Under the pieces are notes generated by a model, which worked only from the letters and a program-made list of their open reading frames with translations, made no database searches and had not been told where the DNA came from. Below, piece by piece: positions 1-64,000 of a DNA stretch of 64,000 nt; position 1 is the first letter of the stretch; each line of letters begins with the position of its first letter. Source of the DNA: Chitinophagales bacterium (GTDB lineage: Bacteria; Bacteroidota; Bacteroidia; Chitinophagales; UBA10324); contig JACDDS010000014.1 in the NCBI GenBank assembly GCA_013816805.1, positions 1 through 64,000 on the forward strand, read 5' to 3'. Made by a program: the position numbers and the translations under genes.

Positions 1-24
1 TACATTTGAAGTGCAAATTGATCT

Positions 25-64
25 GCCCCAAAATTGCATGCTTATCTGCGTTTTGGGGCTTTTC
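25..64 (+). terminator. Intrinsic terminator of a gene left of the window
   Basis: A 9-bp perfect inverted repeat (GCCCCAAAA at 25-33, TTTTGGGGC at 51-59) encloses a 17-nt loop and is followed by TTTT on the + strand. The T run lies on the right side, so it would stop rightward transcription arriving from outside the window. The leftward psd gene starts its 3' end at 182, so it might also be served by the hairpin, but there is no T run on that side. Confidence 0.55.
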
Positions 65-181
65 ATTTTCCACATCCCATTGTGAAATCCTTCATAGATA
101 AGCCTTTTGAGTTTTCAGGTTGACCCTTACTAGAGGAAGACTGCTTGCAATGGAGTCTGTAACTAAGAGTTTAAAGTCTAT

Positions 182-841
182 TTATTTTAAAATAGCTAGT
201 ACTGTTTTTCCTCCTTTTACATTCTCATTCAGGGCTACTTTAATTTCTGCATTAACCGGTATAAAAACATCAACCCGGGACCCAAATCTGATGAAGCCAA
301 TTTCATCACCAGCTTTTAACACCTCGCCGCCTTTCAAGTAGCAAACGATTCTACGGGCCATAAAACCTGCAATCTGCCGAAACAAAATTTCTTCCTGACC
401 ATTACTGATAACAATTGTATTGTGTTCGTTGTCAATGGATGATTTTGGATGCCATGCTACAAGATAATTTCCTTTGTGATACTTTACATATTTTACTTCA
501 CCGCCGACAGGAGTCCTGTTTACATGAACATTGGCTGGTGACATGAAAATGGAAAGTTGTTTTTTCTTTGCCTGAAAGTATTCTTTCTCCTCCGTTTCCT
601 CAATAACCACAATTTTTCCATCAGCAGGTGCAATTACCTCATTATCTTTTGCATCGGTAAAACGGTTGGGATTTCTAAAAAAAGAAACAACGGCTAAAAA
701 GAAAAGCAATGAAATAAAGGATAGTATAAGTTTCCATATTAAAAATTCAAGTAAAAAAACACATAGAAAAAGATTAATTGCAGTTAATACAACAAAGACA
801 ATGATTAAAATTTTAATTCCTTCTTTGTGGATTCTATACAT
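182..841 (-). CDS. psd: Phosphatidylserine decarboxylase family protein (short form)
   Basis: Makes phosphatidylethanolamine by decarboxylating phosphatidylserine at the inner membrane. The protein has 219 aa, the size of the short bacterial/archaeal PSD form. Two hydrophobic segments at the N-terminus (about residues 8-50) anchor it. Conserved features are VIAPADGKIV near residue 90, FMSPANVHVNR near 130, and RFGSRVDVF near the C-terminus; the Gly-Ser there is the self-cleavage site that generates the pyruvoyl cofactor. It is the last gene of a leftward run CPBP-DUF2007-cdsA-psd; cdsA supplies the CDP-diacylglycerol that enters the same pathway. The intermediate enzyme, phosphatidylserine synthase, is not in the window. 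ATG start. Function by family is secure; the short form can also act on archaetidylserine in archaea, which is not relevant here. Confidence 0.93.
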   Translation of the reverse strand: MYRIHKEGIKILIIVFVVLTAINLFLCVFLLEFLIWKLILSFISLLFFLAVVSFFRNPNRFTDAKDNEVIAPADGKIVVIEETEEKEYFQAKKKQLSIFMSPANVHVNRTPVGGEVKYVKYHKGNYLVAWHPKSSIDNEHNTIVISNGQEEILFRQIAGFMARRIVCYLKGGEVLKAGDEIGFIRFGSRVDVFIPVNAEIKVALNENVKGGKTVLAILK

Positions 842-901
842 AAAGTTTTAACAGCATTAATATTATAATGTGCAGTTTCATTTTACCTGGAAAATATATC
901 T

Positions 902-1771
902 TCAACGGGAACTTCCGGTAAACAACATTAAACCTATATAATAAATAAATACAAAGGGTATCATAAAGATAAATGCATCAAAGCGGTCCAATAATCCACC
1001 ATGGCCCGGAAAAAAATTTCCGGAATTTTTAACACCTGCATGCCTCTTAATCATAGATTCAATAAAATCTCCGAAAGTGCCAAAAATTGAAACAATACAG
1101 GCTATCACAAGCCAGTTAACAGCATTCAACTGATGAAAAAAATATGACAATATGAAACCACATAAAATTGAAAATAGTAAACCACCTGAAAATCCTTCCC
1201 AGGTTTTTTTTGGTGAGATGGAAGGCAATATTTTATGTTTACCTATGAGCGATCCGGTAACATAGGCCATAGTATCATTAGTCCAGACGAGAAAAGTAAT
1301 ACCTAAAATTAATCCGCATCTGTTGGGGAACCATTCCGTGTTTTCATTAACATAAGGGAAAAATACAATCATTGATAATGGGAAAGTGATATAAAATATT
1401 CCAAGGATATTTATAGCCGCATTTCTTACAGGACTTGCCGTTCTGTAGAACAGCTCAATGATTAAAAAAATTAAAATGCCCGGAATAATTAAAAAATAGA
1501 GAAGGTTATTTATATAAAACACAAAACGGAACCCGGTAGCTAAGATCCACCACGAAATAATCCCAACTACAATCCTGATAATATTTATTGCTTTAAGCTG
1601 CATTACAGAATAATTCTGCTCTGATTTCATCAATGAATAAAACTCCCAAAGACAACCCGCATGGATCAGAAAAATAAGGGCGAGAAAAGTTAATTCATGA
1701 GCTGCAATGCTTCCGATCATTACAATAGCAAATAGAGTTCCTGTAATCGAGCGGCGTAGCAGATCATTCAT
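902..1771 (-). CDS. cdsA: Phosphatidate cytidylyltransferase
   Basis: Converts phosphatidic acid and CTP to CDP-diacylglycerol, the branch point of phospholipid synthesis. A polytopic membrane protein of 289 aa with about eight hydrophobic segments, and the C-terminal CDP-alcohol cytidylyltransferase signature: ILPSISPKKTWEGFSGG in the middle, GDFIESMIKRHAGVK then PGHGGLLDRFD at the end. One signature position differs: the usual Lys-Asp after the KR segment reads Lys-Asn (VKNSG, codon AAT at 1029-1031). Its ATG overlaps the TGA of the upstream DUF2007 gene by 4 bp, indicating translational coupling; psd follows 60 bp downstream. Identification is firm; the effect of the Asp-to-Asn change is unknown. 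Confidence 0.95.
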   Translation of the reverse strand: MNDLLRRSITGTLFAIVMIGSIAAHELTFLALIFLIHAGCLWEFYSLMKSEQNYSVMQLKAINIIRIVVGIISWWILATGFRFVFYINNLLYFLIIPGILIFLIIELFYRTASPVRNAAINILGIFYITFPLSMIVFFPYVNENTEWFPNRCGLILGITFLVWTNDTMAYVTGSLIGKHKILPSISPKKTWEGFSGGLLFSILCGFILSYFFHQLNAVNWLVIACIVSIFGTFGDFIESMIKRHAGVKNSGNFFPGHGGLLDRFDAFIFMIPFVFIYYIGLMLFTGSSR

Positions 1772-1974
1772 AGTGGTTGGTTATCGATAATCACGTAAGC
1801 CTCTGCTGCCTGTTCTATTGATACATATACAGCAACCTCTCCGATCGTAATATAGGATGAATCCTGCTGGTTAAGAATTACGGCTTTAATGTTATGCTCT
1901 TCCAGTATTGACTGCACCATTGCTGCCTGGTGCGGCTTTGAAGTTTCATATACTTTAATCCATTCTGTGTCCAT
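1768..1974 (-). CDS. DUF2007-type small protein
   Basis: A 68-aa cytoplasmic protein without signal peptide or membrane segment. The pattern (WIKVYETSKPHQAAMVQSIL, then EEHNIKAVILNQQDSSY and a C-terminal VSIEQAAEAYVII) fits the DUF2007 / putative signal-transducing family: a single ferredoxin-like beta-alpha-beta fold that resembles ACT or PII-type modules. It sits between a CPBP protease gene and cdsA, overlapping cdsA by 4 bp (ATGA), so it is very probably co-translated with the lipid gene. A role in membrane homeostasis is only a guess from position. ATG start at 1974. Confidence 0.8.
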   Translation of the reverse strand: MDTEWIKVYETSKPHQAAMVQSILEEHNIKAVILNQQDSSYITIGEVAVYVSIEQAAEAYVIIDNQPL

Positions 1975-2010
1975 CAGATAATAATGCCGGGCTTATTGCA
2001 ACTTACCGCT

Positions 2011-2955
2011 TCAGTAAATAAATTTATGCAGCTCACATTTTCTTTGATACATATATACACCTGCGGCTGTTAAAACAGTACAAATCAATACGATTATAAT
2101 CGGGATTGGATCATTAGAATTAATATCGAAAGCAATCATACCATGATCATGAAGATAAATAAGAATTACCTGTACCCCATTATTAAGTGCATGTGCTGCA
2201 ATAGGAGTCCATAAATTACCGCTCCACAAGAACAGATACCCTAGTAATGCACCCAGCAATAACCGCGGTATAAATCCATAAAATTCGAAATGAATAAAGC
2301 TAAAAATGGCTGCGGAAATCCAGACAGCTGCGTGCTCTTTGTTTATCCATTCATTTATTACCTGCTGTATACAGCCTCTGAACATTAGTTCTTCACCGAT
2401 AGCAGGTATAACAGCTATTACAAGGAGATTAAATAATAAATCTATTGGTCCCGGCATTTTCAGAAACAGCAGCATCAGTTTTTCAGACGCGTCTTCTGAA
2501 GACCGGATTTCTTTTTCCAGGTCACCCATAAAAGCAGGCAGCGAAAGCTTTTGATTGAGCTCATAAGTAAATTGAACCAATGGTGTGGATAAAAAAAGAA
2601 TAGCGATGGCGAGAAGCAGAAGTGAAAAGCGGGGTACTATTTTTAATTTCAGATAATCCCCAACCGGAAACTTTCGCTGCGCAAAGAATAGTGCCGGCAA
2701 TAGAAATGCTCCTATGGAGGCCAGCAATTGCAAAAGTTTAAGCGCATTCAGCTCACCTGGATTTTTTGCTACCTCATCAGGCTGGGTTGTAAAAGCGCGT
2801 ATAACATCCTCCAGATTTGTAATTCCAAATAAAGGCCTGACTAATGCAAAGCCAAGGGCAGCAAATAACCCTGCAGATACAATAGATAGCGCGCCTAAGA
2901 ACAATAATTGCATCAGCGGATGCATTGTATCAAACAGATAGCGGGGACGACTCAT
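2011..2955 (-). CDS. CPBP family intramembrane metalloprotease (Rce1/Abi-like)
   Basis: A 314-aa multi-spanning membrane protein. Motifs of the CPBP/Abi glutamic protease family are clear: GEELMFRG (motif 1, Glu-Glu-x3-Arg), FSFIHFEFYGF (motif 2, His) and AAHALNNG (motif 3, His-x3-Asn). The family includes eukaryotic CAAX prenyl protease Rce1 and bacterial bacteriocin-immunity proteins; the substrate here is unknown. The open frame extends 55 codons further upstream, but that part lies over dusB on the other strand, so I place the start at the ATG whose complement is at 2953-2955, giving a normal hydrophobic N-terminus (MSRPRYLFDTMH). It leads the leftward DUF2007-cdsA-psd run and is divergent from dusB with only 34 bp between. 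Confidence 0.85.
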   Translation of the reverse strand: MSRPRYLFDTMHPLMQLLFLGALSIVSAGLFAALGFALVRPLFGITNLEDVIRAFTTQPDEVAKNPGELNALKLLQLLASIGAFLLPALFFAQRKFPVGDYLKLKIVPRFSLLLLAIAILFLSTPLVQFTYELNQKLSLPAFMGDLEKEIRSSEDASEKLMLLFLKMPGPIDLLFNLLVIAVIPAIGEELMFRGCIQQVINEWINKEHAAVWISAAIFSFIHFEFYGFIPRLLLGALLGYLFLWSGNLWTPIAAHALNNGVQVILIYLHDHGMIAFDINSNDPIPIIIVLICTVLTAAGVYMYQRKCELHKFIY

Positions 2956-2968
2956 GGGACAAAAGTCG

Positions 2969-2976
2969 TAAATTTG
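2969..2976 (+). promoter_or_regulatory. Possible -7 box of dusB (TAAATTTG)
   Basis: TAAATTTG matches the Bacteroidota -7 consensus TAnnTTTG and ends 13 bp before the dusB ATG. I see no good TTG at the -33 position, so this is only a candidate. The space between the divergent CPBP and dusB starts is 34 bp, so the two promoters must overlap the neighbouring genes or each other. Confidence 0.35.
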
Positions 2977-2989
2977 GCGACTCAAAGAG

Positions 2990-4009
2990 ATGATAAAAAT
3001 CGGAAATATAGAGCTCCCTGAATTCCCACTGTTGCTGGCACCAATGGAGGACGTTAGTGATCCGCCCTTTCGTGCGGTATGCAAAATGAATGGTGCTGAT
3101 CTTATGTATACGGAATTCATTTCTTCCGAAGGATTAATACGGAATGCGCGTAAGAGTATGATGAAGCTTGATATTTATGAAGATGAACGTCCCGTTGGTA
3201 TTCAGTTTTTTGGAGGGGAAATAGATACCATGGTTAATTGTGTCGAAATTATTGAAGAAGCAGATCCGGACATTATTGACATTAATTATGGTTGTCCTGT
3301 TAAAGGAGTAGCATGCCGGGGAGCAGGAGCTGGTATTCTAAAAGATGTACCGAAAATGGTAAGGATGACAGCGGAAATTGTAAAGAAAGCTTCACGGCCT
3401 GTTACTGTTAAAACACGTTTAGGATGGGATGATCAATCAAAAAATGTAATAGATGTGGCAGAGCGCCTGCAGGATATTGGTATTGCTGCAATCTCTATCC
3501 ATGGCCGCACCCGGGAACAAATGTATAAAGGGCAGGCTGATTGGAACTTAATTGGTGAGGTAAAAAACAATTCACGCATGCACATACCGGTGTTTTTAAA
3601 TGGCGATGTTACTTCACCTGAAAAAGTGAAGTATGCTTTTGAGAAATATGGTGTGGATGGGGTAATGATTGGCAGGGCAGCAATTGGAAATCCATGGTTT
3701 TTCAATCAGGCAAAGCATTATTTAAAGACTGGAACCCATCTTCCCTTACCTGATATTACCGGCCGCATCAATGTATCCCGTACGCACCTTTCAAAATCTA
3801 TTGCATGGAAGGGAGAACGGCTTGGTATTTTAGAAATGCGAAAACATTATTCTAATTATTTTAAAGGATTGCCTAATGTAAAAGAATATCGTGATCAATT
3901 AGTGAGACTGGAAACAGAAGAGGAAATAGAAAATATTTTTAATCAAATGGGTGAAGCCTATATGAATGCCGAACCTGCAATTCAGGAAACACTTGAAATG
4001 TCTTTATAA
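2990..4009 (+). CDS. dusB: tRNA-dihydrouridine synthase
   Basis: FMN enzyme that reduces uridine to dihydrouridine in the tRNA D-loop with NADPH. The 339-aa protein shows the Dus barrel from the N-terminus (LAPMEDVSDPPFR near residue 15), the catalytic-Cys segment DINYGCPVKGVACRGAGAG near 100 and the FMN phosphate-binding segments ISIHGRTREQMYKG and NGDVTSPE followed by GVDGVMIGRAAIGNPW. The C-terminal helical domain ends near residue 330, the usual length. Of the three bacterial types (DusA, B, C), the overall pattern and presence as a single copy in Bacteroidota favour DusB. Divergent from the CPBP gene and convergent with the deoxyhypusine-synthase-like gene. Confidence 0.93.
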   Translation: MIKIGNIELPEFPLLLAPMEDVSDPPFRAVCKMNGADLMYTEFISSEGLIRNARKSMMKLDIYEDERPVGIQFFGGEIDTMVNCVEIIEEADPDIIDINYGCPVKGVACRGAGAGILKDVPKMVRMTAEIVKKASRPVTVKTRLGWDDQSKNVIDVAERLQDIGIAAISIHGRTREQMYKGQADWNLIGEVKNNSRMHIPVFLNGDVTSPEKVKYAFEKYGVDGVMIGRAAIGNPWFFNQAKHYLKTGTHLPLPDITGRINVSRTHLSKSIAWKGERLGILEMRKHYSNYFKGLPNVKEYRDQLVRLETEEEIENIFNQMGEAYMNAEPAIQETLEMSL

Positions 4010-4104
4010 AATTGTAATTGGTTTAGAAGAATCCTTTGAAATTCCACAGGAATTTAAAGTACACCACGATCTGATAAAAAAGCAGCATTTTCGCTAAAGA
4101 TTAG

Positions 4105-5079
4105 TTACCAGCCTAGCAGCCAGGCAAAAACTAACGGTGCTACAATGCTTGCATCCGATTCAATGATAAACTTAGGAGTTTCTATACCTAGTTTTCCCCA
4201 TGTAATCTTCTCATTGGGAACAGCTCCGCTATAAGAGCCAAAGCTGGTAGTGGAATCTGAGATCTGGCAGAAATAACTCCAGAAAGGAACGTCATGCCAT
4301 TCGAGATCCTGGTACATCATGGGTACTACACAAATTGGGAAGTCTCCGGCTATGCCACCACCGATCTGAAAAAATCCGATACCTTTTCCATCTGAATTTT
4401 GTCTGTACCATTCTGCAAGCCAAACCATATATTCAATCCCGGACTTCATGGTCGAGGCTTTTAACTCATTTTTAATAACATAACTCGCAAAAATATTTCC
4501 CATGGTAGAATCTTCCCATCCGGGAACTACAATCGGGAGATTCTTTTGTGCGGCCGCAAGTACCCAGGAATTCTTCGGATCAATTTGATAGTATTGTTCA
4601 AGCACGCCACTGAGCAACATATGGTACATATATTCATGGGGGAAAAAACGCTGATTAGAAGATTCCGCTTCCATCCAGATTTTATAAATATGCTGTTGTA
4701 TCCTTCTAAAAGCCTCTTCTTCTGGAATGCAAGTATCAGTAACCCTGTTAAAATGATTTTCTAGTAAGTTCCACTCATCAGCGGGAGTAAGGTCCCGATA
4801 ATGCGGTACGCGCTCGTAATGGTTATGGGCTACCAGGTTCATCACATCTTCTTCAATATTTGCTCCGGTGCACGATATAATCTGCACCTTATCCTGACGA
4901 ATCATTTCTGCAAGCGAAATCCCCAGCTCTGCAGTGCTCATTGCTCCGGCAAGTGTAATCATCATTTTTCCCCCTTCATTCAAATGTATTTCATAACCCT
5001 TTGCGGCATCCACCAATGCAGCGGAATTAAAATGAAGAAACTGCCTCTCCATAAATTCTGATATTGGTCCTCTTTTCAT
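4105..5079 (-). CDS. Deoxyhypusine synthase family protein
   Basis: NAD-dependent enzymes of this family transfer the aminobutyl group of spermidine to a lysine (eIF5A in eukaryotes and archaea) or to a free amine such as putrescine (homospermidine synthases). The 324-aa protein aligns over its whole length: SAALVDAAKG, MMITLAGAMSTAELG (NAD site), ISCTGANIEEDVMNLV, and late GGGIAGDFPICVVPMM. The segment SGAVPNEKITWGKLG keeps the lysine (Lys296) that forms the enzyme-imine intermediate in deoxyhypusine synthase. Bacteria have no eIF5A, so a free polyamine acceptor (homospermidine-type or agmatine-type product) is more likely than protein modification. The frame opens at a TTG 18 bp earlier, but that codon lies in a TATATTTG box; I use the ATG at 5079. 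Neighbours give no polyamine context. Confidence 0.85.
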   Translation of the reverse strand: MKRGPISEFMERQFLHFNSAALVDAAKGYEIHLNEGGKMMITLAGAMSTAELGISLAEMIRQDKVQIISCTGANIEEDVMNLVAHNHYERVPHYRDLTPADEWNLLENHFNRVTDTCIPEEEAFRRIQQHIYKIWMEAESSNQRFFPHEYMYHMLLSGVLEQYYQIDPKNSWVLAAAQKNLPIVVPGWEDSTMGNIFASYVIKNELKASTMKSGIEYMVWLAEWYRQNSDGKGIGFFQIGGGIAGDFPICVVPMMYQDLEWHDVPFWSYFCQISDSTTSFGSYSGAVPNEKITWGKLGIETPKFIIESDASIVAPLVFAWLLGW

Positions 5080-5094
5080 ACCCTTATTTTTTTG

Positions 5095-5125
5095 CAAATA
5101 TAGAATGATGTGTCACCCGCGGGTG
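5095..5125 (-). promoter_or_regulatory. Candidate promoter box and palindrome before the deoxyhypusine-synthase-like gene
   Basis: On the minus strand TATATTTG (5095-5102) fits the Bacteroidota -7 box and ends about 15 bp before the ATG. Eleven bases further upstream is a perfect 12-bp palindrome CACCCGCGGGTG (5114-5125). No TTG stands at the -33 spacing. The palindrome resembles the TCACCCACGGTGA sequence in the promoter of the M43 protease gene, including a following A run, so both could bind the same regulator. That is inference from two sites only. Confidence 0.35.
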
Positions 5126-5137
5126 TGAAAAACAATC

Positions 5138-6013
5138 TTATTTTTCTTTATTATACAGGATTGCTTCCTGCAAAGTATTTACCTGAAATACTCCTACTTC
5201 AGGAACTGAGTCCTGAGTTTGAATTATATTTCCTGTAGTCCATGTACGGTTGTATTCACCTTCAAAAAGCTCAATGCGCATTTCCTTCTTCGTGATCAGG
5301 TTAAAGGTGCATTCAAATAAGATTCCATTCAGGCTAAATCGGCTTATAAAATGGTTTCCAAATACAGAGCTTGGTATATCAATTCCATTTTTTTCATCTA
5401 TAGAGTACGTGTCATTGCCTTCACCCCGCTTTACTAATTCATATGTTTTAGAATACGTATCGTATGCGAGCCGTAAAATCCATCTGTTGAAATAAATGTT
5501 TGGTTCAATGACAAGCTGTACAGGTATTATCTGCTCTAATCCTTTTGCAGAATAAGACTTCAAATTTCCGTGCCAGTTACCAACCCAGTCATCGGGAAAT
5601 ATTAAAGCATCAGAATCGGTTAATAATACGGCTGGATAAAAAAGAAACGGAGGTTCCTGGGGCAGCTCCTCTACAAGCACTTTAGCCCAGCCCTGATATA
5701 AAATGTTAAGAGAATCTGCCGCGGCTCTGGAAAGATCGATAATTCTTCCTCCAAAGTAAGGGCCGCGATCATTAATTCGTACAACAATGGATCTATTATT
5801 CTCCAGATTGGTCACCTTTACAATGGTTCCAAAAGGTAATGTCCGGTGTGCTGCAGTTAAAGTTTTGTTAGAGAAAATTTCTCCGTTCGCTGTCTTTCGG
5901 CCGTTAAAAAAATTAGCATAATATGATGCTATTCCATTTTTGGTGTATAGTGTTTGAGAAAAGGAATCAGCAAAAACCAACAACAGACTAAAAACAAAAA
6001 GTGATTTCTGCAT
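5138..6013 (-). CDS. RlpA-like septal ring lytic transglycosylase / double-psi barrel protein
   Basis: A secreted protein of 291 aa: signal peptide at residues 1-19 (ends SFSQ), then a double-psi beta-barrel RlpA domain at about 22-110 with GIASYYANFFNGRKTANGE, TAAHRTLPFGTIVKVTN and VVRINDRGPYFGGRIIDLS, including the Asp of the lytic site (NDRGP). RlpA proteins cut naked glycan strands at the septum. The remaining 180 residues have no domain I recognise; there is no SPOR domain, which E. coli RlpA has. It follows tatC by 71 bp in the same direction. Family membership is secure; enzymatic activity is inferred. Confidence 0.85.
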   Translation of the reverse strand: MQKSLFVFSLLLVFADSFSQTLYTKNGIASYYANFFNGRKTANGEIFSNKTLTAAHRTLPFGTIVKVTNLENNRSIVVRINDRGPYFGGRIIDLSRAAADSLNILYQGWAKVLVEELPQEPPFLFYPAVLLTDSDALIFPDDWVGNWHGNLKSYSAKGLEQIIPVQLVIEPNIYFNRWILRLAYDTYSKTYELVKRGEGNDTYSIDEKNGIDIPSSVFGNHFISRFSLNGILFECTFNLITKKEMRIELFEGEYNRTWTTGNIIQTQDSVPEVGVFQVNTLQEAILYNKEK

Positions 6014-6084
6014 CAGGCGACCGGTAATGATGCTGATAAATGTACAGAATAAAAATTACTGCCGTAATCGGTTTAGGATACGGA

Positions 6085-6960
6085 TTATCCTGAGTTCTCT
6101 TTACTTCTTTTTTCTGCTTCCAACCGCCTGGCCATTCTGCTATTGGTAATTTTTTTTGAAATAAGAATCCCAATCTCGAACAATCCATATAAAGGCAGGG
6201 CAACTAATGTTTGACTCACCATATCTGGCGATGGTGTAATAACAGCTGAAAGGAGTAAAATAAAAACAACAGCATATTTTCTATAGCCCGATAAAATTTC
6301 GTGGGTTGCCACTCCTATAACAGCAAGTAAATAAATAATCAGGGGGAATTCAAAGACAAGCCCGCATGCAAAGCTTAATCCGGTAACGGTTTCAATATAC
6401 GATGAAAGGCTGATCGTATTTTTTACTTCAGTACTTACCTGATAAGTGCCCAGGAAAAATACTGTAAAAGGAACAATAAGGAAATAACCGAAAACTACTC
6501 CGAGATAAAACAGCAAGGATCCACTCAGCACAATACCATATATTTTTTGCCTTTCCTGCTCATATAAAGCCGGGCTAATAAATTTCCAAAGTTCCCATAG
6601 CACAAAAGGAAAAACGATCACAAGCCCGAGTGTAAAAGCATTTTGCAGGGAAACCATGAATTGCCCGGAAAAGTCTATGTTCTGAACGGGCACATTAAAA
6701 TTTTGAACACACAGGCTGCTCATATGTACCCAGCTTCCCAATTTGCACATGACCCTGAAGGTCCAGAAGTCAGGATTTTTAGGAGCAAAAATGATGTGAT
6801 CAAAAATAAATTTAGTATTTAAAAAAATAAAAATACCGGCAACTACTATAGCAATAAGAGACCGCAAAATAACCCAGCGCAATTCTTCCAGATGATCAAT
6901 AAATGACATCTCTGCCTGATCACTGCTGCGCTTTTTTATTAAAGTATTGAGCCAGCCCAT
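6085..6960 (-). CDS. tatC: Sec-independent (twin-arginine) translocase subunit TatC
   Basis: The receptor subunit of the Tat pathway, which exports folded, often cofactor-bearing proteins. It has 291 aa with six predicted membrane segments. The N-terminal cytoplasmic motif MSFIDHLEELRWVILRS holds the conserved Glu residues that recognise the twin-arginine signal, and the periplasmic segment near residue 130 reads FPFVLWELWKFISPALYEQER, a TatC hallmark. A tatA/E-type gene is present at 20661, so the minimal TatAC system is encoded within this window though not in one operon. It sits between an OmpA-family gene and the RlpA-like gene. Confidence 0.97.
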   Translation of the reverse strand: MGWLNTLIKKRSSDQAEMSFIDHLEELRWVILRSLIAIVVAGIFIFLNTKFIFDHIIFAPKNPDFWTFRVMCKLGSWVHMSSLCVQNFNVPVQNIDFSGQFMVSLQNAFTLGLVIVFPFVLWELWKFISPALYEQERQKIYGIVLSGSLLFYLGVVFGYFLIVPFTVFFLGTYQVSTEVKNTISLSSYIETVTGLSFACGLVFEFPLIIYLLAVIGVATHEILSGYRKYAVVFILLLSAVITPSPDMVSQTLVALPLYGLFEIGILISKKITNSRMARRLEAEKRSKENSG

Positions 6961-7020
6961 TAAATAGAATAAATAATTCGTTTATAGTCTCAGCAGTCCG
7001 GATTCATCTGGTTAACGGCA

Positions 7021-7977
7021 TTAATTTCCGAGCAGCTTTATCAGTTCATTTAACCTGGGAGAAAGTATAATTTCAGTTCTGCGGTTTTTTGCTCTTCCTT
7101 CCGCGCTTTCGTTTGACGTAACGGGAAAATATTCTCCGTGACCGGAAGCAGTAACTCTCTTCGAATTCACACCATTCTGAACTAAGATTCTTATGATTGA
7201 TGTGGCACGCAATACGCTTAAATCCCAGTTATCTTTCATGGAGCCGCTACCGGCTAAAGAAACATTATCCGTATGTCCTTCCACTTCCACATTTATATCC
7301 TGATTTTTTTTTAATACCGCGGCTAATTTTTGCAATGCATCGGTACCCTTAGGATCAACCGCTGTACTTCCTGATTTAAATAATAATTTTTCAGCCATGG
7401 AAACATAGACTCTTCCATTTCGCTGCTCTACAGTTAAATCACTTTTTTCAAATCCGAGCAAGGCTTGTGATATAGCATTTTTTAAGGCAACTGTCGCAGA
7501 ATCTTTTTTATCGAGCAGCGATTGAAGTTCTTTTGTCTTTAATTCTCTCTCGGCGAGATTTAGCTGAAGAGAATCCAATGCACGTGCTTTTTTATTCAAT
7601 TCAGCTTGTTTCTTTTTTAGCGAATCATTCAGGGCTAATTTTTCTGAGGAAGAAGATGAAAGTAAAAGTTTATTCTGCTGCATGGTCTGCTCATAGAGCT
7701 GTGTCATTTTTTTATGCTGCTCATTAACGCTGCGGTATTTTTGCCCTAAGGCTATGGTATCTCCGGTTAAATCTTTTACCTGGTCATTTAAAGCATTGAT
7801 GCTTTTAACAATGGCAGCGTTTTTATTAATCTGCTCATCAACCTGGATTTGCAAATGAGCGGTTTGATCTTTGAGGTCGGTAATTGTTGATTGTGCATCT
7901 TCTAATTTTTTTGCCGGAACACATGATTGTAAGATCATTATTCCGCAGAAAATAATCAGGACCGTTTTAAATTTCAT
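7021..7977 (-). CDS. OmpA-family peptidoglycan-associated lipoprotein
   Basis: A 318-aa envelope protein. Residues 1-18 are a lipoprotein signal with lipobox ILQSC (Cys19). Residues about 25-165 are a long charged, heptad-like coiled coil. The C-terminal OmpA domain (about 195-310) has FKSGSTAVDPKGTDALQKLA, VEVEGHTDN and the Arg-containing NRRTEI, the Asp and Arg that bind diaminopimelate. It should anchor the outer membrane to peptidoglycan. Tandem with tatC (60 bp gap) but probably separate from the M43 gene upstream because a strong terminator lies between them. Confidence 0.88.
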   Translation of the reverse strand: MKFKTVLIIFCGIMILQSCVPAKKLEDAQSTITDLKDQTAHLQIQVDEQINKNAAIVKSINALNDQVKDLTGDTIALGQKYRSVNEQHKKMTQLYEQTMQQNKLLLSSSSSEKLALNDSLKKKQAELNKKARALDSLQLNLAERELKTKELQSLLDKKDSATVALKNAISQALLGFEKSDLTVEQRNGRVYVSMAEKLLFKSGSTAVDPKGTDALQKLAAVLKKNQDINVEVEGHTDNVSLAGSGSMKDNWDLSVLRATSIIRILVQNGVNSKRVTASGHGEYFPVTSNESAEGRAKNRRTEIILSPRLNELIKLLGN

Positions 7978-8069
7978 GCGGGCTGAAATTTTTAAGGGGC
8001 GAAATTACAATTAATAAACAGCCGGCTGATCGTAATGTATGTTTAATGCTCCCGCATATGGAGATATAT

Positions 8070-8110
8070 AAAAGAAACAGCCACCTGCTTTAACAGGTGG
8101 CTGTTTCTTT
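8070..8110 (-). terminator. Strong intrinsic terminator after the M43 protease gene
   Basis: A 17-bp perfect inverted repeat (8071-8087 with 8094-8110) around a 6-nt loop, CAGGTGGCTGTTTCTTTT as the 3' arm and tail on the minus strand. It begins 13 bp after the stop codon of the protease gene and ends 93 bp before the OmpA-family start, so it separates the two leftward transcription units. Confidence 0.85.
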
Positions 8111-8123
8111 TATCCGCATTTAA

Positions 8124-10031
8124 TTATTTTTCAATCATAAATTTAACATGACTGATTTCATTTCCATTTCTAATTTCAAAAATATAAATTCCTGAATTCA
8201 GGCTGCTGAAATCGTAATTCAATGTGTTCAATCCTTCAGAAGCATTTTCAAATTTGCTGAACACAATTCGTCCCATTACATCCATTACATAAACCGTTAT
8301 ATTGCTGGAGGCGCTGCTGGAGTATTCGATATTCATTAATCCATTGGAAGGATTTGGGTAAATGCCGCTAATGCCTGTCACTATAACTCGTGCGCTTTCA
8401 TTGCTTCTGAAAGGCGAACTGCTGACAGATGCAGTAAGCGTGTAGCAATTGATAGCATCGCCGGAATTATAGGGATATACCTTTATTTTATATTTGCCAA
8501 TAGACCCATTATTATAAGTTATTATTTCATCCAGTGTATTGCTGCCGTTGGAAGTAGCTACTTTAGTTCCGCTTGGGTTATATAGTTGAAGGTCATAATC
8601 CTGCGGAAGATTGGTAAGGCTAACCTGAATGTTAGGTGTGCTTGCTGAATTACTGAAGCTAAACCAATCCACATCAGTAGAGGTAGCGATAAGTGCGCTT
8701 ATGTTCGTATTTACACTGATAGCAGCAGCCTTATTTTTACCATTATTTGGTTCATAGATGTCAGAACAGCCATTAGAGGTAGTTGTGAAATTTGCAGAGC
8801 CTGAATAACTGCTATTACCGCTGCTGCATGAGGCCTGAACCTGAAATTCATAAATAGTACCTGATGTAAGTCCTGAAACTGCTACAGAAGTAGATGCAGA
8901 AGAAGTCAAAGACCAGGTAGAATTTCCGGTAGGCCGGTATTGTACATTGTAGCCTGTAGCACCGGATACAGATGACCAGTTAAGCGAAGCCGAAGTGCTG
9001 GTTACACCGGTTGCATTTAAGCCTGAGGGAGTACCGCAGGAACCGCCGTTGGGCGGTACACAACCCTGGGAAGAAGCAATAGAAATACGTGCGCCACCTG
9101 AAGCAAACAGTGCCTGCATTCTTGACTTCTGATCTGTGGTAAAGATATTCATGCAGCGGTCATCTGAATAGTCCATGTAATTTTGATACATATTTCCGTT
9201 TGGTCCGTTAGTACAGCTAATAACTATTCCCGAAGGGCAGCCGAACGTATTATTTCCCTGGTTGGGTGTATCATTACATTGGTCACTGCCATTGCATCCG
9301 TTACCGTCATCGCCCCAGATGTGATAAAGGTTTAGCCAATGACCTACTTCATGGGTTGCGCTTCTGCCCAGATTGTAAGGATATAAAGAAGAGTTTCTTC
9401 CGAATGCAGAATATAAAATAACAACTCCATCAGTGCTTGCAGGTCCACCGGGAAACTGCGCATAGCCTAATAAACTTTGTCCAAGATTACAAACCCAGAT
9501 ATTCAGATAAGAATTTCTATCCCAGGCATCATCACCTCCTTTGCTGGTGTATTTAACATCATCATTCGTGGTAAATGCGCTGTGGGTAGTGGATACGTGG
9601 CGTATGCCATTGGTAGCATTGCCCTGGGGATCGCGCGCAGCAATGCAAAAATTGATTTCACAATCAGCGGCAACTCCTGTAAAATAAGAAGGTGTCTTAG
9701 AAGCATCTGCATTGAGGCGGCGATAATCTTCATTTAAAATATCTACCTGAGAAGAAGCCAGAGCATCACTTATGTTCTGGGTGCTGCCGTTGTACACGAT
9801 GTGTATCACCACAGGAACGGTAACTACAGTCCGGGCATCCGCATGTTGCGAGGAAATATAATTTTGGGTGAAGGTTTCAATATCCTGAAGCTGCTTAGCA
9901 TATCCGGGATTGGTTTGTAGTAATTGCTGCATATACTCAGAAGTCGCGCAGCGGTCAATGGATTGTTGCTGTGCAGATGCACCATACACTAAAGACATAG
10001 CAATAGCTAGAAAAGTAAAAAGTTTAATCAT
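8124..10031 (-). CDS. Secreted M43 (pappalysin-like) zinc metalloprotease, T9SS cargo
   Basis: A 635-aa extracellular protease. Residues 1-20 are a signal peptide. The M43B catalytic domain covers about 70-320, with the zinc site HEVGHWLNLYH at 227-237 (three His ligands and the catalytic Glu228) and the Met-turn QNYMDYSDDRCMN about 55 residues later. Next come a fibronectin type III domain (about 333-415), a PPC (pre-peptidase C-terminal) domain opening with DIYEPNNGKNKA (about 425-535), and a T9SS type A sorting domain (about 555-635, GIYPNPSNGLMNIEY). Such proteins cross the outer membrane through the GldKLMN/Spr machine, encoded at 44.5-50.4 kb here. It is a single-gene unit, with its own promoter upstream and terminator downstream. 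The substrate is unknown. Confidence 0.93.
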   Translation of the reverse strand: MIKLFTFLAIAMSLVYGASAQQQSIDRCATSEYMQQLLQTNPGYAKQLQDIETFTQNYISSQHADARTVVTVPVVIHIVYNGSTQNISDALASSQVDILNEDYRRLNADASKTPSYFTGVAADCEINFCIAARDPQGNATNGIRHVSTTHSAFTTNDDVKYTSKGGDDAWDRNSYLNIWVCNLGQSLLGYAQFPGGPASTDGVVILYSAFGRNSSLYPYNLGRSATHEVGHWLNLYHIWGDDGNGCNGSDQCNDTPNQGNNTFGCPSGIVISCTNGPNGNMYQNYMDYSDDRCMNIFTTDQKSRMQALFASGGARISIASSQGCVPPNGGSCGTPSGLNATGVTSTSASLNWSSVSGATGYNVQYRPTGNSTWSLTSSASTSVAVSGLTSGTIYEFQVQASCSSGNSSYSGSANFTTTSNGCSDIYEPNNGKNKAAAISVNTNISALIATSTDVDWFSFSNSASTPNIQVSLTNLPQDYDLQLYNPSGTKVATSNGSNTLDEIITYNNGSIGKYKIKVYPYNSGDAINCYTLTASVSSSPFRSNESARVIVTGISGIYPNPSNGLMNIEYSSSASSNITVYVMDVMGRIVFSKFENASEGLNTLNYDFSSLNSGIYIFEIRNGNEISHVKFMIEK

Positions 10032-10080
10032 TGTTTGATTTTGGATTTGGTGAAAGAAAAATAATACTGGAAAACGTACT

Positions 10081-10111
10081 CAAATGTATAAAGTTTCACC
10101 CACGGTGACAA
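10081..10111 (-). promoter_or_regulatory. Promoter of the M43 protease gene, with an operator-like repeat in the spacer
   Basis: On the minus strand TTG (10109-10111), a 20-bp spacer, and TACATTTG (10081-10088) match the Bacteroidota sigma consensus exactly (TTG-N19-21-TAnnTTTG). The start of transcription would lie near 10077, giving a leader of about 45 nt. The spacer contains TCACC-CAC-GGTGA (10096-10108), a 5-3-5 inverted repeat next to the -33 box, placed where a repressor could act. Confidence 0.7.
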
Positions 10112-10226
10112 AAAATTCAACAGTCACTTAAAAACAATAATTATGCTTTCCTTACCTGCCGTTTTATAATTTATAGAATCACAAATGTTAATATTATGGA
10201 TCTGAATTTTTAATGCATCTGTTTGT

Positions 10227-11594
10227 ATGGCTTCAGTAAAAACAACCTTTTATTGTCAGAACTGCGGGGCACAATCCCCAAAGTGGATAGGCAAATGTCC
10301 TGCCTGCGGTGAATGGAATACTTACGTGGAAGAAGTAATAATTAAAGAAAAGAAACCTTCTTCATGGAAAAATAAGGAGAAGGGTGTTAAGATCATTAAG
10401 CCGGTAAAACTGGAAGAGATCAGTAATGATCTTAACCATAGATTCGTAACACCCGACCTGGAATTGAACAGGGTGCTCGGCGGCGGTATTGTTGCAGGTT
10501 CCATTGTATTAATTGGCGGTGAACCCGGCTTTGGAAAATCTACACTAATGCTTCAGCTTGCACTAAGCTTAAAGAATAAGGTACTGTATATTACCGGTGA
10601 AGAAAGCGAACAGCAGATTAAGATGCGTGCTGAGCGCCTCGGGCAGAAAAATGAAAATTGTTTTATATTGACTGAGACGAACACTGAAAACATTTTTTAT
10701 CACATTGCTGAGCTCGAGCCTGAAATAGTAATTATTGATTCTATTCAAACAATGCAAACACCCGCACTCGATGCGACAGCGGGCAGTGTTTCACAGGTTC
10801 GGGAATCAACCGGCGAATTTTTGCGATACGCAAAGGAATCAGCCACTCCGGTATTTTTGATTGGTCATATTACAAAAGAAGGAATACTGGCAGGGCCAAA
10901 GGTGCTCGAGCATATGGTAGACACGGTTTTGCAGTTAGAGGGTGACAGGCATTATGCCTACAGGATTTTAAGAACAATAAAGAATCGCTACGGCTCCTCA
11001 TCAGAGTTGGGTATCTACGAATTAAATAACGCTGGCATGCGACAAATTAAAAATCCATCAGAGCTGTTATTAACACAACGTGATGAAGCAGTGAGTGGTG
11101 TTGCAGTTGCCACTACTATGGAAGGAATTCGGCCTATGCTGGTGGAAACTCAGGCACTCGTCACTCAATCGGTATATGGCACACCACAAAGAACTTCTAC
11201 AGGTTTTGATTTGCGCCGTATGAATATGCTCCTTGCTGTGCTCGAAAAACGGTGTGGTTTCCACTTTGGTATTAAAGATGTTTTTTTAAATATTGCAGGT
11301 GGACTGCGCGTAGAAGATCCTGCAATCGATCTTGCTGTAGTAGCTGCCTTGATTTCTTCTTTTGAGGATATTGCTATTGAGAATAATATTTGTTTTGCAG
11401 GCGAAGTGGGATTATCAGGGGAAATCAGGGCTGTGAACCGGATTGATCAGCGGATTACAGAAGCGGACAAGCTTGGGTTTGAAAAGATTTTTGTTTCGAA
11501 ATACAACAGGAAAGGATTAGACGTTTCTAAATTTAAAATTGAAGTGAACTGGATCGGAAAAGCAGAGGATATGATTAGCAGGTTGCTCTCCTGA
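10227..11594 (+). CDS. radA: DNA repair protein RadA (Sms)
   Basis: A RecA-like DnaB-type helicase that processes branched recombination intermediates. The 455-aa protein has, in order, a four-cysteine zinc finger (FYCQNCGAQSPKWIGKCPAC, residues 8-27), a RecA-type ATPase with Walker A GEPGFGKST (near 98-106), Walker B EIVIIDSIQTM (near 170), the RadA-specific KNRYG motif (near 252) and a C-terminal Lon-protease-like fold (about 290-455, with EVGLSGEIRAV). Length and motif order are those of the family. ATG start. The TGA stop overlaps the ATG of a 35-codon frame (TGATG). Confidence 0.97.
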   Translation: MASVKTTFYCQNCGAQSPKWIGKCPACGEWNTYVEEVIIKEKKPSSWKNKEKGVKIIKPVKLEEISNDLNHRFVTPDLELNRVLGGGIVAGSIVLIGGEPGFGKSTLMLQLALSLKNKVLYITGEESEQQIKMRAERLGQKNENCFILTETNTENIFYHIAELEPEIVIIDSIQTMQTPALDATAGSVSQVRESTGEFLRYAKESATPVFLIGHITKEGILAGPKVLEHMVDTVLQLEGDRHYAYRILRTIKNRYGSSSELGIYELNNAGMRQIKNPSELLLTQRDEAVSGVAVATTMEGIRPMLVETQALVTQSVYGTPQRTSTGFDLRRMNMLLAVLEKRCGFHFGIKDVFLNIAGGLRVEDPAIDLAVVAALISSFEDIAIENNICFAGEVGLSGEIRAVNRIDQRITEADKLGFEKIFVSKYNRKGLDVSKFKIEVNWIGKAEDMISRLLS

Positions 11595-11701
11595 TGCGGA
11601 TTATTTTATCCGTACACAATCACCCGATACCTGGTCGTGGAGTTATCGGTCAAATCAAACGCTTTGCCGATTTATACGCTCGGTTTAAGCGAAAACCTTA
11701 A
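11594..11701 (+). CDS. Possible 35-aa protein translationally coupled to radA
   Basis: An ATG overlaps the radA stop codon (TGATG) and opens a 35-codon frame ending TAA at 11699-11701. The translation begins MRIILSVHNHPIPGRG and ends in a basic tail (RFADLYARFKRKP), giving a strongly cationic peptide of normal amino-acid composition. There is no better explanation for this otherwise unassigned 108 bp. I do not recognise a family; it may equally be the remnant of a longer gene or chance. The overlap arrangement is the main argument for expression. Confidence 0.35.
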   Translation: MRIILSVHNHPIPGRGVIGQIKRFADLYARFKRKP

Positions 11702-11747
11702 TCAATAAATCACCAGTCCCTTACATTCAACTTTATAATATCTAATA

Positions 11748-12251
11748 ATGAAATCCTTATTTATGAAATACATAGTATTCCTGATAATTGCATTGGTCAC
11801 ATTGTTTGCCGGATGTATCTCCCCTAAACAACCCACTGCAAAACCAACTGCAATCAACCTTGATTCCCTCAATAATTTGCTCAAAGAAACGGATCTGGAC
11901 TTTTCAGATCTGTCGGTGAAGGAAGGTTTCAATAAAGCATTTATAGCATATGCTGCCGGGAACGCAACTTTGCTGCGCAGAAATCATATGCCTGTTGTAG
12001 GAAGAGATTCTCTTTATGTAAATATAAATTCAGAGCCGGATTCAACATATACGCTTACATGGCAGCCGCTCTTTGCGGATATAGCTGCTTCTGGTGATTT
12101 AGGTTATACTTATGGAAGATTTCTTCTGAAAGAAAAAAGAAGCGGTGAAGAAGCGGAAGGAACCTACTGCACAATCTGGAAAAGGCAAGGTGATGGCAGC
12201 TGGAAATACGTGCTGGATACCGGCAATTCAGGATTAAAGCCTGCAAAATAA
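11748..12251 (+). CDS. DUF4440/SnoaL-like lipoprotein
   Basis: A 167-aa protein with lipoprotein signal (lipobox LFAGC, Cys24), so probably held in the envelope. Residues 55-165 look like an NTF2-like (DUF4440) domain: FNKAFIAYAAGNATLL at the start, DLGYTYGRFLLKEK and a closing YCTIWKRQGDGSWKYVLD. Such domains bind small ligands or act as isomerase-like or immunity folds; no specific function can be given. An in-frame ATG five codons later is a possible alternative start. Its 3' end is 15 bp from the convergent E1 dehydrogenase gene. Confidence 0.7.
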   Translation: MKSLFMKYIVFLIIALVTLFAGCISPKQPTAKPTAINLDSLNNLLKETDLDFSDLSVKEGFNKAFIAYAAGNATLLRRNHMPVVGRDSLYVNINSEPDSTYTLTWQPLFADIAASGDLGYTYGRFLLKEKRSGEEAEGTYCTIWKRQGDGSWKYVLDTGNSGLKPAK

Positions 12252-12266
12252 TCTATCTGTTTTTCA

Positions 12267-14246
12267 TTAATACTCCTTCAATTTTTTTAGTGCCGCCTTG
12301 AATCTTTCTTTAGGCAAAAAATTATTTTCGAGAGGAATTGCAAATGGGACGGGCGTGTCCAGTGAGGCACATCGCATAACAGGTGCATCAAGATAAGTAA
12401 ACAGATTTTCAGAAATCCAGGCTGCTATTTCTCCCCCTATGCCACCAGTTAAACAATCTTCGTGAAGAATTATAACCTTTCCGGTTTTCTTTACGCTTGC
12501 TGCAATTGCTTCTTTATCGAAAGGAAGTAGTGTTCTCAAATCAATAACATCAGCTGACACATCTGTGTTTTCTTTAAGCGTATCTAATGCCCAGTGAACT
12601 CCTGCTCCATAAGTAATCACAGAGACGTCCTCACCTTCCTGTACTGCCTTTGCTTTTCCAATTTCGGTGGTAAAGTAATCATCAGCTACCATACCGCTGA
12701 TGCTCCGGTAAAGGGCTTTATGCTCAAAAAAAAGAACTGGGTTGGGATCTTCAAATGCAGCTAACAACAGTCCCTTTGCATCATCCGGAAAAGCAGGGTA
12801 AACTACTTTTAAACCTGGAGTGTGCGTGAACCATGCTTCATTACTTTGGGAATGAAAAGGACCGGCACCCACACCTGCACCCGTAGGCATTCGAATTACA
12901 ACATCAGCATGTTGTTCCCAGCGGTAGTAGATTTTTGCAAGGTTGTTAATGATCTGGTTAAATCCGCAGGTTACAAAATCAGCAAACTGCATTTCAACCA
13001 TACTCTTATAACCTTTTACAGATAGGCCAAGTGCTGCACCTAATATGGCGCTTTCACAAAGCGGGGTATTGCGAACACGCTCTTTTCCAAAAATATTTAC
13101 CAAGCCATCGGTTACTTTAAATACACCTCCGTATTCAGCGATGTCCTGGCCCATGAGTATCAGGTTAGGATGATGCTCCATGGCCTGTTTCATTCCTTCG
13201 GCAATTGCATCAACCAATCGCAGCTCTTTTGATGAACCTGCTGAGACTGTGACTACAGGTGAATACGGAGCATATATATCATGAATTTCTGTTTCCGTAT
13301 TAGCAATCAGTGATGGTTCTTCAAAAGCAGTTTTTAAACCTTCATCGATTTCTGTTTTTAAAGTATTTCGGAATTCATTTTTTATATCTTCTTGCAAAAT
13401 GTTATTTTCCAGAAGAAAATTTTCATAAGATATTACCGGATCTTTCAAGCCCCATTCAGTTATCATTTCTTTTGGTACATACTTAATGCCGCTGGCTTCC
13501 TCGTGTCCTCTCATTCGGAAGGTCATACATTCCACCAGATAAGGTCGCTGGTTTTCAATACAATAATCTCGGATGCCTTTTATAGTCTCATAGACTTCAA
13601 TAATATTATTACCATCAATCGTGATGCCTTCCATACCATAACCTATTGCCCGGTCGGCTAATTGTTTGCAGCGAAACTGTTCCGAAGAAGGTGTCGACAG
13701 CCCGTAGCCATTATTCTCAATTAAAAAAATTACCGGCAGATTCCAAACGCTCGCCACATTCAATGCCTCATGAAAATCACCTTCACTAGTCCCTCCTTCG
13801 CCTGTAAATGCAAGAGCCACTTTATTTTCCTTGCGAAGCTGATGTGCTAACGCAATCCCATTGGCTATAGTAAGCTGCGGGCCCAGGTGAGAGATCATCC
13901 CTACAATGTGGTGCTCATTGGAGCCAAAATGAAAAGAGCGTTCCCTGCCTTTCGAATAACCGGAGCTGTTTCCCTGCCATTGGTTAAAGAGTTTTAAGAA
14001 AGGCATTTTACGAGTGGTAAATACACCTAAATTTCGGTGCAGTGGCATAATGTATTCATCTTCATCCAAAGCCAGCGTAGCTCCAACTGCTATTGCTTCC
14101 TGTCCAATGCCTGAAAACCATTTTGAAATTTTTCCCTGACGAAGAAGGTTGAGCATCTTTTCCTCTATAACACGCGGCTTTACAAGTGCTTTATACATTT
14201 CAATAAGTATCTCATTACTATAATTTTTTTTGTTGTAAATAATCAT
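12267..14246 (-). CDS. Fused E1 alpha-beta of a 2-oxoacid dehydrogenase (branched-chain type)
   Basis: Thiamine-diphosphate decarboxylase component of a 2-oxoacid dehydrogenase complex. At 659 aa it joins both E1 subunits in one chain. The alpha part (1-320) has GIGQEAIAVGATLAL, the ThDP/Mg motif GEGGTSEGDFHEALNVASVW and the phosphorylation-loop-like YRMRGHE counterpart FRMRGHEE. The beta part (about 335-659) has LMGQDIAEYGGVFKVTDGL, NTPLCESAILGAALGL and the C-terminal TGKVIILHEDCLTGG. Fused chains of this type are common in Bacteroidota and are usually assigned to branched-chain oxoacids, which this group uses to make iso-branched fatty acids; pyruvate or acetoin specificity cannot be excluded. 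E2 and E3 are not in the window. I use the ATG at 14246; a TTG seven codons earlier is also open. Confidence 0.88.
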   Translation of the reverse strand: MIIYNKKNYSNEILIEMYKALVKPRVIEEKMLNLLRQGKISKWFSGIGQEAIAVGATLALDEDEYIMPLHRNLGVFTTRKMPFLKLFNQWQGNSSGYSKGRERSFHFGSNEHHIVGMISHLGPQLTIANGIALAHQLRKENKVALAFTGEGGTSEGDFHEALNVASVWNLPVIFLIENNGYGLSTPSSEQFRCKQLADRAIGYGMEGITIDGNNIIEVYETIKGIRDYCIENQRPYLVECMTFRMRGHEEASGIKYVPKEMITEWGLKDPVISYENFLLENNILQEDIKNEFRNTLKTEIDEGLKTAFEEPSLIANTETEIHDIYAPYSPVVTVSAGSSKELRLVDAIAEGMKQAMEHHPNLILMGQDIAEYGGVFKVTDGLVNIFGKERVRNTPLCESAILGAALGLSVKGYKSMVEMQFADFVTCGFNQIINNLAKIYYRWEQHADVVIRMPTGAGVGAGPFHSQSNEAWFTHTPGLKVVYPAFPDDAKGLLLAAFEDPNPVLFFEHKALYRSISGMVADDYFTTEIGKAKAVQEGEDVSVITYGAGVHWALDTLKENTDVSADVIDLRTLLPFDKEAIAASVKKTGKVIILHEDCLTGGIGGEIAAWISENLFTYLDAPVMRCASLDTPVPFAIPLENNFLPKERFKAALKKLKEY

Positions 14247-14310
14247 GCTTGGTAAAATGTGGTGCAAAGGTCGCTTTCCGTTTTATAATTCTAAAATGAA
14301 TACTTAAAAG

Positions 14311-14346
14311 CAAAAGCTCTCACAGGCATGACTGCAAGAGCTTTTG
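14311..14346 (-). terminator. Intrinsic terminator after the Asp-box T9SS gene
   Basis: A 10-bp perfect inverted repeat (CAAAAGCTCT at 14311-14320 with AGAGCTTTTG at 14337-14346) around a 16-nt loop. It lies 18 bp past the stop codon of the leftward gene. The stem itself ends in TTTTG on the minus strand, giving a short T tract. Confidence 0.65.
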
Positions 14347-14364
14347 AAAAGAATTTCTAAATTT

Positions 14365-16524
14365 TTATTTTTCTATAATAAGTTTTGTTGTTACAAAGTG
14401 ACCGCTCTCTTTAAGCTGCACAAAATATATTCCAGCAAGAAAATCCTTTGCATCAATAGTTTTTGAGAACATACCCGTATTAGCAAATTCACTCGATTGA
14501 AAAACTATTCTGCCCGATAAATCTGAAATCCACAGCGTTACTTCCCCCGGCAAGGATAGGTTATACTCCAGCGTTGTCTGTATTTTAAATGGATTGGGAT
14601 ATATCTTCAAGCTATTTACTGTAATTGCATCACGTAAAATGGGAGAAGATGAAATTCCAAAATCAGAGAGTGGTCTTTTCCACACACCATCGTGATATAA
14701 TCCTGCAAATAAATACGTGCTGTTCGCTGCTATTCCCTGTACAGCATTGTTGGGATCTGGATCCAGGCCTGTATTTGCATTGGTAAAGCTCGAGCCCTGA
14801 TTATTAGAAAAATAGATACCTGCTCCATTTCCTACAAAAACATTGCTGCCGATTGCTTTTATAGCAAATCCTCCCGTTCCGGACGGAATACCATTTTCCA
14901 TCAGTGTAAATGTAAGCCCATTGTTCGTGGACCGGTATGAATTGAATAAGGTGCCGGCATAAAATGTATTCACATTATCAGATTCTATGGTTATCACATC
15001 CAATATTCCCCCAATAAATGTCCAGGTAACCCCGCTATTTGTGGATCTGTAAAGGCCGCTTTGAAAGGGCGAAACTATTTGATCAACACCAGCCACAGCA
15101 ACGCTTCCATTGGCACCCAATCCTTCCACGATGAAGCCACTACCGGAGATGTTGGTTGATTGCCATGTTTTCCCATTATCAGAAGAATAAAAAAGTCCCT
15201 GGTCAGTGGCTATTAGAACATTTGTTCCACTCATGGTCAAACTAAAATCACATTCATAATTGTTGTTACTGCTGAAAGGCAATCCATTCAATATATGTTT
15301 CCAGGATTTTCCATTGTTTGCAGAACGGTATAAGCCAAATCCACACGTGCCAGCAAGAATAATATCGGGAGCGGGATTCAGCATACAAAAAACTATTCCG
15401 TTTGAGAGCGAATCATTGTTGTTTGTGGTTCCTTTTTTCTTCCATGATTTTCCATTATTGCCTGTTTTATAAACTCCGTCGCTGTGAGTTCCTGTCCAGA
15501 TATTATCCCCGATATCAATCATGCAATCATCAATAGTAGAGGCGCCCGGAAATCCTGAAATAGATGGATTCCAGGTGCTCCCTCCGTCAGCAGATGTATA
15601 TATCCCAAGCTCATCCATTCCCAATAAAAAAATATTTCCGCTTTGTATAAAATGATTATAAAAGCGTGAGCCGATACGCAATCCTGTTTCGGGAATCTTC
15701 TGCCACGTTAATGCAAAATCAGTTGATCGGTACATGCCATCCTGAGATCCCGCATATACAATTCCATTTGAATACGCCAGGCCATCAATGCTGAAAACAG
15801 GGTTTACCTGCAGGAAACGGCTCCAGGATACTCCGCCATTATACGAATGAAAAACACCACCATAAGCCGATGCAACTATGGTATCTCCGATTACCAGAAA
15901 GTTATCGATTGGATAAAAAGCGGTGCTGCCCTGATCCACGAACCACGTATTACCTGCATTGGTACTATAGAAAATATAATTATCTGCTTCTACTATTAAT
16001 CTATTATTGACGTAGCACATTGCCAGAATAAAGCTTTGATCCAAAGCGCCGCCATTTGCATTTGTCCAGGAGCCGCCCTGGTTTGAAGATTTAAACACTC
16101 CGAAGCCAATTGTGCCTGCAAACAAATATCCGCCCCCAATCGTCATTTCATATACAGATTGATTTTGAATGCCTGTATTAGCTGCTGTCCAGGTACTTCC
16201 ATTGTTAGCAGAGCGGTAAACACCACTTTGGGTACCAGCATATAAGTTGGTTTGATCCTGAGCAAATGAATAAACAATTGCATTCTCTAAACCATCATTA
16301 GCTGCTGCCCAAGTGGCTCCATGATCAGCAGATCGAAATACGCCTTTAGCACTCGTTCCTGCAAACAAGTAAATTCCATTATCGAAGAATACATTCACAT
16401 TAATTCCCTGAGGGCCTGAAGTTTGAGACCATTGTGCCTGAGCAGTTTCACCAGAGTACATGATGATAAAAAGCCATGAAATATTCAGGATTTTATGGCT
16501 TAAAAATGTTAAAATTGATTTCAT
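14365..16524 (-). CDS. Asp-box beta-propeller protein with T9SS sorting domain
   Basis: A 719-aa secreted protein. After an N-terminal signal (about 1-30, ending TAQA) come roughly a dozen repeats, each with an Asp-box-like turn S-x-D/N-x-G-x-S/T-W (for example SADHGATW, SANNGSTW, SADGGSTW, SSDNGKTW), spaced about 40-60 residues and covering residues 30-630. This is the BNR/VPS10/YCF48 type of seven-bladed or longer propeller. The last 80 residues are a T9SS type A sorting domain (KIYPNPFKIQTTLEY). No sialidase active-site arginine triad is apparent, so I would not call it a glycosidase; adhesion or ligand binding at the cell surface is more likely. Ends at a terminator. Confidence 0.85.
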   Translation of the reverse strand: MKSILTFLSHKILNISWLFIIMYSGETAQAQWSQTSGPQGINVNVFFDNGIYLFAGTSAKGVFRSADHGATWAAANDGLENAIVYSFAQDQTNLYAGTQSGVYRSANNGSTWTAANTGIQNQSVYEMTIGGGYLFAGTIGFGVFKSSNQGGSWTNANGGALDQSFILAMCYVNNRLIVEADNYIFYSTNAGNTWFVDQGSTAFYPIDNFLVIGDTIVASAYGGVFHSYNGGVSWSRFLQVNPVFSIDGLAYSNGIVYAGSQDGMYRSTDFALTWQKIPETGLRIGSRFYNHFIQSGNIFLLGMDELGIYTSADGGSTWNPSISGFPGASTIDDCMIDIGDNIWTGTHSDGVYKTGNNGKSWKKKGTTNNNDSLSNGIVFCMLNPAPDIILAGTCGFGLYRSANNGKSWKHILNGLPFSSNNNYECDFSLTMSGTNVLIATDQGLFYSSDNGKTWQSTNISGSGFIVEGLGANGSVAVAGVDQIVSPFQSGLYRSTNSGVTWTFIGGILDVITIESDNVNTFYAGTLFNSYRSTNNGLTFTLMENGIPSGTGGFAIKAIGSNVFVGNGAGIYFSNNQGSSFTNANTGLDPDPNNAVQGIAANSTYLFAGLYHDGVWKRPLSDFGISSSPILRDAITVNSLKIYPNPFKIQTTLEYNLSLPGEVTLWISDLSGRIVFQSSEFANTGMFSKTIDAKDFLAGIYFVQLKESGHFVTTKLIIEK

Positions 16525-16774
16525 GATTAAGGATTTAGGTTAATAATAATGGTGTGTCAAATCACCTTTTCATTGGGGTATTAATATAAAATGAATAAGC
16601 GGGGTAAATAGAAAGAAGTTAATGAAAGAGAATATCTAAGGTTTGAAGAGGCAAAAAATCTATTTCAGCCGGTACATTTTAATATTAAAACTCATGGATT
16701 TAAAATTTTAACGTCTGAGTCAGAGTGCTTTCTTCGTCTGGAATTTATAGTTATGCGGCCTGTTCATTTTCTTT

Positions 16775-16782
16775 TATTTTTG
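16775..16782 (+). promoter_or_regulatory. Possible -7 box of the transketolase pair
   Basis: TATTTTTG matches TAnnTTTG and ends 22 bp before the ATG of the transketolase N-terminal subunit. There is no TTG at the expected -33 distance. The 280-bp region 16525-16804 holds no open frame or other element that I can support. Confidence 0.35.
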
Positions 16783-16804
16783 ACGCGCACTACAATTTAG
16801 CTGA

Positions 16805-17647
16805 ATGGCTTCTATAGAAGAATTAAAAAATATTGCTACCCAAATACGAAGAGATATTTTGCGCATGGTACACGGATCGCAGTCGGGCCATCCCGGGGGT
16901 TCATTGGGATGTACTGACTTTTTTACGGCGCTTTATTTTGAAATTATGAAGCACAATAATCAGTTCAATATGGATGGCATAGGAGAGGATCTATTTTTTC
17001 TTTCCAATGGGCATATATCTCCGGTTTGGTACAGCACACTCTCCAGGGCAGGGTATTTTGATATAAAGGAAATGTATACTTTCCGGAAGCTCAATACAAG
17101 ATTACAGGGGCATCCTGCTATCGCCGAGCATTTGGAAGGTATTCGAGTAGCAAGCGGTTCGCTGGGGCAGGGTATGTCTGTTGCCATTGGCGCTGCACTT
17201 GCAAAAAAATTCAATCATGATGATCACCTGATATTTTCTTTACATGGGGATGGTGAATTGGAAGAGGGTCAGAACTGGGAGGCAATCATGTTTGCAGGTG
17301 CAAAAAAGGTAGATAATCTCATCTCCACGATTGACTGGAACGGGCAGCAAATTGATGGTACTACAAAAAAAGTTTTAGATTATGGCGATCTGGCACCCAA
17401 GTTTGAAGCTTTTGGATGGAAAACCCTGCAGATGTATGGCAATAATGTGGAAGAGGTAGTCTCGACTTTAAAATTAGCAAAAACGCTTACAGGCCAGGGA
17501 CAGCCTGTTGCAGTGATTATGAAAACGCATATGGGATACCCGATAGATTTTATGGTGGATAATCATGAATGGCATGGAGTGGCGCCAAACGATGAGCAGC
17601 TGGCAAAGGCACTGGAACAGCTCCCTGTAACCTTGGGTGATTATTAA
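16805..17647 (+). CDS. Transketolase, N-terminal subunit
   Basis: The ThDP-binding half of transketolase, which moves two-carbon units in the non-oxidative pentose phosphate pathway. The 280-aa chain has HGSQSGHPGGSLGCTDFFTAL near residue 22, GSLGQGMSVAIGAALA near 117, and the ThDP/Mg motif GDGELEEGQNWEAIMFA near 142, followed by TIDWNGQQIDGTT. It stops where the PP domain stops in full-length transketolase; the Pyr and C-terminal domains are supplied by the next gene, 53 bp downstream. Split transketolases of this sort are a regular form in Bacteroidota, Firmicutes and archaea, so this is not a broken gene. Confidence 0.95.
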   Translation: MASIEELKNIATQIRRDILRMVHGSQSGHPGGSLGCTDFFTALYFEIMKHNNQFNMDGIGEDLFFLSNGHISPVWYSTLSRAGYFDIKEMYTFRKLNTRLQGHPAIAEHLEGIRVASGSLGQGMSVAIGAALAKKFNHDDHLIFSLHGDGELEEGQNWEAIMFAGAKKVDNLISTIDWNGQQIDGTTKKVLDYGDLAPKFEAFGWKTLQMYGNNVEEVVSTLKLAKTLTGQGQPVAVIMKTHMGYPIDFMVDNHEWHGVAPNDEQLAKALEQLPVTLGDY

Positions 17648-17700
17648 GAACTATAATTATTAATAGCAGGCTTTACGATATTTAACTATTACCATACATT

Positions 17701-18669
17701 ATGCTTGACACATATACTGATAAAGACAAAAAAGAAACCCGTGCCGGTTATGGTGCCGCATTAGTGGAATTGGGTCGAAAAAATCATAATGTGGTGGCTC
17801 TTACGGCCGACCTTGCCGGCTCTCTCCGGATGGATGCTTTTATTAAAGAATTTCCTGATAGATTTATACAGGTTGGAATTGCTGAAGCAAATATGATGGG
17901 TATTGCAGCAGGCTTAACAATAGGAGGGAAGATTCCTTATACTTCCACCTTTGCCAATTTTTCAACAGGCCGGGTTTACGATCAGATACGTCAATCTATT
18001 GCATACTCTGAAAAGAATGTAAAGATATGCGCATCACATGCAGGACTTACCTTAGGAGAAGATGGTGCAACACATCAAATTCTGGAAGATATTGGTTTAA
18101 TGCGAATGATTCCCAAAATGACTGTAATCGTGCCATGTGATTACAATCAAACCAAGGCTGCAACCCTGGCTATTGCCGATTATTATGGTCCCGTTTACTT
18201 GCGTTTTGGAAGACCAAAAGTAGCCAATTTCACACCGGAAAATGAACCTTTTGAAATCGGCAAAGCCTATGTTCTTTCGGAAGGAAATGATGTCACAATC
18301 ATCGCCACAGGCCACCTGGTTTGGAAAGCAATTGAGGCGGGTAAAATATTAACACGTCAGGGAGTTTCACCTGAAATAATAAATATTGCTACCATTAAAC
18401 CTCTGGATGAAAAAACAGTTATTAATTCTATAAGGAAAACAGGTTGTGTAGTAACCGCTGAAGAGCACCAAATTTATGGAGGTCTTGGAGACCTTATTGC
18501 AGGAGTTATAAGCCGGAATTATCCAGTGCCGATGGAAATGGTTGCCGTTAATGATTCATTTGGTGAAAGCGGACAACCGGAAGAGCTGATGACTAAATAC
18601 AATATTGACACTCCAAACGTCCTCGAAGCAGTAAATAAGGTTATGGGCCGAAAGCAAATGAAGAACTGA
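17701..18669 (+). CDS. Transketolase, C-terminal subunit
   Basis: The pyrimidine-binding and C-terminal domains of transketolase in 322 aa. Clear segments are VVALTADLAGSLRMDAF, QVGIAEANMMGIAAGL with the catalytic Glu that activates ThDP, YTSTFANFSTGRVYDQIRQS, and the C-terminal VTAEEHQIYGGLGDLIAG. It forms the holoenzyme with the preceding gene (53 bp gap, same strand). A related DXS-like or alpha-ketoacid beta subunit would look similar, but pairing with the N-terminal subunit settles the assignment. Confidence 0.95.
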   Translation: MLDTYTDKDKKETRAGYGAALVELGRKNHNVVALTADLAGSLRMDAFIKEFPDRFIQVGIAEANMMGIAAGLTIGGKIPYTSTFANFSTGRVYDQIRQSIAYSEKNVKICASHAGLTLGEDGATHQILEDIGLMRMIPKMTVIVPCDYNQTKAATLAIADYYGPVYLRFGRPKVANFTPENEPFEIGKAYVLSEGNDVTIIATGHLVWKAIEAGKILTRQGVSPEIINIATIKPLDEKTVINSIRKTGCVVTAEEHQIYGGLGDLIAGVISRNYPVPMEMVAVNDSFGESGQPEELMTKYNIDTPNVLEAVNKVMGRKQMKN

Positions 18670-18747
18670 CAATGACCCCAAATGCAAGGTGATAAATGGT
18701 ATAATATCCTTCCTTAGTATGTACTTCACCTTATTTATGTAAAGCTT

Positions 18748-18774
18748 AACGCTTATCTTTAAGTGTTTTGTTTT
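18748..18774 (+). terminator. Probable terminator after the transketolase genes
   Basis: AACGCTTA (18748-18755) pairs with TAAGTGTT (18760-18767), 8 bp with one G-U pair and a 4-nt TCTT loop, followed by TTGTTTT. It lies between the transketolase stop and the sigma factor start and suggests the two are separate transcription units. Confidence 0.5.
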
Positions 18775-18791
18775 GAAAAAAAAATCAAACA

Positions 18792-19364
18792 TTGTCAGGG
18801 CCTGCACTGCGCATTCAACCAAATTATACTGACCAGCAAATCCTTTCTGCCTTTCGTGAAAACAGGAAAGAAGAAGCTTTCACATGGCTGATGCACCGTG
18901 ATCAGGAGCGTATATACTGGTTTATCCGGCGAATGGTAATTGATCATAATGATGCAAATGACCTGGTGCAGGATGTATTTATAAAAGTGTGGGAAAACTT
19001 GCCACAGTTCAGGGAAGAGTCCAGGATTATTTATTGGATGTATAGAATTGCTACTAACATTACCTTAAATTTTCTTGATAGAAAAAAAAGAAAGGGATGG
19101 TTTTCAATTGATGATGAAGACAGCGATCTCAAAAATAAACTGCAATCCGGTAAATTTATCAATGCAGATGAGGTACAGTTAAAACTTCAGAATGCCATAC
19201 TCTCATTACCCGCTAAACAGCGCATCGTTTTTCAGTTACGTTATTATGATGAATTGCCCTATGAAGATATGGCCGGAGTTCTGGAAACATCTGTAGGAGC
19301 TCTAAAGGCAAGCTTTCATCATGCAGTAAAAAAGGTTGAAAAATTCTTGCTCGATGAAGAATAA
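18792..19364 (+). CDS. ECF-type RNA polymerase sigma factor
   Basis: A 190-aa sigma-70 family protein. Region 2 (about 25-95) has DANDLVQDVFIKVWENL and FREESRIIYWMYRIATN; region 4 (about 130-185) has LPAKQRIVFQLRYYDELPYEDMA followed by the helix-turn-helix VLETSVGALKASFHHAVKK. The open frame starts at TTG (18792), just after an in-frame stop, and no ATG precedes region 2, so TTG is the likely start. The next two genes encode a single-pass membrane protein and an exported small protein, the usual Bacteroidota arrangement for an ECF sigma factor and its control partners. The stimulus is unknown. Confidence 0.93.
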   Translation: MSGPALRIQPNYTDQQILSAFRENRKEEAFTWLMHRDQERIYWFIRRMVIDHNDANDLVQDVFIKVWENLPQFREESRIIYWMYRIATNITLNFLDRKKRKGWFSIDDEDSDLKNKLQSGKFINADEVQLKLQNAILSLPAKQRIVFQLRYYDELPYEDMAGVLETSVGALKASFHHAVKKVEKFLLDEE

Positions 19365-19437
19365 AATTTGCCATCAATTAAACCTTTGTGAACAAATCCA
19401 ATCTTAGAAACCGAATAATAATGCAGTGCAAAAGAAA

Positions 19438-20094
19438 ATGGAAGAAAAAAAAGTCATACAGCAGGAAATAAGCAGGCATGCACCGGTTTTGGCTTCAGTT
19501 CAAAAAAGCCATCCTTTTATTATTCCGAAAAATTATTTCCAGAACCTGGAAATACTGCTTATTAAGGAAGTAAAAGGAAAAACCCGTAACGATATTGGAA
19601 ACCTTTCAACAGTTAAAGACCATCCTTTTGATGTGCCGGATGGTTACTTTGATAAGCTTTCTGAGTCTATACTAAATTCAGTTAATGAATCTCAATACGC
19701 TAATGCAGCAGCGGCTCCTACTCACTTTATTTCAAAATATAAAAAATATAGAATCTGGCTTGCTGCTGCATCTGTTGTATTGATTGTGACTTTTTCAGCG
19801 TGGTTTTTCAGGAATGAAAATAAGTTGCTGACCGTTTCGCCCGTACCTCATGAGGTTGTAAATAAGAATTTGACTGAGGAAAACACAAGATTTTTATGTG
19901 AAAATATTTCTGAGCTGGATGAGTCCTTTGTTTATGACCTCTACTATAAGCAACACAACGATAAGGAGACGATAAAACAGAAAATTAAAAGCTCTTCAAA
20001 GGCCCCGGTTATTAAGCCGGAGTTAAAAGATTATCAACAGTATATGCTTGAGGTAAGTGATGTAGATGCGGGATTTATTGAAAATTTAAAATGA
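19438..20094 (+). CDS. Putative membrane anti-sigma factor with repeated HPF-YF motif
   Basis: A 218-aa protein directly after the ECF sigma gene. One membrane segment (IWLAAASVVLIVTFSAWFF, near residue 107) divides a cytoplasmic N-terminal half from a periplasmic C-terminal half. The cytoplasmic half contains two copies of a short motif, SHPFIIPKNYFQNL and DHPFDVPDGYFDKL, about 40 residues apart. There is no zinc-binding anti-sigma (ZAS) motif, so assignment as anti-sigma rests on position, topology and the known Bacteroidota gene order. A GTG four codons upstream (19426) could also be used as start. Confidence 0.65.
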   Translation: MEEKKVIQQEISRHAPVLASVQKSHPFIIPKNYFQNLEILLIKEVKGKTRNDIGNLSTVKDHPFDVPDGYFDKLSESILNSVNESQYANAAAAPTHFISKYKKYRIWLAAASVVLIVTFSAWFFRNENKLLTVSPVPHEVVNKNLTEENTRFLCENISELDESFVYDLYYKQHNDKETIKQKIKSSSKAPVIKPELKDYQQYMLEVSDVDAGFIENLK

Positions 20095-20113
20095 TAGTTA
20101 AACATTATTGCTA

Positions 20114-20578
20114 ATGAGGAAGAAATGTGTAATGGTGATAGTAAGCATCCTGCTTCTGAGTAATTTATCAAAGGCGCAAAGTCAAACTAAGCTAACAAGG
20201 GATATTGAATCGCAGCGTATTGCTTTTATCACTGAGCAATTAAATCTTTCACCCCAGGAAGCACAACAATTTTGGCCTGTCTATAATAAGTATCGGCAGG
20301 ATCTTGCAAGCCTTAGAAGTAACAGAGCAGTGAAATTACTGGAGCCCAATGTAAATTTTGATAAATATACAGATGAGCAAATCAGTAAGCTTATGGAGAA
20401 TGAATTAAATTATAAGCAAAAGGAACTGGATCTGAACCGTGAATATAATGAGGAATTTAAGGAAGTGTTACCCATAAAGAAGGTAGCTCAGCTTTATCGC
20501 GCGGAACAGCTTTTTAAAGTTTATATTATCAAGGGAAATGAGCCGCCTGCCCGGCAGAATGATCCAAATAGTAAATAG
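20114..20578 (+). CDS. Exported Spy/CpxP-like small protein, sensor partner of the ECF sigma
   Basis: A 154-aa exported protein: signal peptide 1-23 (ends LSKAQS), then an all-helical, charged body with AFITEQLNLSPQEAQQFWPVYNKY near residue 35, the LTxxQ-like segment common to Spy, CpxP and ZraP type periplasmic chaperones and metal sensors. In Bacteroidota such genes regularly follow an ECF sigma factor and are labelled sensors of ECF sigma factors. The ATG at 20114 is preferred over the TTG two codons earlier. The start lies 20 bp after the previous stop, so the three genes are one operon. Confidence 0.65.
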   Translation: MRKKCVMVIVSILLLSNLSKAQSQTKLTRDIESQRIAFITEQLNLSPQEAQQFWPVYNKYRQDLASLRSNRAVKLLEPNVNFDKYTDEQISKLMENELNYKQKELDLNREYNEEFKEVLPIKKVAQLYRAEQLFKVYIIKGNEPPARQNDPNSK

Positions 20579-20660
20579 TGGGTATTAAGGATCTTCTTAT
20601 TTGATAAGGGCTGGTGCATTTTAATTAATTGAGTTACTTTTACCATCTTAATCTTCTTAA

Positions 20661-20897
20661 ATGGAACCCATTTTTCTATTAAGTGCTCCCGGTGGAAGTG
20701 AGTGGCTGCTTATCTTCCTTGCAATTCTTTTGCTTTTTGGCGGAAAGAAAATTCCAGAGCTCATGCGTGGCCTCGGTAAGGGTATTTCTGAATTCAACAG
20801 CGCTAAGAATAATATACAGAAGGAACTGGAAGATGGTATGAAGGATGGAGATAAAAAAAAGGAAACTTCCAATGAAGTTTCAAAAAATGCCAGTTAG
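20661..20897 (+). CDS. tatA: Twin-arginine translocase subunit TatA/TatE
   Basis: Forms the protein-conducting part of the Tat system with TatC (6085-6960). A 78-aa protein: short N-terminus, one membrane helix ([21 protein letters not shown], the FGG-K-PEL hinge is diagnostic), amphipathic helix [12 protein letters not shown], then a charged tail. Length is typical for TatA in Bacteroidota; a separate TatB is often absent. ATG start; 82 bp after the preceding gene. Confidence 0.93.
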
Positions 20898-21272
20898 TAT
20901 TTTATTAACCGGCATAATATAACGAGCAATAACTCTATCGTACAGTGCAATAATCTCCTGCTAATTTTACCTTACCTTTTTATCTATTCATCTGGTGAGT
21001 TATCACACGAAATGGATTAAAATTGTTATCCTTCGTAAATAGCATTGTACTCAAGTGCATTATAGTTAATTGAATCGAACATTTGAATTATATCATATCC
21101 AGACGATAAAAGATATCGTTTTAGAGACAATGCGTTATTCCTTTTATCGTTCATCGTAATTCAGATCATAACAAGGTCATTCCGTTGTTAAAAATTTCTA
21201 AAAATGAATTTTTCCAGGTGATATTACATTTATTTGCAGCAAAGGAATTTCTAATGTAACAACAAAGTATCA
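20898..21272. other. 375-bp intergenic region with inverted repeats before the mltD-like gene
   Basis: No open frame or RNA gene is evident. The notable content is a set of related half-sites: ACGATAAAAG (21103-21112), TATCGTTTTA (21114-21123) and CTTTTATCGT (21141-21150). The first pairs with either of the other two: 6 bp ACGATA/TATCGT at close range, or a 10-bp perfect repeat with the last. They could be an operator cluster or alternative hairpins in the leader of the downstream gene. Confidence 0.45.
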
Positions 21273-22757
21273 ATGACGAAGTACTTATCACTAAAAATGA
21301 AAGCAGTTTTTCTCTTCGCCTTTAGCTGCTTGCTAACTAATTCAGCAACATTATTTGCGCAAACAGATAGCTCTATAGCCTCCGATCCTTCGTTGCTGCC
21401 GGGCCAGTTTGAGAGTGACGATTCACTTAATGCCCTAGATAATAGTAATATTGTTATTGATAGTTTACAACCTGATAAAATTTCTTTTGCAGATGTGAAT
21501 GTTCCTGCCTATGCTGATTCAGTGTATGAGGCTCGCATCCATCAGATTGCATTGGTATCCGGAGTTCCATTTGTATATAATTCGGAAGTAAGAAAATATA
21601 TCGACCTCTATGTGCTCAATCGCCGGGAGCAGGTATCACGTATGGTTGGGCTCAGCAAAATGTATTTCCCCATATTCGACCAGATCATGGATCAGTATGG
21701 AGTACCACGGGAGCTTAAATATTTGTCTATTATTGAATCTGCCTTAAACCCCCATGCAGTTTCAAGGTGTGGAGCAACAGGCATCTGGCAATTTATGTAT
21801 GGAACCGCTAAGCTATACGGGCTTAATATCAATTCATATGTTGATGAAAGAAAAGATATAATCAGGGCTACGGAAGGTGCTGCCCAATACTTAAAGAGTA
21901 TGTATGAAATTTACGGTGACTGGCTGTTGGCAATTGCATCCTATAATTGCGGTCCTGGAAATATTAATAAAGCAATCTCGCGATCCGGTGGTAATACTTT
22001 TTGGGATGTTCAAAATTATTTACCACGTGAAACCCGGGCATATGTACCGGCCTTTATTGCTGCAGCATATGTAATGAACTACTATGATCAGTACGAACTT
22101 TCCCCAACTTACCCCCAATACATTTATGACTCTATCTGCACCGTGGATGTTTCAGGTCGAATGACTTGTGATGTGGTGGCGAAGTTTATGGATATGTCGG
22201 TAGAAGAAATAAAATTCTTAAACCCGGGTCTGAGGAGTAATGTAATTCCTGGCCTGGAGGACATTCACTACTTTTTTAAATTACCGAGCTCGAAAATTTC
22301 CCGGTATGATGAGAAAAAAGATTCCATGATTTTATATTCCAAAAATGTTAAAACCCTGTTTGAAGGTGGATACGATCCTACAGGCCGGGTAACTTATACG
22401 GTCCGCAGCGGGGATAATTTAGGAAAGATTGCTTCACGATACCATGTATCTGTAACTCAATTAAAAAAGTGGAATGGATTAAGGAGTTCTACCGTTCATA
22501 AGGGGCAGCATTTAAAAATCTACTCATCTCATAATGCTACAGGTGCTATTGCTTCCTCTTCTACCTCAAATTCTGTTAAAAAACCAATATCCTCAAACAC
22601 CAGGTATGTTTATTATAAAGCAAAATATGGAGATACTTTATCAACTATTGCACAGCGGCACGGTACTACTATTTCCGCATTAAAAGCTATTAATGGCCCT
22701 TCCAAGTGCAACAATCTTAAAGCCGGTACGGTACTTAAGATTAGTTTGAAGGGGTAG
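21273..22757 (+). CDS. mltD: MltD-like lytic transglycosylase with two LysM domains
   Basis: Cleaves peptidoglycan glycan strands between MurNAc and GlcNAc. The 494-aa protein has an N-terminal signal (about 1-30, ends LFAQT), a linker, and an SLT domain (about 125-260) with LKYLSIIESALNPHAVSR (catalytic Glu in IESALNP), GATGIWQFMYGTAKLYGL and IASYNCGPGNINKA. Two LysM repeats follow: YTVRSGDNLGKIASRYHVS near 370 and YKAKYGDTLSTIAQRHGTT near 445. The order is that of MltD. It stands alone in a 375-bp to 174-bp intergenic frame. Confidence 0.9.
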   Translation: MTKYLSLKMKAVFLFAFSCLLTNSATLFAQTDSSIASDPSLLPGQFESDDSLNALDNSNIVIDSLQPDKISFADVNVPAYADSVYEARIHQIALVSGVPFVYNSEVRKYIDLYVLNRREQVSRMVGLSKMYFPIFDQIMDQYGVPRELKYLSIIESALNPHAVSRCGATGIWQFMYGTAKLYGLNINSYVDERKDIIRATEGAAQYLKSMYEIYGDWLLAIASYNCGPGNINKAISRSGGNTFWDVQNYLPRETRAYVPAFIAAAYVMNYYDQYELSPTYPQYIYDSICTVDVSGRMTCDVVAKFMDMSVEEIKFLNPGLRSNVIPGLEDIHYFFKLPSSKISRYDEKKDSMILYSKNVKTLFEGGYDPTGRVTYTVRSGDNLGKIASRYHVSVTQLKKWNGLRSSTVHKGQHLKIYSSHNATGAIASSSTSNSVKKPISSNTRYVYYKAKYGDTLSTIAQRHGTTISALKAINGPSKCNNLKAGTVLKISLKG

Positions 22758-22931
22758 TTACTTCGCAATATCTTTCTTTTTTTATTTTCATAATAATAAA
22801 AATAACTACCAAAAAAGAGAAATAAGTGTATTTTTGGCGCTGTTTAAAAAAGCAATAAGGCAGGAATCAGCAGCAGATTTTATGCGCCTTTTCTTTTAAA
22901 TGCAGTAAATAGTCATTCATCCAATCATATT

Positions 22932-24203
22932 TTGGCTACAACTCCGATACCAGACACACTAGCGGTTGAAACGCCTGCTGAGCAAAAATCAATTTCTCTT
23001 TCCTACATTTTCCTTACTTTTTTAAAAGCAGGATGTCTTGGGTTTGGTGGATTTATGTCATTAATATCTGTTGTTGAAAGCACCGTTGTTAAGAAAAAGA
23101 AGCTGTTGAAACCGGAAGATATGCTTGATGGAATTTCATTAGCCAGTTTGCTTCCCGGGCCTCAGGCGGTTAATGTAGTAGCATACGCAGGCAATAAGTT
23201 AAAGGGAACTAAAGGTGCCATAACAGCTGCAGTGGCTGTAATAATACCATCATTTATACTTATGGTATTGCTATCCTATCTTTATTCCAAATATGGTCAA
23301 TTAAGCCAGGTAACCCGTTTCTTTCATGGTTTCATTCCTGCAATTGCTGCTGTTATTTTAAGCGTTGTGTGGAGAATGGCAAAGCAAACTGTAAAAGGCT
23401 GGAAAGAAGCAGGGTTGGTGATAATTTCTTTTCTGTTGCTGTTCTTCGCTCCAAAAGAATATCAATTGTATATCACCTTTTCTATTGTAATTCTTTTTGG
23501 ATTTATAGGATACTTTCTGTTCAACGATAAAACGAAACAACCTGAAACAGTAATAACGGTACAGCATAAATTTCCACTTGCAAAGGTAGGTATAACCCTG
23601 CTGTTCGCTGCAGTGCTTATTGCATTGGGTCTTTCTCATCCGGCTCTTGATAAAAACAGTTATGGAAATCTTGTTACTACATTCAGTGGATTAAGCTTGA
23701 TGCTCTTTGGAGGAGGGTATGTCATTATTCCTATGATTCAGCACCAGATTGTGGATGGGTTTCATTGGCTGAATAAAAATGAATTTGTCGATTGCATTGC
23801 CTTTAGTCAGATTATGCCGGGTCCCATATTAATTGCGGCTGCTTTTATTGGCTATAAGGTCAAAGGTTTTCTTGGTGCTTTACTTTCTACGATTGCTATT
23901 TTCGGGCCACCTGCCGTATTGATGGTAGTGGCCTCCCAGGCTCTTGATTATTTTAAGAAATCGACTGCAGCAAAAGCAGTGATGCGGGGAATAAGATGCG
24001 GAGTTATAGGTATGATACTTATAGCTGTATATGTAATCCTAAATGCACCACCTCCCCGTGGGATTAATTGGCATAATATACAGGAGATTTGGCCAACAGT
24101 TATTATTTTTGCCGGCGCCTTACTAGCATTATTTCGGTTTAATCTCGATGTAGTGTATATAATTCCTACAGCTGGTTTAATTGGATATTTTCTTTACCCA
24201 TAA
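22932..24203 (+). CDS. chrA: Chromate transporter, two-domain ChrA type
   Basis: Membrane protein of the CHR family, known for proton-linked chromate export; the natural substrate in many carriers is uncertain. The 423-aa chain contains two tandem CHR domains (about 25-190 and 215-420), each with the family motif: FLKAGCLGFGGFMSLI and SLLPGPQAVNVVAYAG in the first; FGGGYVIIPMIQ and FSQIMPGPILIAAAFIG in the second. Start is TTG at 22932; the following residues are hydrophilic and no internal ATG fits. A TATTTTTG box lies at 22829-22836. Followed by the sulfotransferase gene after 21 bp. A link to sulfate metabolism through that neighbour is conceivable, because chromate is a sulfate analogue, but unproven. 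Confidence 0.88.
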   Translation: MATTPIPDTLAVETPAEQKSISLSYIFLTFLKAGCLGFGGFMSLISVVESTVVKKKKLLKPEDMLDGISLASLLPGPQAVNVVAYAGNKLKGTKGAITAAVAVIIPSFILMVLLSYLYSKYGQLSQVTRFFHGFIPAIAAVILSVVWRMAKQTVKGWKEAGLVIISFLLLFFAPKEYQLYITFSIVILFGFIGYFLFNDKTKQPETVITVQHKFPLAKVGITLLFAAVLIALGLSHPALDKNSYGNLVTTFSGLSLMLFGGGYVIIPMIQHQIVDGFHWLNKNEFVDCIAFSQIMPGPILIAAAFIGYKVKGFLGALLSTIAIFGPPAVLMVVASQALDYFKKSTAAKAVMRGIRCGVIGMILIAVYVILNAPPPRGINWHNIQEIWPTVIIFAGALLALFRFNLDVVYIIPTAGLIGYFLYP

Positions 24204-24224
24204 ATTGCAAATAAACTATACCTC

Positions 24225-25253
24225 ATGCAAGCACTTTTTCTCGTAGGCGAACAGCGTTCGGGCTCTAACTTATTGCGCCTGATGATTTCTAATTCTCATG
24301 AGATTGCGGCTCCTCATCCTCCTCATATCTTACAACGCATTGATCCCATTGTTCCTGTAAGCCGGATATTAGACGATCATAAATTTAACCAGCTTGTTGA
24401 AAGTGTTTGTCGTTTGGTGGAAACCAATCCGGTGCCCTGGTTAAATACAGTGCTTGAACGTGATGACGTTAAAAGACGTTGCCGCGAGCAACATGTTATT
24501 GCAATATATGGTGCTGTAATGGATATTTATGCGGAGTCAAATAATGCACACGCATGGATGTGCAAGAGCATGCAAAATATCAGGTGGGCAGATTCACTTA
24601 ATAAATACTTTGGCAACAATAAATACATATACCTTCATCGTGATGCACGTGATGTAGCCTTATCTTTTACGAAAGCAGTAATTGGCGAAAAGCATGTTTA
24701 CTTTATTTCAAAGCAGTGGTCAGACCTTCAACGCCTTTCTCTTGATGCCCGCTCTAAACTACATTCTGACCGTTATTTCACCATATCCTACACAGGCCTG
24801 ACGGAAGAAACAGAAAGTACTTTACGGAATCTCTGTGGCTTCTTACGTATCGATTTCAGAAAAGATATGATGGAATTTTATGACAGTGAAGAGGCTAAAA
24901 ATACAGCAGCATCGAGCTCGCTCTGGGAAAATGTTACCAAACCTATCATGCATGATAATTCCAATAAATTTATGAAGGAATTGAAAGAAGATCAGCTTCG
25001 CATTATTGAATCTATAACCGGAAAGGAAATGGATGAATTAGGATATGAAAGAGTATTTATTAAAAACGGCGAAGAGATGCGTTTTACTGCTCAACAGGTT
25101 GAACAATTCCGTGAAGAAAATGAAAAGCTTAAAAAAGAGCAGGCCAAAAAGACAGATCCGGAAGATGCTGAAAAACGGAAAAGGCAGGAACAGGTGCTCA
25201 TTGAGCTAAAGCAAGCAGTTAAGGAATGGAAAGAAGAACAAGTGCTTTTATAG
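24225..25253 (+). CDS. Sulfotransferase family protein
   Basis: Transfers sulfate from PAPS to a hydroxyl or amine of an unknown acceptor. The 342-aa protein starts with the 5'-phosphosulfate loop FLVGEQRSGSNLLRLM (residues 4-19) and has the 3'-phosphate site KYIYLHRDARDVALSF near residue 140. The sulfotransferase fold ends near residue 260; the last 70 residues are a highly charged, heptad-like coiled coil not usual in the family. Twenty-one bases after chrA, same strand. No PAPS synthesis genes are in the window. Confidence 0.85.
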   Translation: MQALFLVGEQRSGSNLLRLMISNSHEIAAPHPPHILQRIDPIVPVSRILDDHKFNQLVESVCRLVETNPVPWLNTVLERDDVKRRCREQHVIAIYGAVMDIYAESNNAHAWMCKSMQNIRWADSLNKYFGNNKYIYLHRDARDVALSFTKAVIGEKHVYFISKQWSDLQRLSLDARSKLHSDRYFTISYTGLTEETESTLRNLCGFLRIDFRKDMMEFYDSEEAKNTAASSSLWENVTKPIMHDNSNKFMKELKEDQLRIIESITGKEMDELGYERVFIKNGEEMRFTAQQVEQFREENEKLKKEQAKKTDPEDAEKRKRQEQVLIELKQAVKEWKEEQVLL

Positions 25254-25321
25254 TTTTTTAATTAAATCGTGTTGAATAAGATAACATGGAGGTTTCCAGA
25301 TTTTCACATAAACCGTGAATA

Positions 25322-26131
25322 TTATGGAAGAATTTTAAGATCTTTTAAAATATCCATTGTAATAGTTGATCTCACCTCTGCAAAATTTTTTGGCTGCTTT
25401 TCAGATGATTCAATATTAAGTGCAAAAAAATAAACGCCAGTATCCTTCACAACATAGCCAATATACCAGCCAATATTTTTTCCTGATTCTTTTCCCCATC
25501 CCGTTTCCCCGCTTATGGAATAACCTGAAGTATGTTTTTGCAGCACAATTTTTTTAACGATATCTACTGAGCGTTTGGTAACCGGAAACTGGTACGTATA
25601 AAAATTCTTTAGAAATTCGATTTGCTCATCGCAGGAAATTCTTAAATCACCGTTCAGCCAAAAACTATCGATAATACTTCCCGTTTGCATATTTCCATAG
25701 TGCAGTAAATGAAGATATTGCTGCATTTTGCTTAATCCAACCCTTCGTGCCACTTCCTGATAATACCATGCGGTAGAGTTTTTAAACGCTTCTTCCATAT
25801 CCTGATCGTATTTCCCGGCAGGTATATCACGCTTTATACTATCCAATTCTATTACATAATGCTCATCAAAAACTACTTTAGTTTCTAAGGCAACAAGAGA
25901 ATTAAGAATATTAAAAGTAGAGGCAGGTATAAACCGTTGCGCACAACGGTCGGGATTATAATCTGTAAAAGCGGATTCTTTTAAGTCGTAGATCTCAATG
26001 CATCCGGTGACATTAAATTCATCAAAGTACTTTTTCCATTCTGGATGATGGTCTCCAATGGGAGGGGTGCAGGAGCTTAAAAGAAAAAACAAGAAACAAA
26101 AAAATAGAAAGTGTTTAGTTGGGATATTCAA
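25322..26131 (-). CDS. Class D beta-lactamase-like lipoprotein lacking both signature lysines
   Basis: A 269-aa protein with lipoprotein signal (FFLLSSC, Cys21) and the full class D (OXA) fold: IPASTFNILNSLVALE at 69-84, AWYYQEVARRVG near 121, HYGNM (YGN motif) at 144-148, FWLNGDLRIS near 157 and ETGWGKESGKNIGWYIGY near 209. In active enzymes the first motif is S-x-x-K with a carboxylated lysine, and the later one is K-T/S-G. Here they read STFN (Asn74, codon AAT at 25910-25912) and ETG (Glu209, codon GAA at 25505-25507). The nucleophile Ser71 is kept. Loss of both lysines argues against hydrolysis of beta-lactams; a sensor-like, structural or redirected role is more likely. The reading frame is intact, so it is not a simple pseudogene. 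Confidence 0.85.
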   Translation of the reverse strand: MNIPTKHFLFFCFLFFLLSSCTPPIGDHHPEWKKYFDEFNVTGCIEIYDLKESAFTDYNPDRCAQRFIPASTFNILNSLVALETKVVFDEHYVIELDSIKRDIPAGKYDQDMEEAFKNSTAWYYQEVARRVGLSKMQQYLHLLHYGNMQTGSIIDSFWLNGDLRISCDEQIEFLKNFYTYQFPVTKRSVDIVKKIVLQKHTSGYSISGETGWGKESGKNIGWYIGYVVKDTGVYFFALNIESSEKQPKNFAEVRSTITMDILKDLKILP

Positions 26132-26159
26132 TTATAGATGAAGTTCAAATAGAATGATG

Positions 26160-26930
26160 TTACCATCGGCCACCGGCTCCGCCACCGCCAAAGCTTCCGC
26201 CCCCAAATCCGCCAAAACCACCACCGCCGCCAAAGCCGCCTCCGCCTCCCCCCAAACCCCGGCCCATGCCACCCAGAAACAGCCATGGAAAGAAAGACCC
26301 TCTCCGGTTAATAATACCACCACCGCCCCTGTTGATACGGTTCATAAGGAGCAGCAGAATGATGATCACAATAATTAAAGCAGCATACGATGAATGGGAA
26401 TCAGTTTTGCGAGTACCCAGCTCATTTACAAATTCGCCCCTTGTAAGCTTGATTATAGCTGAGGTTGCATCATCTAACCCCTGGTAATAATTATTGTTTC
26501 TGAAATTAGGAATAAGGATTTGATCTACGATTTGTTTAGCCTGCACGTCTGTAACCGGTCCTTCACCCCCTTTACCGGTAGCAATAAATACCTGGTGACC
26601 TGTTTCTTCCACAAGAATGACAAACCCATTGTCCTGTTTTTTACCGCCTACACCCCATTCATCACCAATCTTAAAAGCTGTTTGAGCAATATCGTTATCA
26701 TCGAGCGAGGTAACAGTAACAATAACGATTTGAACTGAGGTCGAATCGCTTAAAGCATCCAGCTTATATTCCAATTGCGCTACCTGGCCTGCAGACAGCA
26801 TGTGGGCAAAATCATTAACAAGCTTCGGTGGATCGGGTTTAGACGGGATCTGAAAAGCAAATACTGTATGTGCTGTAAATAGCACCAGGCAACTAAGAAC
26901 TGTATTTAAGAAAATGTTTCTCTTATTCAT
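26160..26930 (-). CDS. TPM-domain protein with signal peptide and Gly-rich tail
   Basis: A 256-aa envelope protein: signal peptide (about 1-26), TPM domain (about 30-170) with VNDFAHMLSAGQVAQLEYKL, DEWGVGGKKQDNGFVILV and FIATGKGGEGPVTDVQAKQI, one membrane helix near 190, and a C-terminal tail almost entirely of Gly and Phe. This architecture is that of YgcG/Psb32-type proteins. The ATG at 26930 overlaps the stop region of the upstream TPM gene by 8 bp; the longer frame start seen 11 codons upstream would lie within that gene. Operon lemA-TPM-TPM. LemA and TPM proteins are often paired; the molecular role is not settled. Confidence 0.85.
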   Translation of the reverse strand: MNKRNIFLNTVLSCLVLFTAHTVFAFQIPSKPDPPKLVNDFAHMLSAGQVAQLEYKLDALSDSTSVQIVIVTVTSLDDNDIAQTAFKIGDEWGVGGKKQDNGFVILVEETGHQVFIATGKGGEGPVTDVQAKQIVDQILIPNFRNNNYYQGLDDATSAIIKLTRGEFVNELGTRKTDSHSSYAALIIVIIILLLLMNRINRGGGGIINRRGSFFPWLFLGGMGRGLGGGGGGFGGGGGFGGFGGGSFGGGGAGGRW

Positions 26931-27369
26931 CGTCACCAAAATCAATTTCATCTGAAAGCTCATTCTTATCCTCTGGGCCTCGTGAAAAGTGTTTTTTTAA
27001 ATGTTCACCAGACATGGTAATTGCCTTAACCAAACCTTCTGCAAATTCATTATTCTGAAAATGGCCTTGCATGATTTCTTTCGTTTCATCCCAAAAATTT
27101 TCAGGCACTTTTTCATGGATACCTTTATCTCCCAAAATGGCAAAGACCTGGTCTTTACAGGCAACATAAATTAAAACACCTGTCCTATTTTCTGTTTTCT
27201 CCATTTGCATCTTCTGAAAAATCTCGATGGAGCGGTCAAGCACATTTTTCCTGCAATAGTTTTCGAAGAAAACTCTGATCTCACCTGAAGTTTTTTCTTC
27301 GGCTTCACGGATTGCAAGGACAATTTTGTCTTTTTCCTCAGCAGAAAGCAAATTTTTTGAAGAGGGCAT
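26923..27369 (-). CDS. TPM-domain protein (second copy, membrane-less)
   Basis: A 148-aa protein with a TPM domain (about 8-140): LSAEEKDKIVLAIREAEEKT, GEIRVFFENYC, NRTGVLIYVACKDQVFAILGDKGI. It has no signal peptide and ends in an acidic tail (DEIDFGDDE). It sits between lemA (5 bp gap) and the other TPM gene (8 bp overlap), so the three are translated together. The presence of one cytoplasmic-type and one exported TPM protein next to LemA is a recurrent arrangement in Bacteroidota. Confidence 0.85.
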   Translation of the reverse strand: MPSSKNLLSAEEKDKIVLAIREAEEKTSGEIRVFFENYCRKNVLDRSIEIFQKMQMEKTENRTGVLIYVACKDQVFAILGDKGIHEKVPENFWDETKEIMQGHFQNNEFAEGLVKAITMSGEHLKKHFSRGPEDKNELSDEIDFGDDE

Positions 27370-27374
27370 CAGCG

Positions 27375-28007
27375 TTATTTTCTTGATGTATCAGTGCCCG
27401 AATGGTGCATGTCAAAATTGATATCAGGAGGATTTTGGCTGCCAGGATTTGACTTGAAATATCCTTTCTCTGTAAACCCAAACATGCCTGCCATCATATT
27501 GTTAGGAAAAGTTTTGATGTAGGTATTGTAATCCTGAACTGAAAGGTTAAAATCATCCCTTGACTTATTGATACGGTTTTCAGTGCCTTCTATTTGTACC
27601 TGAAAATCCTTGAATTGTTGCGTAGTTTGAAGAGTAGGATACCTTTCCGCAACCACCAGCAAGCGGCTGAAGGCTGAGCTCAGCTGATCCTGGGCCTGTT
27701 GAAATTGCTGGATGGATTCAGGAGTAAGCTTGGATGGATCTACAGTCACCGACGTAGCCCTTGCCCTGGCATTTATAACCTGCGTTAATGTGCTTTGCTC
27801 AAAATCCGCAGACCCCTGAATTACCTTTACCACACTGGTATAAAGATCAGTACGGCGTTGATACTGACTTTCTACCTGCGACCATTTGGCCTGTGTATCC
27901 TGGTTCTTGGTCACCATATTATTGTAGGCTCCCTTGAATGTGGAATACAAGACAATGGCAATAAGAACAATAACTCCGATAACAATCAGTGACCTGTTTA
28001 TTTTCAT
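27375..28007 (-). CDS. lemA: LemA family protein
   Basis: A 210-aa protein with an N-terminal membrane helix (LIVIGVIVLIAIVLYST, residues 7-23) and the LemA helical bundle outside: NQDTQAKWSQVESQYQRR, LTQVINARARATSV, ERYPTLQTTQQFKDFQ, and near the end YNTYIKTFPNNMMAGMFGF. First gene of the lemA-TPM-TPM operon. A TACCTTTG box at 28043-28050 on the minus strand may be its -7 element, but no TTG is found at the right distance. LemA proteins are envelope proteins of unsettled role. Confidence 0.9.
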   Translation of the reverse strand: MKINRSLIVIGVIVLIAIVLYSTFKGAYNNMVTKNQDTQAKWSQVESQYQRRTDLYTSVVKVIQGSADFEQSTLTQVINARARATSVTVDPSKLTPESIQQFQQAQDQLSSAFSRLLVVAERYPTLQTTQQFKDFQVQIEGTENRINKSRDDFNLSVQDYNTYIKTFPNNMMAGMFGFTEKGYFKSNPGSQNPPDINFDMHHSGTDTSRK

Positions 28008-28101
28008 GGCTGGAAAATTTTTTAAGTTTACGAAAATGGAAGCAAAGGTAATTATTTCGAAAAGCTAAAGTGAATTCTGTAATTTTTAATCAAAAACTAC
28101 T

Positions 28102-28440
28102 ATGCATCAACTCGTAAAAGCCTTCAACGACTATCGTTCAAAGATGAATGAAAAGATTCTATCTCAAAATAATAAAGTGATCAACCGTCTTTATAACCTT
28201 GATACCAATACGTATTCAGAAGGCGCGCTGAATGTAAAAACAAAGGAGATGCTGGGATTGGTTGCTTCCATGGTGTTGCGTTGTGACGACTGCATTAAAT
28301 ATCACCTGGGAAAATGTAAGGAAGCAGGAGTAACTACAGAAGAGATATTTGAGATTTTTGCAGTAGCAAATATCGTTGGCGGCACTATTGTGATTCCGCA
28401 TTTCCGGAGAGCTGTGGAATATTGGGAAGCGCTGGATTAA
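28102..28440 (+). CDS. AhpD-like / carboxymuconolactone decarboxylase family protein
   Basis: A 112-aa helical protein of the AhpD/CMD family. The catalytic segment LVASMVLRCDDCIKYHLGKC carries the C-x-x-C and downstream His of the AhpD redox centre, followed by EIFEIFAVANIVGGTIVIPH. Members act as alkylhydroperoxidases or decarboxylases; with the Cys pair intact a peroxidase or disulfide role is likely. Divergent from lemA. Monocistronic. Confidence 0.85.
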   Translation: MHQLVKAFNDYRSKMNEKILSQNNKVINRLYNLDTNTYSEGALNVKTKEMLGLVASMVLRCDDCIKYHLGKCKEAGVTTEEIFEIFAVANIVGGTIVIPHFRRAVEYWEALD

Positions 28441-28646
28441 GGTGCCGGGAGGCAAGTTTGAAAATCAAATTTTACCTAATTCGGGCCCGACAGGGTTTAA
28501 GAGGGATTCACGGTCATGTATTTTCTGAGGTGGTCTTATTGGACACATTTGCCTGTTTAACTGAAATTAAAATAACAGTTAAGTACTGAGTTTATACAAT
28601 TATCTCTACGAAATTTTTTTTGACCAGGAATAGGGCAGATATCGCT
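28441..28646. other. 206-bp convergent intergenic region, no gene
   Basis: Lies between the AhpD-like gene and the SRPBCC-SnoaL gene. The only structures are two weak hairpins: AAGTTTGA/TCAAATTT (about 28454-28472, one G-U pair) and TTAACTG/CAGTTAA (28557-28563 with 28576-28582). Either might terminate transcription. The first 80 bp are more GC-rich than the surroundings. Nothing else is seen. Confidence 0.4.
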
Positions 28647-29453
28647 TTAATAAAAAAACTGCTCTGATACTATCTTGCCAATCTTTACTTCATAGATCAT
28701 TATCTCATTGATCTGTATTCTTCCCAACCCCTGCACAGTAATATCGATTTCTCTTCCTACAGCGAAATGATTTCCGGCTACAATGGGCTCAGTTGTATAA
28801 CGTTTATGAGCTGCCTCTATACGTTTAACCCAGTCTTCACCTTTTTTGCGGACGTTAGCTTTGCCTTCTGCATATGCAAAATAGGGAGAATTTGGCGGGT
28901 CAATGCTTCGTACATTATCTGCAAACAGTTCGTCCTGAATCTCAAACCATTTTTCCTGCTGTGCAAGCTCACTGAACCGTGCAGCAACTTCATGAATCGT
29001 GTTTGCTTTTTCATTTCCATTAGGCTGACCTTTACCTGTAGTTATCAAATCCGGCAAACTATGCTCTATATATTGCGTCCAGCCATTAACACAGGCATTG
29101 TAACATTCATATTCAGGAACTAATCCTTCGTGCGTAAAGTGCAGTTTTGTTTTATTATCCTGTTGAGTAATTTCAAAGATGATTTTAGTTCCTATCCATT
29201 CGCTTTTGTCTTTTGTAAAAGAAAAGTAATTATCGAGCACAAGCCAAACGACCTTTTCGTCAGGAATCACTTCTATTAATTTCATTTTGCAGGAATGGAC
29301 ATCTTTATAATGATACGTAAACTCATCATTAAGTTTTTCTGTATTGCCATCAATTTCTTCTGACCACCATTGGCGGACATTATTGATGGCATTGAATACT
29401 TCTTTCGGTTTTTGGTCTACCAAAATGGTAGTGGTGAAATCTTGATTATTCAT
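28647..29453 (-). CDS. SRPBCC (AHSA1-like) protein fused to a SnoaL-like domain
   Basis: A 268-aa two-domain protein. Residues 1-145 form an SRPBCC ligand-binding domain ([48 protein letters not shown]) that is clearly paralogous to the next gene upstream. Residues about 150-268 form an NTF2/SnoaL-like domain (VAARFSELAQQEKWFEIQDE, NPPNSPYFAYAEGK-type turn, then VGREIDITVQGLGRIQINE and FYEVKIGKIVSEQF-type ending). The junction coincides with the C-terminus of the stand-alone paralogue (TTGKGQPN), suggesting fusion after duplication. No catalytic function can be assigned. Start 26 bp after the paralogue. Confidence 0.8.
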   Translation of the reverse strand: MNNQDFTTTILVDQKPKEVFNAINNVRQWWSEEIDGNTEKLNDEFTYHYKDVHSCKMKLIEVIPDEKVVWLVLDNYFSFTKDKSEWIGTKIIFEITQQDNKTKLHFTHEGLVPEYECYNACVNGWTQYIEHSLPDLITTGKGQPNGNEKANTIHEVAARFSELAQQEKWFEIQDELFADNVRSIDPPNSPYFAYAEGKANVRKKGEDWVKRIEAAHKRYTTEPIVAGNHFAVGREIDITVQGLGRIQINEIMIYEVKIGKIVSEQFFY

Positions 29454-29478
29454 GTTATATTTTTATTGATTTATTATT

Positions 29479-29925
29479 TCACTTTTCCTTTTTATTGGGC
29501 TGCCCTTTGCCTGTAGTTATCAGGCTCAGCAAACTACGCAAATAGTAGTTCCATCCATTTGAACAATCTTTGAAACATTGGATTTGAGGAACTAAACCTA
29601 AGTGCGTAAAATGAATTTTTGTTTTATCACCTTCTGTTGATATTTCAAAAATATTTTTCGTGTCCGTCCATTCGGTTTTATCTTTTAGAAAATTAAGTTT
29701 ACTGTCTGTAACAAGCCAAACAACTTTCTTGTTTGGGATTATTTCAACCAGTTTATATTTGGAATAATGCACGTCTCCAAAAACAACTTCGAATTCATCA
29801 TTCAGGTTTTCTGAACTGCCTTTAAAATCTTCTGACCACCATCCGTAAACATCATTGATGGCATTGAATACTTCTTTGGGAGATTGGTCAACTAACATCG
29901 TAGTTGTGAAATCTTGTGTGTTCAT
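29479..29925 (-). CDS. SRPBCC (AHSA1-like) domain protein
   Basis: A 148-aa single-domain protein: [25 protein letters not shown] at the start, [21 protein letters not shown] in the middle, [23 protein letters not shown] near the end. This is the START/Bet v1-like fold of the AHSA1 group, a hydrophobic-ligand or co-chaperone fold. It is the tandem duplicate of the N-terminal half of the next gene. Divergent from a GlxA-type regulator (123 bp between ATGs), which may control both. Confidence 0.8.
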
Positions 29926-30013
29926 GTCATTATAATTTTTAATTGTAATTCTATCAGCAAAAGTATTGTCTGAATATTACCTGTGTGGGGTGCAAAATGG
30001 ACTTTGTAGCGGG

Positions 30014-30044
30014 TTGATTTGGACACAGTATATATCTATCTTTG
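30014..30044 (+). promoter_or_regulatory. Promoter of the GlxA-type regulator, giving a leaderless or nearly leaderless mRNA
   Basis: TTG (30014-30016), a 20-bp spacer and TATCTTTG (30037-30044) match the Bacteroidota promoter consensus. The box ends only 4 bp before the ATG at 30049, so transcription should start at or within a base or two of the initiation codon. Confidence 0.6.
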
Positions 30045-30048
30045 TTCG

Positions 30049-31029
30049 ATGAAACATCTCACTATAATAGTTCCTGACGGAAAAAATAACTTAAGCAGTA
30101 TAGTTGGTGCTTATAAAATATTCACAAGAGCTAATGAATATTGGAAGGAGAACAAGAGAAAGGAATTGTTTAAAATAGAATTAGCAGGCATTTCAAAAGA
30201 AGTGGAATTCTATGGTGGTTTATTTACAGTGAAGCCGCATACACACATTTCCTCTATAACAAAAACCAACCTTATTATCATTCCTTCATTGAACCATAAT
30301 TATCAAAAAACCGTAGAGAAAAATAAGCTGCTTATTGATTGGATCGAGAAGCAATATAAAGATGGTGCTGAAATAGCAAGCATTTGTACCGGTGCATTCC
30401 TGCTTGCATCAACCGGTTTGCTGGATGGAAGAAGTTGCTCTACGCATTGGTCTGCTGCAGATAGTTTCCAAAGCATGTTTCCGAAAGTGAATCTACAAAC
30501 TGATAAATTGATCACTGATGAATACGGTATTTATACAAATGGCGGTGCGTATTCTTTCCTAAACCTGATAATTTATCTTATAGAAAAATATTACGACAGG
30601 CAAACAGCAATTTTTTGCTCCAAAGTTTTTCAGATTGAAATGGACAGGCAAAGCCAATCAGCATTTATAATATTTAAAGGACAGAAGATGCACGGGGATG
30701 AAATAATTCAGAAGGCACAAGCTTATATTGAAAATAGACCGCATGAAAAAATATCGGTTCAACATTTGTCTTCAAGATTTGCCGTGGGCAGGCGAAACTT
30801 TGACAGACGTTTTATAAAAGCAACCGGTAATACTCCTGTAGAATATGCCCAAAGGGTAAAAATTGAATCGGCAAAGAAGGCATTTGAGACCAGCCGTAAA
30901 ACTGTTAATGAAGTAATGTATGAAGTTGGCTATTCTGATGTTAAAGCTTTTCGGGAAGTATTTAGAAAATTCACTGGTATGTCGCCATTAGAATACAGGA
31001 GTAAATATAATAGGGAAGCGGTAGTGTGA
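30049..31029 (+). CDS. GlxA-family transcriptional regulator (DJ-1/PfpI plus AraC HTH)
   Basis: A 326-aa regulator. Residues 1-190 are a DJ-1/PfpI-like amidotransferase fold with the nucleophile-elbow segment ASICTGAFLLASTGLLDG and then STHWSAAD. Residues about 215-320 are an AraC-type DNA-binding domain with two helix-turn-helices: ISVQHLSSRFAVGRRNFDRRF and VNEVMYEVGYSDVKAFREVF followed by TGMSPLEYR. The ATG at 30049 is preferred over the upstream TTG because its residues (MKHLTIIVPDG) begin the domain and a promoter box lies just before it. Divergent from the SRPBCC pair. The ligand is unknown. Confidence 0.9.
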   Translation: MKHLTIIVPDGKNNLSSIVGAYKIFTRANEYWKENKRKELFKIELAGISKEVEFYGGLFTVKPHTHISSITKTNLIIIPSLNHNYQKTVEKNKLLIDWIEKQYKDGAEIASICTGAFLLASTGLLDGRSCSTHWSAADSFQSMFPKVNLQTDKLITDEYGIYTNGGAYSFLNLIIYLIEKYYDRQTAIFCSKVFQIEMDRQSQSAFIIFKGQKMHGDEIIQKAQAYIENRPHEKISVQHLSSRFAVGRRNFDRRFIKATGNTPVEYAQRVKIESAKKAFETSRKTVNEVMYEVGYSDVKAFREVFRKFTGMSPLEYRSKYNREAVV

Positions 31030-31101
31030 AAGCTTGGCAATGGAGCCGGAACTCAGGGATATTTTTAAAATTCAGCTTGCTATCTGCCTGTCAGTAGTAA
31101 T

Positions 31102-31713
31102 TTATTTTTTTCGCCCGACAAATCTTATTACCGAACCCTTTCCATTATGAAATAGTCCTTCATTCAATTCAATTTCCTGCTCAGCCAATTCTATAATATC
31201 AAAATTTTCAAAGTCAGATCTTATCTCGTCTATAGAAAATAGCATACCTATTTCTTTTGGCCCGCCCACTTTTTCATTTTTGCTATTATATTCCAGGTGT
31301 TTTTTGCTAAAGGCTTCAAATATCACCATTCCGCCCGGCTGAAGATAGGTTGTCAATATTTTATGGTAGCTGGATTTTTTGTCTGCAGGAAAATGAGCAT
31401 AAATTAAAGCAATTGCATCAAATTGATTGATATTATAAGTCAGAAACTGAAAATCTCCAACCTCATAATTAATTTCAACCTGATGAATGGCTGCCAATTG
31501 AATTGCTTTCTTTTTTCCCTCTATGCTAAGGTCAAATGCAAAAACGGTCCAGCCAAGAGTAGCTGCATATACTCCATTTCTTCCTTCTCCATCAGCAGGA
31601 AACAATATCGTTCCAACCGGGATTTTAGTCAGTTGTTTTTTAAGGTAGTTGTTAGGTTCTTCACCATAGGCAAATTCCTTTTTACTATATCTGTCGTCCC
31701 ATTTTTCTTTCAT
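31102..31713 (-). CDS. Class I SAM-dependent methyltransferase (TehB-like)
   Basis: A 203-aa cytoplasmic methyltransferase. It begins [20 protein letters not shown], a start typical of the TehB/thiopurine-methyltransferase-like group, then motif [20 protein letters not shown] with an acidic end of strand 2 (FAFDLS), motif [14 protein letters not shown] and [11 protein letters not shown]. Substrate unknown; related proteins detoxify tellurite or methylate thiols. No neighbour points to a substrate. Confidence 0.82.
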
Positions 31714-31838
31714 TACTATTAAAGTTTTACCATTAATTAAATTGATTCCTGAATACTTTAACTAAAGGGGGGCTGCTGTTGCGGGGGTCAGGCGACACGG
31801 CAATGGCTTACGGCTAATATTTTATTTATCTTCAGAAT
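31714..31838. other. Intergenic region with a GC-rich patch
   Basis: Bases 31766-31818 are markedly GC-rich (runs GGGGGG and GGGGG within 30 bp) in an AT-rich neighbourhood. No open frame or clear hairpin accounts for it. It lies between the methyltransferase start and the cupin stop, both leftward. It could be the remnant of a repeat or mobile element. Confidence 0.35.
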
Positions 31839-32204
31839 TTATATTTCATTACTAGAAAGCTTCACGGTTTTAATCTCATTATGTTCAAAAGTTAAATTAA
31901 CAGATCGACCTCCTTTCGGACGTGTTCTGTGTTTTACATTCACAGGTACCGTAAATAATTGCCCCGGCAATAGTTCCACTGTATGTGTTTCGAGATCAAT
32001 ATATAGGGAGCCTTCGATGGCTAAAAAAATTTCATCAGAATTAGGATGAAGATGCCAGTAAAAAGGCTCAGTCATGATACTCATTCTTATGACATGATCA
32101 TTTATTAAGCAAAGTGGCAAATTAAGATAATCAGAAACTTCATCTTTTGATTCACTATTAATATCGATAATTGTTAACGGGAGAAATTTCATTACATCGT
32201 TCAT
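31839..32204 (-). CDS. Cupin-domain protein
   Basis: A 121-aa single cupin barrel with cupin motif 1 (FYWHLHPNSDEIFLAIEGSLYID: two His, Glu) and motif 2 (LLPGQLFTVPVNVKHRTRP with the last His). A divalent metal site is intact. Its ATG overlaps the TGA of the hydrolase gene by 4 bp, so the two are translated together and probably act on the same compound. The substrate is unknown. Confidence 0.85.
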   Translation of the reverse strand: MNDVMKFLPLTIIDINSESKDEVSDYLNLPLCLINDHVIRMSIMTEPFYWHLHPNSDEIFLAIEGSLYIDLETHTVELLPGQLFTVPVNVKHRTRPKGGRSVNLTFEHNEIKTVKLSSNEI

Positions 32205-33121
32205 AAAGACTTCTGATTGTTACCTGGTTTGCTATGATTAAAGCTGCTTGTTTGCAGAACTAGCTCTTTAACCTTTTGAGCAATAAATTCAAACTGCTCT
32301 TCCTGCAAAAGATGTTTAGCTTCTACCGGAAAGGTTGGTACGTCGGGCCGAGCTTTTTGAAACTGCACTGCAAACTCATCATAGGGAAGAAAGGGGTCAT
32401 TTTTTCCCCAAATTAATTGTACAGGATAAACAGGGTTTTGAACAGCTGCATAACAGGTGGTCGTAAACTCATGTGTTTGTTCAAATTGCCGCATGATCTT
32501 TAAAAACGCCTTGCCATTATCTTCTCTTTTCAGAAGGTCAATGTAGGCAGCAGTTTCTTCTTTGGGTATAGCATCCAGGTTTTCTACGCATGCATATTTC
32601 ATCATTAAAGGCCAGGTAGCATGCGTTAAAGTCATAAGCTCTGCTTCGCCTAATATCGGTTTTTCAAAAGGACGCATGAGCAATGGTTTGGTGAAGTTTT
32701 CCAGGTCGAGCATAGAATTTAAAATGGTAATGGACCTGACACGATCGCTAACCATAGCAGCTAAAGCGAAACCTATAGGCGCCCCGATATCATGCACTAT
32801 TAAATGGAATTGCTGCACCCGGATATTGTCTAAAAAATCTTTGCAGAAAGAAGCAAACACAGGAAAGCGGTAGTCAAAATCTTCCGGCCTGTCTGACAGC
32901 CCTAAACCCGGCAAATCAAGAGCTATAGCCCTTAGTCCGGAAGTTTTTAATTCTTTAACTACTTTACGATATAAAAAAGATGAGGTCGGTACCCCATGAA
33001 TACAGAAAACAGTTTCACCTGTTCCCTGGTCTAACATAAATGTTTTGATGCCATTTATTGTTATATACCTGCCTGAAGCTTCATGCTCACTAATGACTTT
33101 TTTAATTTTTTCAGCATCCAT
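32201..33121 (-). CDS. Alpha/beta hydrolase, haloalkane dehalogenase/epoxide hydrolase-like
   Basis: A 306-aa hydrolase. Oxyanion segment FCIHGVPTSSFLYRKV, cap approach LDLPGLGLSDRPEDF, nucleophile elbow LIVHDIGAPIGFA (Asp nucleophile rather than Ser), acid-region LIWGKNDPFLPYDEF, and the catalytic-His segment VEAKHLLQEEQ. An Asp nucleophile is the mark of dehalogenases and epoxide hydrolases. The ATG at 33121 is preferred to the TTG five codons upstream. It lies 24 bp after the frameshifted membrane gene and overlaps the cupin gene, forming one leftward operon. Confidence 0.85.
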   Translation of the reverse strand: MDAEKIKKVISEHEASGRYITINGIKTFMLDQGTGETVFCIHGVPTSSFLYRKVVKELKTSGLRAIALDLPGLGLSDRPEDFDYRFPVFASFCKDFLDNIRVQQFHLIVHDIGAPIGFALAAMVSDRVRSITILNSMLDLENFTKPLLMRPFEKPILGEAELMTLTHATWPLMMKYACVENLDAIPKEETAAYIDLLKREDNGKAFLKIMRQFEQTHEFTTTCYAAVQNPVYPVQLIWGKNDPFLPYDEFAVQFQKARPDVPTFPVEAKHLLQEEQFEFIAQKVKELVLQTSSFNHSKPGNNQKSL

Positions 33122-33145
33122 AAAATATTTGTTCAAACTGCCTTT

Positions 33146-33522
33146 TTATTTTTTCAATCCTGCATAGTAAATTAAAGAACCAATACCTACAAAAAGATGA
33201 GTTATTTCAACCAGAGCCATGTTGCTGATGGTCAGCGCACCGTCAACCACGCCCCACAGGTCTGCGGATAAACCCAGCGCATGTGTAATCATATTTGTCA
33301 GTAAAAGTGCTTTAATAATTTCTGAATTGTTTTGATTACGCAGGAAATAGTTATAGCACCACTGACAATAATTAGTCCGCCCATGCCTCTTAAAACGGAT
33401 AATGTGGGAGGCGTTGTTTCAATGCTTAAAAACCCTGCTGGAAAGCTTGGGATAAAGAACATCACTGCACCAAATACAAACGAAGCAAGGGCTGTTACAA
33501 GAAGAAATATTGAAAGTCTCAT
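33146..33522 (-). pseudogene. Frameshifted four-helix membrane protein gene
   Basis: Starting at the ATG (33520-33522), the frame encodes a hydrophobic protein (MRLSIFLLVTALASFVFGAV, then VLRGMGGLIIVSGA) and stops after 74 codons. In the -1 frame the coding continues with no gap: YNYFLRNQNNSEIIKALLLT, then MITHALGLSADLWGVVDGAL and finally HLFVGIGSLIYYAGLKK with TAA at 33146-33148. Joined near 33355-33365 the two halves give a protein of about 125 aa with four hydrophobic helices, a common small membrane-protein form in Bacteroidota whose family I cannot name with certainty. The total length is 377 bp, one short of a multiple of three, so a single base deletion explains it. A sequencing error is the alternative. 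Confidence 0.75.
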
Positions 33523-33917
33523 TGTTATTTTGCTAAGAATTAAAAGTCATCAATGATATGGTTTCTTTTTGCGGTATAATATTAAATCCCATCTGGATGG
33601 TTCAGATTAATGCGGGTGTCAGTGAGTTGCCAGTAATTCTGATTACTTCACTTGCTGAATTATACTTGCCTGAAGCACTTTGATGTCAATAAATTACTCG
33701 AAGTGTTTACCTGATAAAATAAAAGTGTTTCGTGCCATATACTTTTTAGAAAAGTACCAGTAACTGGTATTACTACAAAAGTTATTTATTGATAAAGCAT
33801 AGGTGATTATGACTAACGGAAGCATCCAATTTCAATTAATTAAGCTTTGCAAAAGCTCAACTCAAAATAAATTAGCATCTTGGCTGTCCAGGTTATCCAT
33901 CAAAATATTATTTCTTT
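33523..33917. other. 395-bp divergent region before polA with a perfect palindrome
   Basis: No gene is seen. TACCAGT-A-ACTGGTA (33755-33769) is a 15-bp perfect palindrome, and AGCTTT-GCA-AAAGCT lies near 33842-33856. The first is operator-like and could serve the leftward membrane-protein/hydrolase/cupin unit or polA. I find no TTG-N19-21-TAnnTTTG promoter here on either strand. Confidence 0.45.
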
Positions 33918-36713
33918 ATGCACGACAAACGCCTCTTCCTTCTCGATGCGTTCGCACTGATTTACCGGGCATATTTTGCCCTCAGCAAGACTCCTTTTTA
34001 CAACTCCAAGGGATTAAACACCACCGCTATATTCGGGTTTACAAATACCCTTGTCGATTTAATTCAAAGGGAAAAACCCACCCACATCGCTGTGTGCTTC
34101 GACACGATGGCGCCTACCAAGCGCTCTGAAGATTTTTCAGAATATAAGGCAAACCGCCAGGAACAACCGGAAGATATATCGCTTTCTATGCCGCACATTA
34201 AAAGGATCATTGAGGCTTTCAAAATCCCTATCGTGGAGCTTGACGGTTATGAGGCTGACGATGTGATCGGGACATTAGCAAAAAAAGGCGAGGCGATTGG
34301 TTACAAGGTGTACATGGTAACGCCGGATAAGGATTTTGGACAATTAGTGACAGGGAATATATTCATGTACAAGCCTGCTTACCAGGGCAGGCCCATAGAG
34401 ATATTAGGAGTAGAAGAAATTAAGAAAAGATGGGAGATCGATGACACCAAAAAAGTGATAGACATACTGGGTCTAATGGGTGACTCAATAGATAACATTC
34501 CCGGTTTGCCTGGGGTCGGAGAGAAGACTGCTAAAAAATTGGTAAATGAATTCGGCTCCATTGAAAATCTTGTCGATCATCCTGAACAGCTAAAAGGAAA
34601 ACTTCAGCAAACAGTAATTGAAAATAAGGAGCTGGCTCTGCTTTCTAAAAAGCTCGCAACGATCGACATAAATGTGCCGGTGAATTTTGAGGAAGAACGG
34701 TTAATAATGGAACAGCCGGATAAGGAAGAGCTGACCAGGATTTTCAATGATATGGAATTCAGGACACTGGGAAAACGAATAATAGGGGAAAACTATTCGG
34801 TGATTTCGGAAGGAAAACAAAAAAATCTATTCAGTGAAGAAGCCGCTGCCGTTGCCACCAATATTGTTTCAGCAACGATTAAAGAAACTGTAACTGCCGA
34901 GAAAAATATTTCAAATACCGAGCATCAATATCATATAGCAGATTCCAAAGAAAAGATTTTGGAATTGGTACATCAGCTTTCTCAGCAAAAGGAATTTTGC
35001 TTTGACACGAAATCTACCCAGGTCGATGCAAATCTTGGAGAACTGGTGGGTCTTTCATTTTGCTTCAGGCCAAATGAAGCTTATTACATTCCAACTCCAC
35101 CGGACTTAAATGTTACCCTTGAAATTCTATCCCATTTTAAACCGCTTATGGAAAATGAAAGTATTCTGAAAATAGGTCAGAATATTAAATATGACATCCT
35201 GCTCCTGAAATGGTATAACATTGAAGTGAAGCCTCCATTCTTTGATACGATGCTTGCGCACTATCTCATAGAACCCGATCAACGTCATACTATAGATATC
35301 CTTTCTGAAAATTATTTAGGTTATGCACCCATTCGCATTGAGGAATTGCTGGGCAGGAAGGGAAAAAACCAGGGAACCATGCGCGATGTGGAAATAGATA
35401 AAGTTTCGGAATATGCCGGTGAAGATTCAAGCCTTACGCTTCAGTTAAAAAATATCTTTCTTCCCCTGTTAAAGAAGGCAGAAGTAGAAAATTTATTTAA
35501 TGATGTGGAAGTTCCGCTCGTACCGGTGCTGACAGAAATGGAATTTCAAGGTGTGAAGATCGACAAGGAGTTTCTCGATGATTATTCAAAACAGCTGGAA
35601 AAAGAAATAACCCAGGTTGAAAAAGAAATTTATGAACTGGCTGGCATGCAATTTAACATTGCATCACCAAAGCAGTTGGGAGAGGTTTTGTTTGATAAGC
35701 TGCAAATTCCATATATAGGCAAGAAAACAAAAAGTGGTCAGTATTCTACGGACGAAGACACCTTAAGCAAGCTTGCTAAAGAATTTGAAATTCCTAAAAA
35801 AATACAGGATCACCGCGAGCTTTCTAAATTGAAGTCAACTTATGTAGATGCACTTCCTTTATTAATTGTTCCGAAAACGGGAAGGGTGCACACCTGTTTC
35901 AACCAGGCAATTGCTGCGACAGGACGATTAAGCTCAAATGATCCGAACTTACAGAATATACCTATCCGAACCGAGCGCGGAAGAGAAATCAGGAAAGCCT
36001 TTATTGCAAGGGATGATGAGCATGTTTTGCTCTCCTGTGATTATTCCCAGATTGAACTGCGTATTATAGCATCCCTGAGTGATGATGAAAATATGCTTGA
36101 TGCATTCCGTAAAGGCCTGGATATCCATTCAGCCACTGCTTCAAAAGTTTATAATGTAGAGCTGGGTACAGTTTCATCTGAAATGAGGCGAAATGCTAAA
36201 GCGGTAAACTTTGGAATAGCCTATGGGCAATCTGCATTCGGTCTCGCTCAGACATTGGGAATCTCGAGAGGTGAGGCAAAAGAAATTATTGATAATTATC
36301 AAAAACAATTTCCGGGAGTAAGTACTTTGATGGCAGGCAATATTGAATTTGCGCGCTCCAGCGGATATGTGCAGACTGTTCTGGGAAGAAAAAGATATTT
36401 GCGTGATATCAATTCAGCCAACTTTACCGTGCGCGGTCAGGCCGAACGGCTTGCCATAAATGCCCCCATCCAGGGATCTGCTGCTGATATGATAAAAGTA
36501 GCGATGATCAATATTCACCACGAATTCAAAAAGTATAAATTCAAAAGTAAAATGACCCTTCAGGTACATGATGAGCTTGTGTTCGATGTATATGAACCTG
36601 AACTAAATGAAGTAACAGAGATTGTGGTAGAGAAGATGAAAAGCGCAATGCCATTGAAAATACCTATTGAAGTAGGAGCCGGAACTGGCAAGAATTGGCT
36701 AGATGCGCATTAA
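33918..36713 (+). CDS. polA: DNA polymerase I with an altered proofreading site
   Basis: Repair and Okazaki-fragment polymerase, 931 aa. The 5'-nuclease domain (1-290) has FLLDAFALIYRAYF, DGYEADDVIGTL, VTPDKDFGQLV and NIPGLPGVGEKTAKKL. The 3'-5' exonuclease domain (about 330-520) keeps ExoII NIKYD (422-426) and ExoIII YAGED (499-503), but ExoI reads CFDTKST: Asp363 is present and the metal-binding Glu (E357 in E. coli) is Lys365, codon AAA at 35010-35012. The polymerase domain has motif A CDYSQIELR, motif B RRNAKAVNFGIAYGQ and motif C LQVHDELVFDV, all intact. Polymerase and 5'-nuclease should work; proofreading is probably weak or absent. ATG start. Confidence 0.95.
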   Translation: MHDKRLFLLDAFALIYRAYFALSKTPFYNSKGLNTTAIFGFTNTLVDLIQREKPTHIAVCFDTMAPTKRSEDFSEYKANRQEQPEDISLSMPHIKRIIEAFKIPIVELDGYEADDVIGTLAKKGEAIGYKVYMVTPDKDFGQLVTGNIFMYKPAYQGRPIEILGVEEIKKRWEIDDTKKVIDILGLMGDSIDNIPGLPGVGEKTAKKLVNEFGSIENLVDHPEQLKGKLQQTVIENKELALLSKKLATIDINVPVNFEEERLIMEQPDKEELTRIFNDMEFRTLGKRIIGENYSVISEGKQKNLFSEEAAAVATNIVSATIKETVTAEKNISNTEHQYHIADSKEKILELVHQLSQQKEFCFDTKSTQVDANLGELVGLSFCFRPNEAYYIPTPPDLNVTLEILSHFKPLMENESILKIGQNIKYDILLLKWYNIEVKPPFFDTMLAHYLIEPDQRHTIDILSENYLGYAPIRIEELLGRKGKNQGTMRDVEIDKVSEYAGEDSSLTLQLKNIFLPLLKKAEVENLFNDVEVPLVPVLTEMEFQGVKIDKEFLDDYSKQLEKEITQVEKEIYELAGMQFNIASPKQLGEVLFDKLQIPYIGKKTKSGQYSTDEDTLSKLAKEFEIPKKIQDHRELSKLKSTYVDALPLLIVPKTGRVHTCFNQAIAATGRLSSNDPNLQNIPIRTERGREIRKAFIARDDEHVLLSCDYSQIELRIIASLSDDENMLDAFRKGLDIHSATASKVYNVELGTVSSEMRRNAKAVNFGIAYGQSAFGLAQTLGISRGEAKEIIDNYQKQFPGVSTLMAGNIEFARSSGYVQTVLGRKRYLRDINSANFTVRGQAERLAINAPIQGSAADMIKVAMINIHHEFKKYKFKSKMTLQVHDELVFDVYEPELNEVTEIVVEKMKSAMPLKIPIEVGAGTGKNWLDAH

Positions 36714-36781
36714 TCCCGACCGATATTTTACTTATCATACGTTGAATGGCACAATAATCTACAACTGAACAAAGAGATAAG

Positions 36782-38473
36782 TCAATTTTTAACGATTATA
36801 GAAGTGTGTACCATACCAGTATCGGTTTTAATAGTAACAGCATAAATTCCTTTCGGAATTTTTGAAAGATTCAGCCTGGAGTCTATTGAATTTAATAATT
36901 CCGAGAAAATGGTCCGACCAAAAATATCCGTTAGGGAAATAAAAGAAGGTGACTGAGATGCGACTTCTAAATGGACAAACAAATCATTAGTAACCGGGTT
37001 TGGATAAAGTCTTACATTTTCCTTTTTCTGTTCTGGTTCCTGAACCGCTACATTGCAATTGTAGTAAGCTACCTCATGCTCCAGGCTTCTGTTTACATTT
37101 AGCCGGCCACCACTTACTGTTTTATCTTTAAGATCGGCAATAGAATCAATTCCTTCCAAAATAAATTTTTTTATCCGCAGTGCTGTTCCTGACGGATCGT
37201 TTAGCGCATCAATAACGAGTTGATTGCACTGCAGGGAATAAAGTAACGAGACTGCACCTGCAACGAAGGGTGCAGATACAGAACAACCCGTAGAATAGGT
37301 ATAAGCATTATTTTGATCCGTACTTAGTATGTTGGTTCCAGGTGCCCCCAAATCAACTGTTGTGTCACCCCAGGCTGCACCACTCGGGTATTTCTGATCG
37401 GTTGAAGTAGTATTTGTTACTGTAATAAGCCAATCACTCGCACAACTGGTAGGCACATCATTTACAACATCTATATCTACGTTGGCATTGCTGGTAGCTA
37501 CTACGTTTAAAATTCCTACCCTTCCCATGCTGTCGTACATTGTACACCACAAGGGATGGTTCGCCGGGTCTTCTCCAAATTCTCCAAGCCCCAATGAGGC
37601 ATTTGCTGCAACGACCAAAGCGCCCTTTGTTCCCTGAGATTGATTGTATAAAAAACGCATCTCCAAAATGTAGCTGTAACTCGCTATAACCTGCGCCTCA
37701 GTTCCTAACCCAATCACAGGCATAATTTCAACATTCCAATTCATACCTGTTATCCCAATTTCATTATTGCCGGTTGCGCCTGCAACGCCTGCTACCTTTG
37801 TACCATGAGATGAACTACTTATTATGTTATTAGTATCAACTGCATTCCATCCATCGTAATCGTCCACATACCCGTTTGAATCATCATCAACCTGGTTATC
37901 AGGAATTTCATAAGCATTTTTCCAAAACCGGATATCCTGGTGTGCAAGATCGAAGCCATCATCATCTATGGCTATTACAATCGTTGCACCGTTTGCCATG
38001 GTGCCTCCTGTAGTTAGATCCCATGCATCTTCTGCACTTATATCGGCACCCGAAATACCTGTAATACCTTGCACAGATTGACCTGTGTTTGACAATCCCC
38101 ATTGGAACTTAAAATCCGGATCATCAGGAGTATTTCGTGGCTTAACGAAGAAATTAAATTGAGCATTTAAAACACGGTTATCATGTTTTATTGCACTCAG
38201 TAAAGCGTTTCCGTTTATAATCGAGCTGTTAAAGTGCAGCAGCCATATGTTCATTCTTTTTGATAGCAGTTGCGAAAATCTTAACTCCGTAGCGCGACCC
38301 TGGAAAGTCGAATACGCCGATATAAAGTCGGTGCCTTTTATATCCTTTTTCATCATTACAATTAAATCGCCATCTATATGGTTCATGGCATAAGATTTCT
38401 GAAAAGAATAAAAAGGAAGAAATAATAAAAATGATATGAAAATTTTTCTTGAGGTATAAAAAGTAAAATTCAT
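36782..38473 (-). CDS. Secreted S8 (subtilisin-like) serine protease, T9SS cargo
   Basis: A 563-aa protease. Signal peptide about 1-29; an inhibitor-type propeptide follows (about 30-110). The catalytic domain (about 120-455) has the Asp motif VIAIDDDGFDLAHQD, a calcium-loop-like acidic stretch DDDSNGYVDDYDGWN, the His motif SSHGTKVAGVAGA and the Ser motif GCSVSAPFVAGAVS. A T9SS type A sorting domain forms residues about 485-563 (VRLYPNPVTNDLFVHL). Two genes of this kind of cargo (this and the PQQ-type enzyme, 37 bp apart, same strand) are probably co-transcribed. Confidence 0.93.
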   Translation of the reverse strand: MNFTFYTSRKIFISFLLFLPFYSFQKSYAMNHIDGDLIVMMKKDIKGTDFISAYSTFQGRATELRFSQLLSKRMNIWLLHFNSSIINGNALLSAIKHDNRVLNAQFNFFVKPRNTPDDPDFKFQWGLSNTGQSVQGITGISGADISAEDAWDLTTGGTMANGATIVIAIDDDGFDLAHQDIRFWKNAYEIPDNQVDDDSNGYVDDYDGWNAVDTNNIISSSSHGTKVAGVAGATGNNEIGITGMNWNVEIMPVIGLGTEAQVIASYSYILEMRFLYNQSQGTKGALVVAANASLGLGEFGEDPANHPLWCTMYDSMGRVGILNVVATSNANVDIDVVNDVPTSCASDWLITVTNTTSTDQKYPSGAAWGDTTVDLGAPGTNILSTDQNNAYTYSTGCSVSAPFVAGAVSLLYSLQCNQLVIDALNDPSGTALRIKKFILEGIDSIADLKDKTVSGGRLNVNRSLEHEVAYYNCNVAVQEPEQKKENVRLYPNPVTNDLFVHLEVASQSPSFISLTDIFGRTIFSELLNSIDSRLNLSKIPKGIYAVTIKTDTGMVHTSIIVKN

Positions 38474-38510
38474 AGAAATGCTCTTAACAATAGGGTTTAA
38501 ATTATCAATT

Positions 38511-40385
38511 TCACTTTCTGATTACCAGTTTTTGCCGGTGAACTGAGTCTTTATTTTTTATAGCCACGAAATAAATACCATCGGGTAATTCTGATGCATT
38601 GAGGTTAAAAGTTTGTGCAGGAGAGGAGGGAATTATTTTAATTTCTAATTGCCCCGAAATATTCCATACGCTTAATTCATCTGTTGTAATGCCTTTTGGT
38701 AATTGAATAATAAAGATACCATTGCCGGGATTCGGATATATCTTAATATTTTCAGAATGGTTATCATCAATACCGGTGCACTCAGCCACCGTCACGATTT
38801 CTGAATCTATTGCATAGCAACCAGCATCATTTTGATAACTGTAATAAATAGTGAACGTGCCAATACCCGCTTCATCAGGCTGAAAAAAATTTCCCGAAAT
38901 GCCAGGTCCTGAGAATAATCCTCCTTCAGGGCTTCCTGTGAGCAAAATTGAAGTTTGATAAGTACAGTAAAAAGAATCTAAACCTGATATGCTTATGAGT
39001 GCCTTATCAACTACGGTTATTGGACTGGAAATATTAGTGCAACCTTTTGAATTGGATACTGCCACTGAATAGGCACCTGCGTTGATTGTGGCGTAGGAAT
39101 CGGTAATGGCGCCTGCGATATCCACACCATTGATCATCCACTGATATTTGAACCCGGTATCAATCAAGGCGTGCAGAACACCGCCTGCACATACCGTTGA
39201 ATAGATGCTTTCCATAATAAAAGCGGTAGGACCACAAATGGTATCGGTAATATGGTAAATGGTTCCGTTTATAATTCCCGCAGTATAAAGCTCCTGCAAA
39301 TGATCTTCGCCGAAGGTGACAAAATTAAAACTCGTATCATCACTAACCAGCGATTCGATCCATGCTCCATTTTCATCCTCGAATAACGTATAAAACTTGC
39401 CGCTGCAGTAATCATTAAAAATATATCTTCCGAATAAATTTCCATATTCCGCACCGCGATAAACAAAGCCTCCGGTTATAGAACAATTTCTATCAGGGAT
39501 AGGAGTATGCATGTATTCATATATTGGAAATGTGACGTTCGCCACTCCACTGCATAGCGATAAATTATAAGGGTGATCGCCTTCGTAGCACCGCCATCCA
39601 TAGTTGAGCATACCTGCTGAGAAAGCCTTTTCAAGATCCACTTCCTCGAGTAAATCCTGACCTACATCGCCGATCCAGAGGTTGCCAGTGAGGTGATCAA
39701 AGCTGAAGCGCCAGGGGTTTCGTAACCCAAGATCCCATATTTCCGGATATGCCGAGGTGTCAAGCACAAAGGGATTATCAGACGGTATTGTATAAGGAAG
39801 TTCATGGTTTACATCAAGGCGTAACATTTTTCCCAGGTAGCTTTTTTTATTTTGAGCATTATTAAAGGGGTCACCGGCGGATCCTCCATCGCCCGTTCCT
39901 ATATATAAGTATCCATCATGGCCGAACTTAAGGCAACCTCCATTGTGATTAGTAAAAGTGAAGTGCGGAATCTGAATAAGTATTTGCTCACTGTTAGTGT
40001 CTGCAACACTTACATTATTGGAATCTGTTTGAAAGCTTGAAATCCGAAGAGCGCCCGAATCTTTCTCAGTATAATAAACAAAAAACTTTCCGTTGACTAT
40101 ATAAGCAGGATGAAAGGCAAGCCCTAATAAACCGCGTTCACTATTTAAATTGTTTATCCTTAAATGTATATCTAAAAATGGAACCGGTTTTTTATTTCCT
40201 GTGGAGTCGCAGACGTATATAAATCCATCTTTTTGCACAATAAAAAGACGACTGTCGCCGCAATTTTCAATATCAACCGGGGAAGTGTAACCAAAAGAAA
40301 AAGGAATGAGCTTAATGGTTGATTGCGAATGGACCAATTTATTGCAACAGCATATGCAAACAATAAGGAGTAAATATTTCTTCAT
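38511..40385 (-). CDS. PQQ-type sugar dehydrogenase (GSDH/HHIP-like) with T9SS sorting domain
   Basis: A 624-aa secreted protein. Signal peptide 1-20; a six-bladed glucose/sorbosone dehydrogenase propeller (about 25-380) with SERGLLGLAFHPAY, NHNGGCLKFGHDGYLYIGTGDG, NPWRFSFDHLTGNLWIGDVGQ and NYGWRCYEGDHPY. An Ig-like or PKD-like region with CTNISSPITVV follows (about 400-540), and a T9SS type A sorting domain ends the chain (KIYPNPGNGIFIIQL). The true start is the ATG at 40385, which opens a clean signal peptide; the frame extends 26 codons further without one. PQQ synthesis genes are not in the window, so cofactor supply is open. Confidence 0.88.
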   Translation of the reverse strand: MKKYLLLIVCICCCNKLVHSQSTIKLIPFSFGYTSPVDIENCGDSRLFIVQKDGFIYVCDSTGNKKPVPFLDIHLRINNLNSERGLLGLAFHPAYIVNGKFFVYYTEKDSGALRISSFQTDSNNVSVADTNSEQILIQIPHFTFTNHNGGCLKFGHDGYLYIGTGDGGSAGDPFNNAQNKKSYLGKMLRLDVNHELPYTIPSDNPFVLDTSAYPEIWDLGLRNPWRFSFDHLTGNLWIGDVGQDLLEEVDLEKAFSAGMLNYGWRCYEGDHPYNLSLCSGVANVTFPIYEYMHTPIPDRNCSITGGFVYRGAEYGNLFGRYIFNDYCSGKFYTLFEDENGAWIESLVSDDTSFNFVTFGEDHLQELYTAGIINGTIYHITDTICGPTAFIMESIYSTVCAGGVLHALIDTGFKYQWMINGVDIAGAITDSYATINAGAYSVAVSNSKGCTNISSPITVVDKALISISGLDSFYCTYQTSILLTGSPEGGLFSGPGISGNFFQPDEAGIGTFTIYYSYQNDAGCYAIDSEIVTVAECTGIDDNHSENIKIYPNPGNGIFIIQLPKGITTDELSVWNISGQLEIKIIPSSPAQTFNLNASELPDGIYFVAIKNKDSVHRQKLVIRK

Positions 40386-40429
40386 AATAAGAATAGGTAA
40401 TTCTTTAGTGGCACTAACGAAAAAAAAAA

Positions 40430-43135
40430 TTAAGGATTGTAAGATAGATTGGGTGATAACCATTTCTCAACGTACTTCACCGGCACACCTTTCCTCATTG
40501 CATAATCTTTTACCTGGTCCAGGGCAATTTTCCCTATTCCGAAATATTTTGATTGCGGATGAGAAAAATAGAATCCACTTACCGAGGATGCAGGATACAT
40601 TGCAAAATTTTCAGTGAGAATTATCCCGCAATTTTTTTCTGCATTAAGCAAATCAAACAATGACCTTTTCTCAGTATGATCAGGGCAAGCGGGATATCCG
40701 GGAGCCGGTCGAATACCAATGTACTCCTCTTTTATAATTTCTTCAGTGGAAAGCGCTTCCTCTCTGGCATAACCCCAATATTCTCTTCTCACGAGCTCAT
40801 GCAACGTTTCTGCAAAGCCTTCTGCAAGACGGTCTGCCACTGCTTTGATCAAAATAGAATTATAATCATCATTATTGCTTTCAAATTCCTCAATTAATTT
40901 TTCAATTCCAATTCCCGCTGTTACAGCAAAAAATCCCATGTAATCCCCGGTATCACCTGATAGCGGGCGTATAAAATCTGCAAGAGAAAAATATTGTTGT
41001 GCTAGGGCTTTTTCATTCTGCTGGCGCAGGAAATGGAAACAGGTTTTTTCGTTTCCTGCTGCATCATAAATCTGAACATCATTGTCATTAATTGTTGCGG
41101 CAGGATAAAAACCGATTACTCCTTTAGCACGTAATGATTTATTTTTCACTACCGTGTCAAGCAAAGTATTGGCATCATCAAACAGTTTTTTTGCTTCCGA
41201 TCCAATTATTTTATCTTCAAAAATTGCCGGATATTTTCCATGTAATTCCCACGTTTGAAAGAAAGGAGTCCAATCTATTCTTTTCCTTATCAGCTCCAGT
41301 GAAAAATCCTCAAAAGCTTTAATTCCGGTAAAGGAAGGTTTTGGTGCAGTATAATTATTCCAATCGATACGGGTCTTATTTTTTCGGGCAAAATCTATGG
41401 ATACAAACTTTTTATCCTGTTTCCTTCCGGAATACTGAGCCCGCAATTCAGAATATTCCCCTTTGATTTTATTTGAAAAATTTGCTTTTGTTTCTTTTCC
41501 CAGCAAACTTCCTACAACCGTAACGCTCCTGGAGGCATCAAGGACATGTACCGTATCGCTTGAATAGTTAGGGGCTATCTTAACTGCCGCATGAACTCGT
41601 GAAGTGGTTGCGCCACCAATAAGCAGGGGCGTGGTGAATCCCAATCGCTCCATCTCTTTCGCAACGTGCACCATTTCATCAAGGGATGGAGTGATTAATC
41701 CACTCAGGCCAATAATATCTGCATTTTCCATTCGGGCGGTCTCCAAAATTTTTTCAGATGAAACCATAACTCCCAGATCGATAATGGAATAATTGTTACA
41801 GGCAAGTACTACCCCTACTATATTTTTACCTATATCATGTACATCTCCTTTAACCGTAGCCAGCAAAATTTTTCCAGCTTTAGTGGGGTTAATTTTCGAT
41901 TTTCTTTCTTCTATGAAAGGAGTTAAATAGGCAACTGATTTCTTCATCACGCGGGCACTCTTTACTACCTGGGGCAAAAACATTTTTCCTGAACCAAATA
42001 AATCACCGACTACGCTCATGCCATCCATAAGCGGCCCTTCTATTACTTCTATTGGTTCAGAATATTTTTGACGTGCTTCCTCTGTATCCTGCTCAATAAA
42101 TTCCACAATTCCTTTTACCAATGCATGCTTTAATCTCTCTTCCACCGAGAGCTTCCTCCATTCATCCTCCTGCTCCACCTTTTTGCCCTTTCGTTTTATC
42201 GTTTCAGCAAATGACACCAGTCGTTCGGTTGCATCAGACCTACGGTTAAATAATACATCTTCAATTGCCTCCAGAAGGTCTTTAGGAATTTCATCGTACA
42301 CTCCAATCATTCCGGCATTTACAATTCCCATGTCCATGCCCGCTTTCACTGCGTGATAAAGAAATGCAGTATGCATGGCATCTCTCACGGTATTATTTCC
42401 GCGGAAAGAAAAGGAGAGATTGCTTACTCCTCCGCTTACTTTTGCGTGAGGCAAATTTTCTTTTATCCATTTTACAGTGCGGATGTAATCAATGGCGTAA
42501 TTGCTGTGCTCTTCGATCCCAGTTGCAATGGCAAGTATGTTTGGATCAATAATAATATCCTGCGGAGGAAAGCCAATCTTTTTTATTAACAGGTTATAGG
42601 AACGTTTGGCAATTTGTATTCTTCTTTCAAAAGTGTCTGCCTGGCCTTTTTCATCGAAGCACATGACTACTACAGATGCGCCGTAGCGTTTTACCTTTTT
42701 AGCCTGCTGAAGAAATTTTTCTTCGCCTTCCTTCATTGAAATAGAATTTACTATTCCCTTTCCCTGAATACATTTTAATCCTGCTTCAATAATTTCCCAT
42801 TTAGATGAATCAATCATTACAGGCACCCTTGAAATGTCCGGCTCTGCTGAAATAAGATTTAAGAATTTCACCATAGCCTCTTTCCCATCCAGCATTCCTT
42901 CATCCATATTCACATCAATTATCTGTGCACCATTTTGAACTTGCTGCAATGCGACGGCAACAGCTGCTTCGTAATTTCCTGATAGAATTAACCTGGAAAA
43001 TTCCTTGGAGCCGGTAATATTGGTACGTTCCCCGATATTTATAAAATTTGTGGAAGGGGTCAGTGTTAGTGGTTCGAGACCACTCAGGCGCAGATAAGGT
43101 TTTATAACTTTTTTTTCTTCGTCAATTTCGTCCAT
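40430..43135 (-). CDS. metH: Methionine synthase, cobalamin-dependent, C-terminal subunit
   Basis: Carries the folate-, cobalamin- and SAM-binding modules of MetH in 901 aa. Pterin-binding domain (about 15-290) with [17 protein letters not shown] and [10 protein letters not shown]; cobalamin cap and binding domain (about 320-560) with [18 protein letters not shown] (the DxHxxG that ligates cobalt) and [14 protein letters not shown]; activation domain (about 580-900) with [16 protein letters not shown]. The homocysteine-binding module is the separate gene upstream (99 bp away). I use the ATG at 43135; a GTG four codons upstream is also open. MetH split in this way is common in Bacteroidota. 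Confidence 0.95.
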
Positions 43136-43234
43136 GTCGATTAGCACCTAACCATTAAATGCGCTACCTATTTAATGTTAAATTATTATTTGATTTGTAC
43201 AGTTGTATCCTTTGTTATAATATTATTTACTCTT

Positions 43235-44236
43235 TTAATATTCAAATACAGGAAGCATTCGTGGCTTTATACCTTTTACGGAATCAGCAATAGCAAGAAT
43301 ATGATCAGGTGTGGTTCCGCAGCATCCCCCTATTATATTTATAAATCCGGCTTCTGCAAACTCTTTTAATACCGTTGCCATGTGTTCCGGAGATTCATCA
43401 TATTCACCAAATTGATTTGGCAACCCTGCATTAGGATAGCAACTGATGTAGCTTGTGGCAACATTGGAAAGCTCTTCTATATATGGTCGCATAAGCCCGG
43501 CCCCCAAAGCACAATTTAATCCAACAGAGAGTGGATCGGCATGAGCAATAGAGTTCCAAAAGGCTTCAGGTGTCTGTCCGCTTAATGTCCTGCCACTTTG
43601 ATCAGTAATAGTTCCTGAAACCATGATTGGCAACTCTTTTCCTATTTCATCAAAGTAGTCTCTGATTGCAAACAAAGCTGCTTTAGCGTTTAACGTATCA
43701 AAAATGGTTTCCACCAAAAGCAAATCTGCACCTCCATCAATAAGCCCTTTTATTTGTTCTCTGTATGCTTCTGCGAGCTGATCGAAGGTGACAGCTCTGA
43801 ACCCAGGATCATTAACATCAGGAGACAGAGAAGCTGTTTTATTGGTAGGACCGATGGCACCCGCTACAAACCGGGGTCTGCCAGGTGTTATATCGGAATA
43901 TTTTCGTGCAGCTTCTTTTGCAATTTTTGCTGCAGCAAGATTTATCTCATAGGCAAGAAATTCCATTTTATAATCTGCGAGAGAAATCTTTTGGGCATTA
44001 AAAGTATTCGTCTCAATTATATCTGCGCCAGCCGCAAGATAAGCCTCATGTATTTCAAGGATAATATCAGGCCTGGTTAAGCTTAAGAGATCATTATTAC
44101 CTTTCAGATCGTGGGTAAAATTTCTGAAACGATCTCCCCGGTAGTCTTCTTCATTTAATTTGTAGCGCTGAATCATGGTACCCATTGCTCCATCGAGGAT
44201 AACGATTCTGTGATCTAAGATTTGTGTAAGTTGCAT
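43235..44236 (-). CDS. Methionine synthase, homocysteine-binding subunit
   Basis: The homocysteine S-methyltransferase module of MetH as a 333-aa protein. It has [21 protein letters not shown] at the start and the three zinc cysteines: LNCALGAG near residue 230 and [11 protein letters not shown] near 305. With the downstream 901-aa gene it forms the whole of MetH: homocysteine binding, then folate, cobalamin and activation. Preceded by a SAM-I riboswitch, so the pair should be turned down when S-adenosylmethionine is plentiful. ATG start. Confidence 0.95.
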
Positions 44237-44302
44237 AACGGCTTTTCGTATAAAATTTTGTTATCAATCTTATCACGAAAGCCTAAGTGATTTATCAGAC
44301 CA

Positions 44303-44409
44303 CTTATCTTTACCGGTTGCTGTGCAACTGGCTAGGAATTAGCACCCACCGGGATGGGTTGCTAAGACATCGCAGGGCCTATTCCCTCCGTCTTTCTTGA
44401 TAAGATAAG
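44303..44409 (-). ncRNA. SAM-I (S-box) riboswitch upstream of split metH
   Basis: On the minus strand the core S-box elements appear in order: CTTATC (P1 5' strand), AAAGACGGAGGGAATAGGCCC, TTAGCAACC, GGTGCTAATTCC and AGATAAG (P1 3' strand). This matches the consensus of the SAM-I aptamer (GAGGGA...GGCCC, GCAACC, GGTGCTAATTCC). The aptamer binds S-adenosylmethionine. Downstream, TAAGTG (44306-44301) pairs with CACTTA (44289-44284) in a hairpin that uses part of the P1 3' strand, so aptamer and hairpin exclude each other. There is no T run after the hairpin, so control may be translational or Rho-dependent rather than intrinsic termination. Confidence 0.9.
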
Positions 44410-44410
44410 C

Positions 44411-44441
44411 CAAAGGTAGTGTACCTTAAAGTAATTATCAA
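44411..44441 (-). promoter_or_regulatory. Promoter of the SAM riboswitch-metH transcript
   Basis: On the minus strand TTG (44439-44441), a 20-bp spacer and TACCTTTG (44411-44418) fit the Bacteroidota consensus. The expected start site, about 4-5 bp past the box, falls at the 5' strand of riboswitch P1, so promoter and aptamer confirm each other. Confidence 0.75.
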
Positions 44442-44526
44442 TACCCTTAAATAAGCGTTTAATTAAACTCTTATTAAAATAGTAAAACTTTCAGGATTTG
44501 TTGAATGATAGAAAGCTTATAGCAAA

Positions 44527-44551
44527 AAAAACAGGCTAGCCAGCCTGTTTT
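44527..44551 (-). terminator. Intrinsic terminator of the gldKLMN operon
   Basis: AAAACAGGCT (44528-44537) and AGCCTGTTTT (44542-44551) form a 10-bp perfect stem with a 4-nt loop. On the minus strand it is followed by a run of T (44524-44530), and it lies 19 bp after the gldN stop codon. Confidence 0.85.
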
Positions 44552-44569
44552 CAATTCTGAAAATAAAAA

Positions 44570-45403
44570 TTAATAGGACCACATGTCTTGCTCCTTATCT
44601 ATAATTTCCTGTTTAACCCGGTCGGACTCGCGTAATGCGTCTACCCCACTGGTATAATCCTGGATACGACGATCCAGTGCGTTGGATTCTTTAATAATAT
44701 AACTGCTGAAATACCGCATTTCAAAAAGATCGTCCCAGCTTAAACGTACGGCGTCATTTTTTGGATTGAAAACTTCCTGCTTTGCCAGCACACTTCTGCA
44801 ATCAGGATAATATGCCCAAAACATTGGAATTTCAATCTGTGCCTGATCGTCATAATATAAGGGCGCAACAGCTTCAATCCGCACCATCATCTGGGAAGTT
44901 TGTTTATCAATAAACCAATCCTCTTTTACACGGTATTTGCTCACTCTTGTTGGATCAAATTCTTTTTTAATTACAGTATCCCTGCTGAAGTTTCCTTCCA
45001 GATCATTCATAGCTATGGTATCCGTACCGGCTCCAAATTTATCCACATCAGCAGGAGTTTCCGGAGTCTGTAAGTAATCCTCATTGTATACCGTTATTTC
45101 ACCGTTTATCGCTGCTTCCCGTAGAATCATCACTAACGATTTCATTCCCTTCCAGTCGTTTCCTTCATACCGGAAAGGAAAATTCATCTTTTCTTTAGCA
45201 TCAATAACTCTCCACACCCTTTTTTGCCACAATACATTCGACTCATTTATATAAGGATAAGGGATGGCCTCTTTCTCAGCAGTAGTCACCTTATCATAAA
45301 ACAAATCACGCGGTGTGGCTTCCGTTGATTGACTTTTGGCAGCTGAAGCAAGCAGGCAACCCAATACCAAAAAATTTAACTGAATCAATTTTAATTTTTT
45401 CAT
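44570..45403 (-). CDS. gldN: Gliding motility/T9SS protein GldN
   Basis: Periplasmic component of the type IX secretion system; with GldK it forms the ring attached to the outer membrane. The 277-aa protein has a signal peptide (about 1-24) and the GldN body: FYDKVTTAEKEAIPYPYINES, VLWQKRVWRVIDAKEKMNFPF, YRVKEDWFIDKQTSQMMVRI and VFNPKNDAVRLSWDDLFEMR. Last gene of the leftward gldK-L-M-N run, 38 bp after gldM and followed by a terminator. The Porphyromonas counterpart is PorN. Confidence 0.95.
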   Translation of the reverse strand: MKKLKLIQLNFLVLGCLLASAAKSQSTEATPRDLFYDKVTTAEKEAIPYPYINESNVLWQKRVWRVIDAKEKMNFPFRYEGNDWKGMKSLVMILREAAINGEITVYNEDYLQTPETPADVDKFGAGTDTIAMNDLEGNFSRDTVIKKEFDPTRVSKYRVKEDWFIDKQTSQMMVRIEAVAPLYYDDQAQIEIPMFWAYYPDCRSVLAKQEVFNPKNDAVRLSWDDLFEMRYFSSYIIKESNALDRRIQDYTSGVDALRESDRVKQEIIDKEQDMWSY

Positions 45404-45441
45404 GATTTCTATTTAAGCGTAAGGCTATTTTCAGATAAAGA

Positions 45442-47121
45442 TCATTTGATTTGAAAGGAAACACTATTCAAGCTTCTTGTAGTCCTATCTGGTCCAATGG
45501 CTTTAATATTCCTGAATATTACTGCATCACCCGGGTGAGCATTTTGAATAAAATCAGCGACCTTACCATTAAATTTCGCACCGCTGTTATTTGCAATCTT
45601 TGGATCCTGCCTTTTTGGAATGAATATGCAATCAAATGAAGTTACATCAAAGCGTACTCCATTAAAATAAAAATCTTTTAGCTGAGCGCCGACTCCTGCA
45701 GATACTTTTAATTCGGCGGAAGAAATATCCCCATCGACTTTTCCATTTACCTGGGCTACAGGATCAGGGATCCGCTTTACGAGAAACTCTGAAGAGCCTA
45801 TTTGCCTGTTGCCACCTTCCAATTGCACACCTACATTTATATTTATTTTTTGACCTACCAGAGAAGAGGGCATCTCGGCAGAGAATTTACCGGAACCGGA
45901 TTTAGCAAAAGATCCGGAGGAAGCAGCTGCAAAGACCTTATCGGACGGAAAGCCGGGCACAGACACAGAAAAAGGATTGGGGATGCCGGCGTAAATAATG
46001 TTTAAGTTATCTGAAGAAACAATGGCAGATCCTTTTGCAGTCTGATATTCAGATTCAAAAGGATAATATCTTGGCTTACCATCAGGTCCTAATATCATTA
46101 TAGCGCCTGTATATTTCTGAACCCCTTCTCCTCCTGCAACCACGGAATATTTTCCCATACCGTTCACTACGTCTATCTTTTTACCACCTCCTGAAATAGG
46201 ATTGACAGTGAGTTCCGGAAAATTGCCATCAGCATCTCTTTTGGCAATGTTGCTATTTAATGGCCCTACATAAATTTCAGGGTTTACAGTGGAACTATAC
46301 GCAGCTACAAAAATATCGGCCTTATATTGCTGACCTGACATTATATAGCTGGAAGGTGCAATAACTTCAGCCTGCATCCGGTCCACAACAACTGTTTTTG
46401 CATTTACCTGTTTAAATAAATACTGCACCATCAGATCCTCTGAAGTGCGGATATCATTCTGAAATTTGTTAAGCAATGTTATTGCTGCAATAGTAGGAAC
46501 CATTTCAAAATTCATTTCGGACCATGTCTTTAAACTACCATCGTCCGATTGCATTAGTGAATCGGAAGCCCTTAATGGAAGTTGACTCTCAAGCTCTTTT
46601 TTCGACTGAGGATCAGCAACCAGATTCAGCAGCCCATCATGAAGCTTGGTAATTTCGTCTTTTAACTGATTTCCTTTTCCCTTATTAATCATAATATTGG
46701 TTGGCACTTCCAGGTTACGATCATCTTCCAGGTTTCCCTGTTTCATTAAAGCGGATAAAGGTGCCGATTTCAGGTCAAGGGCTTTGCCTGTTTTACTGTC
46801 TTTAATTCCCCCCGATTTATCTATAATTTGTCTTTTCAAATCTTCAATGGAATCATAAAGGGAATTACTCATCAACTTTACCTGGTTCGCTTTATCTAAA
46901 AAAGGTTTTGTACGGGAAGGATCTGTTTCCATCTGCTTTTGAAAGGCATCAAATGTTTTTTCATTTTTACTGCCAATTGCAGCAGAAGATACATCAAGCC
47001 CGGAGTTTACAACGTGAAATGCATGCAGGATTTCTGCAGAAACGTTAAGTGCCAATAATGCGGTCAGAACTAAGTACATGAGGTTAATCATGATCTGTCT
47101 CGGTTCCTTTGGAATAGCCAT
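45442..47121 (-). CDS. gldM: Gliding motility/T9SS motor protein GldM
   Basis: Inner-membrane and periplasmic shaft of the type IX secretion motor. In 559 aa it begins with a short cytoplasmic part and one membrane helix (MINLMYLVLTALLALNVSAE, about 10-30), followed by four periplasmic domains; recognisable segments are FDAFQKQMETDPSRTKPFLDK, NMVPTIAAITLLNKFQND-type helix and AKTVVVDRMQAEVIAPSSYI. The helix pairs with GldL to use the proton gradient. Order gldK-L-M-N with 40-bp gaps on each side. Porphyromonas name PorM. Confidence 0.95.
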   Translation of the reverse strand: MAIPKEPRQIMINLMYLVLTALLALNVSAEILHAFHVVNSGLDVSSAAIGSKNEKTFDAFQKQMETDPSRTKPFLDKANQVKLMSNSLYDSIEDLKRQIIDKSGGIKDSKTGKALDLKSAPLSALMKQGNLEDDRNLEVPTNIMINKGKGNQLKDEITKLHDGLLNLVADPQSKKELESQLPLRASDSLMQSDDGSLKTWSEMNFEMVPTIAAITLLNKFQNDIRTSEDLMVQYLFKQVNAKTVVVDRMQAEVIAPSSYIMSGQQYKADIFVAAYSSTVNPEIYVGPLNSNIAKRDADGNFPELTVNPISGGGKKIDVVNGMGKYSVVAGGEGVQKYTGAIMILGPDGKPRYYPFESEYQTAKGSAIVSSDNLNIIYAGIPNPFSVSVPGFPSDKVFAAASSGSFAKSGSGKFSAEMPSSLVGQKININVGVQLEGGNRQIGSSEFLVKRIPDPVAQVNGKVDGDISSAELKVSAGVGAQLKDFYFNGVRFDVTSFDCIFIPKRQDPKIANNSGAKFNGKVADFIQNAHPGDAVIFRNIKAIGPDRTTRSLNSVSFQIK

Positions 47122-47161
47122 TCTTTCTCCTCTTTGTTTTTAAGGGTTATATCGTTTATTC

Positions 47162-47992
47162 TTATTTATTGTTACTTCCCAAACTCATTGCTGAAAGCAT
47201 ATTACCATAAATATTATTTAGCTGTGAAAGGTTCTTCGCCAAACCAGCCATTTCATTTCTATACCGGTTAGTATCTTCTACAGATTCCGTAAGGTTATTC
47301 ATGGCATTTGTCAGGGAACCATAGAACTTATTCATAGTTTTAAGATGACTATTGGTGTCCTGCAGCTCCAGTTCATAAAGTGCATTTAACTGGGATAAGT
47401 TTTTCGATACCATCTGCACCTGTTGCTGATAGTTTTTAGCATCATTGGAAGTAGCGGAGAGTAGCTTTGCTGCTTCCGTGGCGTTGGTATAAGCCACCTT
47501 CATATCTGCAAGGGAGGCTGCTGCCTGGCGTGCCTTATCTGAAAAATCATTGGTTGCCATGGAGGCATCTGTAAGGTCTTTTAACTGCCCGATGTGATCA
47601 CCTAATCTTTTGAGGTTATCACCCAGACGCTGAAAGAGCTGAGGCTCTACGTGAGCCTGGGTCATCATTTGATCCAGTTGCTGGGTCATGGAAGGCTGAT
47701 GTGCATGATGAGCGGTAGCCTTCAGCATTTCCAGTTCATCTTCATCCGGAGCAACATCAAGCTCAGGGTATATTTTCTCCCAGTAATAATCCTTATGAGG
47801 CGGAATAATACCTAGAAGCAGAAAAATAAAAGCTTCTGTGCACATTCCTATAATCAGCATCATGTTTGCAACTTCCCAGTGTTCCAGCTTGGCAAGTGCA
47901 CCTATAAGCACCACAGATGCCCCGGCGCCGATAATTAGGTTTTTAATATATTTTCCGCGGTCTGTTTCAAAAAAAGCCGAAATCTTATTCAT
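47162..47992 (-). CDS. gldL: Gliding motility/T9SS motor protein GldL
   Basis: Proton-driven inner-membrane partner of GldM. The 276-aa protein starts MNKISAFFETDRGKYIKNLI and has two membrane helices (about 18-36 and 43-62) with a conserved Glu/charged residue between (ALAKLEHWEVANMM), then a long cytoplasmic coiled tail (120-276) rich in Gln and Asn. The ATG at 47992 is the natural start; the open frame reaches 19 codons further, into the end of gldK. Porphyromonas name PorL. Confidence 0.95.
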   Translation of the reverse strand: MNKISAFFETDRGKYIKNLIIGAGASVVLIGALAKLEHWEVANMMLIIGMCTEAFIFLLLGIIPPHKDYYWEKIYPELDVAPDEDELEMLKATAHHAHQPSMTQQLDQMMTQAHVEPQLFQRLGDNLKRLGDHIGQLKDLTDASMATNDFSDKARQAAASLADMKVAYTNATEAAKLLSATSNDAKNYQQQVQMVSKNLSQLNALYELELQDTNSHLKTMNKFYGSLTNAMNNLTESVEDTNRYRNEMAGLAKNLSQLNNIYGNMLSAMSLGSNNK

Positions 47993-48035
47993 TTTAAAAA
48001 TTATTGTTGAGTTAGTGTTGTAGAAAATAGGGCAA

Positions 48036-49304
48036 TTACTGCTTATCACTTATCGATCTGCCAAGGAAATCAATAACGTCGCGAAAGCCGAGATAACATT
48101 TATCAGAATCCTGATACTCATAATTCCGGGTACCTACCTGGCATTCATAAGCAATATCTTTCCAGGAGCCACCTCTTACCACTTTTCTTTTCATGGTAAC
48201 AGGATCACTATCCTGTGCATCGTAGCGGATATCAGGATTTAAATCGTGTTCGAATTGGTATGCATTTTCGTAAAAAGCGCTCAATGTCCATTCGGATACA
48301 TTTCCTGTCATATTATAAAGTCCGTAATCATTTGGGAGATAAGCATCTGCTTTTACAGTGTAAGTACCTCCATCGTCAGAATAATCACCCCGGCCCGGTT
48401 TAAAGTTAGCGAGAAGACATCCTTTTTTATTTCTCATATAAGGACCCCCCCATGGATAAGGTGCGCTTTCATGACCTCCGCGAGCAGCATATTCCCATTC
48501 TGCTTCGGTAGGTAAGCGAAATTCATCATTGGCAACATCACCCTTATTGGTCCGGTAATCATTCCAAAGGCGTGATCTCCACTTTCCAAAAGCCATGGCC
48601 TGCTTCCAGGTAACGCCAACAACAGGATAATTATCGAATGCCGGATGCCAGAAATAATTCCGGGTCATTGGCTCATTATAGGAATATGCAAAATCATGAA
48701 CCCATGCAAGGGTATCAGGATAAACATTTACTACTTCCTCTTTAATTACCGTAGTACGGTCGAAATCCGGATTATGACGGTTTTCATCCATAGCCGCCGT
48801 TTTGTAATCGATCCAATAATATACATAATTCAACTGCCTTGGATCAATTTCTTTTCGTCCGAGGATACTCTGTTCTTCCGGGTAATAAAGTGGAGCTAAA
48901 GCGTCTTCATTAGCGGCATCTTTATAATCAATTTTACGATCCCAATTAATATGTTCATTTGCTTCTCCTTCATTTACCAGGTAGTCACCACCAAGCAATT
49001 TATGCGCGATAGAATCTTTAACCCAGTCAACGAATTGACGATATTTATTATTTGTGATCTCTGTCTGATCCATGAAAAATCCCTGAACGGTAATGGCTTT
49101 GCTGCGCTGAATTAGAGCATTATTATAATCCTCATCACTCTGACCAATATTTAATGTACCGGATTTAACATAGACCATGCCGTAAGGAACCGTTACGCTC
49201 CATTTAGGTCTATTAAGTTCGCCTAACAGTTGACCATTGTATCCGCCTTTGCATCCAGCCAGGAATACCAACCCTAAAAATAAAAATTTATGTTTTTTCA
49301 ACAT
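48036..49304 (-). CDS. gldK: Gliding motility/T9SS lipoprotein GldK
   Basis: Outer-membrane lipoprotein that, with GldN, forms the periplasmic ring of the type IX system. The 422-aa protein has a lipobox (FLAGC, Cys18), then a formylglycine-generating-enzyme-like (SUMF1) fold: MVYVKSGTLNIGQSDEDYN, VVGVTWKQAMAFGKWRSR, FRLPTEAEWEYAARGG, YPWGGPYMRNKKGC and NVSEWTLSAF, GGSWKDIAYECQVGTRN. The catalytic cysteines of true FGE are not evident in the fold. First of the gldKLMN run, 148 bp downstream of porP/sprF. Porphyromonas name PorK. Confidence 0.95.
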   Translation of the reverse strand: MLKKHKFLFLGLVFLAGCKGGYNGQLLGELNRPKWSVTVPYGMVYVKSGTLNIGQSDEDYNNALIQRSKAITVQGFFMDQTEITNNKYRQFVDWVKDSIAHKLLGGDYLVNEGEANEHINWDRKIDYKDAANEDALAPLYYPEEQSILGRKEIDPRQLNYVYYWIDYKTAAMDENRHNPDFDRTTVIKEEVVNVYPDTLAWVHDFAYSYNEPMTRNYFWHPAFDNYPVVGVTWKQAMAFGKWRSRLWNDYRTNKGDVANDEFRLPTEAEWEYAARGGHESAPYPWGGPYMRNKKGCLLANFKPGRGDYSDDGGTYTVKADAYLPNDYGLYNMTGNVSEWTLSAFYENAYQFEHDLNPDIRYDAQDSDPVTMKRKVVRGGSWKDIAYECQVGTRNYEYQDSDKCYLGFRDVIDFLGRSISDKQ

Positions 49305-49452
49305 TATCCAATTATTAATTTGAAGATTTTCTGAACGAGGTAAAAATAAAAAAATCTGTTTTTACGAATTGAAAATTACTTGTGAAAAATAGCTTGCAAT
49401 ATTTAACTTGTTTTTATACTATTTTACAAAATTATGACATGCGTCTAATCAT

Positions 49453-50430
49453 CTAAAATCGCGGCGTGTATATAATCTTTCCGGGTTTTGCTGGCTTTAT
49501 TAAATTTACACGGTAATTAATGACCACTTCATGCGATCCATTGCTTACGGAATTAAGCGAAGAAGTAGTATAATCATAAGAATATCCTAAACGCAAATTT
49601 TCACCAATTCGTATTCCAACAGTTCCGATAATTGCATCCAAAGTTTGATTGCTATAGCCTCTGAATCCTGCACCAAACCAAAGAAAATTGTTATAGGTTA
49701 ATACCACATCACCTTCCCCCTGTAAATAGGATCCATTCGATTTCACCATTAAAGAGGGCCGAATACTGATTGTATTTCCTAATGGTGCAAAATAAGCTAC
49801 TTGTAAATAATATTGTCGTGCGAAAATCATCGAAAGATTACTATTTGTGCCATCGAGCTTAATATCAACAGGTATGAGGTGATTTGCAGAAATCCCTGCA
49901 GTAAATTTTCTTCCTGCAAAAAAAATACCTGCTGCAAAGTCTGGTCCTATTCCACTCACCATAACGCCTGGAAGTATATCATCATTGTGATTTATTCCAT
50001 CAATATAATTTCCATCCGGAGCTCTGAGTTTTGATCCGTCAAGAGATGACTGTACTGCTCCTCCGCTGACTCCAATAGAAAATGTGCCTGCATTGGTTCT
50101 GATATGATAAGCATAACCTGCACTTACAAAAGTATTGCGCAGCACCCCTTCCTCTTCATTCAATAAAAGAATGCCTAATCCTCCATGCAAAAGGGGTACC
50201 GGTGAGTGAACCGATATATCCTGAATAAATGGATGGCCTTCAATTCCCATCCATTGACTTCTGAATTGGGCCGTAGCACTCAAAGCATTATCCAAACCAT
50301 TATAACCCGGATTAAAAACACTTTGATTTAAAAAGTATTGACTAAACTGAGGATCATTTTGGGCAGATACCGCTCGGGTAGCCAATTGCAAAAACAATAA
50401 TAATAAGATGCTTTTACAGTACAAATTCAT
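49453..50430 (-). CDS. T9SS outer-membrane protein of the PorP/SprF family
   Basis: A 325-aa beta-barrel protein: signal peptide about 1-26 (ends VSAQ), then NDPQFSQYFLNQSVFNPGYNG, the invariant start of the family, SATAQFRSQWMGIEGHP, and later strands ending in LRLGYSYDYTTSSLNSVSNGSHEVVINYR. PorP/SprF proteins carry particular cargoes, or SprB-type adhesins, to the surface; the gene beside gldK is the commonest position. Start is the ATG at 50430; the frame extends three codons to a TTG. The 210-bp region upstream of it (50440-50649) has no other gene. Confidence 0.92.
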   Translation of the reverse strand: MNLYCKSILLLLFLQLATRAVSAQNDPQFSQYFLNQSVFNPGYNGLDNALSATAQFRSQWMGIEGHPFIQDISVHSPVPLLHGGLGILLLNEEEGVLRNTFVSAGYAYHIRTNAGTFSIGVSGGAVQSSLDGSKLRAPDGNYIDGINHNDDILPGVMVSGIGPDFAAGIFFAGRKFTAGISANHLIPVDIKLDGTNSNLSMIFARQYYLQVAYFAPLGNTISIRPSLMVKSNGSYLQGEGDVVLTYNNFLWFGAGFRGYSNQTLDAIIGTVGIRIGENLRLGYSYDYTTSSLNSVSNGSHEVVINYRVNLIKPAKPGKIIYTPRF

Positions 50431-50649
50431 ACTAGCCAATCGTGTAAATTAAAGACATTAAACTTACAGTTCACAATGATTTCGACTAAGTACTAAAACA
50501 GAAGTACTCACAAATCGATAAACCTTATTATTCCTTTTTACCAAAGGTTAACTGTAAACGAAGGTGAATAGCAATTATTTGAGAAAACAAAGTATTGCGC
50601 TATTGAGTTTCCTTGTGAATTTTTATTTGGCTCCTTACAGACGAAAATA

Positions 50650-51486
50650 TCAGGATTTCGAGCTCAAAAAATTATCAATTGCCATTGTCATAGAAGGAGC
50701 TGAGGGCGCAGGAGCTTGCAGATCAAGACGTAGCCCCGCTACAATAATTGCCTGAGAAGTGAGAGGGCCGAATGCTCCGATGAGCAGATTTTTTTGTTGA
50801 AAGGCGGGAAAGTTTTGCTTAAATGCGGTAACACCTACAGGTGCAAAAAAAACGACCATATCATACTTCCTGATTTCTTTCTCAATAAGTTCAAGCGGAA
50901 CAGTCTTAAAAATAATTGCCTCCGCAAATTCATATTTTTTCTTTCGCAGGTAATCAGCTATATCGGATTTATGAGTATCCGAACAAGGAATCAGATACCT
51001 TTCATCATCACGGTGCTTTTCAATAATTTCAGTTAATCCTTTAAAAGTGCCATCACCAAAAAATACTTTTCTCTTGCGAAAGAGAATATATTTCTGCAAA
51101 TACAACGCAATGGCTTCAGTCATGCAGTAGTATTTTGTATCTGGCGAAATCTTAGCCCGCAAATCATCGCATAGTTTAAAAAACTGGTCTACAGAGCCTC
51201 TGCTGGTAAACAAAACTGCATTAAAACTGGCCGGATTGATTTTAAATTTCCTGAAATCGCGGGCAGCAATTCCTTCAAGGTGAATAAAGGGCTTAAAATC
51301 AATAATGATATTATGTTTCTTAGCTAAATCGAAATAGGGACTTCTTTCCGTATCAGGACGTGGCTGAGTAATCAAGATCGATTGGATATTGACTTTTGGG
51401 GATAAAACGCTTAATGTTTTATCCTGATTATTGCCGGGTATTTCTGTTGCTTTGCTGCTGGTATTCTTTTCTACCATCAATTTCAT
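50650..51486 (-). CDS. hemD: Uroporphyrinogen-III synthase
   Basis: Closes hydroxymethylbilane to uroporphyrinogen III in tetrapyrrole synthesis. The 278-aa protein has the two-domain HemD fold: SILITQPRPDTERSPYFDLA near residue 35, NAVLFTSRGSVDQFFKL near 95, CMTEAIALYLQK, and in the second lobe DMVVFFAPVGVTAFKQNFP, GAFGPLTSQAIIVAGLR. HemD sequences are weakly conserved, so the assignment rests on fold-level patterns and the consistent location next to T9SS genes. Downstream partner of the DUF4271 gene (18 bp gap); hemW lies 3 kb away on the other strand. Confidence 0.85.
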   Translation of the reverse strand: MKLMVEKNTSSKATEIPGNNQDKTLSVLSPKVNIQSILITQPRPDTERSPYFDLAKKHNIIIDFKPFIHLEGIAARDFRKFKINPASFNAVLFTSRGSVDQFFKLCDDLRAKISPDTKYYCMTEAIALYLQKYILFRKRKVFFGDGTFKGLTEIIEKHRDDERYLIPCSDTHKSDIADYLRKKKYEFAEAIIFKTVPLELIEKEIRKYDMVVFFAPVGVTAFKQNFPAFQQKNLLIGAFGPLTSQAIIVAGLRLDLQAPAPSAPSMTMAIDNFLSSKS

Positions 51487-51504
51487 CGTATGTCCCGCGT
51501 TTTT

Positions 51505-52497
51505 CTAAATAGAGACTCCAATTGCACCAAAGTTTTTGATCAAGCGTATAATGATAAGTATAGGTGCAATTTCGAGGGCGCAAATATACAACAAAAAGTG
51601 GAACGTATACTTGCCAAGGTATTGAATTCCTATATTTAAACCCTTAAGGTAGCGCATCAAAATAAAGGTAAGCACAACCAGATAAGAGACATACCAGGTA
51701 TAGTCACTTATCATATCTTTTGAGAATGCAATAAGTACTACCAGTGGAAAAAGAATAACGCCCATTATACGGTTGATTTGAAGTTCATAGAAATTAAAGA
51801 GTGTAATTTCTTTTCGAAAGGGCAGGAGCGATGCTGCCGATTTTAACAGCAGATATCGCGAAGAAAATAATATCGGAGTAACTATAGATACTGTAATAAC
51901 CATTACGCCGTCAGAGGCAGCAAAGGATAAATTAAAGCGGTGTAATAATAAATAGACGTAAAAAGCTATTACAAGCACTGAAAAGAAATTTAACAACACG
52001 GTACCAAATGAAATTCCCGTACCCAGTTCACGAATTATCTGAGGCCTCATGCTCCAATTTCGAAAAGAAGACCGGAGGTCGTCAAATTCTTTATCATATA
52101 CCACCCTGATTAAGGCAAGTAAAGCAAGGAGAAACATGCTCAGGTAAAATTTCCAATCATCGCTTTTTACAAGACGTTTAAACTCGTAATTCTGGTATCC
52201 GCGCATACCCCGGATATGCTGAATAATGGGAGATGGAAACTGATCCTGAAGTTGCTGGTTAAAAATTATAATTTGAGAAAATGTAAGTTTGGTTTTTACC
52301 CTCTTTATCGAATCCAGCCTCAGATCCCGGGCCACACGTGGAGATAGCTTAACCTGTTTCCACGTTTCATTAGTGTCTTGATTTCCCTCTCTTTGATTTA
52401 TGGTGTCCTGTGCAAATGATAAACCTGAAAGCCATCCTGTCAAAATGCAAAAGAATATTCCAAGAACAATCGGATAACGAGGTAAATGTTTCTTCAC
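51505..52497 (-). CDS. DUF4271 membrane protein
   Basis: A 330-aa protein with an N-terminal signal-like segment, a periplasmic stretch (about 30-110) and about seven membrane helices in the C-terminal two thirds (LSMFLLALLALIRVVYDKEF, NFFSVLVIAFYVYLLLHRF, LFPLVVLIAFSKDMI). It matches the DUF4271 family, found only in Bacteroidota and typically next to hemD and gldK. GTG start at 52497, one base after the stop codon of the BamA-like gene. A part in membrane assembly of the secretion locus is plausible but unproven. Confidence 0.85.
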   Translation of the reverse strand: MKKHLPRYPIVLGIFFCILTGWLSGLSFAQDTINQREGNQDTNETWKQVKLSPRVARDLRLDSIKRVKTKLTFSQIIIFNQQLQDQFPSPIIQHIRGMRGYQNYEFKRLVKSDDWKFYLSMFLLALLALIRVVYDKEFDDLRSSFRNWSMRPQIIRELGTGISFGTVLLNFFSVLVIAFYVYLLLHRFNLSFAASDGVMVITVSIVTPILFSSRYLLLKSAASLLPFRKEITLFNFYELQINRIMGVILFPLVVLIAFSKDMISDYTWYVSYLVVLTFILMRYLKGLNIGIQYLGKYTFHFLLYICALEIAPILIIIRLIKNFGAIGVSI

Positions 52498-52498
52498 A

Positions 52499-54277
52499 TT
52501 AAAAATAATTTACGTAACCAAAATTAATTTTTGCTGAGCGGAATTGAACTGCATTATTTTTTCGACCACCCAAAGCGTAGTTCACCGTAAAAGTGCCGGC
52601 TTTTGTAGCAAAGTTAATTCCTCCGCCAAACCCATATAGTGTATTATAATTATAAGGAGCCATTTCACGATTTAATAAATAACTGCCATCAAGAAAAAGA
52701 TAAAAGAAAGAGTTACGGTCAAGCAAATAATGATATTCTAATGTAACTATATGGTACTGTGAAGTTAAAACAGAGGCTTCATCAAAGCCCCGCAAAGTAT
52801 GCAGTCCCCCTATACGGTATAATTCATTTTGCAGCAGGTTATTTCCAACAATGAATCCTCCCTGATAAGACGTTTGAAGAACGTTATGGCTGCCCAGAGG
52901 CCAGTATTTATGTATGTTACCTTGTACCCGGAATTGTATCTCTGAAGTGTTTACAGAATCATATAGCTTGTGGAAATCATATGCTGGATCCGTCAAATCC
53001 CTTAGCTGTACAATCTTGCTGTTTTCCTTGATTTTTCTGTTACCTGCTTCCGCATTGAGAAAAATATCATACCCGCTGCGTGGGTTAAAGCGGTAATCAA
53101 GGTTTTCAAGCCTGTATTCAATTCCATAAAATTTTGCATTTAAATCCAGGTATGGAGGTAGGGTTTTGTTTCGAATGATGGAAAATGTATCCAATGATAG
53201 TATGGAGGAACCTTCATTGCTGAAAAAGAATTTCAAATAATTAGATCCTATAAATAAATAACTGATACCTGCTCTTTGCTTAACATCCAGGTAAAGTGTG
53301 TCATTTTTATAAAGATTAAAATTATAGTCAAGGCTGAAAGGAATAGAAAAGAGATAAGGATATGTGAATTGGGCAGTTACCTGAGTACTCCTGTTTTGCA
53401 GTTGCAGGAAGCGCAAGTTCAGGTATTCACCCCTCCCAAACGCATTGTTTAATACCAGTTGGCCGTCACCTGTAATTAACAGTTTTCCGGTAACCTGATC
53501 ATTAGGTAATACACCTAACACAAAATCAAACCGGCTCGCATTTTTCTTTTTCAGGAAGAGCGTAATGGCAGCGCGTTTTTCATTAAATAAAATTTTGGCG
53601 GGCCTCTCTTCGGTTATAAAAGGAAGCTCCTTTATTCGGGTGCTTATTCGTTTTACATCATCTTCCCTATATATAGAAGGCAGCCGAAAGCCCAGATAAT
53701 TGGCCAGGTAAATATTCGAGATCCTTGCATCACCCACAACCTGAATGCTGTCGATGGTGATCAGATTATTTCTGGTAACAAAAATTTTAGCACTTAGCTG
53801 GTGTCCCGATACCGTCAGGCTGTCCAGGTGAACGGAAGCAAAAGGATAGCCATTATTTTGGCAATAGGTTAAAAGGCTTTGAATAAGGTCGTTAATTTGA
53901 TTTATGCGCAAAGGCTTTTCATCATAACCTTTTTCATGGAAGCCAATGTGTTGTAACATTAAATTGTCTGCATTTCCATTAGTGAGATGAGCCCACGTCC
54001 ATTGAGTTCCAACAATTAATAAAGCTGCCAGACCAGTTGAGTCCTTTTTAATTGAACTGTATTCCGCTTCCAGATACCCTGTTTTATGAAGTTCGTCCAG
54101 AGTTTTTTTCAGCTCCCTATCTGCAGCATCAGAGTCCGCCGGATTTCTTTGATACGGCAGATTCTTCATTAAAAAGCCGGTATCTTTATCTGTCGGAAAG
54201 ATTTTTAAAAAATATGTAGCCTGACCTTCGGATAAGGATGAAAACGCAAGAAAGAAAAGAAATATGAAGTGACGCAC
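52499..54277 (-). CDS. BamA/TamA-like outer-membrane protein
   Basis: A 592-aa outer-membrane protein: signal peptide about 1-18, a region with POTRA-like repeats (about 25-240; ITIDSIQVVGDARISNIYL, RISTRIKELPFITEERPAK), and a C-terminal barrel of the D15/surface-antigen type (about 250-592; FDFVLGVLPNDQVTGKLLITG, GRGEYLNLRF, RIGGLHTLRGFDEASVLT, KINFGYVNYF with terminal Phe). The L/G-rich LRGF segment is the Omp85 signature. It is shorter than BamA itself. Start is GTG at 54277. Genes BamA-like, DUF4271 and hemD are tightly packed (1 and 18 bp gaps), so one operon. Confidence 0.85.
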   Translation of the reverse strand: MRHFIFLFFLAFSSLSEGQATYFLKIFPTDKDTGFLMKNLPYQRNPADSDAADRELKKTLDELHKTGYLEAEYSSIKKDSTGLAALLIVGTQWTWAHLTNGNADNLMLQHIGFHEKGYDEKPLRINQINDLIQSLLTYCQNNGYPFASVHLDSLTVSGHQLSAKIFVTRNNLITIDSIQVVGDARISNIYLANYLGFRLPSIYREDDVKRISTRIKELPFITEERPAKILFNEKRAAITLFLKKKNASRFDFVLGVLPNDQVTGKLLITGDGQLVLNNAFGRGEYLNLRFLQLQNRSTQVTAQFTYPYLFSIPFSLDYNFNLYKNDTLYLDVKQRAGISYLFIGSNYLKFFFSNEGSSILSLDTFSIIRNKTLPPYLDLNAKFYGIEYRLENLDYRFNPRSGYDIFLNAEAGNRKIKENSKIVQLRDLTDPAYDFHKLYDSVNTSEIQFRVQGNIHKYWPLGSHNVLQTSYQGGFIVGNNLLQNELYRIGGLHTLRGFDEASVLTSQYHIVTLEYHYLLDRNSFFYLFLDGSYLLNREMAPYNYNTLYGFGGGINFATKAGTFTVNYALGGRKNNAVQFRSAKINFGYVNYF

Positions 54278-54310
54278 TTTATAAAATTCTATACAAAATT
54301 AAAGACAACT

Positions 54311-54339
54311 GGATTTTCAAATTAGATGTCTGAAAATCC
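54311..54339. repeat. Inverted repeat between the BamA-like gene and hemW
   Basis: GGATTTTCA (54311-54319) and TGAAAATCC (54331-54339) are a 9-bp perfect inverted repeat with an 11-bp spacer in the 116-bp divergent region. A TAATTTTG box (54294-54301, minus) lies near it. It may be an operator for either gene or a hairpin in the leftward leader. Confidence 0.4.
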
Positions 54340-54393
54340 ACAATCAATAAATTGGATAATTTGAATATATTATTGATATAGGCATTAATTCTT

Positions 54394-55512
54394 ATGGCAG
54401 GCATTTACATCCACATTCCTTTCTGCAAACAGGCTTGTCATTACTGTAATTTTCATTTTTCCAATCAAATAAATGGTAAAAACGATTTCATAGAAGCATT
54501 ATTGAAAGAGATTGAAATGCAGAAAGGCTATTTGAACAACAAAGCTATATCAACTATTTATTTTGGCGGCGGCACACCCTCCTTATTGGAACAGGACGAT
54601 GTAAAGAAAATTTTTGAAAAGCTTCATCAGTATTTTACAATTAATCCCGATGCAGAAATCACATTTGAAGCAAATCCGGACGATCTTACCACACAAAAGC
54701 TATCTACTCTTCGTGCTCTTTCAATAAACCGGTTAAGCATTGGAATACAATCTTTTATTGAGCGTGATTTAAAATTTATGAACCGTGCGCACGATAGCTT
54801 GCAGGCCCGTACTTGTGTAGAACAGGCAAAAAATGAGGGTTTCAATAATATATCTATCGATTTAATTTATGGACTTCCTGACCTCACAAATGAGGAATGG
54901 GAAACAACTCTCCAGACAGCCTTTGAATTAAGCATTCAGCATATTTCTTCCTACTGCCTGACAGTAGAGCCTAAAACAGCTCTTGCCAAGAGTATAGAAA
55001 TGGGCCGGATTCCAAAGGGAGATGAAGAAAAATCAGCCACTCAATTCGAGATATTGATGAAACGAATGGCAGAAAATCAATTTCTTCATTATGAAATCTC
55101 CAATTTTTGCAGGGAGCGTTATTATAGCAGGCATAACAGCAATTACTGGAATGGTGAATGGTATTTAGGGCTTGGGCCGTCGGCACATTCTTTCAACGGA
55201 CAAACCCGGCAGTGGAATATTTCCAATAATTATAAGTACATCAATTCCATTTTTAAAAAGAATATTCCTTTCGAGAGAGAATCCCTTACTAACGTCCAGC
55301 AGCTGAATGAATATATCATGACCTCATTGCGTACTCATTGGGGATGCGATCTTAAAAGAGTTAAAAATGATTTTAGAAAGGATTACCCGGAAGTAAGAAA
55401 AAACCTTGAAAAAATTTCTTCCGACTATTTCCTGGAAGCGGATGAGAAAATTTTTCTTACAGAAAAAGGAAAGTTGGTTGCCGATAGAATCATTTTGGAA
55501 ATGATCGTATAA
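54394..55512 (+). CDS. hemW: HemW-type radical SAM protein (heme chaperone)
   Basis: Formerly called oxygen-independent coproporphyrinogen III oxidase-like; family members bind heme and pass it to acceptors. The 372-aa protein has the radical SAM cluster motif C-x3-C-x2-C in PFCKQACHYCNFHF (residues 8-21), the SAM-binding YFGGGTPSLLE and ITFEANPDDLT, LSIGIQSF and the HemW segment YEISNFCRERYYSRHNSNYW. True HemN would have a further Cys in the N-terminal motif (CxxxCxxC-x-C) and a longer chain; here Phe stands after the third Cys plus one, which fits HemW. The stop is 3 bp from the convergent lysS. Confidence 0.9.
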   Translation: MAGIYIHIPFCKQACHYCNFHFSNQINGKNDFIEALLKEIEMQKGYLNNKAISTIYFGGGTPSLLEQDDVKKIFEKLHQYFTINPDAEITFEANPDDLTTQKLSTLRALSINRLSIGIQSFIERDLKFMNRAHDSLQARTCVEQAKNEGFNNISIDLIYGLPDLTNEEWETTLQTAFELSIQHISSYCLTVEPKTALAKSIEMGRIPKGDEEKSATQFEILMKRMAENQFLHYEISNFCRERYYSRHNSNYWNGEWYLGLGPSAHSFNGQTRQWNISNNYKYINSIFKKNIPFERESLTNVQQLNEYIMTSLRTHWGCDLKRVKNDFRKDYPEVRKNLEKISSDYFLEADEKIFLTEKGKLVADRIILEMIV

Positions 55513-55515
55513 GTG

Positions 55516-57027
55516 TTATCTGTTTTCCTGTCGCATTTGCGGGAATAAAATAACGTCCTGAATAGAAACAGAGTTGGTCATGATCATGGTTAAGCGATCG
55601 ATTCCTACTCCAAGGCCTGCGGTAGGTGGCATGCCATATTCGAGTGCCCGAAGGAAGTCTTCATCCAGAACCATTGCCTCTTCATCGCCGCGTTTTCCAA
55701 GCTCGATCTGCTCTTCAAAGCGCATTCTTTGGTCAATAGGGTCGTTAAGCTCTGAAAACGCATTGCATATTTCTTTACCGTAACAGATTGCTTCAAAGCG
55801 TTCCACGAGCCCAGGCTTGCTGCGGTGTTTTTTTGCTAATGGAGACATTTCAACCGGGTAATCAGTAATAAATGTTGGCTGAATCAGCTGAGGCTCACAG
55901 GCAGCGCTGAAGATTTCATCAATAATTTTCCCTTTTCCCATAGTTGCATCCAGATGAAGGTGCAAATGCTTTCCTGCTTCGCGCAGCTGTTCTTCATTCA
56001 TTTTACTTATATCCATTCCTGTGAAATGCGCAATGGCCTCATACATAGTAAATCGTTTCCATGGACGCTTAAAATCAATTTCGTATCCACCTGCAGTTAC
56101 CTTAGTGGTGCCATGCAGATCCATTGCTATCTGCTCTACCATTTCCTCCACCAGGTTCATCATCCATTCATAATCTTTATACGCCACATACAACTCCATC
56201 ATAGTAAATTCCGGATTGTGAAAACGGTCCATACCTTCATTTCGAAAATCTTTTGCAAATTCGAATACTCCATCAAATCCGCCTACGATCAATCTCTTCA
56301 GGTACAGCTCATCAGCAATTCTGAGATACAGTTTCATATCCAAAGTATTGTGATGGGTGGTGAAGGGACGCGCTGCTGCTCCACCATATAATGGTTGAAG
56401 GATTGGTGTTTCCACTTCCAGGTAATTGCTGCTGTTTAAAAAATTGCGCATAGACTGAATAATCTTTGACCGCTGGATAAAAACGGTTCTGGAGTGTGCA
56501 TTAATATTCAGGTCAACATATCGCTGGCGGTAGCGCAATTCCGGATCGGTTACCTCATCAAACATATGCCCTTCCTTTTCTTTTACCACCGGAAGAGGCT
56601 TAAGTGATTTACTTAATAGCACTAACGTTTTTACATGGACAGAGGTTTCTCCTGTTTTAGTGGTGAAAACGTAACCGGTAACACCGAGAATGTCCCCCAA
56701 ATCCAATAGTTTTTTAAAAATAATATTATAAAATGTTTTGTCTTCACCCGGGCAGATTTCGTCCCGGTTCACATATAATTGGATCTTGCCGGTTGCATCC
56801 TGAAGTACCGCAAATGATGCACTACCCATTATACGTTTACTCATGAGCCTGCCTGCAATGGAGATGTTTTTCAATAAATTATTTTCCGGGTCTTTTTTAT
56901 ATTCTTCGTGAATAAAGCCTGCAGAGGCTGATATCTTAAATTCTTCCGCTGGGTAAGGTTCAATACCCAAATTGATTAGTTCCTGCAAGGTTTGTCTTCG
57001 TAAAAGTTCCTGTTCACTGAATGCCAT
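55516..57027 (-). CDS. lysS: Lysine--tRNA ligase, class II
   Basis: Charges tRNA-Lys. The 503-aa protein starts [17 protein letters not shown] at the ATG at 57027 (the frame continues 24 codons upstream to a poorly plausible start). The N-terminal OB anticodon domain (about 60-150) has [14 protein letters not shown]; the catalytic domain has motif 1 [15 protein letters not shown], motif 2 [20 protein letters not shown], and motif 3 [13 protein letters not shown] near the end. Length and motif order are those of bacterial LysS. A TATTTTTG box (57045-57052, minus strand) lies close upstream. Confidence 0.97.
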
Positions 57028-57119
57028 CGGAAAAAAAATTTTAACAAAAATACTTTTTGTATGGAGGAGTTTGGGAATGTTGATGAATAAAAGTGTCATA
57101 TCTTTTCACATTAAAGCCT

Positions 57120-58106
57120 TTGACGGAAAACACTTCTAATCTTAAGCTCCAGCGATGGATTTTTGTTTCAAGCATTATATTGCTTGCCGGTAAATTTTCC
57201 GCCTTCATTCTTACTTATTCTAATGCGGTGCTTACGGATGCAATGGAAAGCATTGTGAATGTGGTTGCCAGCGGAATCGGTTTGTACAGTTTATGGCTAT
57301 CTGCGAAACCCCGGGATACTGATCATCCATATGGCCATGGCAAAATTGAATTTATATCTGCAAGCATTGAGGGTACTATGGTTTTAGTTGCCGGCCTGAT
57401 CATTGTTGGAAAATCAGTTCATAATATTTTTTATCCGCAGGATCTTCATGACCTGGATATTGGTATCGCAATATTGTTTGGAACTGCTGTTGCGAATTAC
57501 ATGCTGGGTTTTATAAGTGAAAAGCAGGGAAACAAAACAGATTCTCCCGCCCTAATTGCCAGCGGAAAACACCTTAAAACAGATGCTTGGTCAACTGCGG
57601 GCATAGTCAGTGCGCTGTTGTTAATTTATTTAACAGGTTTAGCCTGGCTTGATATTGTGATTGCCATCGGTTTTGGTGGTTTTATTTCTATTACTGGTTA
57701 TAAAGTATGGCGCAAAGCTGTGGGAGGTATTATGGATGAAGCTGATTATGACCTTTTAAGCACTATAATATCGAGGGTAAATGAACACCGACGGGAGCCC
57801 TGGATGGATTTGCACAATATGAGAGTGATCAAATATGGCAGTGTGCTGCACATTGATTGTCACTTAACAGTGCCGTGGTATTTCACTATAAGGGAAGGTC
57901 ATAATGAAGTAGACCGTCTTGAAGCACTTATAAAAAATGAACTGAAGAATCCTGTAGAACTATTTATCCATACTGACTATTGCGTGCCTCCGTTTTCTTG
58001 TACCATTTGTATTATGAGTAACTGTAATGTTCGGGAGGCTGTTTTTCAAAAACGTATTGAATGGGATCTTAAAAATGTATTGCAGGATAAAAAGCACGGA
58101 CTGTAA
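57120..58106 (+). CDS. Cation diffusion facilitator (CDF) metal transporter
   Basis: Proton-coupled export of divalent metals such as zinc or cadmium. The 328-aa protein has six membrane helices with the CDF sites: NAVLTDAMESIVNVVASGIG (Asp-x3-Glu of helix 2), DHPYGHGKIEFI, and KHLKTDAWSTAG (His-x3-Asp of helix 5). A cytoplasmic C-terminal domain (about 205-300) follows. The tail has four cysteines (CVPPFSCTICIMSNC), a metal-binding-like cluster that is fairly typical of a Bacteroidota subgroup. Start uncertain: TTG at 57120 gives a short N-terminus, GTG at 57093 adds nine residues. Divergent from lysS. Confidence 0.9.
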   Translation: MTENTSNLKLQRWIFVSSIILLAGKFSAFILTYSNAVLTDAMESIVNVVASGIGLYSLWLSAKPRDTDHPYGHGKIEFISASIEGTMVLVAGLIIVGKSVHNIFYPQDLHDLDIGIAILFGTAVANYMLGFISEKQGNKTDSPALIASGKHLKTDAWSTAGIVSALLLIYLTGLAWLDIVIAIGFGGFISITGYKVWRKAVGGIMDEADYDLLSTIISRVNEHRREPWMDLHNMRVIKYGSVLHIDCHLTVPWYFTIREGHNEVDRLEALIKNELKNPVELFIHTDYCVPPFSCTICIMSNCNVREAVFQKRIEWDLKNVLQDKKHGL

Positions 58107-58328
58107 ATTTGCTCTGTCTGAACATCCATTGCAAACCCTTGCTTAATTTATAATTCACGATCAGATCATCAGTTCAAATCAATTCTTTATATGGCATTTT
58201 ACTCTCATCAATCCCTAATTTATTCCTTTGAAATAATATTAATCAACATGAATCCCTCAGAGTAAGTCATATTTTCTGAATACTGATTTCAGGAAAATAT
58301 TGTCTCTTTGTTTCCAATTTAAAAAGTT

Positions 58329-60509
58329 ATGCGCATATTTTTTTTACTTCTCTTCTCTATTATTTTTCCCCTGGTTTCATTGCATGCGAATGCTACTTGT
58401 AATCCCGAACCACCAAAGAATTTATATACTACCAATATCTCTTCCTCCAGCATAACCCTCCACTGGTCACCGGTTAAGCATGCTGATTATTATAAGGTGA
58501 AGTATAAAACTGAAAATGGGTCATGGATAAACATCAAGGATAAAATCTATGATACATTATATTCTTTTAAAGAATTAGGGGTTGATACCAAATATACATT
58601 AGGAGTTAACAGCTACTGTCCTGACGGTTCTAAAAGCAGTTATTCAACAATTAACGAGGTAACTTCCGGATGCGAGATCCCTTCACTGAATCCGGTAAAA
58701 TCAGACCCTGATAATAACGTAACAGTTAGCTGGTTTACACGTTCGCCTGCTAATACCAATTTTATCCGGTACAGCTTTGGAAAAGGATCTCAGTGGATTA
58801 CTATTGCCACAGGCAACAAACAGTATTATACTTTTATAAATGTGCCTGAAAAAATATCTTTTTATTACCAGGCATCTGCTTGCAGTGATACTCAAAGCTG
58901 GTCGAAGCTGGATTCATTTCGCCTAAGCCTCTTGCCTAATATATTGCTGATAATACTTGATGACTCCCGGAATGATTCATACAGCTGTAATGGTGGCCCT
59001 GATTTTTACAATTCGCCCAATATTGATTTTATTGCAAATGAAGGCGTGAATTTTAAAAATTCTTTTGCTACTTATTCTTTGTGTGCTCCGGGAAGGGCAG
59101 CAATTTTCACAGGATTGTATCCACATAACAACGGAGTTCTCAATAATAATATGAACCTGGATACTTCTTATGCAACCATTTCAAAAATCCTGCATGGTGT
59201 TGGTTACTATACTTCTCTAGTCGGGAAATACCTTCATCCAACCTTAATAAATACACCTCAGCCCGGCTGGGATTTCTGGATGGCCAAAGATGGAGGAGGT
59301 AAGGTAAATCCCTTCTATAATTACAATGGAGAAGAGATAGAGATTAACGGCCACGAGCTGGATATTGTTACCGATACAGCCATCCGTGTATTTTCATCGC
59401 ATCTGAATAAGCAACCTGTGATGATGGTTGCGGCATTCAGCACCCCGCACAGCCCTTACGTGCCGGAAGACCGGGATAAAGGAACTTTTGCAGGTGATTC
59501 AATGCCATTCCCTCCAAATTTTTTTAAGCCCTTGAAACCGTATCCCAGCTATTTTCAAAATGGAATTAATTACTATGCTGATTCAATCAACTGCCGAAAT
59601 GATATTCAAGCCTATTATGAATGTTTGGTAGGCTTAAACCGTGTAATGGGTCAGCTCCGTGATACCATTTCAAAGCTTGCATCGCTCGATAACTTTTTGA
59701 TTTTATTCACCAGCGATAACGGCTTTATCCTCGGTGAGCACATGATAAGCGGAAAGCAGCTTGCCTACAATAACTCTGTTCGCATCCCTATGTTTCTGCG
59801 CTATCCTAAATGGTTTTCAGGGGCTGTAAATTATAAAGACATGGCGCTCAATATTGATTTTGCCCCCACCATTTTAGAAGCGGCAGGAATTAAAAGAGAC
59901 TATCATATGGATGGTATTTCGCTTCATCAATTTTACACCGGCAAGGCACACCGTGATGTAATTTTTGTAGAAGATTTGCCATCCGGCGCAAATCCAGATA
60001 TAAATTCAGTACGGACTAAAGACTATTTGTACAATTGGTATTCCTGCAACAGCCTCACGGAAGAATTCTATGATCTGACAGTAGATTCATTAGAGGATTT
60101 TAACCAGATAAATAATCCTGCATACGCTTCCCTGATCAATGAATACCGGAATAAAAAAGACAGTCTGAAGAATGTATTTAATTACACTCTAAAGCCTGAC
60201 ACTAAAACATGCAATCTTATAACCAATGAACCTATTGCCCGGAAATCGACAGTTGAAAAAAACCTCATTCATATTTTCCCAAACCCGGCAGATCAGGCAT
60301 TTTATTTAACTATTTCACCTGTGAGTGATGCGGCAACTGTGCAAATTTTGAATAGTAGGGGAGCCGTATGTTTGTCAGAAACCATTCAGCCTTTGGATCT
60401 TTTACAAACCATTACATTTAATACTGCCTCCTTTTCAGATGGTGTTTATTTTATTTCATTGAAAAGCAAGGCTCAGAATAAATGGCAAAAAATGGTAATT
60501 GCGCATTGA
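58329..60509 (+). CDS. Secreted sulfatase with two Fn3-like domains and T9SS sorting domain
   Basis: A 726-aa extracellular hydrolase of sulfate esters. Signal peptide 1-22; an Fn3 domain (about 25-110, PPKNLYTTNISSSSITLHWS) and a second Fn3-like domain (about 112-200); a sulfatase domain (about 205-620) with metal-binding ILLIILDDSRND, the active-site motif LCAPGRAAIFTG (Cys252, CxPxR, converted to formylglycine), GKYLHPTL and LILFTSDNGFILGEH; last a T9SS type A sorting domain (about 640-726, HIFPNPADQAFYLTI). CxPGR instead of the commoner CxPSR is acceptable to anaerobic- and FGE-type maturases. The pattern is closest to N-acetylglucosamine-6-sulfatase/arylsulfatase types; the substrate is unknown. 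Confidence 0.9.
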   Translation: MRIFFLLLFSIIFPLVSLHANATCNPEPPKNLYTTNISSSSITLHWSPVKHADYYKVKYKTENGSWINIKDKIYDTLYSFKELGVDTKYTLGVNSYCPDGSKSSYSTINEVTSGCEIPSLNPVKSDPDNNVTVSWFTRSPANTNFIRYSFGKGSQWITIATGNKQYYTFINVPEKISFYYQASACSDTQSWSKLDSFRLSLLPNILLIILDDSRNDSYSCNGGPDFYNSPNIDFIANEGVNFKNSFATYSLCAPGRAAIFTGLYPHNNGVLNNNMNLDTSYATISKILHGVGYYTSLVGKYLHPTLINTPQPGWDFWMAKDGGGKVNPFYNYNGEEIEINGHELDIVTDTAIRVFSSHLNKQPVMMVAAFSTPHSPYVPEDRDKGTFAGDSMPFPPNFFKPLKPYPSYFQNGINYYADSINCRNDIQAYYECLVGLNRVMGQLRDTISKLASLDNFLILFTSDNGFILGEHMISGKQLAYNNSVRIPMFLRYPKWFSGAVNYKDMALNIDFAPTILEAAGIKRDYHMDGISLHQFYTGKAHRDVIFVEDLPSGANPDINSVRTKDYLYNWYSCNSLTEEFYDLTVDSLEDFNQINNPAYASLINEYRNKKDSLKNVFNYTLKPDTKTCNLITNEPIARKSTVEKNLIHIFPNPADQAFYLTISPVSDAATVQILNSRGAVCLSETIQPLDLLQTITFNTASFSDGVYFISLKSKAQNKWQKMVIAH

Positions 60510-60572
60510 TATGATCCTAAAAAGCATTTTAACAGCGAATTAAAATTTAAAAAAGGCGATAAAATAAAGTCC

Positions 60573-60603
60573 TTTGAATATGTGTCAAGATTCCTTATTT
60601 TTG
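60573..60603 (+). promoter_or_regulatory. Promoter before the small envelope protein gene
   Basis: TTTG (60573-60576), a 19-bp spacer and TATTTTTG (60596-60603) match the consensus. The box ends 8 bp before the ATG at 60612, so the leader is at most a few nucleotides. The three genes that follow (177 aa protein, TonB receptor, lipoprotein) are on the same strand and may all depend on it. Confidence 0.65.
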
Positions 60604-60611
60604 TTTTTTAA

Positions 60612-61145
60612 ATGAATCGTCTTTTTATTTATGTATTAGGAAGCATAGTGATGGCAAGCTCGGTTTTTGCCACCTACGGTTTATTATTTAATATCAAGCA
60701 GCAAACTATAAATCACCGCTCCGTAATAAGTAACCAGGCAGATCAGCTAAAGCATACTGATTTAATTGTTATCACACTACAACAGTACAATTTACTACCT
60801 AAATCTATAAATGGAAAATTGAAGGAGGTTAATTGGAATGGGAATCGTTATGATATTCTTGATATTCATATAAAGAATGGAAATGTTTATCTGGCGTGCT
60901 TTAATGATATTACAGAAAAAAGATTACTTGATAGCGCATCTTCCATTGCCAATGACTTTGGCAATCCTGAATCTGCAAAAAATTTTCCCTGCAATTTAAA
61001 AATAAAGATTCCTGATTTTTTCTTTGAGAAAGGAACCTCTGCTTTATCCACCCCAATTAATGCTATTGCTATAAATGCTTTGCCATTACAGCAATTTACA
61101 CAGGGTAATTTTAATTTTTACCACAGCCCTCCTCCTAAAGTTTAG
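60612..61145 (+). CDS. Unrecognised membrane-anchored or exported protein upstream of a TonB receptor
   Basis: A 177-aa protein with an N-terminal hydrophobic segment (about 3-26, LFIYVLGSIVMASSVFATYG) that may be a signal peptide or anchor. The rest is hydrophilic with no repeated motif, no Cys pair after Cys95 and a Pro-rich end (PPPKV). I recognise no family. A gene of this size and topology stands before a TonB-dependent receptor in several Bacteroidota metal-related loci, but I cannot confirm orthology here. Good promoter immediately upstream; receptor gene begins 91 bp downstream. Confidence 0.6.
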   Translation: MNRLFIYVLGSIVMASSVFATYGLLFNIKQQTINHRSVISNQADQLKHTDLIVITLQQYNLLPKSINGKLKEVNWNGNRYDILDIHIKNGNVYLACFNDITEKRLLDSASSIANDFGNPESAKNFPCNLKIKIPDFFFEKGTSALSTPINAIAINALPLQQFTQGNFNFYHSPPPKV

Positions 61146-61236
61146 CCCCCATTCTGAATAGCTTTCGGCTATTAAAAACTGATTCTGTCTTAAAAAGCAG
61201 TAGAGATGGTTTCCATTTCCTTAATTGCTAAAAAAA

Positions 61237-63525
61237 ATGTACCCGGAAAAGTCTGGATTGTATTTGGTTACTCTAATAATGCTGCTGGCATTTGTAAGCC
61301 ATTGCAGCATCCTGCAGGGACAGAACATCTTAAGCGGAACCATTACTGATTTGGATTCTCAAGAACCAGTACGGGACGTAAGCATTTTTATTCCTGAGCT
61401 TAACCTTACTACTTCTTCTGATTCTAATGGAAACTATAAATTATCATCAATTCCTTCTGGAGAAATTACTATAAGGTTTGCCAAAATCGATTATCACTCC
61501 GTTATTCTTACAGTAAACATTAAGCAAGATCAGTCCCTGAATGTTTCGATGAGTGTTTCGCCGGTAGAGGCACAGGAAATTGTAGTTACCGGTATACGTC
61601 AAAGCTCAGCAGAAGAAACATCATTGCAGGTAACCTCAGTGAGTCAGATTCAGATGCGGCAAACAGGATCTTTCAGCATTTCAGATGCACTTGCAAAAAT
61701 GCCGGGTATAAGCCAGTTAACTACCGGAGCCGGAATTTCTAAACCAGTAGTCCGGGGTCTGTTTGGCAATAGAGTGCTTATTTTACTTTCAGGTCTTCGG
61801 TTTGATAATCAGCAATGGCAGGATGAACACGGATTAGGCCTTTCAGATGTGGGTGTGGACCGTGCAGAGGTAATTAAAGGCCCGGTATCATTGCTTTATG
61901 GTTCTGATGCTGTTGGAGGAGTAATTAACGTAATAGAAGAAAAAGCTGCGGAAGAGAATAGTAAAACAGGTGATGTAAGCGCCCGCCTGTTCAGTAATAC
62001 ACTTGGCGGGGAAACAGATTTTGGGTTTAAAGGTAACAATAGTAAAATGCACTGGCGGATTCGCGGCGGCGCAGAATCCCATGCTGATTATAAGGCTGGA
62101 AATGAAGTACGAATAGTTAATTCACGCTTTAATACATTTACAGGAAAAGCTTCGCTGGGATGGAATAACAGGTCCCAGGCCCATGAGTTCAATTATTTTT
62201 TCTCCCGGAATTACTACGGATTCATAGCTGGTAACCTTTTGGAATCTCTTGATACGGATGCGCGGTTTAGTCGCAGCATGGAGGGACCACATCATGTGGT
62301 AATGCTGAACACCTTATCTTCTCAAAATACCTGGTTTTATAGTGGCTCCAAATTAGTTTTTAATGCTGGTTTACAGTCTAATCTGCGGCAAGAGCAGGAA
62401 GGGGGAAATAAAATTTCTCTCAACATGCACCTGTTCACGGTGCCTTATAATATTCATTGGGAAAAACAGCTGACTGAAAAAACCGATTTAATACTCGCGA
62501 GTGACGGCATGGTTCAAACTAACCGTAACCTTGGATCACGTGTAATAATCCCCGATGCCAATACGGTAGAAGGTGGTATATCTGTTTTTTTAAAGAGAGA
62601 ATCAGGCAGGTTTATTCTCGAAGGTGGTATTGGCGGGTTGGTCCGAAATGTTAAGACATTAACAACAAAGAATTTTAACGCTCCCGATGACGGCATCAGC
62701 CGTCCATCGGGAGATTCTTTATTTCCTTTTACTTCCACACTCCCGTCCGGCAATGCTTCAGTTGGAATGGTGGCATCACTGATTAAAGGTTTTCACCTTA
62801 AGATCAATGTCGGAACGGGTGTGCGGTCGCCTAATCTCGCCGAGCTGTCATCGAATGGCCTGCATGAAGCTACCATTCGCTGGGAAATAGGTGATCGTGA
62901 TTTAAAAGATGAACAAAATATCAACCTTGAAACCTCTTTGCAATATGATCTTTCCTGGCTATCAATAACTGCCACGGCCTATTACGATCGCTTTTTTAAT
63001 TACATCTATCTTCAAAAATCTGCCCAGCAATTTGTTGGATTCGATATCTACAATTATGTTCAAAAAGACGCTTATCTACGGGGAGGAGAGGCCACTCTTG
63101 ACTTTCGCGTTCCAGGTTTGGAATGGTTGGACTGGAATGCAACGTATGCAACTTATTACGGTGTTTTAGTCAATGATAATGGCCACCTCCCTTTTATTCC
63201 TGCAGATAAATTTACTGCCAATTTAGCAATAGATTTCAAGGATGGAAAAAGAATTACCCAGTTGAATCTCAGCTTCGGCGGAGATTTTGTAATGGCTCAA
63301 CGCAACCCTGGGCAATTTGAAACCGATACACCCAGTTATCAGCTTCTCAATATATCCTTGTCGGGAACGATTTACCTTGGAAACCAGGCATGCAATTTTA
63401 GCTTAACAGGCACTAATATTTTTAATGATGCATATGCCGATGCTCTTTCAAGATTAAAAGATTTTGGAATTAACAACATCGGCCGGGATGTCAATTTAAG
63501 TTTAAATTTTCCTTTTACATTTTAA
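61237..63525 (+). CDS. TonB-dependent receptor with carboxypeptidase-like N-terminal domain
   Basis: Outer-membrane active-uptake receptor, 762 aa. Signal peptide 1-27; a CarboxypepD_reg-like domain (about 30-110, LSGTITDLDSQEPVRDVSIFI); the plug (about 120-225, SISDALAKMPGISQLT, PVVRGLFGNRVLILLSGLRF, DRAEVIKGPVSLLYGSDAVGGVINVI); then the 22-strand barrel ending RDVNLSLNFPFTF with terminal Phe. No SusD partner is adjacent, so it is not part of a polysaccharide-utilisation locus of the SusCD type; the pattern is closer to receptors for metals, metallophores or vitamins. The ATG at 61237 is preferred to the TTG four codons earlier. The lipoprotein gene follows after 17 bp. Confidence 0.9.
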   Translation: MYPEKSGLYLVTLIMLLAFVSHCSILQGQNILSGTITDLDSQEPVRDVSIFIPELNLTTSSDSNGNYKLSSIPSGEITIRFAKIDYHSVILTVNIKQDQSLNVSMSVSPVEAQEIVVTGIRQSSAEETSLQVTSVSQIQMRQTGSFSISDALAKMPGISQLTTGAGISKPVVRGLFGNRVLILLSGLRFDNQQWQDEHGLGLSDVGVDRAEVIKGPVSLLYGSDAVGGVINVIEEKAAEENSKTGDVSARLFSNTLGGETDFGFKGNNSKMHWRIRGGAESHADYKAGNEVRIVNSRFNTFTGKASLGWNNRSQAHEFNYFFSRNYYGFIAGNLLESLDTDARFSRSMEGPHHVVMLNTLSSQNTWFYSGSKLVFNAGLQSNLRQEQEGGNKISLNMHLFTVPYNIHWEKQLTEKTDLILASDGMVQTNRNLGSRVIIPDANTVEGGISVFLKRESGRFILEGGIGGLVRNVKTLTTKNFNAPDDGISRPSGDSLFPFTSTLPSGNASVGMVASLIKGFHLKINVGTGVRSPNLAELSSNGLHEATIRWEIGDRDLKDEQNINLETSLQYDLSWLSITATAYYDRFFNYIYLQKSAQQFVGFDIYNYVQKDAYLRGGEATLDFRVPGLEWLDWNATYATYYGVLVNDNGHLPFIPADKFTANLAIDFKDGKRITQLNLSFGGDFVMAQRNPGQFETDTPSYQLLNISLSGTIYLGNQACNFSLTGTNIFNDAYADALSRLKDFGINNIGRDVNLSLNFPFTF

Positions 63526-63542
63526 CCACAACTAATAAATCC

Positions 63543-63971
63543 ATGAAAAATCAAATAAAGATTTTAACCTTAGTATTATCCATCTCATTGTTTTTTGTTT
63601 CAGTCGTATTTTTTTCCTGTAACAAAAATTCGGATCCGCGCCAGCCACCTGATATGAGCTTGCAAACAGGGGCTGGATATACTTTTACAGATGCTACCGT
63701 AGCATTGGGTGATACTTTGAAAGTTGGTGTTGTAGTTATAAAAACAGAGGATCCTTTAAATACGTTTAATGTATCTTATGTTTATGATGCCGGTTCTTCA
63801 TCCACTACAGTTTTAAACCAAACCCTGACCGGAAGTGAACAGAATAATGGTTTCAGCCGCGACATTACCATTGCAACCCGCAACCAGGCAGGAGTTGAAA
63901 AATACACCTTTACTGTAGTAGACCGTGATGGTAATATTGCGTCAAAGTCACTCACGATTACAGTACAATAA
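63543..63971 (+). CDS. Small lipoprotein with Ig-like fold, paired with the TonB receptor
   Basis: A 142-aa lipoprotein: hydrophobic signal and lipobox VVFFSC (Cys26), then a beta-rich domain of about 110 residues (GAGYTFTDATVALGDTLKVG, EKYTFTVVDRDGNIASKSLTI) resembling a bacterial Ig-like or cadherin-like module. It starts 17 bp after the TonB receptor stop, indicating co-transcription. Pairing of a receptor with a small surface lipoprotein suggests substrate capture, but the ligand is not indicated. No family name given. Confidence 0.7.
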   Translation: MKNQIKILTLVLSISLFFVSVVFFSCNKNSDPRQPPDMSLQTGAGYTFTDATVALGDTLKVGVVVIKTEDPLNTFNVSYVYDAGSSSTTVLNQTLTGSEQNNGFSRDITIATRNQAGVEKYTFTVVDRDGNIASKSLTITVQ

Positions 63972-64000
63972 TTAACCGTAATAAGGGGGTACCTTAATTT

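Follow-up and report, generated by a model that had tools for sequence, protein, structure and literature searches.

A class D beta-lactamase homolog without its motif lysines in the LemA-TPM gene cluster of a Chitinophagales family

What does a class D beta-lactamase homolog do once both of its signature lysines have been replaced? The question is raised by a gene on the minus strand (positions 25322 to 26131) of the 64,000-nucleotide stretch of Chitinophagales DNA analyzed here, which we call the window. The open frame encodes 269 amino acids and begins with a signal peptide and an LSSC lipobox that ends at Cys21 (26069 to 26131), a cysteine common to the family members. The earlier note's description of a full-length lipoprotein holds, with the caveat that the TTG at 26131 is the sole ATG, GTG, or TTG start in the frame and is immediately preceded by an in-frame TAA. 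The encoded protein is homologous to class D beta-lactamases across the whole domain. It matched the NCBIfam class D model NF012161 with an E value of 1.4e-72 and Pfam PF00905 with an E value of 6e-26, and its top PDB matches were OXA-type beta-lactamases, including 6nhs at 3e-55. A structure model built from two sequences had a mean pLDDT of 35.5, too low to be usable. The expectation that homology searching would mislabel this gene as a resistance determinant was borne out in part: Pfam- and BLAST-type searches would do so, but the NF012161 rule would not name the gene, as the score of 243.8 bits falls below the curated cutoff of 250.

The codons that define the two substitutions read exactly as had been claimed. 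Motif I (25910 to 25921, minus strand, as are all of the motifs given here) is STFN, running from Ser71 (TCT, 25919 to 25921) to Asn74 (AAT, 25910 to 25912) in place of Lys74, and the KTG motif (25499 to 25507) is ETG, with Glu209 (GAA, 25505 to 25507) in place of Lys209. The elements said to be intact, namely, Ser71, Y145-G-N (25691 to 25699), F157-W-L (25655 to 25663), and L163-R-I-S, are all present, and Arg254 (25370 to 25372), the equivalent of the carboxylate-binding arginine, is likewise retained. Comparison with homologs revealed four further changes in the pocket: W96L, W106G, N107K, and V121A. Gly106-Lys107 (25811 to 25816) stands where relatives have the Trp-Asn of the pocket cap, and Ala121 replaces the S-x-V valine in motif II (S119-T-A121; 25769 to 25777). 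Among the class D motifs, YGN and FWL are thus present and S-x-x-K, S-x-V, and K-[TS]-G are absent, and the protein shows one mark of a pseudoenzyme, the loss of catalytic residues from an otherwise conserved homolog.

These losses are rare. Lys74, Lys209, Ser119, Trp158 of the FWL motif, and Arg254 were each found in all of 65 Chitinophagales homologs sampled outside the window's family, and the S-x-V valine was found in 60 of the 65. A DNA pattern for STF or STY followed by Asn or Asp occurred in 3 of 396 genomes of the order, all in the window's family. Among 296 genomes of the phylum, the same pattern was seen only in the window and in two unrelated places, both of which proved to be non-homologs and were set aside. 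No clade sharing STFN and ETG was found: ETG is unique to the window genome among those compared, and the losses of Lys74 look independent. A single sequencing or base error, or chance, is ruled out, since the pocket differs at several independent positions and Asn or Asp also occupies position 74 in relatives.

Class D enzymes rely on a carboxylated lysine as general base for acylation as well as for deacylation, and the OXA-24/40 variants K84D and V130D are deficient in deacylation, leaving trapped acyl-enzymes (PMC9293634). The same two positions, Lys74 and Val121, are changed in the window protein, in which the replacements are natural rather than made in the laboratory, are combined in one protein, and occur in a protein that has also lost the KTG lysine and pocket tryptophans. 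Because the carboxylatable lysine is absent, the lysine-pocket valine is gone, and the charge of the binding lysine is reversed, we consider beta-lactam turnover by the window protein very improbable, in agreement with the earlier note, and its binding of beta-lactams is probably poor. ETG alone need not inactivate such a protein, as a listing by motif alone includes a RASA-1-related, putative class A candidate that carries ETG (PMC12649608).

Comparison with known systems places the protein apart from each of them. It shares with the class D serine beta-lactamases Cpin_0907 (8ep6), 6nhs, and OXA-48 its whole-length homology, Ser71, YGN, FWL, Arg254, and a secreted location, but unlike those enzymes it is without the S-x-x-K lysine, the KTG lysine, and the S-x-V valine, and it is encoded in a LemA-TPM cluster. 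As a separate observation, an IMG/VR contig (IMGVR_UViG_2912029355_000008; L118:53-820) carries an apparently intact OXA-48-like gene with STFK and KTG. The sensor domain of BlaR1 and MecR1 also has the class D fold, is acylated, and is slowly hydrolyzed. In contrast to those sensors, the window protein is a stand-alone lipoprotein with neither a fused N-terminal membrane metallopeptidase nor the motif lysine, and it scored 184 bits against the BlaR1_generic model, for which the cutoff is 400. The literature searched contained no relevant report of a class D pseudoenzyme.

The gene neighborhood is that of the LemA/TPM envelope clusters of Bacteroidota, and no beta-lactamase-fold member of such clusters was reported in the literature found. 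The beta-lactamase homolog is the fourth gene of a LemA-TPM-TPM cluster, assigned by Pfam matches and synteny, all on the minus strand. The first gene encodes LemA (27375 to 28007; PF04011, 7e-51), followed by a short TPM-domain protein, TPM1 (26923 to 27369; PF04536, 2e-20), and a TPM-domain membrane protein with a Gly-rich tail, TPM2 (26160 to 26963; PF04536, 2e-36), which lies directly upstream of the homolog across a 28-bp gap. A divergent CMD-family gene on the plus strand (28102 to 28440; PF02627, 7e-18) forms the cluster border in every relative with enough contig. The homolog is present in 7 of the 16 genomes of the window's family, a sample of few genomes, several of them fragmented assemblies, and the order CMD, LemA, TPM1, TPM2, beta-lactamase homolog is identical in six of these. 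In the genome denoted G004, the contig breaks at the locus, and the gene on the other side is deoxyhypusine-synthase-like, as in G005, G008, and G009. The sister genera g2 and g8 have LemA-TPM-TPM, and no beta-lactamase homolog was found in their genomes; this absence indicates that the gene is dispensable at the family level. In other families, the homolog did not adjoin TPM genes within a flank of approximately 1.5 kb on each side. The fixed slot within the family, together with the absence of such linkage elsewhere, shows that these are orthologs in one inherited slot and not mobile resistance genes. The homolog is inherited vertically within the family.

Other features of the window were observed in passing. 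A deoxyhypusine-synthase-family gene, here in a bacterium, lies at 4105 to 5097 (minus strand; PF01916, 2e-38); its ortholog is near the beta-lactamase homolog in the four genomes named above, and the gene order in the window differs. A sulfotransferase-family gene (24225 to 25253, plus strand; PF13469, 2e-22) is convergent with the homolog and was not seen beside it in the relatives' contigs compared. Two adjoining genes at 28647 to 29925 (minus strand) have a related N-terminal START/SRPBCC-like region, the first with an extra C-terminal part, and likely represent a tandem duplication. A single 666-amino-acid open frame (12267 to 14267, minus strand) looks like a fusion of the two E1 subunits, alpha and beta, of a 2-oxoacid dehydrogenase, and MetH, as read from the translations, is apparently split into a homocysteine methyltransferase part and a pterin/B12/activation part (40430 to 43147 and 43235 to 44236, minus strand).

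The family members form a series from intact to fully disarmed active sites. The protein from G007, the Chitinophagales metagenome-assembled genome CAN_BIN04, is canonical, with STFK, STV, KTG, and the arginine. Within a single genus, G005 has STFK, STV, and KTG with the arginine displaced by one position, G004 has STFN, STL, and KTG without the arginine, and G003 has STFD, STL, and KSG in a gene cut by the contig end. The window copy has STFN, STA, and ETG with the arginine, and G008 and G009 are without the serine, the lysine, FWL, KTG, and the arginine. Canonical STFK/KTG orthologs thus remain in two genera of the family, and a third genus has lost the serine and KTG. In all three members that keep the serine but not the lysine of motif I (window, G003, and G004), the S-x-V valine is also lost, being replaced by Ala, Leu, and Leu, respectively. 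Of 32 sites that 90% or more of the homologs outside the family have in common, the number changed was 3 in G007, 5 in G005, 7 in the window protein, 9 in G004, 12 in G003 (5 of which are gaps at the contig end), 19 in G009, and 21 in G008. The reading frame is open in each of the seven genomes, although a contig end truncates it in one.

A gene tree built with the motif columns taken out recovered the family as monophyletic (support, 100/99) and the genus above as (G005,(G003,G004)) (100/97), and grouped the window sequence, G007, and the serine-less pair together (86/32 and 99/86). On this tree, the state of Lys74 requires three changes. A marker tree from the neighboring genes weakly grouped the window with G003 and G004 (75/74), an arrangement that would allow one fewer loss but is disfavored by the 100/97 support in the gene tree for the grouping of G003 and G004 with G005. 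From these trees, two independent disarmings would be a lower bound, and three is the better-supported count, as G003, G004, and G005 belong to one genus.

If the active site is no longer maintained, which part of the protein is? Residues 24 to 69 (GDHHPEWKKYFD...GC...DYNPDRCAQRF; 25925 to 26062, minus strand) are kept in the disarmed orthologs. The canonical G007 protein and the serine-less G008 protein are 70% identical in this segment and 10% identical in the motif I segment (residues 70 to 100). Canonical pairs that reach outside the family show the opposite pattern, with 30 to 37% identity in residues 24 to 69 and the highest identity, 61 to 74%, in the motif I segment. Only 1 of 33 replacements specific to the window protein falls inside residues 24 to 69 (P = 0.009); the replacements cluster at the pocket, at positions 74, 76, 81, 96, 105 to 108, 121, and 209. 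Invariant across the family and rare elsewhere are G26, H28, D57, D61, and the pair Cys44 (26000 to 26002) and Cys63 (25943 to 25945). Cys63 is found in all seven family members and in 2 of the 65 other homologs, and both cysteines together occur in all seven and in 1 of the 65. Judged from sequence, a Cys44-Cys63 disulfide is probable in the family proteins. In the disarmed orthologs, the best-conserved part is no longer the active site but the membrane-proximal N terminus.

Selection could be gauged best in two close pairs. For G003 and G004, both without the lysine, pairwise dN/dS was 0.25, compared with 0.06 to 0.11 for the neighboring genes, and a codon likelihood model gave an omega of 0.27, with omega = 1 rejected (likelihood ratio test [LRT], 37.8). 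For the serine-less pair G008 and G009, pairwise dN/dS was approximately 0.09, with synonymous sites nearly saturated, compared with 0.06 to 0.16 for the neighbors, and the codon model gave an omega of 0.08, with omega = 1 rejected (LRT, 163). The disarmed genes in both pairs are under purifying selection and are not junk. On the window branch, omega was 0.14 to 0.16, and omega = 1 was not firmly rejected (LRT, 2.3 and 3.9) because synonymous sites are saturated. A family-wide branch-specific model was saturated except in the close pairs (with an omega of 0.003 for the background and branch lengths at the bound), and its values for deep branches were not used. Lineage-specific replacements relative to those in the neighboring genes were 35:20 versus 57:83 with G005 as the outgroup (Fisher P = 0.004), and the excess had a P value of 0.05 with G003 as the outgroup. 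The window gene has changed more rapidly than would be expected from its neighbors.

Such acceleration invites the reading that selection has been relaxed, with a vertically inherited beta-lactamase decaying toward loss and the window copy an intermediate with no present role. Several observations are consistent with decay: family members have lost conserved sites to increasing degrees (3, 5, 7, 9, and about 20 of 32), two sister genera lack the gene, the window copy has a single TTG start, and the dN/dS of the STFN/STFD pair is 2 to 4 times that of neighboring genes. We nonetheless regard it as an unlikely account: every frame in the family is open, apart from the contig-end cut, constraint on the serine-less pair equals that on its operon neighbors, and it is the active site rather than residues 24 to 69 that has taken the losses, whereas neutral decay would be expected to spread evenly.

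A role as a binder, trap, or sensor of beta-lactams or peptidoglycan peptides, in which Ser71 is acylated and the acyl-enzyme is left unhydrolyzed as in OXA variants with a replaced lysine, is a good deal less probable still. Such trapping occurs in OXA-24/40 when Asp replaces the lysine or when the S-x-V valine is changed (PMC9293634), the window protein keeps Ser71, Ser119, YGN, Trp158, and Arg254, and the STFD and STFN relatives retain KTG or KSG. The suggestion of the earlier note that the protein binds beta-lactams without turnover is nevertheless not favored, given the replacement of the KTG lysine by Glu, the loss of Trp106 as well as Trp96, the existence of same-slot orthologs with no serine, and the lack of an attached signaling domain. 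A changed enzyme that uses Ser71, Asn74, and Glu209 for new chemistry is very improbable; Ser71 is kept and both replacement residues are polar, but the N74/E209 pair occurs in one genome only among those compared, no second catalytic motif was found, and the serine-less orthologs persist.

We think it somewhat more probable than not that the window protein is a beta-lactamase-derived pseudoenzyme with a binding or scaffold role in the envelope cluster, since repeated disarming with the protein kept, beside the same envelope genes, suggests a noncatalytic job. An ancestral chromosomal class D gene would have become the fourth gene of the LemA-TPM-TPM cluster in one Chitinophagales family and been inherited vertically there, catalysis then being lost repeatedly and the protein retained. 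Its present role would be that of a lipid-anchored, noncatalytic binding or scaffold subunit, predicted to act through residues 24 to 69, with GDHHPEW and the probable Cys44-Cys63 disulfide, together with the cell wall or the LemA/TPM proteins. It has been proposed that TPM domains help membrane complexes to assemble (PMC11237479), and a Flavobacterium sppA mutant that has envelope defects shows upregulation of lemA and of a TPM-domain gene (PMC13236525); these reports lend weak, indirect support to this reading. The fuller proposal, that the cluster captured a class D gene and converted it at least twice, and probably three times, to a structural or binding lipoprotein of which the N terminus and not the active site is the selected part, we hold at about even odds.

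Genes for serine beta-lactamases are almost always interpreted as resistance determinants, and this family warns against annotating resistance from homology. Its active-looking, half-disarmed, and fully disarmed orthologs, all in one slot, constitute a natural series on the roles of the beta-lactamase fold besides hydrolysis, and the family offers a way into the LemA/TPM cluster, which is itself poorly understood.
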